Shown here piece by piece: positions 1-32,378 of a stretch of 32,378 nucleotides of DNA. The position numbers and the translations under genes were made by a program. The stretch comes from Clostridiales bacterium (GTDB lineage: Bacteria > Bacillota > Clostridia > Lachnospirales > Lachnospiraceae): the NCBI GenBank assembly GCA_012519195.1, contig JAAYQP010000207.1:1-32378 (forward strand), read 5' to 3'. The stretch's first letter is position 1; each line of letters begins with the position of its first letter. The notes beneath the pieces were generated by a model that saw only the letters and a program-made list of their open reading frames with translations, had not been told where the DNA came from and made no database searches.

Positions 1-132
1 AAGAGCATACGCATTTACATCCTTACAACGGAACTCATGTTCCACATCAGGATATTACTATTATGATACATTATATGTAATTTTATACATGGGAAATTAA
101 AATTTCTTAAACATTAATGAAAATATTTCTTA

Positions 133-162
133 TTGGTAATTTTGCTATAACTATGATATAAT
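133..162 (+). promoter_or_regulatory. Candidate sigma-A promoter for the SEC-C gene (extended -10)
   Basis: TATAAT lies at 157-162, preceded by TGA, giving an extended -10 (TGnTATAAT). A weak -35 (TTGGTA, 133-138) lies 18 bases upstream. The gene starts about 48 bases downstream. Read by eye only. Confidence 0.5.
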
Positions 163-210
163 CCAGTATTGTAATATGTACGAGATATGTACGAGGAAGG
201 AAGAATGGTT

Positions 211-717
211 ATGAGTCTTTTACAAGAGTGGAGAGAATTTGCATATGCCCATGATATGCAGAGTCGCTCTGGACAACTATTTTGGGCGAACTATTTTAAT
301 ATGGAAATGGAAGTTTATAAGACACTTCTTGCTAATCCAGACAAGGTGTGGGAGGGGACGGTAGCTTCCCTAGCTAAGGAATTTAACATGGAACTAAGAT
401 ACTTTGTTGGATTCCTTGATGGTATTAATGATAGCTTGATCACACCCAATCCTATTGAAGAAATGGATGAAAACACGAAGGTAAGTTTGGCCTATGATAA
501 AGAAAAACTATATTATAATATGGTTGAGGCAAAAGCAGATTGGCTTTATGGGCTAGAAGAGTGGGATTCCCTTTTAAGTGAGGAGCGTAGAAAAGAACTT
601 TATAAGCAGCAGAAAGCTTCCGGTACTATAGTAAAAGGTAAGAAAATAGGAAGAAATGATCCTTGTCCTTGTGGCAGCGGTAAAAAGTATAAAAAATGCT
701 GCGGATTGAATGCATAG
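211..717 (+). CDS. SEC-C metal-binding motif protein
   Basis: This is a 168-residue soluble protein. The last 20 residues carry a SEC-C zinc motif ([18 protein letters not shown]), as found at the SecA C-terminus and on many small clostridial proteins, with ligands CPC...CC. The helical N-terminal part begins [11 protein letters not shown] recall such proteins from Lachnospiraceae, but they have no firm function. I prefer ATG 211 because the GAGGAAGGAAG box (193-203) then has about 8-10 bases of spacing. ATG 187 lies upstream of that box and ATG 205 is too close to it. The gene appears monocistronic, with a convergent XRE gene downstream. A link to protein export or ribosomes is suggested only by the SEC-C motif. 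Confidence 0.85.
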
Positions 718-732
718 TTATTTTTATTGAGA

Positions 733-783
733 AGGCTCCCAATACAATACATTGAGGATTTGTCAATGCTTGTGTGGGAGCCT
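733..783. terminator. Hairpin between convergent genes, possible terminator
   Basis: AGGCTCCCA (733-741) pairs with TGGGAGCCT (775-783), and the inner arms ATTGA/TCAAT also match, giving a long imperfect stem between the SEC-C and XRE genes. Neither side has a clean T-run, so termination is plausible but not proven. Confidence 0.4.
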
Positions 784-854
784 AATCTCTGTTTCAGGGA
801 TAAAGCTGTTGCTCTATCAATGGTTCGAAACATACTACTATATTAATTATACTA

Positions 855-1229
855 TTATAAATATTTTCTTGAATTATTTTCTTTATGATTCTCTTGGTAA
901 TTCTGTTTATATAATAAATATTCCGTATATTTTAATAACTCGGCTACATTTTCCGGGGTTAACTTCTGATATAAATCAAAGAATTCAACAATATCTCGAT
1001 CTAATACTTCCCCTCCTACAGGCAGATAAGAATCAGAAATTCCCAATAGGTAATCACAGGTTACATCAAAGTATTTTGATAAAGCAATCAATTTATCAAA
1101 GGAAGGTTCATTCCTATTGGACTCATAATTAGAAATAGCAGTAGGCTTTAAACCTAGGACTTTTGCTAAGTCACTTTGGGTCATTTTATTTTTTTGCCTC
1201 AGCTGTTTTAGACGAATGCTAAAATTCAT
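855..1229 (-). CDS. XRE-family (Cro/CI-like) transcriptional regulator
   Basis: This is a 124-residue DNA-binding protein. Residues about 4-62 form a HTH_3 domain: IRLKQLRQKNKMTQSDLA, then the recognition region LKPTAISNYESNRNEPS and the closing FDVTCDYLLG. These are typical of small SinR/Xre-type repressors. The remaining 60 residues form a helical C-terminal region ending in a charged tail, with no recognised ligand domain. I chose ATG 1229 because the GGGAGGAAG box sits about 6 bases before it; a TTG one codon earlier is possible. No phage or toxin-antitoxin partner is adjacent, so its target is unknown. Autoregulation would be usual for the family but I see no clear operator. Confidence 0.85.
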   Translation of the reverse strand: MNFSIRLKQLRQKNKMTQSDLAKVLGLKPTAISNYESNRNEPSFDKLIALSKYFDVTCDYLLGISDSYLPVGGEVLDRDIVEFFDLYQKLTPENVAELLKYTEYLLYKQNYQENHKENNSRKYL

Positions 1230-1443
1230 CAACTTCCTCCCTCTCGAATTAGTATATAAAATATGTTTTTATTTTAATAGAATCGGATGGCACTGTCAAT
1301 CATTAAAGTCTTATATATCACTATTTAATCGAAAAGATAAAGATTTGTGCTTATGCAAATTACAATTATATGTGCTATGTAAAAAATAATACAATAATAA
1401 TTTAATAAAAATCTTAAATGTTATACTTATAATGGGACTACCA

Positions 1444-1472
1444 TTGACAACTAATTGAAATAAAAATAAGAT
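1444..1472 (+). promoter_or_regulatory. Candidate sigma-A promoter for the kinase/HD-GYP operon
   Basis: TTGACA (1444-1449), a 17-base spacer and TAAGAT (1467-1472) lie about 80 bases before the kinase start. The rest of the 319-base AT-rich gap (1230-1548) shows no convincing gene; a 69-codon minus-strand frame there lacks coding character. Confidence 0.5.
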
Positions 1473-1554
1473 ATAGTTAGTATTTACTAGATTTTGAATA
1501 ATTGTTTCACACAATTTCAATAATCAAAAACTATATCACAAAAGAGGAATGAGA

Positions 1555-3084
1555 ATGCTAAAGAAATCAAAATATCTATTACAAAAAGAGCTTCAATTAT
1601 TATATCTATATACTCAGGAAATGATTCTCTTATTCAACAAATCAGGAGATATCATTGATTGTAATCTGATGGCTAAAGAGGAATTGGGCTATTGGAAGGA
1701 TATTTATCATGTTTACATAGCCACAATCTTTCGAAAAGCAATGAGGAAAGAAAATAATAAATTGATAATCAACACTAAATTCCTGAATCAAACAGTTGAA
1801 ACGGTTGCTTATCGTAGAAATCAGACTTGTTTTTCTGTCACCCTAAGGGTTGCTCTATTTCCTGAAAATAATAAATTCTATGGTCTTTGCACGGCATTAA
1901 ATATCCAAAGCGAAAAGGATGCGCTTCGCAAAGTTTCCTCTTTAACCGAGGATTTAGAGTCCTCGGATCAATTAAAAAATCAATTTATTACGAATATAAC
2001 CCACGAACTTAAAACGCCAGTAAATGGTATTATCGGTTTAACCAACGCCCTATTGGATTCGGAACTAAAACCAAAACAGGTTGAGGCGGTTAATATGATT
2101 AATAGAAGCTGCCTTAGAATGAAAACCTTAATTAATAATGTCTTAGATTATACATTGCTAACGAATCATAAAATGATACTAGAACAAAGAGAATTTGATT
2201 TTTATCAGTTAATTGATAAGTTAGTATCAATTAACAGTAGTAGCATTAATGAGAAGGGCTTAAAATTACTAGTTAATGTTGCAGAGGATATTCCAATTCG
2301 TGTAATCGGAGATGAATTCCGGTTAATGCAGGTGCTCAATAATTTAATCTCAAATGCAGTAAAATTTACATCGGTTGGGCAGATTACGATTGAAGTGGTA
2401 AAGATCTCGCAACAAAATCAAGATTTAGAATTATTTTTCATGATTGCGGACACTGGAATCGGAATTAGTCCAGAGGAAATGGACAAATTGTTTAAGAGTT
2501 TTACCCAGGTGGATGGGTCTTATACAAGGCAATTTGAAGGGGTCGGGATTGGCCTTACGATTAGTAAGATGTTAATTGAAGCCATGCAAGGTAATATCAC
2601 AGTGGAAAGTGAAAAAGGTATGGGGACGACTTTCTCTTTCTCCATACATTTGTCGATTCCTTCCGAAAAGAACAAGGATGAAAGTAGGAATCTTCTTAAA
2701 GAAAACACCTTCAACTATGATAATGAAGAATTTCTTGGCTTTCCTGAGTTGGATTATATTAGCCGAATATTGGATGAAGCAAAACATAATAAAACAAATG
2801 CGGAAAAGGTCCATTTTTTTAATCTGGTTGAAAATCGAAAGGAAAAGCCAGAGATTAGGGAATTTCTTAGGGATCGTTTAGAGAGACTTGCTATTTGCAT
2901 TGAGATGGAAGCCTGGTCTAAGGCAGAAAATTTTGCAACAGTGATTAAAAAAACACTTGCTAATGAAGAGCAAGAACTTTATAAAAAGGCCTTATCCCTT
3001 GTCTTGACAGTCCGGAAGGAAGATCATGATCGATCGCTAATAATATTAGAAGAGTTAAAAGATATAATTAAAGAGGTATTCTAA
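1555..3084 (+). CDS. Sensor histidine kinase with PAS-like input and degenerate Hpt-like tail
   Basis: This is a 509-residue cytoplasmic kinase with no membrane segment. Numbered from ATG 1555, a PAS-like region covers about 12-118 and HisKA holds the phospho-acceptor H150 in THELKTPVNGIIGL. HATPase_c spans about 248-368, with N-box NNLISNAVKF (262-271), G1 DTGIGI (299-304) and G2 GVGIGL (329-334). A further 140 residues follow. Their last 75 (432-509) look like an Hpt helical bundle, but where HxLKG is expected the sequence reads ATVIKKT, without histidine. ATG 1555 fits the AAGAGG box (1542-1547); ATG 1549 is too close to it. The stop abuts the response regulator start, so the two are almost certainly partners. 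Confidence 0.9.
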   Translation: MLKKSKYLLQKELQLLYLYTQEMILLFNKSGDIIDCNLMAKEELGYWKDIYHVYIATIFRKAMRKENNKLIINTKFLNQTVETVAYRRNQTCFSVTLRVALFPENNKFYGLCTALNIQSEKDALRKVSSLTEDLESSDQLKNQFITNITHELKTPVNGIIGLTNALLDSELKPKQVEAVNMINRSCLRMKTLINNVLDYTLLTNHKMILEQREFDFYQLIDKLVSINSSSINEKGLKLLVNVAEDIPIRVIGDEFRLMQVLNNLISNAVKFTSVGQITIEVVKISQQNQDLELFFMIADTGIGISPEEMDKLFKSFTQVDGSYTRQFEGVGIGLTISKMLIEAMQGNITVESEKGMGTTFSFSIHLSIPSEKNKDESRNLLKENTFNYDNEEFLGFPELDYISRILDEAKHNKTNAEKVHFFNLVENRKEKPEIREFLRDRLERLAICIEMEAWSKAENFATVIKKTLANEEQELYKKALSLVLTVRKEDHDRSLIILEELKDIIKEVF

Positions 3085-4155
3085 ATGGAACAGTTTAACT
3101 ATAAAAAGGCGAATATACTTGTGGTAGATGATATGAATGCGAATCTAGTAATCCTGACTGAAATTATTAGAAATGCTGGATATATTGCTAGACCAGTGAC
3201 AAGTGCTGAAATGGCTATGAGTGCGATTGGAGCTCTGCTACCACATCTTATTCTTTTGGATATATCTATGCCTGATATTAATGGATTTGAATTCTGTGCT
3301 ATGCTGAAGAAGAACTATAGAACGAGAGATATTCCAGTAATTTTTATCTCTTCCTTTTATTCTAGGGAAGATAAGCTAAAAAGCTTCCGACTAGGAGCTG
3401 TGGACTATATAACAAAACCTTTTGAAGTAGAGGAAATCACCATACGCATTAATACCCATCTGAAAATCTTTAATATGCAACAGAATCTAGAAGCATATAA
3501 TAAGAGATTATATAAGATTATTAATAATCAGATTCGTACAATCTATGAGGAACAGAAAAATGTCATGTATGCATTAGCAAGACTTGTAGAGAGAAGGGAT
3601 AATCGTAGCAATCATTTGATCAGGATCGGTAAGAATAGCAGACTCCTAGCTATGGGTATGCAATTATCTCCCCGTTTTAAAGAGGAGATATCCAGTAGTT
3701 TCATAGAGACGATTGAGTTGGCTGCACAGCTTCATGATATCGGGAAAATAGCAATAAAAGACTGCATTCTATTGAAAACAGATCCCTTAACAGAGGAGGA
3801 ACAGGAAATCCTAAAAAGTCATAGTGAAGTTGGTGCAAGAACTTTAAAGGAGATTTTTGATAAAAAATCTCAGAATCAATTTGGAAGAATGGCAATCAAT
3901 ATCGCTTGGTCGCATCATGAAAACTGGGATGGTTCCGGCTATCCAAGGGGGCTATCAGGCACTGATATTCCCTTATGTGCAAGAATTGTATCGATCATAG
4001 ATACTTACGATATTTTAACCCATGAATGGAAAGACAGCATCCCTTACATCCATGAGCAATGCATAGCAATGATTAATATGGACGCCGGTATTAAGTTTGA
4101 TCCAGAGATCGTTGATGTGCTAAATAAGATACAAAACCAACTGGTAAGGGGATAG
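3085..4155 (+). CDS. Response regulator with HD-GYP phosphodiesterase output
   Basis: This is a 356-residue protein. The REC domain (about 9-125) has acidic pocket DD15-16, phospho-acceptor D59 (LILLDISMPDINGFEF) and K111 (ITKPFE). After a coiled linker (about 128-160), the HD-GYP domain (about 161-352) shows H177, HD 217-218 (LHDIGK), H246, the HH pair in HHENWDGSGYP (277-287) and DTYD near 306-309. The metal ligands look intact, so cyclic-di-GMP hydrolysis is the family-based expectation; some HD-GYP proteins act on other cyclic dinucleotides. The start codon directly follows the kinase stop, implying translational coupling. No diguanylate cyclase is present in the window. Confidence 0.92.
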   Translation: MEQFNYKKANILVVDDMNANLVILTEIIRNAGYIARPVTSAEMAMSAIGALLPHLILLDISMPDINGFEFCAMLKKNYRTRDIPVIFISSFYSREDKLKSFRLGAVDYITKPFEVEEITIRINTHLKIFNMQQNLEAYNKRLYKIINNQIRTIYEEQKNVMYALARLVERRDNRSNHLIRIGKNSRLLAMGMQLSPRFKEEISSSFIETIELAAQLHDIGKIAIKDCILLKTDPLTEEEQEILKSHSEVGARTLKEIFDKKSQNQFGRMAINIAWSHHENWDGSGYPRGLSGTDIPLCARIVSIIDTYDILTHEWKDSIPYIHEQCIAMINMDAGIKFDPEIVDVLNKIQNQLVRG

Positions 4156-4194
4156 GAAAACTTTGCATTAATAGCAGACTTTGGTGCCTTCTCC

Positions 4195-4221
4195 TTGACT
4201 AAGGGGGGACGAAGCTATAAT
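4195..4221 (+). promoter_or_regulatory. Candidate promoter before the DUF4015 gene
   Basis: TTGACT (4195-4200) and TATAAT (4216-4221) are separated by 15 bases, shorter than ideal. The site is in the gap after the HD-GYP gene, 115 bases before the next start, which suggests a separate transcription unit. Confidence 0.4.
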
Positions 4222-4335
4222 ATAGTACATAATTATTATTCAATTCAAATAACTTTAGTATCGATTGGAAAATTATGAAGATAATAAATAAAACAGTTAC
4301 GGAAACAACGAGAGATAGAAAACGAGGATACTATT

Positions 4336-5712
4336 ATGAAACGTAAGCATGACATGTTCATTAACTATGAGCACTCTTATAGAAGGCGAAGAAGAAGAGG
4401 AGGCTCGAAATTCGGTAAGGTTATAATTATAGTGATTTTGGCCATTGCCATAGGGTGTGGAGTATATTACTTAATTCGTTCACGGATAGATTTTGATGGC
4501 TTAGATCGCTTGTCCGTTTCAGAAGATGATTCTCAAGAGGATAAGCAATGGCAGAATTCCCTTATCGAGGAGAATTCCGGGCTGGAACAAGATCAGCTCA
4601 CGGATGAGAAAAATGCAATAGAGAAGTCGGAAGGACAAGCTGAGAAGATTACAGTGACACCGTCTATTACGCCAATCGAGGAGGTAGAAACTGCTCCCGA
4701 TTTACTGGAGCCAACCCCTGTCATTGCAAAAGGCATCTATGTAACAGCATCAAAAGCGGGTTCTGAGGATATGGAGCGATTAATTGAGATCGCCGATACA
4801 ACCGAGATCAATGCCATGGTTATTGATGTAAAGGGCGATACTGGTAAGATTTCCTATTCGATGGATAGTCCCTTGGCCCAGGAAATCGGGGCGGTTACGA
4901 ATACGATTCCAGATATGGAAACCCTTATTCGTACCCTCAAGGAAAAGGATATTTACCTGATTGCCAGGATTGTAGCCTTTAAGGATCCATACCTGGCAGA
5001 GCAAAAGCATGAGCTAGCGATAAAGAATAAGGATGGCTCCTTATATCGAGATAACAACGGAGAATGCTGGGTTGATCCTTATAAACATGAGGTGTGGGAA
5101 TATTTAATCGAGGTAGCCTCAAAAGCTGCAGAGATCGGCTTCGATGAGATCCAGTTTGATTATATCCGCTTCTCTACCGGGAAGGGTATCTCGGATGTTG
5201 ATTTTGGTGAGGCAGCTTTAACCAAAACCAAGGAAGATATTATAATAGAATTTACAAAATATGCTTATGAGAACTTAAAACCGCTTGGTGTATTCGTATC
5301 TGCAGATGTCTATGGAACGATTATCAGCAGCAGTATTGATGCCGGATTGGTAGGCCAGAATTATGTGGAGATGTCAAAATATTTGGATTATATTTGCCCT
5401 ATGATTTATCCATCTCATTTTGGAGAAGGAAATTATGGAATTCAATATCCGGATACAGAGCCATTTCTGATTGTAAGAAAGGTGTTAAATGCTTCTAAGG
5501 AGAAGCTACAACAAATCCCTGAGGGAGAACACCGTGCGATTGTAAGGCCTTGGCTTCAAGATTTTACAGCGTCATGGATCAAACATTATATCAGATATGG
5601 TGGCGAAGAGGTAAGGGCTCAGATTGATGGAGTTTATGAAGCAGGCTATGAGGAATGGCTTCTATGGAACGCATCCACGAATTATTCTGTGGATGGTTTG
5701 TTGAAAGATTAA
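4336..5712 (+). CDS. Membrane-anchored putative glycoside hydrolase (DUF4015 family)
   Basis: This 458-residue protein has a very basic cytoplasmic N-terminus (YRRRRRRGGSKFGK), one transmembrane segment (about 29-47) and an acidic, Thr/Pro-containing extracellular linker (about 60-130). A TIM-barrel-type domain follows from about 132 to 450. That domain starts KGIYVTASKAGSEDMERLI and contains NAMVIDVKGDTG and FDEIQFDYIRFS, hallmarks of the putative glycoside hydrolase family DUF4015 (PF13200). The substrate is not known, though a wall or extracellular polysaccharide is likely. The start is supported by GAGGA about 9 bases upstream. It probably shares a transcript with the membrane protein gene 79 bases downstream. 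Confidence 0.85.
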   Translation: MKRKHDMFINYEHSYRRRRRRGGSKFGKVIIIVILAIAIGCGVYYLIRSRIDFDGLDRLSVSEDDSQEDKQWQNSLIEENSGLEQDQLTDEKNAIEKSEGQAEKITVTPSITPIEEVETAPDLLEPTPVIAKGIYVTASKAGSEDMERLIEIADTTEINAMVIDVKGDTGKISYSMDSPLAQEIGAVTNTIPDMETLIRTLKEKDIYLIARIVAFKDPYLAEQKHELAIKNKDGSLYRDNNGECWVDPYKHEVWEYLIEVASKAAEIGFDEIQFDYIRFSTGKGISDVDFGEAALTKTKEDIIIEFTKYAYENLKPLGVFVSADVYGTIISSSIDAGLVGQNYVEMSKYLDYICPMIYPSHFGEGNYGIQYPDTEPFLIVRKVLNASKEKLQQIPEGEHRAIVRPWLQDFTASWIKHYIRYGGEEVRAQIDGVYEAGYEEWLLWNASTNYSVDGLLKD

Positions 5713-5791
5713 TCGTAACCTGTCTATTCCATACGAATATATTTTGAATAAGAATAATATATATCTAATATAGATGACATGGAGGTGTCTC

Positions 5792-6166
5792 ATGGATAGG
5801 GCAATCCGTCAAAATGCAAAAATATTATTCTTATTAAAAGGGCTACTATTCTCCTATATTATTACAGCTTTTGTTTTATTAATTCTTTCTTTTTTAATGC
5901 TAAAGCTGGATTTATCGGGTATGGTGATTAGCGGCGGTATTAATTTTTCCTATATTATCTCTACCTTTCTGGCAGGCTTTTATGTAGGAAAGAAGGTTGA
6001 ACAGAGGAAGTTTATTTGGGGATTAATCATGGGAATTGTATATTTTATTATTTTAATGATTGTTTCCTTATTAATGAATCGTGTTTCACCTTTGCCACTA
6101 GGAGGGCTCTTCACGGTTTTGGTAATGTGTGGGCTGAGCGGAATGCTAGGAGGTATGATAAGTTAA
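5792..6166 (+). CDS. TIGR04086-type integral membrane protein
   Basis: This is a 124-residue, very hydrophobic protein with about four transmembrane segments (roughly residues 10-35, 42-62, 68-90 and 97-120). A short basic loop (GKKVEQRKF) lies between the second and third. The pattern matches the TIGR04086 family, clostridial membrane proteins without assigned function. ATG 5792 is chosen because GGAGG (5781-5785) lies 6 bases upstream; the in-frame ATG 5774 overlaps that box. A strong terminator follows, so it is the last gene of its unit. Confidence 0.75.
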   Translation: MDRAIRQNAKILFLLKGLLFSYIITAFVLLILSFLMLKLDLSGMVISGGINFSYIISTFLAGFYVGKKVEQRKFIWGLIMGIVYFIILMIVSLLMNRVSPLPLGGLFTVLVMCGLSGMLGGMIS

Positions 6167-6213
6167 AAACCTCTTTAATTTAAAGGTCTCTAAAAGAGAT
6201 GATTGATATTATA

Positions 6214-6261
6214 GGATTATGGTTTGAATTGTGATTGAAAATTTCACCATAATCCTTTTTT
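6214..6261 (+). terminator. Intrinsic terminator after the TIGR04086 gene
   Basis: GGATTATGGT (6214-6223) pairs perfectly with ACCATAATCC (6246-6255) and is followed by six T. The 10-bp stem and T-run are typical of Rho-independent termination on the plus strand. Confidence 0.85.
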
Positions 6262-6288
6262 GTCATGTTCAAGCCTCCGAAAAAGGAA

Positions 6289-6317
6289 TTGTAATTTGTT
6301 TCTTAATTGATTATACT
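6289..6317 (+). promoter_or_regulatory. Candidate sigma-A promoter for rfbD
   Basis: TTGTAA (6289-6294), a 17-base spacer and a good -10 TATACT (6312-6317) lie just after the preceding terminator and about 100 bases before rfbD. Confidence 0.5.
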
Positions 6318-6419
6318 ATGAATGATGTTATATATTTTTATTATCAAATCAAACTAGGACCTATGGAACGGTTATATAGTATAGAGGAATAGGACGTTTT
6401 AAAGTAAAAGGAGTTCGGA

Positions 6420-7292
6420 ATGAAGAAGGTGTTAATTACAGGAGCATCTGGTCAATTAGGACTAGCCTTAAATCAACTGTTTAAGGAGAAAGAGGATTAT
6501 ATAATCTACCAAACAGATCGATCTGAGGACTCGGAACATGGAATCATGGCTTTGGATATCAGTGATGAAGAAGCGGTAAATGCCATGATCGACCAGATAA
6601 AACCAGAGATCATTATTAACTGTGCAGCTCTAACAGCAGTTGACCTATGTGAGACAGAGGAGCAGATGGCCTACCGTATTAATGCCTTAGGCCCAAAATA
6701 TCTGGCTGTGGCGGCGGATAAAAAGGATGCGAAACTCATTCATATTTCTACAGATTATGTCTATGATGGACATGCATCTAAGCCTTATCAGGAAGGTGAT
6801 CCGACAAATCCCCTCAGTGTCTATGGAAGAACAAAACTGGCAGGAGATGAATTTGTTATAAGCCATTGTAAGAAATCATTTGTTCTACGTACCGCCTGGG
6901 TATACGGCGAAGGTAAAAATTTTGTGAAAACCATGCTTCGTCTTGCGGATAGCGGGAAATCTATTCGGGTTGTGGCCGATCAGTTTGGTACGCCAACCAG
7001 TGCTTTGGAACTGGCAAGAGTAATTCTATTTTTAATGGAAACGGATAGTTATGGTATTTATCATGCTACCTGTGAGGGCAGTACCAGTTGGTATGAATTT
7101 GCCTTAGAAATTTTTAGACAGGCCGGTAAGCAAGTATCCGTGGAGCCGATAGCAAGCTCGGAATATCCAACCCCAGCAACCAGACCAAAGTATTCCGTAT
7201 TGGATAATAAGGCGTTACGAGAGAGACATGGATATACCATGAAACAATGGAAAGAGGCATTTGTAGAATATTGTCAACATACATTTCATTGA
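6420..7292 (+). CDS. rfbD: dTDP-4-dehydrorhamnose reductase
   Basis: This 290-residue RmlD-type short-chain dehydrogenase makes the last reduction to dTDP-L-rhamnose, using NAD(P)H in the cytoplasm. The N-terminus has the Rossmann glycine motif GASGQLG (8-14). STDYVYDG is at 110-117 and the catalytic Y135-x3-K139 is in VYGRTK. RTAWVYGEGKNF and VVADQFGTPTSALELA are also typical of RmlD. The length is normal for the family. An AAAGGAG box precedes ATG 6420. The next gene is rfbB, but rfbA and rfbC are not in the window, so the pathway must be completed elsewhere. Confidence 0.93.
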   Translation: MKKVLITGASGQLGLALNQLFKEKEDYIIYQTDRSEDSEHGIMALDISDEEAVNAMIDQIKPEIIINCAALTAVDLCETEEQMAYRINALGPKYLAVAADKKDAKLIHISTDYVYDGHASKPYQEGDPTNPLSVYGRTKLAGDEFVISHCKKSFVLRTAWVYGEGKNFVKTMLRLADSGKSIRVVADQFGTPTSALELARVILFLMETDSYGIYHATCEGSTSWYEFALEIFRQAGKQVSVEPIASSEYPTPATRPKYSVLDNKALRERHGYTMKQWKEAFVEYCQHTFH

Positions 7293-7335
7293 ACTAGTAA
7301 GATTGTAGTTGAATGAAGTTGAATCCATACTAGTT
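7292..7335. repeat. Inverted repeat in the rfbD-rfbB gap
   Basis: AACTAGTA (7292-7299) and TACTAGTT (7328-7335) are perfect inverted copies. The gap also holds three copies of AGTTGAAT and two of TTCATTGA. It starts on the rfbD stop codon. There is no T-run, so it is a hairpin or binding site of unknown role. Confidence 0.4.
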
Positions 7336-7448
7336 TCATTGACACTGAATTCACATTAGTTAAGTTAGAAGTTGAATACGTAGTCTATAAATAATGAAAC
7401 GAATGATAAGTATAATATTTGATAGGAAAGATTAGGAGGAAAAGTCAT

Positions 7449-8525
7449 ATGAAAACATATCTTGTTACCGGGGGGGCCGGATTTATAGGGTCAAATTTTA
7501 TTCTCTATATGATGAAAAAGTACAAGAAGGATATTCGGATCATCAATGTCGATATCCTTACCTATGCAGGTAATCTGGAGAATCTAAAGAGTGTTGAGGC
7601 TATGGATAACTATAAATTTATGAAAGTGGATATCTGTGATAAAGAGGCTGTGCTGAATATTTTTAATACTTATGATATTGATAGAGTAATCCATTTTGCA
7701 GCGGAAAGTCATGTGGATCGAAGTATTCGCAATCCTGAGGTCTTTGTTAATACCAATGTCTTAGGAACCCTAAATCTTCTTAATGCAGCAAAGCTATCAT
7801 GGGAAACAGAGGATGGCTATTTACCAGATAAGAAATATATACAGGTTTCTACGGATGAGGTTTATGGTGCTCTGGAGGGAGAAGAAGGCTTTTTCTATGA
7901 AACAACTCCTTTAGATCCTCATAGCCCTTATTCTGCAAGCAAGGCTTCAGCAGATCTTCTGGTGAAATCCTATGTAGATACCTACCATTTTCCTGCTAAT
8001 ATTACCCGTTGTAGCAATAATTATGGACCTTATCAATTTCCTGAGAAATTGATACCTCTTATGATTAACAATGCTTTAAACGGTAAAAAACTGCCTGTCT
8101 ATGGAACTGGTATGAATGTTAGGGACTGGCTGTATGTGGATGATCATTGTGAGGCCATTTACTTGGTAGCAGAAAAAGGTAGAATTGGTGAGGTTTATAA
8201 TATCGGTGGACATAACGAGAAGAAAAATATTGAGATTGTTACCATGATTATCGATACTTTACTAGAGATGCTACCCAAGGAGGATAGTCGTAGAGAATTG
8301 ATATCCCATGATCTAATTACCTATGTGGAGGATCGGAAAGGACATGATTTCCGATACGCAATTGCTCCAGATAAGATTAAAGAAGAACTTGGGTGGGAAC
8401 CGGTGACTCCCTTCTCACAAGGAATCAAGCTTACCATTGCTTGGTATCTAGAGAATATGGATTGGATGGAGCGGGTTACCAAGGGGGAATACCAAAATTA
8501 TTATAAGACAATGTATTCTATATAA
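7449..8525 (+). CDS. rfbB: dTDP-glucose 4,6-dehydratase
   Basis: This 358-residue extended SDR enzyme converts dTDP-glucose to dTDP-4-keto-6-deoxyglucose, the second step of dTDP-rhamnose synthesis. It shows the NAD-binding GGAGFIGSNF near the N-terminus, HFAAESHVDRSI, the STDEVYG catalytic segment and YSASKASAD with the YxxxK pair. NNYGPYQFPEKLIPL and a C-terminal DRKGHDFRYAI follow; all are characteristic of RmlB. ATG 7449 has AGGAGGA (7434-7440) 8 bases upstream. A further ATG at 7419 would add ten untypical residues and lies upstream of the box. It is probably co-transcribed with rfbD and rlmB. Confidence 0.95.
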   Translation: MKTYLVTGGAGFIGSNFILYMMKKYKKDIRIINVDILTYAGNLENLKSVEAMDNYKFMKVDICDKEAVLNIFNTYDIDRVIHFAAESHVDRSIRNPEVFVNTNVLGTLNLLNAAKLSWETEDGYLPDKKYIQVSTDEVYGALEGEEGFFYETTPLDPHSPYSASKASADLLVKSYVDTYHFPANITRCSNNYGPYQFPEKLIPLMINNALNGKKLPVYGTGMNVRDWLYVDDHCEAIYLVAEKGRIGEVYNIGGHNEKKNIEIVTMIIDTLLEMLPKEDSRRELISHDLITYVEDRKGHDFRYAIAPDKIKEELGWEPVTPFSQGIKLTIAWYLENMDWMERVTKGEYQNYYKTMYSI

Positions 8526-8575
8526 AATCCAATGAATGCTTAAAATGTTATCTTTTAAGAGAAAGGTTAGGCTAG

Positions 8576-9316
8576 ATGAGATACGAGGAATTTACATTAG
8601 AAGGACGCAATGCAGTTTTGGAAGCATTCCGTTCAGGTAAGACCATAGATCGACTGTTTATCCAGGACGGGAGCCAGGATGGGCCGATCAAATCCATCCT
8701 TAGGGAAGCGAAAAAGTCGGATACCATAGTCACTTATGTTAAAAAAGAACGACTGGATCAGCTATCACCGAATGGCAAGCACCAAGGAGTTATCGCTTAT
8801 TGTGCTGCTTATGGGTATGCTCAAGTAGATGATATATTAAATGCAGCAAAAGAGAAAGGAGAAGATCCATTTATTATCCTACTGGATAATATTGAAGATC
8901 CTCATAATCTGGGTGCTATGATTCGAACCGCCCATCAGGCTGGTGCTCATGGTATTATTATACCAAAACGTCGTGCGGTTGGATTGACTGCTACGGTTGC
9001 AAAAACTTCCGCCGGTGCAATTAACTATCTACCGGTAGCGAAAGTTACGAATCTATCCAATACTATTGAAGAACTAAAAGAGAAGGGGCTATGGTTTGTT
9101 TGTGCTGATATGGATGGAGAATTAATGTACCGGATGAACCTAAAGGGTCCGATTGGATTGGTGATCGGTAGTGAAGGAGAAGGCGTTGGTAGATTGGTAA
9201 AAGAAAAGTGCGATTTCGTAGCAAAAATACCAATGTATGGTCAGGTAGATTCTCTAAATGCTTCTGTTGCTATGGGAATCTTGGCTTATGAAATTGTAAG
9301 GCAAAGGATTAGCTAA
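8576..9316 (+). CDS. rlmB: 23S rRNA (guanosine-2'-O-)-methyltransferase RlmB (SpoU/TrmH family)
   Basis: This 246-residue SPOUT enzyme is expected to methylate the ribose of G2251 in 23S rRNA using SAM. An N-terminal substrate-binding domain (about 1-80: LEGRNAVLEAFRSGK, HQGVIAY) precedes the knotted catalytic domain. The three SpoU motifs are NIEDPHNLGAMIRTA (105-119), IGSEGEGV (197-204) and IPMYGQVDSLNASVAMGI (218-235). The length is normal. Its position before sigH is conserved in Firmicutes (often cysS-mrnC-rlmB-yacP-sigH); here yacP is absent between the two. An AGAAAGG box precedes the ATG. Confidence 0.93.
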   Translation: MRYEEFTLEGRNAVLEAFRSGKTIDRLFIQDGSQDGPIKSILREAKKSDTIVTYVKKERLDQLSPNGKHQGVIAYCAAYGYAQVDDILNAAKEKGEDPFIILLDNIEDPHNLGAMIRTAHQAGAHGIIIPKRRAVGLTATVAKTSAGAINYLPVAKVTNLSNTIEELKEKGLWFVCADMDGELMYRMNLKGPIGLVIGSEGEGVGRLVKEKCDFVAKIPMYGQVDSLNASVAMGILAYEIVRQRIS

Positions 9317-9347
9317 GAGTGATACGCTGGCTAGAAGAAGATTAGGA

Positions 9348-9408
9348 GGAGATAGGACTTCCTCGAAAGTGGAACTGTTTCATTCACTTTCGATCTGGGG
9401 TCCTCTCC
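9348..9408 (+). other. Two-tier hairpin in the rlmB-sigH gap
   Basis: The inner stem TCGAAAGTG (9363-9371) / CACTTTCGA (9385-9393) is perfect. The outer arms GGAGATAGGAC (9348-9358) and GTCCTCTCC (9400-9408) pair with a TA bulge. No T-run follows, so it looks more like an RNA processing, stability or control element of sigH than a terminator. Confidence 0.5.
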
Positions 9409-9450
9409 AATAAAAATTAATTACGGTAGGACAAGTAAGGAGGCACCTGC

Positions 9451-10083
9451 ATGGCGTCAAAGAAGATCTATGATACATTGTCGGATACGGAAATTGTAGA
9501 GCGAATCCGTAATGGAGATCAGCTTGCGATGGATTATCTTCTGGAAAAATATAAATATTTGGTTAGAAACAAAGCAAAAGCCCTGTTTTTGATTGGCGGG
9601 GATCGGGATGACTTGATTCAGGAGGGAATGATCGGATTATATAAGGCAATTCGTGATTTTCAAAGTGATAAGGAGAATTCCTTTTTTTCTTTTGCTGATC
9701 TTTGCATCTCTAGACAAATCTATAGTGCAATTAAAGCGTCCAATCGGAAAAAAAACATACCATTGAATACATATATTTCCTTATACACGCCGGCCTATGG
9801 TGAAAGTGCTGACTCTGAGGATAAAGAAACCTTAGTTGACATAATACACCAAAAAAATGTTTCAAATCCTGAAGAATTAGTTATTGACAAAGAGAATAGT
9901 AGTATGATAGAATATGAACTTGTAAGGCGTCTGAGCAACCTAGAGAAACAAGTCTTAGACCTATATATGCAGGATTTAAAATATGTCCAGATCGCAGAAG
10001 TGCTTGGTAAAGAACCAAAAACAATCGATAATGCGTTAACAAGGATTAAGACAAAGTTGAATCAGGTGCTGAAGGAAATGTAA
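9451..10083 (+). CDS. sigH: RNA polymerase sporulation sigma factor SigH
   Basis: This 210-residue sigma-70 family protein is the early-stationary sigma factor that activates spo0A and other sporulation-entry genes in endospore formers. Region 2 runs from about 20 to 95: LLEKYKYLVRNKA, the core-binding/-10 segment DRDDLIQEGMIGLYKAIRDF, and SFFSFADLCISRQIYSAIK. Region 4 (about 158-208) has EKQVLDLYMQDLKYVQIAEVLG, then KTIDNALTRIKTKL. A short acidic linker lies between. AAGGAGG precedes ATG 9451. rlmB upstream is the conserved neighbour. Its TAA ends one base before tRNA-Thr, so the message and the tRNA probably share a transcript that must be processed. Confidence 0.92.
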   Translation: MASKKIYDTLSDTEIVERIRNGDQLAMDYLLEKYKYLVRNKAKALFLIGGDRDDLIQEGMIGLYKAIRDFQSDKENSFFSFADLCISRQIYSAIKASNRKKNIPLNTYISLYTPAYGESADSEDKETLVDIIHQKNVSNPEELVIDKENSSMIEYELVRRLSNLEKQVLDLYMQDLKYVQIAEVLGKEPKTIDNALTRIKTKLNQVLKEM

Positions 10084-10084
10084 T

Positions 10085-10157
10085 GCTGTTGTAGCTCAGA
10101 TGGTAGAGCACCTCATTGGTAATGAGGAGGTCTGCGGTTCAAGTCCGCCCAACAGCT
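10085..10157 (+). tRNA. tRNA-Thr (anticodon GGT)
   Basis: The acceptor arms GCTGTTG (10085-10091) and CAACAGC (10150-10156) pair fully, with discriminator T10157. The D-arm GCTCAGATGGTAGAGC, the anticodon stem CCTCA/TGAGG with loop TTGGTAA, and the T-loop TTCAAGT are all normal. CCA is not encoded. The 5' end is one base after the sigH stop codon, leaving no room for a separate promoter. Confidence 0.95.
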
Positions 10158-10202
10158 TTCCGCTCTTTTCTTATCATGGTTATAGGGGAAGAACCGGAGT
10201 AT

Positions 10203-10277
10203 CGAGGTGTGGCTCAGTTTGGCTAGAGCGCTACGTTAGGGACGTAGAGGCCGCAAGTTCGAATCTTGTCACCTCGA
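10203..10277 (+). tRNA. tRNA-Pro (anticodon AGG)
   Basis: The acceptor arms CGAGGTG (10203-10209) and CACCTCG (10270-10276) pair, with discriminator A10277. The anticodon stem CTACG/CGTAG has loop TTAGGGA, so the anticodon is AGG, reading CCU and, if A34 is modified to inosine, other Pro codons. The T-arm GCAAG-TTCGAAT-CTTGT has one G-T pair. CCA is not encoded. It lies 45 bases after tRNA-Thr, likely in the same transcript. Confidence 0.93.
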
Positions 10278-10311
10278 TTTATATTTGTAAACATTATAAT
10301 TATTTATGGAC

Positions 10312-10347
10312 GAGTAGATTAGCAAAGGCTATATCTGCTCATTTTTT
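10312..10347 (+). terminator. Terminator of the sigH-tRNA transcript
   Basis: GAGTAGAT (10312-10319) pairs with ATCTGCTC (10333-10340), with one T-G pair, followed by A and six T. It is well placed to end the sigH-tRNA-Thr-tRNA-Pro unit. Confidence 0.65.
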
Positions 10348-10350
10348 ATA

Positions 10351-10391
10351 TTTTTTATTGAATAGGAAAGTTGGTCCTATTCAATAAAAAA
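10351..10391. repeat. T-first palindromic element, copy A
   Basis: The perfect 17-base arms TTTTTTATTGAATAGGA (10351-10367) and TCCTATTCAATAAAAAA (10375-10391) enclose 7 bases. The T-runs lie on the 5' side and the A-runs on the 3' side, opposite to a normal bidirectional terminator. A related element is at 14623-14670, so this looks like a dispersed intergenic palindrome. Confidence 0.6.
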
Positions 10392-10447
10392 TTAATATGC
10401 ATTTAAATTTACTTTTTTTATCGGTAAACCACTTACGGTAAGCCAGT

Positions 10448-11017
10448 CTAATAAAATCCCAATAGATGGGCAATAATTCCGATGATACCACAGCCCAACA
10501 TCACAATAATGGGACTAGGCTTCCATTTTCGTAGAACAAATAATCCGGAAAGAAAGAGTATAAAAGCTAAGATATCGAAATTCCGTAAGTTTATGCTAAT
10601 CCCTTGTTCTCCCCAGAAGGCTAGAATTAATATGGAGAGACCGGCGGATGCAATCATAGCGATAATAGCAGGTCGCAAACCTTCCAAAACACCTTTAACG
10701 ATTGAAAGGTTCCGATATTTAAAATAGAAATAGGCGAGGGATAGTACGATAAAAAAGGAAGGTAGAACGCAGCCTAGTGTTGCGATCAATGCCCCAGGTA
10801 AACCTCCTAATCTTGTGCCTACAAAAGTTGCTGCATTGATTGCAATCGGACCAGGGGTCATTTCGGCAATCGTAACCAAATCTGTAAATTCTGTCATAGA
10901 GAGCCATCCGTGCAATTCCACCACTTGATTCTGTATAAGTGGCATAGCAGCATATCCCCCACCAAAACTTAATAATCCAATTAAAAAAAAGCTAATGAAT
11001 AACTGAAGTAATTCCAT
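10448..11017 (-). CDS. Chromate-type transporter, second half (single CHR domain)
   Basis: This 189-residue membrane protein has one CHR domain and about six hydrophobic segments. The signature LSFGGGYAAMPLIQ is near residues 16-29 and TPGPIAINAATFVGTRLGG near 54-72. In the two-gene (short-chain) form, two such proteins together replace a full-length ChrA. The family exports chromate, but in anaerobes without chromate stress the natural substrate is uncertain. The ATG immediately follows the TAA of the upstream partner, which implies translational coupling. No clear terminator is seen downstream. Confidence 0.88.
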   Translation of the reverse strand: MELLQLFISFFLIGLLSFGGGYAAMPLIQNQVVELHGWLSMTEFTDLVTIAEMTPGPIAINAATFVGTRLGGLPGALIATLGCVLPSFFIVLSLAYFYFKYRNLSIVKGVLEGLRPAIIAMIASAGLSILILAFWGEQGISINLRNFDILAFILFLSGLFVLRKWKPSPIIVMLGCGIIGIIAHLLGFY

Positions 11018-11590
11018 TTAAGCCTTCCCCTTTCTGTTTCTTTCCTTAAGAATCGTACTAACTGCTCCAATACTTCCGCAGATTAAAATGATGATAACAA
11101 CATTGATATCAAAAAAGAAGGTAGCAACAAATCCTGCAAGCATGGTTAGAACGGAGACTATTTTTCTACTTCTAATGATTCCTGTAACCATTCTTAAGAC
11201 AACATCGGTAATAACTGCTCCTACTCCGGATTGCATTCCTTTCATTAATGCGCTAATAATCCTATTATCTCGAAAGGCTGTATAGAAAAAGGAGATGATT
11301 GAGATGATGATCAAGGGAGGAAGAATGGTACCGATTAAGGTAGCCAGGGCTCCCAAAACTCCCGCAATACGATAACCTATAATTAAGGATGCATTAACGG
11401 CGATTGCTCCAGGAGATGATTGGGCGATGGCTGTCATATCAAGCATCTCTTCTTCGTGAAGCCATTTAAGTTCATCAACGAATTTCTTTTTTAACAAAGG
11501 AATAATAACGAAGCCTCCACCAAAGGTAAATGCGCTGATGTAAAAGGTAGAGCTAAAGAGTTTAAGATATAATGCTAGTTTCTTTTTCAT
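11018..11590 (-). CDS. Chromate-type transporter, first half (single CHR domain)
   Basis: This 190-residue CHR-domain membrane protein starts with a basic cytoplasmic tail. It has FTFGGGFVIIPLLKKKF near residues 21-37 and SSPGAIAVNASLIIGYRIAG near 54-73, then a series of hydrophobic helices (VLGALATLIGTILPPLIIIS and later segments). It pairs with the next gene, whose start codon abuts its stop. AGAAAGAGG lies upstream of the ATG. The pair is transcribed away from the LysR gene, the common arrangement for a LysR-controlled transporter, so regulation by that protein is a reasonable inference. Confidence 0.88.
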   Translation of the reverse strand: MKKKLALYLKLFSSTFYISAFTFGGGFVIIPLLKKKFVDELKWLHEEEMLDMTAIAQSSPGAIAVNASLIIGYRIAGVLGALATLIGTILPPLIIISIISFFYTAFRDNRIISALMKGMQSGVGAVITDVVLRMVTGIIRSRKIVSVLTMLAGFVATFFFDINVVIIILICGSIGAVSTILKERNRKGKA

Positions 11591-11685
11591 GAATCGAACC
11601 TCTTTCTATTAAAGTATGGACTGTATAATTATAAAAATTACGGTTTTATAACCTATTATAAGTCGCCACATCATTATCTTACTTC

Positions 11686-11714
11686 TTGTAACAATATAAT
11701 AAAAATAGTATTAT
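11686..11714 (+). promoter_or_regulatory. Candidate promoter for the LysR gene
   Basis: TTGTAA (11686-11691), a 17-base spacer and TATTAT (11709-11714) lie in the divergent gap between the transporter genes and the LysR gene, about 98 bases before the LysR start. Confidence 0.4.
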
Positions 11715-11764
11715 ATTATATAATTCATAACAAAAACATTATAAATACAAGATAACTTCTAACG

Positions 11765-11792
11765 AATTGCTTATGTTAGATAATTGCTTATG
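11765..11792 (+). repeat. Direct repeat AATTGCTTATG, possible operator
   Basis: Two exact 11-base copies of AATTGCTTATG (11765-11775 and 11782-11792), 17 bases apart start to start, lie just before the LysR start codon. Position and spacing suit a regulator site, but this is not proven. Confidence 0.45.
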
Positions 11793-11811
11793 AATAAGAA
11801 AGGAATGAACT

Positions 11812-12621
11812 ATGACTTTACGGCATATGAAGATTTTTGTTACGGTGTGTGCATCGAAAAGTGTTACGGAAGCTGCAAGAAAACTCTATATCGCACAGCC
11901 TTCCGTGAGTTTAGCCATAAAAGAGTTAGAGGAACATTATGGCGTGCGGTTATTTGATCGAATTTCAAAAAGGTTATATCTAACCGAACATGGTAAGCAA
12001 TTGTTAAATTATGCCACCCATATTATCTCCCTCTTTGACAGAATGGAGATGGAGATACAAAATCCGGATTCTGTGGGTACCTTAAGAGTTGGTTCTAGTA
12101 TAACCATTGGGAATTATTTTTTACCGGATATTGCGAAACAATATAAGCGACAATATCCGCATATTGACTTCTATATGGTTATCGATAACTCGAATGAAAT
12201 CGAGAAGAAAATCCTATCAAATGAAATTGATATTGGGTTGATTGAAGGCCGCACCCACGATCCCCATGTAAAAAGTATAATCTTTCGGAGGGATGAGTTG
12301 GTCTTAATCTGTGGCAAAAATCATCCATTGGCTGAAAAACAATTCGTGGAGTTATCGGAGCTAGAAGATTATGAATTTATCTTAAGAGAGAAAGGAAGCG
12401 GTGGACGAGAGCTTTTTGATAGCACCATGATGATTCATAATGTAAACATCAATCAAGTCGGTGAAAGTGTTAGTAATCGAGCAATCATTAAATTGGTACA
12501 GAGCGGTATGGGGATTTCTGTACTTCCTTATTTGCTGGTTGAGCAGGAAATAAAGAAAGGAAGTCTAAGGAAGATAAACATAAAAGATGTGGTATTTGAA
12601 CGAGAATTCTATATCATCTAG
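11812..12621 (+). CDS. LysR-family regulator, C-terminus cut by an in-frame TAG
   Basis: This 269-residue LysR-type protein has an N-terminal winged helix (residues 1-60: MTLRHMKIFVTVCASKSVTE, AARKLYIAQPSVSLAIKELE, GVRLFDRISKRLYLTEHG). The effector-binding domain runs from about 90 to the end (LRVGSSITIGNYFLPDIA, EIDIGLIEG, SGMGISVLPYLLVEQEI). Family members are usually 290-300 residues. Here the frame stops at TAG (12619-12621) right after VVFEREFYII. The next 25 codons continue in frame with a plausible LysR ending before a TAA, giving 295 residues if read through. It may be a point-mutated gene, a readthrough case or a sequencing error. It is divergent from the chromate-type transporter, its likely target. 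Confidence 0.85.
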   Translation: MTLRHMKIFVTVCASKSVTEAARKLYIAQPSVSLAIKELEEHYGVRLFDRISKRLYLTEHGKQLLNYATHIISLFDRMEMEIQNPDSVGTLRVGSSITIGNYFLPDIAKQYKRQYPHIDFYMVIDNSNEIEKKILSNEIDIGLIEGRTHDPHVKSIIFRRDELVLICGKNHPLAEKQFVELSELEDYEFILREKGSGGRELFDSTMMIHNVNINQVGESVSNRAIIKLVQSGMGISVLPYLLVEQEIKKGSLRKINIKDVVFEREFYII

Positions 12622-12699
12622 CATGAAAATAAATTTTTTCCTAAATCTGTAATTAAATTTATTGAACTATGTAAAGGATTATCGGATCGTAGTACATAA
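12619..12699 (+). other. In-frame TAG and cut-off LysR C-terminal codons
   Basis: TAG occupies 12619-12621. The codons after it (12622-12696) translate as HENKFFPKSV, then IKFIELCKGLSDRST, and end at TAA (12697-12699). Ahead of it lies FEREFYII. Many LysR proteins end with a similar aromatic/basic segment plus a helix, so these codons look like the original C-terminus. Confidence 0.75.
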
Positions 12700-12788
12700 T
12701 TAAAAGCTAGGAATTGATTTCTATGAATGGTAGTGATATCCTATAATTGAAAATTATTAGAATAGGATCATCAAAATAGTTAGAAGCA

Positions 12789-12817
12789 TTGGTAAGCAAG
12801 AAAGAAAATCAGATAAT
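12789..12817 (+). promoter_or_regulatory. Candidate promoter for pdp
   Basis: TTGGTA (12789-12794), a 17-base spacer and GATAAT (12812-12817) lie about 160 bases before pdp. Nothing else is recognisable in the AT-rich gap 12700-12977. Confidence 0.4.
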
Positions 12818-12977
12818 AAATAGTATACTAGCTAATCTTAAATAAATATAAATAATAGATAAAAAGAACAAGGGAAGAAAGATACGGTAAGAAGAAGTTT
12901 AAAAAATTCGGTTGATTAGGATCAATGATAAGAAATTAAGAGTATGAGAATATTTTGCGAATAGGAGATTGTGTGCT

Positions 12978-14300
12978 ATGCGAATGTATGATTTGATTAA
13001 GAAGAAAAAGCATGGAGAAGAATTAACAAGAGAAGAAATTGCAGGTATGATTAAAGGATATGTGAAAGGAGAGATTCCTGATTATCAGATGTCGGCTATG
13101 TTAATGGCAATCTGCTTTCAGGGAATGACGGAGAAAGAAACAGCGGATTTAACCATTGAAATGGCTCATTCTGGCGATATGGTGGATCTATCTGCGATTG
13201 AGGGTATTAAAGTAGATAAACATAGTACCGGAGGCGTGGGTGATAAGACAACCTTAGTGATTGGACCGATTGTTGCTGCCTGTGGAGTAAAGGTTGCAAA
13301 GATGTCCGGACGAGGTCTAGGACATACCGGTGGAACCATTGATAAATTAGAAGCAATTCCTGGGATGCAGGTGGCCATAGATCAGAAGGAATTCTTTTCT
13401 ATTGTGAATAAGGTTGGGGTTAGTGTTGTAGGGCAGTCTGGTAACCTGGCCCCTGCAGACAAAATGTTATATGCCTTAAGAGATGTGACAGCAACAGTAG
13501 ATAGCATTCCCTTAATTTCGTCTTCCATTATGAGTAAGAAACTGGCGGCCGGTAGCGACTGCATTTTGCTGGATGTTAAGACAGGAAGCGGAGCATTTAT
13601 GAGAACCTTGGATGATTCCATCGCACTGGCAAAACGGATGGTGGCTATTGGGGAGCATGCGGGTAGAAAAACAATAGCAGTGATTACAGATATGGATATC
13701 CCATTAGGAAATGCGATCGGGAATTCCTTAGAAGTAATTGAAGCAATTGATACCTTAAAAGGGAATGGACCTAAGGATTTAACGGTAGTATGTATGATAT
13801 TAGCATCCAATATGCTATATCTTGCCGGTAAAGGAAGTATTGAAGAATGCAATCAACTGGCTAGGGAAGCCGTTAAGAGCGGTGCAGCACTTAAGAAACT
13901 AGCTGAAATGGTGGAGGCCCAGAGAGGAGATGCTTCTGTAATCCTAGATCCTTCCAAATTTGAAAAGGCGCCTTATCAATATGTTGTCAAGGCTCCTAAG
14001 GAAGGGTATATAAGCCACATGGATACGGAGCAGTGTGGCATAGCATCCATGGTACTAGGTGCTGGTAGGGAAATGAAGGATAGTATCATTGATTACACTG
14101 CGGGAATTATTCTGCACAAGAAAACCGGGGAGTATGTTAAGAAAGATGAGGCTCTTGCCACCCTTTATACATCAAAACAAGAGCAATTTGCAAAAGCGGA
14201 AGAAATATTAACCAATGCATATACATTTACAAAAGAAGCAGTAACCAATCGTCCATTGATTTTAGCGAAGGTTACTTCAGAGCAGGTGGAAAGGTATTAA
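12978..14300 (+). CDS. pdp: Pyrimidine-nucleoside phosphorylase
   Basis: This 440-residue enzyme of the thymidine/pyrimidine-nucleoside phosphorylase family cleaves uridine, thymidine or deoxyuridine with phosphate to base and (deoxy)ribose-1-phosphate. The N-terminal helical domain begins MRMYDLIKKKKHGEELTREE. The phosphate/substrate region has KVDKHSTGGVGDKTTL and MSGRGLGHTGGTIDKLEAIP, followed by SSSIMSKKLAAGSD and DVKTGSGAFM. The C-terminal domain ends with the usual ILTNAYTF segment. Length fits Pdp (about 433). ATG 12978 is chosen because TAGGAG (12962-12967) is 10 bases upstream; a TTG at 12969 sits against that box. No other nucleoside genes are adjacent. Confidence 0.95.
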   Translation: MRMYDLIKKKKHGEELTREEIAGMIKGYVKGEIPDYQMSAMLMAICFQGMTEKETADLTIEMAHSGDMVDLSAIEGIKVDKHSTGGVGDKTTLVIGPIVAACGVKVAKMSGRGLGHTGGTIDKLEAIPGMQVAIDQKEFFSIVNKVGVSVVGQSGNLAPADKMLYALRDVTATVDSIPLISSSIMSKKLAAGSDCILLDVKTGSGAFMRTLDDSIALAKRMVAIGEHAGRKTIAVITDMDIPLGNAIGNSLEVIEAIDTLKGNGPKDLTVVCMILASNMLYLAGKGSIEECNQLAREAVKSGAALKKLAEMVEAQRGDASVILDPSKFEKAPYQYVVKAPKEGYISHMDTEQCGIASMVLGAGREMKDSIIDYTAGIILHKKTGEYVKKDEALATLYTSKQEQFAKAEEILTNAYTFTKEAVTNRPLILAKVTSEQVERY

Positions 14301-14325
14301 AAATAAAAAATTTATAAAAAAGTAA

Positions 14326-14354
14326 TTGACAAAGGGTTTATCCTATTGTATACT
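14326..14354 (+). promoter_or_regulatory. Strong sigma-A promoter before the Met/Cys leader peptide
   Basis: The consensus -35 TTGACA (14326-14331), a 17-base spacer and -10 TATACT (14349-14354) form one of the best promoters in the window. It would start transcription near 14361, about 50 bases before the leader ORF. Confidence 0.85.
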
Positions 14355-14409
14355 AACCCCATTAATTCATATCGAGTAAATGGGATATAAAAAAGAAGGA
14401 GGATACTTC

Positions 14410-14550
14410 ATGAGAACATCATTTGCAGTCATGTGTAATACTATGTGTGGCATGTGCATGTGCAGCATGTCTACGAAAGTATGCGCAGAGATAGCGAATG
14501 TAGGTTATCATGAAGCAAAGAGGATAAGGGATCATTCTTCTTTGATATAA
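14410..14550 (+). CDS. Met/Cys-rich leader peptide, candidate attenuator of metNIQ
   Basis: A 46-codon ORF starts MRTSFAVMCNTMCGMCMCSM. Between residues 8 and 20, nine of thirteen are Met or Cys, and a further Cys is at 25; the tail is polar and ends SSLI. A strong AAGGAGG box 7 bases before ATG 14410 and a consensus promoter show it is meant to be translated. It precedes an intrinsic terminator (14596-14628) and then metN-metI-metQ. I infer a leader peptide whose translation senses Met-tRNA and/or Cys-tRNA. The UUCUUCUUUG at its last sense codons (14535-14544) can pair with CAAACAGGAG (14594-14603) in the terminator's 5' arm. It could instead be a small metal-binding or regulatory peptide; there is no signal sequence. 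Confidence 0.7.
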   Translation: MRTSFAVMCNTMCGMCMCSMSTKVCAEIANVGYHEAKRIRDHSSLI

Positions 14551-14595
14551 TATAGCAGGTTGAATCATAGTATGATTTTCTTGTTGTAGATAACA

Positions 14596-14628
14596 AACAG
14601 GAGGCTATCAATGCCATCCTGTTTTTTT
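14596..14628 (+). terminator. Intrinsic terminator between leader peptide and metN (candidate attenuator)
   Basis: AACAGGAGGC (14596-14605) pairs with GCCATCCTGTT (14613-14623), with one bulged A, followed by T through 14628. It begins 45 bases after the leader stop codon. An upstream hairpin, AATCAT/ATGATT (14563-14577), and a small TTGTT/AACAA stem (14581-14596), the latter overlapping the 5' arm, may take part in switching. Confidence 0.75.
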
Positions 14629-14670
14629 ATTCAATAGAAAATTCTGAGGAATTTCCTATTGAATAAAAAA
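14623..14670. repeat. T-first palindromic element, copy B
   Basis: The arms TTTTTTATTCAATAG (14623-14637) and CTATTGAATAAAAAA (14656-14670) are perfect, with an inner AAAATTC/GAATTT match. Read on the minus strand it starts TTTTTTATTCAATAGGAAA, nearly the same as copy A at 10351 (TTTTTTATTGAATAGGAAA). It overlaps the T-run of the preceding terminator. Confidence 0.55.
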
Positions 14671-14814
14671 GCCCTCCGGGAAGGATGCACACTTGTCCTA
14701 ATTACCTTCTTGCCATTTAGCTTGTTATATTATATCGTAGTAGGAAAGTATTGAATGCTTAGTATAAAATATTACTTTAATACTGTACTAAGTGAAATAA
14801 TGGAGGTGGAGGAT

Positions 14815-15834
14815 TTGAAGAACTTAAAGCCCATCATTGAGCTGGTGGGGCTTAGTAAGACATATCAAAGTAAAGATAATACCGTTAAAGCTTTGGAAAA
14901 TATTAATCTTACAATCTATGAAGGTGAGATCTTTGGAATTATTGGTCTTAGTGGTGCGGGAAAAAGTACACTGGTACGATGTATCAATCTTCTAGAGAGA
15001 CCGACGGAGGGAGCGGTATTATTTGATGGAGCAAATTTAGCATCCATGGAAAAAAAGGAGTTACTCAAGGCAAGACAGTCTATGGGTATGATCTTTCAAC
15101 AGTTCAATCTATTGATGCAGAGAACGGCTCTTGATAATATCTGTTTTCCCTTGGAAATTGCAGGGGTATCCAAAAAGGAAGCGAAACAAAGAGCGGAGGA
15201 ACTACTAGAAGTCGTAGGATTAAGCGATAAGGCAAATGCCTATCCTTCCCAGCTATCTGGGGGACAGAAGCAAAGAATTGCAATTGCCCGTGCCTTAGCT
15301 ACAAGACCTAAGGTATTACTTTGCGATGAGGCAACGAGTGCCTTGGATCCTACTACCACAAGATCAATCTTAAGCCTACTAAAAGAGATTAATCAAAAGC
15401 TTGGAATAACGATCGTTGTTATCACTCATGAAATGAAGGTCATTGAAGAAATCTGTAACCGGGTTGCAATTATCGATAAAAGTCAAATTGCTGAAGTGGG
15501 TGAGATGGAAGAGGTCTTTGTAAAACCAAAATCGAAGATAGCCAAGCAACTGATCTTCTCTAAGGATACTCACATTGATTCCTTTGTAGGAGAACATAAA
15601 TGTCGGATCATCTTTGATGGTAGAACTTCCTTTGAACCGGTTATTGCTAATATGGTGCTGGAATGTAAGACACCGGTAAATATACTTTTTGCTGATACTA
15701 AAGACATCGACGGAAAGGCTTTTGGACAGATGGTGATACAGCTACCGGATGATGAACTAAGCCGAAAAAGAATCTATGCTTATCTAAACTCAAATCAGAT
15801 AATCTATGAGGAGGTGAAGGATGATGTGGAATGA
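14815..15834 (+). CDS. metN: Methionine ABC transporter ATP-binding protein
   Basis: This 339-residue ATPase subunit of a D/L-methionine (possibly also cystine) importer has Walker A GLSGAGKST (44-52), the Q-loop in FQQFNLL, signature LSGGQ (147-151), Walker B VLLCDE (167-172) and the H-loop in ITHEM. The C-terminal NIL domain (about 265-339) binds methionine in homologues and mediates feedback inhibition. TTG 14815 is chosen because GGAGG (14802-14806) lies 8 bases upstream and the length then matches MetN; ATG 14800 has no box. The gene overlaps metI by 14 bases. No S-box (SAM riboswitch) is seen upstream; a leader peptide and terminator stand in its place. Confidence 0.93.
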   Translation: MKNLKPIIELVGLSKTYQSKDNTVKALENINLTIYEGEIFGIIGLSGAGKSTLVRCINLLERPTEGAVLFDGANLASMEKKELLKARQSMGMIFQQFNLLMQRTALDNICFPLEIAGVSKKEAKQRAEELLEVVGLSDKANAYPSQLSGGQKQRIAIARALATRPKVLLCDEATSALDPTTTRSILSLLKEINQKLGITIVVITHEMKVIEEICNRVAIIDKSQIAEVGEMEEVFVKPKSKIAKQLIFSKDTHIDSFVGEHKCRIIFDGRTSFEPVIANMVLECKTPVNILFADTKDIDGKAFGQMVIQLPDDELSRKRIYAYLNSNQIIYEEVKDDVE

Positions 15835-16486
15835 AACAGTAATTAAAATGATTGGAATCGGTATTCTAGAGACTTTGTATATGACCTTTTTATCCTCCTT
15901 TATCGCTTATCTAATTGGTTTACCTTTAGGTGTTTTGCTGGTTACAACAGATCAAGATGGGATTGCACCTCGACCATTATTAAACAAGGTCGTTGGGGTT
16001 ATTGTAAACCTAATTCGTTCCGTACCCTTTATCATCCTATTGATCACGGTAATGCCGATTACCAGATTTATTGTAGGAACTACCATTGGATCCAATGCGG
16101 TTGTTGTTCCACTCATTTTGGCATCAGCCCCTTACATTGCAAGGTTAGTGGAATCTTCCTTAAAAGAAGTGGATCAAGGGGTAATAGAAGCGGCCCAGTC
16201 CATGGGGGCAAATACCAAGCAAATCATATTTAAAGTACTGCTACCAGAGGCGAAACCTTCTCTTGTAATAGGAAGTGCAATAGCAATAACAACCATATTA
16301 GGCTACTCTGCCATGTCTGGTTTTGTAGGCGGCGGTGGATTAGGTGATATAGCGATCCGCTATGGATATTACCGAGGCGAAACTCAAATTGCATTGGTAA
16401 CGGTAATACTTATGGTACTGATTGTTCAGGCGATCCAAGAGTTGGGTGATCGATGGATGAGGCGTACCGATAAGAGATTAAATTAG
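15821..16486 (+). CDS. metI: Methionine ABC transporter permease
   Basis: This 221-residue permease has about five membrane segments of the BPD_transp_1 type. The ATPase-contacting EAA loop is near residue 126 (EAAQSMGANTKQIIFKVLLP). NLIRSVPFIILLITVMPITR and SAMSGFVGGGGLGDIAIRYG are typical of MetI. It starts at ATG 15821 (or the adjacent ATG 15824) with GGAGG (15810-15814) inside the end of metN. The 14-base overlap with metN points to translational coupling. Confidence 0.93.
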   Translation: MMWNETVIKMIGIGILETLYMTFLSSFIAYLIGLPLGVLLVTTDQDGIAPRPLLNKVVGVIVNLIRSVPFIILLITVMPITRFIVGTTIGSNAVVVPLILASAPYIARLVESSLKEVDQGVIEAAQSMGANTKQIIFKVLLPEAKPSLVIGSAIAITTILGYSAMSGFVGGGGLGDIAIRYGYYRGETQIALVTVILMVLIVQAIQELGDRWMRRTDKRLN

Positions 16487-16538
16487 ATTATTGTGAAATT
16501 AATAAAGTAGCTTAAATTATATTTCTCAATATAAAAAA

Positions 16539-16611
16539 GTTGAATTTATCAAAGGTTCAGGAAATATACTAAAGATAAATTATAAGGAGATATATTTGAT
16601 TATAATTCAAC
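16539..16611 (+). other. Long-range stem in the metI-metQ gap
   Basis: GTTGAATT (16539-16546) and AATTCAAC (16604-16611) are exact inverted copies, with an inner TTATC/GATAA pair (16546-16550 / 16574-16578). The structure could protect or modulate the metQ part of the mRNA, since binding proteins are often made in excess. Low certainty. Confidence 0.35.
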
Positions 16612-16654
16612 CCAACAACATTACTTATATAATATGAAAGAGGAGGAATCTATT

Positions 16655-17464
16655 ATGAAGAAAATAGCATCAATTTTATTAGCTGTGGTTCTAGTAGCTG
16701 GAGTTCTAACAGGATGCCAAACAAAGAAGAAATCAGGAGAAATCGTGGTAGGAGCAAGTACAACTCCCCATGCAGAAATCTTAGAGCAAACAAGAGATCT
16801 CTTAAAAGAAGCGGGATATGAGTTAAAGATAGTTGAATATTCCGACTATGTACAGCCGAATATGGCACTGGATAGTGGTGATTTAGATGCGAACTACTTC
16901 CAACACCAGCCTTACCTAGATCAGTTTAATGCTGATAATGGTACCGACATCGTATCTGTAGCAACCATTCATTATGAGCCTTTCGGTATCTATGCTGGTA
17001 AGACAGCTTCCATTGATGCACTGGAAGCAGGAGCTCAGATCGCAGTACCGAACGATACAACAAACGAAGCGAGAGCATTGATGCTTTTGGAGGCCCAGGG
17101 CTTAATCACATTGGCTGAGGGAGCAGGTCTAAATGCAACCATTAATGATATCGTAGATAACCCAAAGAACCTTGAAATTGTAGAAATTGAAGCTGCTCAG
17201 CTTTCCCGTTCACTTCAGGATGTGGATATGGCAGTTATCAATGGAAACTATGCAATACAAGACGGTTTAAATGTAGCTAAGGATGCTTTGGCAGTTGAGG
17301 ATAAAGATTCCGTTGGTGCAGAAACCTTTGGTAATGTTCTTGCAGTAAAAGCCGGAGATGAAGATAGAGAGGATATTAAAGCGCTAATTGATGCATTAAA
17401 GAGCGATAAAGTAAAACAATATATTAATGATACTTATGAGGGAGCAGTAGTACCTCAGTTCTAA
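16655..17464 (+). CDS. metQ: Methionine-binding lipoprotein MetQ (NlpA family)
   Basis: This 269-residue substrate-binding lipoprotein is the extracellular receptor for MetNI. The signal peptide MKKIASILLAVVLVAGVLTG ends in lipobox LTGC with Cys21 as the lipid anchor. The mature protein begins with a polar KKKSGEIVVGAS and follows the NlpA pattern: TTPHAEILEQ, DYVQPNMALDSGDLDANYFQ, HQPYLDQFN, AVPNDTTNEARALMLLEAQG and a C-terminal AVVPQF. ATG 16655 has AGGAGG (16641-16646) 8 bases upstream; the in-frame ATG 16634 lies ahead of that box. A strong terminator follows, so metNIQ ends here. Confidence 0.95.
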   Translation: MKKIASILLAVVLVAGVLTGCQTKKKSGEIVVGASTTPHAEILEQTRDLLKEAGYELKIVEYSDYVQPNMALDSGDLDANYFQHQPYLDQFNADNGTDIVSVATIHYEPFGIYAGKTASIDALEAGAQIAVPNDTTNEARALMLLEAQGLITLAEGAGLNATINDIVDNPKNLEIVEIEAAQLSRSLQDVDMAVINGNYAIQDGLNVAKDALAVEDKDSVGAETFGNVLAVKAGDEDREDIKALIDALKSDKVKQYINDTYEGAVVPQF

Positions 17465-17471
17465 TGAAAAA

Positions 17472-17516
17472 AAAGCTGTTGATAATGTAGATCTGCATTA
17501 ATCAACAGCTTTTTTT
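17472..17516. terminator. Terminator after metQ
   Basis: An A-run followed by GCTGTTGAT (17475-17483) pairs with ATCAACAGC (17501-17509), with a partly paired AATG/CATT inside and a T-run to 17516. It is a strong intrinsic terminator for metNIQ. Confidence 0.9.
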
Positions 17517-17736
17517 GTGATTATCTGAAGCAAAGTACTTATCCTTATAAATTGATGGTTTCTAACAATGATAGGAAGAGAAATTAAGCAGTTATTTGTG
17601 AAATATAACCGAAAAAATTGGTGGATAACTTTGACAGCCCGTAATTTATTATGAAATATTGCTTCCAATGTAATTACATGATACTATAAATATAGGATAA
17701 GTTAATAACTTTTTTGAACGGACAGGGGGGTATCGT

Positions 17737-18852
17737 TTGAAAGATATACGGAAACATAAACGCATTTATTTACTAACTCTTATTCCGCTTTCTTTTCTTT
17801 TGGTTTTTATAGCGAAGCAAAGTAGTTTCTTTGCGGAGCAGATTTTTGCTCTGTCTGTCTATAAATGGATCTCTCAGATTGTTTCTGTAGTAACCCAAGT
17901 TGTTGCATTTTCTCTGGCTGAAGTTCTAATTATACTTTTGCCAATCATACTACTTTTTATCTTTATCCGTTTCGTGATAAAGCTTTTAAACGATAAGGAA
18001 ACCCGGACACATAGATTAATTATGGGTATTATCAATGTACTTTGTGTTGGCAGTGTAGTCATGTTTCTATTTGTTATTACAGCGGGGATAAACTATTATC
18101 GTTACCCCTTTAGCTACTACTCGAATCTAGAGGTTCGAGATTCTTATGTGGAGGAATTGTATGCTTTAACAATGAGTTTGACAATGGATGCCAACAAATA
18201 TCGTGAGATGACCATATCGGATTCATCCGGAGTGTTCCAGCTTTCTACGGATCTGTATGAGCTTGCAGATCTTGCTGCAGAAGCAATGGACTTGTTAGCT
18301 GAAGAGTATCCTGTATTATCAGGACCTCACAGTGCACCCAAACCAATCATGTCCTCTGCTCTTATGTCCTACACTGAGATAACGGGTATCTTTTTTCCAT
18401 TTACCATGGAGGCGAATGTCAATGTTGATATCCCAGACTACTCGATTCCATCCACCATGCTCCATGAGCTGGCACATCTGCGAGGTTTTATGCGGGAGGA
18501 TGAGGCAAACTACATCGCATATCTAGCAGGAATGAAATCAAACCATCCGGACTTGAATTATAGCAGCACGATGATGGCCCTGATTATATCCGGGAATGCC
18601 TTATATGACCAAGACAAAGATCTATATTTTGATATCAGAGATCATTATTCCGAAGCGGTAATAAGGGATATTCGCGCCAATTCACAATATTGGCAGCAGT
18701 TTGAAGATACGGCAGTAAGTACGGTATCCAATAGAATCAATGACACCTATTTGAAGGTGAATGATCAAACAGATGGGGTAAAAAGTTATGGTAGGATGGT
18801 AGATCTTCTTCTGGCAAAGTATAGAAAAGAAAGATTAGAAATGATAGAATAA
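17737..18852 (+). CDS. DUF3810 membrane protein with HELAH zinc-protease motif
   Basis: This 371-residue protein has about three N-terminal membrane segments (roughly 9-27, 58-82 and 96-118). A large domain beginning NYYRYPFSYYSNLEVRDSYV follows. The zincin motif HELAH (243-247) is followed by EDEANYIAYL, which supplies a likely third ligand or catalytic acidic residue. This is the layout of DUF3810 (PF12725), a putative membrane metallopeptidase family of unknown substrate. TTG 17737 has a G-rich AGGGGGG box 6 bases upstream and yields the usual start MKDIRKHKR. It is a single gene between two terminators. Confidence 0.85.
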   Translation: MKDIRKHKRIYLLTLIPLSFLLVFIAKQSSFFAEQIFALSVYKWISQIVSVVTQVVAFSLAEVLIILLPIILLFIFIRFVIKLLNDKETRTHRLIMGIINVLCVGSVVMFLFVITAGINYYRYPFSYYSNLEVRDSYVEELYALTMSLTMDANKYREMTISDSSGVFQLSTDLYELADLAAEAMDLLAEEYPVLSGPHSAPKPIMSSALMSYTEITGIFFPFTMEANVNVDIPDYSIPSTMLHELAHLRGFMREDEANYIAYLAGMKSNHPDLNYSSTMMALIISGNALYDQDKDLYFDIRDHYSEAVIRDIRANSQYWQQFEDTAVSTVSNRINDTYLKVNDQTDGVKSYGRMVDLLLAKYRKERLEMIE

Positions 18853-18895
18853 GTAGATATAACAAAGAAATTATAAAAAAGTTAAAATGTTTTAA

Positions 18896-18968
18896 AGAGA
18901 GCCTTTTATTACAAAATTATATTACAAAGTATGTAAATAAATCTGTAATAATTGGGCTCTCTTTTTTT
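18896..18968 (+). terminator. Terminator after the DUF3810 gene
   Basis: AGAGAGCC (18896-18903) pairs with GGCTCTCT (18955-18962), and an inner TTATTACA/TGTAATAA also pairs. A T-run to 18968 follows. Confidence 0.8.
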
Positions 18969-19094
18969 ATAAATTAGGATTTAGAATATTAATTATCATA
19001 AAAAAATCACAAAATATGAAGAATAATGTAGAAAAAACTCAACAAATGCAATATATGATCATAGAATAATTAGTATGAGGGGTAAAATAGAGGG

Positions 19095-19150
19095 TTGTAT
19101 TTTTAAGAAATTATGTTATAATTATTACGTAATTGTTAACAGAAACAATT
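19095..19150 (+). promoter_or_regulatory. Promoter and adjacent inverted repeat before the SleB-type gene
   Basis: TTGTAT (19095-19100), a 16-base spacer and TATAAT (19117-19122) with an upstream TG (extended -10) predict a start near 19129. The inverted repeat AATTGTT (19131-19137) / AACAATT (19144-19150) lies at that start site and could be an operator or a 5' hairpin. Confidence 0.55.
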
Positions 19151-19188
19151 ATTTAATCCAAAAATGTAATAGTTTGAGGAGATTTAAA

Positions 19189-20073
19189 ATGAAAACAACA
19201 AAGAAACTTCTGGTTACTCTTTTTACGACGGTTATACTTCCAATCTGTTTCGGGCAGTCAGCACTTGCATCCGAATTAGATGGGAATGAACAGCAACAGA
19301 TACAAGAAGCAACCATTGAAGGAGAAAGTCAAGATCTAAAAGACACAGACGAGAATGCTGTGCTGATATCCGGTGGCATTATCTATGCTGTAGATGGAGA
19401 GCTTCCTGAATTTTATGTAGATGAACATGGTCAGATTTACATAGGTTCAGAAAAGCAGGAGGAATCGGGAGATCTCGAAGAAAATATAGAAGAAAACCTT
19501 GATATAGATACAAAAGAGAAGGTAGAAGAACAAAAGACGGAAGAAGAGCAAAAGAAGAAAGAAGAACAAAAGACGGAAGAAGCTGAAGAGAACAAAGATA
19601 AAAATGAGAAAAAGAAGAAAGACAAGAAACCGTCTTACTCCAAGAAAGATTTAAGATTATTGGCAGGTTTAGTTTATTCGGAAGCAAGAAATCAATCCTA
19701 TGAAGGTATGCTTGCAGTAGCTAATGTAGTATTAAATCGAGCTAAAAGTGATATTTATTGGCATGTTGATACGATTGAAGAAGTAATTTACGATAAAAAG
19801 TGGTCAGTTCAATTCTCCGTAACAGTCAAGAATAAAAGTACGGGTAAAAGTATATTGGATAAGGCACTGGATCGATATGATTCCTTCGTTGCGGGAAATA
19901 GCAACGATGCCTGTATGGAACGGGCAATCAAAGCAGCAAAAGCTGCACTTGAAGGTGAGAATAATATAGGAAAATTCTTATGCTTCAATGCATATAGTAG
20001 TTCCTCTTCAAGTATTAAGAAAAAGTATGATTATAAAATTCTTGGAGATCATATCTTTTATAGAACAAAGTAA
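19189..20073 (+). CDS. Secreted cell-wall hydrolase, SleB-type (Hydrolase_2)
   Basis: This 294-residue exported protein has a signal peptide MKTTKKLLVTLFTTVILPIC... with likely cleavage after SALA (about residue 26). A region of about 40-120 residues follows, ending in a Glu/Lys-rich low-complexity linker with EEQK/KKEEQK repeats. The C-terminal Hydrolase_2 domain (about 155-294) contains LLAGLVYSEARNQSYEGMLA with the expected catalytic Glu, VANVVLNRAKS, FLCFNAYSSSS and a final DHIFYRTK. This domain is the lytic transglycosylase of SleB and CwlJ. The long charged linker and missing PG-binding domain make it a vegetative or sporulation wall hydrolase rather than true SleB. AGGAG precedes ATG 19189; earlier starts overlap the promoter. 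Confidence 0.85.
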   Translation: MKTTKKLLVTLFTTVILPICFGQSALASELDGNEQQQIQEATIEGESQDLKDTDENAVLISGGIIYAVDGELPEFYVDEHGQIYIGSEKQEESGDLEENIEENLDIDTKEKVEEQKTEEEQKKKEEQKTEEAEENKDKNEKKKKDKKPSYSKKDLRLLAGLVYSEARNQSYEGMLAVANVVLNRAKSDIYWHVDTIEEVIYDKKWSVQFSVTVKNKSTGKSILDKALDRYDSFVAGNSNDACMERAIKAAKAALEGENNIGKFLCFNAYSSSSSSIKKKYDYKILGDHIFYRTK

Positions 20074-20120
20074 TTTAGTATAGCAATTGATTAGAGTTAG
20101 ATAGCAAAGTTAATTTTACG

Positions 20121-20157
20121 AAGGGTTTTAGCATAGATGTAAGCTAAGACCCTTTTT
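20121..20157 (+). terminator. Terminator after the SleB-type gene
   Basis: AAGGGTTTTAGC (20121-20132) pairs with GCTAAGACCCTT (20143-20154), with one G-T pair, followed by T. The remaining 277 bases to glnS show no T-box signature and no gene. Confidence 0.8.
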
Positions 20158-20434
20158 CTATAATTTTATCATGATAAATAAGCTGCGAAAGCGAAAATCC
20201 ATAGCCTTAATGAGGTAGAAGACAAGCCGAAGGAATTTTATTTTGCCCTTTTAAGTTATTAGGAATTGTGGTATTATATAACATATGTAATTTGCCTGAG
20301 AAAATTCACACATTTTGTAAGTGAAAACCGAACGCTTAGTCATACGTAGGACTTTGTTGAATACGTAAGAGATGATTTGGAAACTAACTTTCATTATAGG
20401 ATATGAACATTATATTAGCCAGGAGGTTTCAAAT

Positions 20435-22135
20435 ATGGATAATAAAGATAGAATAGAAGAAGTAAAAGAGAACGATGATAAGGTAGTTGTTTCAAAAAAC
20501 TTTATTGAGCAGATCATAGACAAAGATCTTGAAGAAGGCCGTGTGAAAAGTATTGTAACAAGATTCCCACCGGAGCCCAATGGATACCTCCACATAGGAC
20601 ATGCCAAGTCAATTTTATTAAATTATGGACTAGCCCAAAAATATGGTGGAAAGTTTAATCTTCGTTTTGACGATACCAATCCAATGAAGGAAAAAACCGA
20701 ATATGTTGAATCGATCATCGAAGATGTAAAATGGGTTGGTGGTGACTATGAAGATCGACTTTTCTTTGCATCCGATTATTTTGATCATATGTACGAGGCA
20801 GCCATTAAATTGATTAAAAAAGGAAAAGCCTTTGTCTGTGATTTAACTGCAGAGGAAATCAGAGAATATCGTGGAACCTTAACAGAACCCGGTAAAAATA
20901 GTCCTTATCGTGATCGATCGATCGAAGAGAATTTAAGATTATTTGAAGAAATGAAGGATGGTAAATACCCGGATGGATCAAAGGTTCTTCGGGCAAAGAT
21001 TGATATGGCCTCTCCGAACATGAATATGAGAGACCCAGTAATCTATCGTATAGCAAGAATGTCCCACCATAATACAGGAGATAAATGGTGCATTTATCCG
21101 ATGTATGACTTTGCTCATCCGATCGAGGATGCAATTGAAGGGATCACCCATTCCATTTGTACTTTAGAATTTGAGGATCATCGTCCTCTCTATGATTGGG
21201 TAGTTAGGGAATTAGAATATGAAAATCCACCAAAGCAAATAGAATTTGCTAAGTTGTATCTAACGAATGTGATAACAGGTAAGAGATACATTAAAAAACT
21301 AGTGGATGATGGTATCGTAGATGGTTGGGATGACCCTAGATTGGTAACAATCAGTGCTTTAAGAAGAAGAGGCTTTACTCCGGAATCAATCCAGAATTTC
21401 ATGGAACTATGCGGTGTATCCAAGAGTAATAGTTCTGTAGATTATGCAATGTTAGAATACTGTATCCGGGAAGACCTAAAGCTAAAAAGGCCTAGAATAA
21501 TGGCAGTATTAGATCCGATAAAATTAGTTATAACGAACTATCCGGAAGGTCAGGTAGAATATCTAGAGGCTCCAAACAATCAAGAAAATGATGAAATGGG
21601 AACAAGACAAATACCATTTAGTAAGGTCTTATATATTGAGCGGGATGACTTTATGATTGATCCACCGAAGAAATACTTCCGCCTGTTTCCAGGAAATGAA
21701 GTCCGTTTAATGAATGCTTATTTTGTAAAATGTGAGAGCTATGTTACAGATGAAAACGGGCAAGTAACAGAGGTACATTGCACCTATGATCCAGAAACGA
21801 GGAGTGGTTCTGGTTTCAGTGGGCGTAAAGTAAAGGGAACCATCCATTGGGTTGCAGCGGATACTGCGGTTCAAGCTGAAGTTCGTTTATATGAGAATAT
21901 TGTAGACGAGGAAAAGGGAGTATATAATGAGGACGGAAGCCTTAATTTGAATCCGAATTCTATTACAATATTAAAAAATTGCTATATTGAACCTAGTATT
22001 GTTGGTGAAGTTCCCCCGGCTAGTTTCCAATTCCTAAGACAAGGATATTTTTGCCTAGATTCAAAAGATTCTAAACCGGATCATCTTGTATTTAATCGAA
22101 TCGTATCGCTTAAGAGTTCCTATAAACCCGTCTGA
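20435..22135 (+). CDS. glnS: Glutaminyl-tRNA synthetase
   Basis: This 566-residue class I synthetase charges tRNA-Gln. It has the N-terminal [16 protein letters not shown] with HIGH at 53-56, and [35 protein letters not shown] and [14 protein letters not shown] in the catalytic core. The second signature is unusual: the VMSKRKL-like KMSKS loop is replaced by [12 protein letters not shown] (279-290), a variant I recall in clostridia. The anticodon-binding beta-barrels follow (about 340-560). ATG 20435 has AGGAGG (20421-20426) 8 bases upstream. The presence of GlnRS suggests that Gln-tRNA is made directly and not only through GatCAB. Confidence 0.95.
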
Positions 22136-22226
22136 TTGGGAATTATACTAAAAACTTTGATAAGAAGCGAAAGAGAATTGGCAGCCTAAATAGCCAATCC
22201 ATACACAAGAAACGGAGGATAAGAGA

Positions 22227-23075
22227 TTGTCTAATTTGTTTTCTGGATTAGAGGCTTTTGGCCTTAAAAATTTATCCAATATGGATATTTATGAGGATAA
22301 GGAGAAAGAGGAAAAAAGTAACCAGAAGGAAGAGAAAAAAAATAACTTTGATGAGGCGGATATTATATTTGATAAAACCTATACCTGCCCTGTGTGTGAT
22401 AAAGAATTTAAATCTAAAATGGTTAAGTCAGGTAAGGTTAAGCTACTGAATCTAGATTCGGATTTAAGACCAAGGTATCACTATGTAGATCCATTAAAAT
22501 ATGATGTAATTGTATGTCCTCATTGTGGGTATGCTGCATTGAATCGTTTTTTTAAGTATGTTACTTCAATACAAGCAAAATTGATTAAAAATAATATTTC
22601 CTCATCCTTTAAGGGAATCAATGAAGAGAGCGAGATCTATAGTTATGATGATGCAATTATAAGACATAAGCTTGCTCTGTTAAATGCAATCATTAAAAAA
22701 TCGAAAACATCCGAGAGAGCATATACCTGTCTTAAGCTGGCATGGATTCTAAGAGGAAAGGTAGAAAGTCTACCAGAGAATACTTCGGATTACAAAAAGC
22801 AGGTTGAGGAGCTTGGTAGGGAAGAACTTGAATTTATTCAAAAAGCCTATGAAGGATTTGAGGAAGCATTCAGTACAGAAACATTTCCTATGTGTGGAAT
22901 GGATGAAAATACAGTCACTTTACTATCCGCAGATCTTGCCAGAAGAATTGGAAAATATGATGAGGCTGGACGATGGATTTCTAAAGTACTGATCTCTCGT
23001 GATGCAAATGAACGCATTAAAGCCAAGGCAAGAGAAATCAAAGATAAGCTTCAGGAAGTTAAAACAGACCAATAA
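22227..23075 (+). CDS. DUF2225 family protein (two CxxC pairs)
   Basis: This 282-residue soluble protein has an acidic/lysine-rich stretch (22-45). A zinc-ribbon-like region follows with CPVC (54-57) and CPHC (97-100), separated by LRPRYHYVDPLKYDVIV. This is the DUF2225 (PF09986) signature. The rest (about 120-280) is helical and resembles tetratricopeptide-type repeats (RAYTCLKLAWILRGK, ADLARRIGKYDEAGRWISK). Function is unknown. TTG 22227 has GGAGG (22214-22218) 8 bases upstream. It is followed 48 bases later by another Cys-rich gene and likely shares a transcript with it, possibly with glnS as well. Confidence 0.85.
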   Translation: MSNLFSGLEAFGLKNLSNMDIYEDKEKEEKSNQKEEKKNNFDEADIIFDKTYTCPVCDKEFKSKMVKSGKVKLLNLDSDLRPRYHYVDPLKYDVIVCPHCGYAALNRFFKYVTSIQAKLIKNNISSSFKGINEESEIYSYDDAIIRHKLALLNAIIKKSKTSERAYTCLKLAWILRGKVESLPENTSDYKKQVEELGREELEFIQKAYEGFEEAFSTETFPMCGMDENTVTLLSADLARRIGKYDEAGRWISKVLISRDANERIKAKAREIKDKLQEVKTDQ

Positions 23076-23123
23076 AGAGGCAATTATGTAAGATACAAAA
23101 AACGAGAAAAGGCAGGTATTGAT

Positions 23124-23846
23124 TTGAAGGAAAAATTATATACCATACCGGTAAACGATGCTTTTGATCATGACAGTGAATGTCCCCTCTGTGCCATGTA
23201 TCATAGCTTGGAAACCAATGCAATTGAATTCACCATGGGGCCTAGCTATATGGAAGATGATATTCGGGAAGCTACCTCTAGGTTGGGCTTTTGCGATACG
23301 CATTTGCATCAACTCTATCAAAATCAAAACAGACTAGGCTTGGCTTTAATCCTGAAATCCCATATGGACAAGTTGATTAAGGAAACACAAAAGCTCTCTA
23401 ACTCAGGCGGAAAGTCTGGCGGTTCCTTCTTTTTTAAGAAGAAGGATGAGACTTCTGGAATTGTTTCTTATTTAAATGAGATGGAGGAAACCTGCTTTAT
23501 CTGTAATAAAATCAACGACACATTTGAACGGTATATTGCAACAATATTCCATTTATATCGTCATGAGAAGAATTTTCGTGAAAAGTTTAATTTGTCAAAA
23601 GGTTTCTGCACAAGTCACTATAAGACTCTATACTCCAGTTCTACTTTATACCTACATGGGGAAGAGCTGAGTAACTTCCAAATGGAGCTCAATAAACTTT
23701 ATCTGGATAATATGAAGCGGGTTCGCGATGATTTAGAATGGTTTATTAATAAATTTGATTATCGCTATGCCAATGAGCCTTGGAAGAATGCAAAGGATGC
23801 ACTTCCAAGGGCTATGCAAAAAACCAATGGGATCCTTGCTGATTGA
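23124..23846 (+). CDS. DUF6062 family protein with duplicated CxxC...CxxH modules
   Basis: This 240-residue soluble protein carries two similar four-ligand sets: C20-PL-C23 with C57-DT-H60, and C124-FI-C127 with C162-TS-H165. The halves share the order CxxC, about 34 residues, CxxH, which suggests an internal duplication of a zinc-binding unit. A Gly/Ser/Lys-rich loop (92-108) separates them. It corresponds to DUF6062, a family without assigned function. TTG 23124 is preceded by a weak AAAGGCAGG box. It lies 48 bases after the DUF2225 gene, another CxxC protein, so a joint role is plausible but unproven. A strong terminator follows. Confidence 0.8.
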   Translation: MKEKLYTIPVNDAFDHDSECPLCAMYHSLETNAIEFTMGPSYMEDDIREATSRLGFCDTHLHQLYQNQNRLGLALILKSHMDKLIKETQKLSNSGGKSGGSFFFKKKDETSGIVSYLNEMEETCFICNKINDTFERYIATIFHLYRHEKNFREKFNLSKGFCTSHYKTLYSSSTLYLHGEELSNFQMELNKLYLDNMKRVRDDLEWFINKFDYRYANEPWKNAKDALPRAMQKTNGILAD

Positions 23847-23943
23847 AGTAGATTTTCTCTAAGAATTTATAATAAGATGCTACAATGTGTATTATATTGG
23901 TAAATAAGGAATATACTAAAATAGCATAATATCATAATGGATA

Positions 23944-23980
23944 AAAAAGTTATTGCCAGTATGGTAATGACTTTTTCTTT
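23944..23980. terminator. Terminator after the DUF2225-DUF6062 unit
   Basis: AAAAAGTTATTGCC (23944-23957) pairs along its whole length with GGTAATGACTTTTT (23963-23976), with two G-T pairs and a 5-base loop. A-run and T-run flank it in the normal order. Confidence 0.85.
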
Positions 23981-24117
23981 GTGAGTTTCCACATTCCATA
24001 CGCAATGGAATATAAGGGATTACTTAGATAAATAAAGAAAAAATGAGATAAATTAAGAAAAAAAGAGTAAAACAGAGAATATATTGAAAAATGCACTGTT
24101 TTAGAAGAGAAGTGAAG

Positions 24118-24146
24118 TTGCATATTAAAGGCAAATTTACTAATAT
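24118..24146 (+). promoter_or_regulatory. Sigma-A promoter of groS-groL
   Basis: TTGCAT (24118-24123), a 17-base spacer and TAATAT (24141-24146) predict a start near 24153, immediately before the CIRCE operator. Confidence 0.7.
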
Positions 24147-24158
24147 ATAAACTATCAG

Positions 24159-24185
24159 TTAGCACTCAATTGAGGTGAGTGCTAA
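24159..24185 (+). promoter_or_regulatory. CIRCE operator (HrcA binding site)
   Basis: TTAGCACTC (24159-24167), nine bases and GAGTGCTAA (24177-24185) match the CIRCE consensus exactly. HrcA repressor binding here shuts off the chaperonin operon outside heat stress. hrcA itself is not in the window. Confidence 0.97.
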
Positions 24186-24234
24186 TAATCTCTAATTCGG
24201 GGGTTTCCCAATAAATTCAAAAGGAGGAATATTA

Positions 24235-24522
24235 ATGAAACTTGTACCTTTAGGAGACAGAGTGGTATTAAAACAATTATTGGCAGAAGAAACTACCAAA
24301 TCAGGTATTGTATTACCTGGCCAGGCAAAGGAAAAGCCACAGCAAGCAGAAGTAGTTGCAGTAGGTCCTGGTGGTATGATTGATGGAAAAGAAGTTACCA
24401 TGCAGGTAAAAGTTGGGGACAAAGTTATATATTCTAAATATGCTGGAACCGATGTTAAGCTTGATGATGAAGAGTATATCATCGTTAAGCAAAATGATAT
24501 TCTTGCTGTAGTAGAAAACTAA
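24235..24522 (+). CDS. groS: Co-chaperonin GroES
   Basis: This 95-residue subunit of the heptameric lid closes the GroEL folding chamber. It has the canonical start MKLVPLGDRVVLKQL. The mobile loop follows (about 16-33, EETTKSGIVLPGQAKEKP, containing the GroEL-binding GIVLP). VVAVGPGG, VKVGDKVIYSKYAGT and a C-terminal IVKQNDILAVVE are typical. Length is normal. AAAGGAGG precedes the ATG. It lies directly after the CIRCE operator and 19 bases before groL, so the two are one heat-shock operon. Confidence 0.97.
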   Translation: MKLVPLGDRVVLKQLLAEETTKSGIVLPGQAKEKPQQAEVVAVGPGGMIDGKEVTMQVKVGDKVIYSKYAGTDVKLDDEEYIIVKQNDILAVVEN

Positions 24523-24526
24523 TTAA

Positions 24527-26161
<1,635 letters not shown>

Positions 26162-26197
26162 TCCGACTATAAATTATTTTCTAATAAATTAATAAAA

Positions 26198-26235
26198 AAA
26201 ACACCTGGAAATCATATTGTATCTCCAGGTGTTTT
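26198..26235. terminator. Bidirectional terminator between groL and the amidase gene
   Basis: AAAACACCTGGA (26198-26209) pairs perfectly with TCCAGGTGTTTT (26224-26235). A-run and T-run are in the right order for both strands, serving two convergent genes. Confidence 0.9.
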
Positions 26236-26236
26236 A

Positions 26237-27136
26237 CTATTCAGAATTACTTTTCCTTTCGATCTGTTCCAGCTCCTTAAAATACTCATCAATTCCGTCA
26301 CAGATACCGGCAACAATTTTATTCTGATAGCTTTTTTTCTGCATCAGTTTATCTTCTTTTTCATTCGTCATAAATCCCATTTCAATTATGGAAACCGGTA
26401 ACTTACTCCAATTGATACCGCTCATGTCATCTCTGGCAATCGCACCTCGATTTTTAGCACCAGTGGTTTTACAGAGGGAATCTACAATCTTTTCGGATAG
26501 AAGCTTGCTTTCCTTACTGATTGAGGACACATAGGGATTATCCTTGGAGGGATAAAGAGTACTTGCCCCGTTCGCTTTTGGATTAGTAGATCCATCCGCA
26601 TGGATTCGGATAAAAATATCTGCATCACTTTCATTAGCGATCTCAGCTCGTTCTCGGTTACTAAGGTTTACATCATGGGAATTACGAATCATAATAACTT
26701 CATAGCCTCTATTACTTAATTCTTTCTTAACTTTTTTGGCGATCGTCAAGGTTAATTTATACTCTGGCACTCCGGTAGAGACACCCTGTGTACCGGAACT
26801 GACCTTTGCTTTGGTTTGTGTTGCCCCCGGACCGATTGGCTCTTTTTCATAGTTCCCTTTGCTTTGATGTCCGGCGTCGATCGCAACCTTATAGACTACC
26901 GAGGGGGATTCCTTTTTTAGAACTTTTTTAGGGACATTTTCCGGTGAATCCAAGGTGTTTTGTGATTCAGATACTGCTCTAGTAGGAAAAGCAGTAATTA
27001 GGTTTCTCTCTCTAATTCCATACTCCGATACATCACTTGCCGAAGAGGAGGACGTATTTACAAATAATAATAGTAGAACTCCTATTCCAAACAGGATAAA
27101 AGTTATTAGTCCAAATCTTAGCATTCTATAATTCAA
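26237..27136 (-). CDS. N-acetylmuramoyl-L-alanine amidase (Amidase_3), membrane-anchored
   Basis: This 299-residue enzyme has an N-terminal membrane segment (about 7-26) that acts as signal-anchor. A Ser-rich and Lys-rich linker (27-80) follows, then a zinc amidase domain (82-288). Zinc ligands are H90 in AIDAGHQ, E125 in VPEYKLTL and H179 in FIRIHADGS; the catalytic Glu is E252 in SIIEMGFMTN. The enzyme cleaves the bond between muramic acid and the peptide stem outside the cell, as in CwlC/CwlD. TTG 27136 has AGAGGTGAT just upstream; an ATG four codons later is the alternative. It runs convergent to groL and divergent from thiT. Confidence 0.92.
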   Translation of the reverse strand: MNYRMLRFGLITFILFGIGVLLLLFVNTSSSSASDVSEYGIRERNLITAFPTRAVSESQNTLDSPENVPKKVLKKESPSVVYKVAIDAGHQSKGNYEKEPIGPGATQTKAKVSSGTQGVSTGVPEYKLTLTIAKKVKKELSNRGYEVIMIRNSHDVNLSNRERAEIANESDADIFIRIHADGSTNPKANGASTLYPSKDNPYVSSISKESKLLSEKIVDSLCKTTGAKNRGAIARDDMSGINWSKLPVSIIEMGFMTNEKEDKLMQKKSYQNKIVAGICDGIDEYFKELEQIERKSNSE

Positions 27137-27247
27137 ACGATCACCTCTTGTAACTCTTAATTCTTCTAATCTATAGTATATCCAGTAATAAAGTCAAAAA
27201 TAGGTCAAATATAAGGCAATATTAAGGTTGTTTTGACATTGGTTATA

Positions 27248-27361
27248 TGCCTGAAATACTTGATGCAATATGCCTTTAATATTTGCCTGCAATATTTGCC
27301 TACATTATTTGCATGCGATACTTGTTACTAATGTTTGCTTGTTATGTTTGTTTAATTGCAA
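27248..27361. repeat. Degenerate 13-base tandem repeat, consensus TGCCTGCAATATT
   Basis: Units start at 27248, 27271, 27284, 27297, 27310, 27323, 27336 and, weakly, 27349. Nearly all are 13 bases, starting TG and ending ATT, ACT or GTT; one 10-base spacer-like unit sits at 27261-27270. The array fills the gap between the amidase start and the thiT promoter (27137-27388). It holds no ORF. Confidence 0.6.
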
Positions 27362-27388
27362 TGGGGGAGTCCTTGATAAAGATAATGC

Positions 27389-27417
27389 TTGACAGATCAA
27401 GTGAGATTGGCTATGAT
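27389..27417 (+). promoter_or_regulatory. Sigma-A promoter of the TPP riboswitch-thiT unit
   Basis: TTGACA (27389-27394), a 17-base spacer and TATGAT (27412-27417) are close to consensus and predict a start near 27424, some 25 bases before the riboswitch. Confidence 0.8.
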
Positions 27418-27447
27418 TAAGCAGTAATAATTACATAGTATAATTAA

Positions 27448-27536
27448 AATGCTAGGGGAGCCCAGGCTGAGAGGTATGTTAAGCACATACTGACCCTCAC
27501 TACTTGATCCGGATAATACCGGCGGAAGGAAGCAAT
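27448..27536 (+). promoter_or_regulatory. TPP riboswitch aptamer (THI element)
   Basis: The conserved THI landmarks are in order: AGGGGAGCCC (27454-27463), GGCTGAGAGG (27465-27474), an extra hairpin arm GTATG/CATAC, GACCCT (27492-27497), and ACTTGATCCGGATAATACCG continuing into GGCGGAAGGAAGC. P1 is TGCT/AGCA, P2 AGGG/CCCT, P3 GCC/GGC and P5 CCGG/CCGG. It should bind thiamine pyrophosphate and repress thiT. Confidence 0.95.
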
Positions 27537-27543
27537 CAAGTGG

Positions 27544-27574
27544 CCCCTCCTATGCGATTAAAGGAGGTTTTTTT
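27544..27574 (+). terminator. TPP riboswitch expression platform; terminator stem contains the thiT ribosome binding site
   Basis: CCTCCT (27546-27551) pairs with AGGAGG (27562-27567), followed directly by seven T and then ATG 27575. The same AGGAGG is the Shine-Dalgarno box of thiT. CCCCT (27544-27548) can alternatively pair with AGGGG (27454-27458) of aptamer P2, which gives an antiterminator/anti-sequestor when TPP is absent. Confidence 0.65.
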
Positions 27575-28255
27575 ATGTTTCAAAAAGTTTTTGATTTCTT
27601 TGTCTATACGGATACGTCCTATGAACCGTATAGCTATTACCCCACAATGGCTGGTAATATTGCGATACTAGTTGTGATTGTTCTATTGCTGATCCTTATG
27701 TTGGCATTTGGGGGAACTGGTAAGAAAATGCAGGCGAAACAACTGGCCTTTTCTGCATTGGCAATGACTTTAGCCGTTGTGACATCTCTTTATACCGTAG
27801 TTGAGTTTCCTTTTGGCGGCTCCATTACCTTATTCCGTATGTTCTTTATCTGTCTCATTGGTTACCTATATGGTACGAAAGCTGGAATTATTACCGGTAT
27901 AGCCTATGGATTATTAGATTTTATCCTAGGACCATATGTTATTCATCCGTTACAGATGTTATTAGACTATCCTGTAGCTTTTGGATTGTTGGGGTTATCC
28001 GGTGTATTTATCAACGCAAAGTTTGGCATTATTAAAGGGTATATACTAGGTGTATTAGGAAGATATCTCTGCCATGTTATTACCGGCTTTATCTTTTTCT
28101 CTGAATATGCTGGTGACCAGCATCCAGTCATATACTCTATGATTTATAATGCTTCCTATATTGTTCCGGAAGCGATTGCTACGATCCTAATTCTATCAAT
28201 ACCAGCAGTAAGAAAGGGTCTGATGGAAGTAAAAAGGATGGCAATGGAAGGCTAA
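27575..28255 (+). CDS. thiT: Energy-coupled thiamine transporter ThiT (ECF S component)
   Basis: This 226-residue integral membrane S-component binds thiamine and docks on the shared ECF ATPase/transmembrane module. The thiamine-specific pattern includes VEFPFGGSITLFRMFFICLI, YGTKAGIITGIAYGLLDFIL and HPLQMLLDYPVAFGLLGLSG. It ends with CHVITGFIFFSEYA. The homologues I know are about 180-200 residues; here an N-terminal stretch of about 40 residues adds an extra membrane segment (about 26-45) before the usual core. The upstream TPP riboswitch confirms the thiamine role independently. No ECF module genes are in the window. Confidence 0.95.
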   Translation: MFQKVFDFFVYTDTSYEPYSYYPTMAGNIAILVVIVLLLILMLAFGGTGKKMQAKQLAFSALAMTLAVVTSLYTVVEFPFGGSITLFRMFFICLIGYLYGTKAGIITGIAYGLLDFILGPYVIHPLQMLLDYPVAFGLLGLSGVFINAKFGIIKGYILGVLGRYLCHVITGFIFFSEYAGDQHPVIYSMIYNASYIVPEAIATILILSIPAVRKGLMEVKRMAMEG

Positions 28256-28260
28256 TAGAG

Positions 28261-28306
28261 GGGGTAATTCCATCCTTCATTTTTCAGTGAAGGATGGAAT
28301 TACCCC
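28261..28306. terminator. 19-bp perfect hairpin between thiT and the SleC-type gene
   Basis: GGGGTAATTCCATCCTTCA (28261-28279) and its exact inverse (28288-28306) enclose an 8-base loop. T-runs are poor (TGTTTATAATT), but a stem this strong between convergent genes probably terminates both transcripts. Confidence 0.7.
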
Positions 28307-28318
28307 TGTTTATAATTA

Positions 28319-29617
28319 TTATAGTTCTGCCATTCTAGTTACTGCAACATAGATACCAGATATTCGATACCAAGTAGGTAAGTCAACAATACCAGTTGCA
28401 GGCATATTAAATGTTTGCTGAAAGGTTCGTACTGCCTCAGCTGTTCTTTCGTCGTATTGACCATTTACTGCCACCTTTGGTATGGCAATATAGGTATCTG
28501 CAATCCGATTTAGTTGTTCCTGTATCATTCTGACATTACCACCGGAGGCTCCAATGTTGAGGTTCTGTCCCGGCCAAGATGCCGGAACTCCTGCTACTTG
28601 TGGAGCGGTATTAATAAACATATCATTACCATAAAAATGGCGAATAATTTCAATGGCGGAATAACCTTGGTCACCTAGATCTTTTGAGCCCCATTGGGTC
28701 ATCCAATTCGGACATTGTACTTGATAACCATCACAATATTGGGTTAGGATAGGTTGCTTAACATTCGGCCTTGATAAATAATTAACAAATAATTGGTCCA
28801 CAGCAAGACCGATATTACTATAGATATTCCTTCCAGGGATCCATTTGTGGTCGAAGGCAGTAGAGGAGGTGACAGTAAAGTTGTAGCCCTGGTTTCGATA
28901 CCATTCTGTAAATACTCGGTTTAAGGTGAAGGAAAGAATTGCCAATATATTTGCTTGAATGGTAGCTTCCGGCCAGGTTGCATAAATTTCACTGGATGCA
29001 ACATTCTTAATATAGTCGCGAAATCGAACATAGTGATTGGTTGCTGAGGTATCTGTTGGTGGCCCGTCATGTACAACGACAAATTCTGGGATTACAACAT
29101 TTTGCAGAACAATTTCGCCACTTTCCGCTGTATCTTTTATTTCTGCTTCTGCGATCTTAGGAGGATAATCACCGAATAGAGTATGGGGAGGGATTACATA
29201 GAGGGATTTATCCTCTTCCGTTCCCATTTCTCTTAAGGTGGACTCCTGAAGTGCTGTGACTTCTGGAAGGACTTCCGCTCCCTGAACGGTTAGAGGTGCA
29301 AACCCCTCAGCATTAACCTGTATGGTATAGGTTGCGTAGGGCTGCTCTTGGGAAGGTGCAAGACTATAATCAATTGGTGGAGCTTCCAGTTCGATTTCTT
29401 CCGTTAAGCCAGAAGCATCTGTAGTGAGCTGCTCAAGTGTAGAATTTGGTACACCGGTATAGGAGATTGCAACGGTAGCATTTTCAATTGGTGCTAAATT
29501 TTCTGTGGTGCATCGTACCTGAAGGCGGCCAAAGTTTTGTGTATCCATCTGGGCAGGATAGATTCTATACGGATTGACCACCTTTTGCTTTGGTACATAG
29601 GATTTAAACAGATACAT
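28319..29617 (-). CDS. SleC-type spore cortex-lytic enzyme, paralogue 1
   Basis: This 432-residue protein lacks a classical signal peptide. Residues about 30-125 form an Ig-like/carboxypeptidase-regulatory domain (IENATVAISYTGVPN, TTDASGLTEEIEL). A SpoIID-like hydrolase region follows at about 175-340, with VASSEIYATWPEATIQANIL (candidate catalytic E210), LTQYCDGYQVQCPNWMTQWG and GYSAIEIIRHFYG. A PG_binding_1 domain (about 355-420) is at the end. The order and length match my memory of Clostridium SleC, which is made as a zymogen, activated by Csp proteases and degrades cortex during germination. It sits 64 bases downstream of a close paralogue, probably in one transcript. No csp gene is in the window. 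Confidence 0.7.
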   Translation of the reverse strand: MYLFKSYVPKQKVVNPYRIYPAQMDTQNFGRLQVRCTTENLAPIENATVAISYTGVPNSTLEQLTTDASGLTEEIELEAPPIDYSLAPSQEQPYATYTIQVNAEGFAPLTVQGAEVLPEVTALQESTLREMGTEEDKSLYVIPPHTLFGDYPPKIAEAEIKDTAESGEIVLQNVVIPEFVVVHDGPPTDTSATNHYVRFRDYIKNVASSEIYATWPEATIQANILAILSFTLNRVFTEWYRNQGYNFTVTSSTAFDHKWIPGRNIYSNIGLAVDQLFVNYLSRPNVKQPILTQYCDGYQVQCPNWMTQWGSKDLGDQGYSAIEIIRHFYGNDMFINTAPQVAGVPASWPGQNLNIGASGGNVRMIQEQLNRIADTYIAIPKVAVNGQYDERTAEAVRTFQQTFNMPATGIVDLPTWYRISGIYVAVTRMAEL

Positions 29618-29681
29618 AGATTTTACCTCGAATCAATCATTTAATAATAAAATATGATAAAAATATAACCTTGTGTCATAA

Positions 29682-30974
29682 TTATTCTGCCATTCTGGTT
29701 ACAGCAACATAAATGAAAGATATCTTATACCAGGTAGGCATGTCGACAATTCCATTAGCGGGTAAACCAAAGATGCTTTGAAAGGTTCTGACCGCTTCCG
29801 CTGTCCTTGGACCGTAGATCCCATCTACCGCAATTCTTGGAATTGCAGGGTATGCCGTTGAGATTGCATTTAATTGCTCCTGAATGATTCGGACATTTTG
29901 GCCGCTTGAACCAATCGTTAGGTTAGAACCGGGCCAGGAGGAAGGAACACCGGATACCTCTACTGCAGTATTGATGTAGATGGAGTTTCCGTAAAAATTG
30001 CGAAGGATTTCGATGGCGCTATACCCTTCATCTCCTAAGAATTTGGAACCCCATTGAGTCATCCATCCGGGGCATTGAACGCGGTTACCATCACAGTATT
30101 GTGTTAGGATTGGCTGGCGAACATTCGGCCGGGACAAATAATTTACAAATACAGAATCTACAAGGACACTAATATTATCATAGATATTTCTTCCAGGAAT
30201 CCATTTATGGTCGTAAGCGGTAGAAGAAGTGATGGTAAAATTATATCCTTGGCTACGGTACCATTCTGTAAATACACGATTTAAGGTAAAGGATAGGATA
30301 GCAAGGATATTAGCATAAATGGTTGCTTCTGGCCAAGTAGCATAGATTTCACTACTGGCGACGTTTTTTATATAATCTCGAAAGCGAACATAATGATTTT
30401 GTGCAGCAGGATCGTCAGGAGGTCCATCATGAACGATAACAAATTCGGGGATAACAACCTGTTGTAGGACAATTTCTCCGGTTTCTATTGTGGCCTTAAT
30501 CTCATCCTCAGGTATTTTGGGTGGATATTCAGCAAAGAGGGTATGGGGAGGTATAACATATAAGGCACCCTGCTCCGGTTCCGGTTCTAAGATTAAGGTA
30601 GAAGCTTGCTCTGTTGTAACATTAGGGAATACTTCGGTGCCATTAACCGTAACGGGACGAAAGGCCGGTGCTGTAATATCGACATTGTAATTGGCGTAGG
30701 GCTGTACGGTTGTTGGTTCCATACTATAATCAATGGAAGGGGCAGGTAAAGAGATTACTTCCGTAAGACCAGAATCATCTGTTACCAGCTGTTCAAGGAT
30801 ATTTTCTGGATTGTCTGGAGAGGTAATCGTAACCGTTGCACCAGCAATTGGAGTCAAGTTTTGAGTTGTAGCACGTACCCGAAGGTTTCCTAAAGATTGG
30901 GTTCCCATTTGGGCCGGGTAGATTCGGAAGTTATTGGCGGTTTTCCTGATCTCAGAGGAGAATATAGGCTTCAT
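29682..30974 (-). CDS. SleC-type spore cortex-lytic enzyme, paralogue 2
   Basis: This 430-residue protein has the same domain order as its downstream neighbour: an Ig-like pro-region (GNLRVRATTQNLTPIAGATV), a SpoIID-like segment (KNVASSEIYATWPEATIYAN, YCDGNRVQCPGWMTQWGSK, GYSAIEILRNFYG) and a C-terminal PG_binding_1 domain. The central region is nearly identical to paralogue 1, while the N-terminal and PG-binding regions differ more. ATG 30974 is preferred because GAAAGGA lies about 11 bases upstream and the length then matches its partner; a GTG at 31001 would add nine residues and overlap that box. It is likely expressed late in sporulation. A hairpin (31039-31060) lies in the upstream leader. 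Confidence 0.7.
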   Translation of the reverse strand: MKPIFSSEIRKTANNFRIYPAQMGTQSLGNLRVRATTQNLTPIAGATVTITSPDNPENILEQLVTDDSGLTEVISLPAPSIDYSMEPTTVQPYANYNVDITAPAFRPVTVNGTEVFPNVTTEQASTLILEPEPEQGALYVIPPHTLFAEYPPKIPEDEIKATIETGEIVLQQVVIPEFVIVHDGPPDDPAAQNHYVRFRDYIKNVASSEIYATWPEATIYANILAILSFTLNRVFTEWYRSQGYNFTITSSTAYDHKWIPGRNIYDNISVLVDSVFVNYLSRPNVRQPILTQYCDGNRVQCPGWMTQWGSKFLGDEGYSAIEILRNFYGNSIYINTAVEVSGVPSSWPGSNLTIGSSGQNVRIIQEQLNAISTAYPAIPRIAVDGIYGPRTAEAVRTFQSIFGLPANGIVDMPTWYKISFIYVAVTRMAE

Positions 30975-31038
30975 TTTAATTTCAATCCTTTCTATAAGCA
31001 CAGAAAAGCAGTTCGGACCCTGCTTATTTGCTCCTGTT

Positions 31039-31060
31039 CAGGGGATGATCGGACCCCCTG
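31039..31060 (-). other. Hairpin upstream of SleC-type paralogue 2
   Basis: CAGGGG (31039-31044) and CCCCTG (31055-31060) pair around a 10-base loop, in the probable 5' leader of the minus-strand gene. A weak sigma-G-like pair, GCACA (31106-31110) and CATAATT (31083-31089) with a 16-base gap, lies further upstream. Neither is certain. Confidence 0.3.
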
Positions 31061-31147
31061 ATTTAAAAAATATCTATTACTAAATTATGTATTATTAGAG
31101 TATTATGTGCTTCTTAAGATAGAACAAAGGTATGATAAGTTATCTAA

Positions 31148-31208
31148 AATAGCGCATGATTTTTAATCCAGAAAGGGTCTCCCTATAGAATAAAAATCAT
31201 GCGCTATT
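31148..31208 (-). terminator. Terminator after the VOC gene
   Basis: The 18-base arms AATAGCGCATGATTTTTA (31148-31165) and TAAAAATCATGCGCTATT (31191-31208) pair exactly. On the minus strand a short T-run (TTTTAG) follows. It is placed to end the VOC gene transcript. Confidence 0.6.
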
Positions 31209-31253
31209 GTTTTTCGTTTTGATGTGATAGAGTGAAGTTTGCAAACTTAAAAT

Positions 31254-31625
31254 TTAGTGTTTGGCAGGTATGATCTCTAGCCAATATCCATCCGGGTCAT
31301 TAATGAAGTATATTCCCATACTTGGATTTTCGTAACAGATACAATTCATTTCTTTATGCTTCTTATAAGCTGCATCATAATCATTGGTCTTAAATGCTAG
31401 ATGGAACTCATTATCTCCAAGATTATAGGGTTTGTTCCAATCTCTGAGCCAGGTAAGTTCTAAGAGATGATTTGAGGAACCATCACTTAGGTATACTATG
31501 ATAAATTCACCGGATTCCGGTTCGATTCTTCTACATTCCTTCAAACCCAGAGCCTGCTCGTAAAAGGTTAAGGATTTTTGCAAATCAAGTACATTAATAT
31601 TATTATGTGCAAAGGTAAAATTCAT
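31254..31625 (-). CDS. VOC-family protein (glyoxalase-like)
   Basis: This 123-residue protein has two beta-alpha-beta-beta-beta halves of the vicinal-oxygen-chelate fold. The first half is NNINVLDLQKSLTFYEQALG and the second has NEFHLAFKTNDYDAAYKKH with INDPDGYWLEIIP. Likely metal ligands are H7, E56 (LLELTWL), H75 (EFHLAF) and E117 (YWLEIIP), the set seen in lactoylglutathione lyase (GloA). The substrate cannot be decided from sequence; glutathione is rare in clostridia, so another thiol or an unrelated substrate is possible. ATG 31625 has AAGGCAGG about 7 bases upstream; the earlier in-frame start at 31658 lies beyond that box. Confidence 0.85.
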   Translation of the reverse strand: MNFTFAHNNINVLDLQKSLTFYEQALGLKECRRIEPESGEFIIVYLSDGSSNHLLELTWLRDWNKPYNLGDNEFHLAFKTNDYDAAYKKHKEMNCICYENPSMGIYFINDPDGYWLEIIPAKH

Positions 31626-31700
31626 ATAAAAACCTGCCTTTCTATAAAGTGATATCAATATAATAACATAATGTTTGGTTATAGCAATCTATTTTCTATA

Positions 31701-31740
31701 AAAAGAACCAGGAAACCAAAATTGGCTGCCTGGTTCTTTT
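31701..31740. terminator. Terminator after the Big_2-domain gene
   Basis: AAAAGAACCAGG (31701-31712) and CCTGGTTCTTTT (31729-31740) are perfect inverse arms with A-run and T-run in the normal order. It lies 10 bases after the stop of the minus-strand gene. Confidence 0.85.
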
Positions 31741-31749
31741 AAGATATCA

Positions 31750-32378
31750 TTAATTATTCTTAGTTACTGTATTTTCTGCTTTACTTCCAGAAATTACTTC
31801 TTGTTTTTGTTCCGTTTTGCTAGACTCAGTAGTTGCTGCTTTATCTTCTTCCTTACTGCTTAGATCAAAGCGCTTATTCAAGAATTGATCCAGAGCATCA
31901 ACTAAGGAAACTGATCCATCTTTCGTAGCATCAGAGCCGCTGCCGTTAAAGAAATCTTCTAAAGCTTTTAATAAATCCGATTCTGATATCATACCCAATT
32001 CAGGGCGATTATTAAAGTAAGATTGTAAAGCGGAAGTATTATCCGGATCGGTCACGATGAGGGTACATACGGCAAATTTGTTATTCCCATAGCTGTCTTT
32101 GGCATCAATCTCTGCAAATAAATAAGTAAGTCCTAAACCCTGTGCCGTTACCCTGCCGCCGGTACTTACCGTTGCTATAGAAGGATCATAGCTAGAAAAT
32201 CTGGCAACCTCTGCGGTATTACTGGGCTTAAGTATCACCTTTAATAAATCACTCTGGTTTAAGCCTAAAATAATACGGGACTTAGTTAATCTGACACTGA
32301 AAGCCGGTGGTCCTACCGTAACATCGCAGGTTAAGCTTTCAGTAGTAATACCATCCTTGATTGTGGCTGTAATTACAG
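31750..32378 (-). CDS. 3' part of a Big_2 (Ig-like) repeat surface protein, truncated by the window edge
   Basis: The frame is open from the window end (first full codon at 32376) to TAA at 31750, 208 residues. An internal GTG at 32238 is unlikely to be the real start. The visible part begins VITATIKDGITTESLTCDVT, the end of one Ig-like domain. A Big_2 domain follows (about 29-113: SRIILGLNQSDLLKVILKPS, FSSYDPSIATVSTGGRVTA, GLTYLFAEID). Next comes a stretch with a dockerin-like calcium loop, DATKDGSVSLVDAL (31891-31932). It ends in a Ser/Thr/Lys-rich tail without LPXTG. It is probably a secreted or surface protein; its catalytic or binding part is outside the window. Confidence 0.8.
   Translation of the reverse strand, partial: VITATIKDGITTESLTCDVTVGPPAFSVRLTKSRIILGLNQSDLLKVILKPSNTAEVARFSSYDPSIATVSTGGRVTAQGLGLTYLFAEIDAKDSYGNNKFAVCTLIVTDPDNTSALQSYFNNRPELGMISESDLLKALEDFFNGSGSDATKDGSVSLVDALDQFLNKRFDLSSKEEDKAATTESSKTEQKQEVISGSKAENTVTKNN

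Follow-up and report, generated by a model that had tools for sequence, protein, structure and literature searches.

The metNIQ importer operon analyzed here is preceded by a small methionine-rich open reading frame (ORF) and an intrinsic terminator, which most probably act together as a ribosome-mediated transcription attenuator that reads charged methionyl-tRNA, and the leader very probably switches the importer on when methionine is short. A ribosome-read attenuator of metNIQ had been proposed in a preliminary description of the window (the whole stretch of DNA that was analyzed, 32,378 nucleotides in length), and this proposal is now supported by homologous leaders, in-frame Met codons, and competing helices. 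Comparison of related sequences establishes the anatomy of the leader, its conservation, its position, and the overlap of its competing structures.

All features discussed below lie on the + strand. As previously described, a consensus promoter, a strong ribosome binding site, a 46-codon ORF, and metN-metI-metQ were found in their expected places. The sigma-70-type promoter spans positions 14326 to 14354 (TTGACA at 14326-14331, a 17-nt spacer, and TATACT at 14349-14354) and matches 11 of 12 consensus positions. The sequence then shows a Shine-Dalgarno element (AGGAGGA, 14397-14403) and the 46-codon leader ORF at 14410-14550, which is identified by the sequence, its homologues, and an excess of in-frame ATG codons and translates as MRTSFAVMCNTMCGMCMCSMSTKVCAEIANVGYHEAKRIRDHSSLI. 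Its Met cluster lies at 14431-14469, and the nine Met or Cys reported for residues 8 to 20 were counted as five Met and four Cys. The intrinsic terminator, correctly placed shortly past the stop codon, spans 14595-14628 (5' arm 14595-14605, 3' arm 14613-14624, and U-tract 14622-14628), with a stem that starts at 14595, 44 nt past the leader stop; a simple consensus scan of the + strand did not report it, and it was visible in folds and supported by arm swaps.

Two segments of the leader appear to govern the formation of this terminator. Segment A (14410-14421) consists of the start codon and adjoining nucleotides (AUGAGAACAUCA) and, as judged by pairing in 26 sequences, is the partner of segment C and a putative anti-antiterminator. 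Segment C (14490-14513), supported by folds, arm swaps, and pair counts, is the 5' strand of the antiterminator as well as the partner of A, and it comprises an outer part (GATAGC, 14490-14495), TGT (14499-14501), and an inner part (GTTATC, 14504-14509). The antiterminator 3' strand (14589-14609) contains the inner GATAAC (14589-14594), ACA (14597-14599), and the outer GCTATC (14604-14609). Thus, the window antiterminator is built from three helices, GAUAGC:GCUAUC (14490-14495:14604-14609), UGU:ACA (14499-14501:14597-14599), and GUUAUC:GAUAAC (14504-14509:14589-14594), and is opposed by a helix that contains the leader start codon. Since its 3' strand overlaps the terminator 5' arm, both structures compete. 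Folds also place hairpin P2 (14516-14544, 3' arm UUCUUCUUUG) inside the antiterminator and hairpin P3 at 14551-14588, the long insert of which is absent from 21 of 26 aligned genus members. The leader has a folding energy of -87.5 kcal/mol, with a z score of -6.5 against 200 shuffles.

The operon downstream consists of metN (14815-15834; a methionine-type ABC transporter ATPase with a TTG start and a NIL domain), metI (15821-16486; a methionine-type ABC permease), and metQ (16634-17464; an NlpA/MetQ-family lipoprotein), with Pfam and NCBIfam concordant on the families of all three. MetN scored 356 of 499.7 bits against TIGR02314 and MetQ 218 of 374 bits against PRK11063, both under the curated NCBIfam cut-offs, so that the "methionine" specificity of the importer denotes family kinship. 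At gathering score, Rfam gave three matches in the whole window, all outside the leader region; neither a T-box (RF00230) nor a SAM riboswitch/S-box (RF00162) was matched in the leader at this score, in agreement with the earlier report that both are absent. A permissive Rfam scan of 14300-14830 returned sub-threshold matches only, all below their gathering scores, and an Rfam riboswitch identity was rejected. The leader peptide had no Pfam match and a single NCBIfam match, far under the cut-off. In the 3.0-Mb genome that includes the window, one SAM riboswitch scored above the cut-off, 5' of metK, and two further matches (44.2 bits) fell slightly below it, close to contig ends; all of these are on contigs other than the window's.

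Next, the distribution of the leader in the genus (Herbinix/Mobilitalea group) was evaluated. MetN was found in 28 of 34 genus genomes (E ≤ 1e-90), in one of which it starts at the contig edge, and the leader lay 5' of metN in 27 of the 27 genomes that have both metN and upstream DNA. Hence, the search for homologous small ORFs ahead of metN that had been suggested earlier was positive, here and in 16 of 79 regions elsewhere in the family. A criterion of at least five Met in 16 residues flagged 24 of the 27 leaders; L086 and L089, with fewer Met over this span, are the genomes of L008 and L026, L085 was recognized by reading the sequence, and L091, also among the 27, is on a contig that starts within the leader. 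In a search with a covariance model built on the leader core, 27 of 34 genomes had exactly one strong match each, every one at metN; 26 of these 27 genomes belonged to the training set, and the remaining matches all had E values of 0.024 or worse. When 99 relatives were queried with just the leader protein, only three hits other than the window itself fell below 1e-3, so the search was extended with DNA patterns and by anchoring on metN. Of the 34 genus genomes, 18 carried a strict DNA pattern; in 397 family genomes this pattern hit one genome of the same genus and one site without metN, L055 in G410, which was discarded because its ATPase is only a 25% match to MetN. In a named genome collection the pattern matched 23 stretches, of which 16 were metN leaders already in the set, and the other seven (L056, L059, L062, L064, L068, L071, and L078) showed no visible metN and were taken as chance matches. 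No leader match was found in a viral collection. The leader is carried by three Herbinix sp. MAGs and by Mobilitalea sibirica DSM 26468 (L072); the titles of the other leader-bearing records go no further than Lachnospiraceae, Clostridiales, or Bacillota, apart from one Anaerolineaceae.

Across 26 aligned genus leaders, the most constant elements were the Shine-Dalgarno sequence, AUGARAACAUC (segment A), the Met codons, GAAUGUGRUGUUUUC (segment C, the complement of segment A), and the terminator. When ATG triplets were counted by reading frame, start codon excluded, 159 were in frame versus 22 and 10 in the other two frames. Each leader contains 6 to 9 Met and 1 to 7 Cys, and peptide length ranges from 19 to 46 residues, with a C-terminal half that is not conserved. 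The reading frame across segment C changes from member to member, and in some the segment bears the stop codon, suggesting that it is kept as RNA. By this comparison, the Met codons stay in frame, the Shine-Dalgarno sequence and the frame are retained, and Met is the constant residue of the leader and Cys is not. An upstream promoter matching at least 10 of 12 positions was present in 25 of 26 genus leaders versus 4 of 26 on the reverse strand, and a terminator stem with a T-run was present in 26 of 26 (the alignment was cut at the terminator).

Folds of the stretch from segment C to the terminator 5' arm, made for 20 sequences and counted in 26, showed one recurring architecture. In minimum-energy folds, the outer helix (GAUAR:YUAUC, at least five pairs) was found in 26 of 26 members, UGU:ACA and an inner helix of at least four pairs each in 25, and an enclosed P2-like hairpin of at least five pairs also in 25. 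Permutation tests in which arms were swapped between leaders, which ignore kinship among them, favored the cognate arms for the outer helix (-5.34 versus -3.73 kcal/mol; p = 5e-5), the inner helix (-8.33 versus -7.17; p = 1e-4), the 30-nt A:C pairing (-18.22 versus -16.76; p = 5e-5), and the terminator (-15.05 versus -13.93; p = 5e-5); for a short version of A:C, p was 0.057. For counts of individual outer pairs, the arms were found with a sequence pattern, which fixes pairs 1 and 2 in advance and constrains the remaining ones. Among the 26 leaders, outer pair 3 is U-A in 19, C-G in 4, and U-G in 3, and outer pair 5 is G-C in 18, G-U in 4, and A-U in 4. The A:C pairing holds in 94.2% of 311 cells in the 26 sequences and in 32 to 61% when the strands are slid; its covariation in these sequences was not above that of shuffles, with zero pairs changed on both sides. 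Overall, these comparisons point to an antiterminator that overlaps the terminator, with compensatory change as support from sequences that are related and arms that are pattern-located.

To relate these structures to translation, ribosome positions were modeled in 26 genus leaders on a partial transcript cut just past the terminator 5' arm. With no ribosome on the RNA, 1 of the 26 leaders had a predicted antiterminator probability above 0.5. One ribosome raised this number to 4 when averaged over the Met codons and to 18 when placed at the best Met codon; a ribosome on the Met codons together with a second at the start brought it to 23, and a ribosome at the stop codon left it at 1. For the window, this probability was 0.01 without a ribosome and 0.00 with one at the stop; a single ribosome at Met8, 12, 15, 17, or 20 gave 1.00, 1.00, 0.96, 0.07, and 0.17, respectively, and a second ribosome raised it to 1.00 at each of these positions. 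In the full transcript at equilibrium, the median terminator probability was 1.00 in every state, stalled ribosomes included, with the exception in the window of a stall at Met8 (antiterminator probability, 0.87). As full-length equilibrium favors the terminator, antitermination would have to be kinetic, that is, dependent on the order of synthesis. When the ribosome was held at the stop codon, termination was predicted for 25 of 26 genus members (24 of 26 with the two other footprints tried); in the window, the terminator fell to a probability of 0.01 because P2 cannot form. The preliminary description held that a ribosome at the stop codon covers the pairing strand; this applies to leaders with a stop 6 nt inside the antiterminator strand and fails in the window, where the stop begins 58 nt past the start of that strand.

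We infer that the ORF is translated, that ribosomes stall within it, and that the response runs as follows, with a role for a second ribosome at the start codon. When methionine is sufficient, the ribosome would traverse the whole ORF, after which segment A, with the start codon, would pair with segment C, or the ribosome itself would cover C; the antiterminator would be blocked, and RNA polymerase would stop near 14628. When charged Met-tRNA is short, ribosomes would stall at the Met codons, and a following ribosome would sit on the start region. With A blocked in this way, C would be free to pair with the emerging terminator 5' arm, and metNIQ would be transcribed. In the window, termination would more likely be restored by the start-codon helix forming again.

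Met-rich leaders ahead of metN were also sought elsewhere in Lachnospiraceae. MetN was present in 80 of 200 family genomes (E ≤ 1e-100), window included, and the upstream DNA of the other 79 was examined. ORFs with at least six Met in 16 residues occurred in 16 of the 79 regions on the metN strand versus 0 of 79 on the opposite strand; the counts were 17 versus 2 antisense for at least five Met and 30 versus 5 for at least four. The peptides (e.g., MNQQTTMQMNMCMMNDMCMMMCRMLMC) are unlike that of the window in sequence and alike in plan, and other genera retain a Met-rich ORF with differing flanking RNA sequences. For structural comparison, 21 of the 30 regions with at least four Met were picked by eye (L136, L146, L150, L162, L168, L177, L184, L189, and L191 were left out). 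All 21 loci have a terminator 3' of the leader stop, and in 19 a strand near the stop reaches -10 kcal/mol or lower in pairing with the 5' arm and loop of the terminator; this strand lies at -39 to +13 relative to the stop, with L193 (-80) and L121 (+58) as exceptions. Over a uniform span, cognate strands of the 21 loci paired at -16.2 versus -13.3 kcal/mol for swapped ones (p = 5e-5), and 10 of the 21 antiterminators individually beat dinucleotide shuffles at p < 0.05. ATG triplets by frame numbered 163:14:4 in this set, which was itself chosen for Met.

When a profile of 14 peptides was run against 299 family genomes, 19 matches emerged. Those below 1e-3 numbered 17 and all lay at metN (12 already in the profile and 5 new), and the 2 weaker ones show no metN. 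Because the leader that the genus member G005 carries escaped this profile, a genome without a profile match may still have a leader. Rfam found two T-boxes and no SAM riboswitch in the 79 family regions, and 61 of the 79 lacked a leader with at least six Met, a T-box, and a SAM riboswitch alike, suggesting that other metN controls exist in the family. A search of the wider order gave 61 MetN matches, from which 40 upstream regions were fetched (38 from other families) and 20 were scanned with Rfam (18 from other families). None of the 38 regions from other families had a leader with at least six Met; the sole sense-strand match in the order set, L219, is from the same family, and the antisense control gave 2 of 40. 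On the metN strand of the 20 scanned regions, Rfam found five T-boxes and two SAM riboswitches, the latter in L218 and L220, with such elements in 7 of the 18 regions outside the family. For L215, which has a close MetN, neither the scan nor a reading of 560 of the 931 nt revealed a leader.

Several other readings of the leader were weighed. The leader might sense both sulfur amino acids, stalling ribosomes at Met or Cys codons and so reporting total supply, and Cys is indeed abundant, with four in the window cluster and a median of four per genus leader and three in the family set. Of the Met/Cys logic in the preliminary description, the Met part stood, with six to nine Met kept in the genus, but Cys is replaceable (one Cys with nine Met in L013 and in L130, one with eight Met in L175) and the controlled genes belong to Met importer families, which makes joint sensing unlikely; in view of the single-Cys leaders, Cys as the chief signal was rejected. 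Erm-type leaders respond to slowed translation, and the ORF might likewise answer any slowing, by a drug or general starvation, and not Met specifically; the folding model requires only that the Met region and the start be occupied, whatever makes the ribosomes pause there. Against this, Met is abundant in the leaders of several genera with differing flanking residues, and all strong matches are at metN, so that we consider a general response very unlikely. That the RNA is a ligand-binding riboswitch and the small ORF incidental would fit the strong structure of the leader (z = -6.5) and the conserved segments A and C, but this is highly improbable given the 159:22:10 distribution of ATG triplets, the retained Shine-Dalgarno sequence and frame, the lack of any Rfam riboswitch, and the Met-rich ORF that other genera keep within different flanking RNA.

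The Met/Cys-rich composition would also suit a peptide that acts in trans, such as a small metal- or thiol-binding protein. We regard such a role as extremely improbable, as the C-terminal half is unconserved, genus peptides can be as short as 19 or as long as 46 residues, the frame across segment C differs among members, and the peptide matches nothing in Pfam and only one NCBIfam entry, far below cut-off. The switch drawn in the preliminary description pairs UUCUUCUUUG (14535-14544) with CAAACAGGAG (14594-14603). This pairing is present as written but weak, at -3.5 kcal/mol; its 5' strand is occupied as the 3' arm of P2, a hairpin worth -8.1 kcal/mol that recurs in 25 of 26 members, and a better strand lies upstream at 14490-14509, with stronger rival arms in the window (outer, -7.8 kcal/mol; inner with UGU:ACA, -8.4 kcal/mol). 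That pairing has next to no chance of being the switch. The idea that metN is transcribed solely from a later promoter was likewise rejected: in L014 and L041 the distance from the U-tract to metN is 25 and 27 nt, respectively, which leaves no room for one. The window itself, with a 9/12 promoter-like site at 14710-14738, may have a second promoter.

Leader-peptide attenuation has long been known (trp, his, leu, and ilv types), and in Firmicutes, a phylum better known for T-boxes, it reportedly acts on the branched-chain operon of Listeria. The His, Leu, and Listeria leaders of Firmicutes likewise use ribosome-read attenuation, and their amino acids and operons differ from those described here. 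The Firmicutes His leaders at hisS and hisZ are reported as leader-peptide attenuators (PMC2965389), as is a Leu-rich peptide in Staphylococcus aureus (PMC5794164). The window leader shares with classical attenuators control codons for the operon's amino acid and a terminator opposed by an antiterminator (PMC2965389); it differs in that the amino acid is Met and that, in the genus, the start codon of the leader itself is part of the first strand. Among the matches listed, there is a single earlier proposal of a Met leader peptide upstream of metNIQ, the putative attenuator metL of Streptomyces lividans TK24 (PMC8079986). Like the window leader, metL is a small Met-containing ORF before metNIQ; unlike it, metL is described from one genome, with three Met and three Cys in 29 residues, whereas many genomes carry the leader here. 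The ORF metL is described as leaderless, its termination as unclear, and a typical Rho-independent structure as missing (PMC8079986), whereas a terminator and an antiterminator are predicted here. For Met operons, a 2005 survey of Actinobacteria found no RNA structure that was conserved (PMC1262725). No Met leader-peptide attenuator in Firmicutes was among the matches listed from the open-access literature. In Lactococcus lactis, the met operon T-box raises a high-affinity Met transporter upon build-up of uncharged tRNA-Met through direct RNA-tRNA binding (PMC7058034), whereas the window leader has no T-box match. The SAM riboswitch (RF00162) also attenuates Firmicutes Met genes, but it senses SAM and is absent from the window leader.

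Met control in Firmicutes is usually framed as SAM riboswitch versus T-box. We tentatively suggest, with somewhat less than even confidence, that in a sizeable minority of Lachnospiraceae (by record titles) a Met-codon attenuator replaces at metNIQ the T-box or SAM riboswitch of relatives and that in the Herbinix/Mobilitalea group the start codon serves as a switch strand. Being part of that strand, the start codon would let the device sense initiation, through a ribosome sitting at the AUG, as well as elongation over the Met codons. Since Met also initiates proteins, a Met-sensing leader starts with the very residue it measures; Met would thus be a special case for leader-peptide attenuation, and the conserved start-codon pairing makes this idea testable. 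If true, part of a major gut-associated family would have a third, ribosome-read solution to Met control, and three sensors (attenuator, SAM riboswitch, and T-box) could be compared at the same operon.

Immediately 3' of the attenuator U-tract, positions 14620 to 14673 hold an inverted repeat that is nearly perfect and rich in A+T (TTCAATAG...CTATTGAA); its final part is a run of A. Read on the minus strand, this repeat would give a hairpin followed by T, and a terminator-like site (14684 to 14672, minus strand) adjoins it. In genome G003, a short tandem repeat of the AATCAGTCTGGAATA type lies immediately 5' of the metN leader (approximately 830 to 1080 of stretch L085). The leader in a record titled Anaerolineaceae (L069, SHOH01000183.1) is identical to that of G014, a genome of the genus; probably, the title is wrong or the bin is mixed.

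Farther along the window, a TPP riboswitch was matched at positions 27444 to 27547 (68.3 bits), upstream of a membrane protein ORF (27575 to 28255) that resembles a thiamine uptake component. Beyond it, two long ORFs lie side by side on the minus strand (28319 to 29617 and 29682 to 31001). Their translations, compared by eye, are closely alike, and the pair is apparently a tandem duplication; their C-terminal parts look like peptidoglycan-binding repeats.

Among the metN upstream regions of relatives, a T-box was found in two stretches from the same family as the window, Lachnospiraceae by record titles (L119 and L137), and in five from other families (L217, L225, L227, L229, and L230); a SAM riboswitch precedes metN in L218 and L220. 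Overall, a single operon, that of metN, is equipped with differing sensors across relatives.
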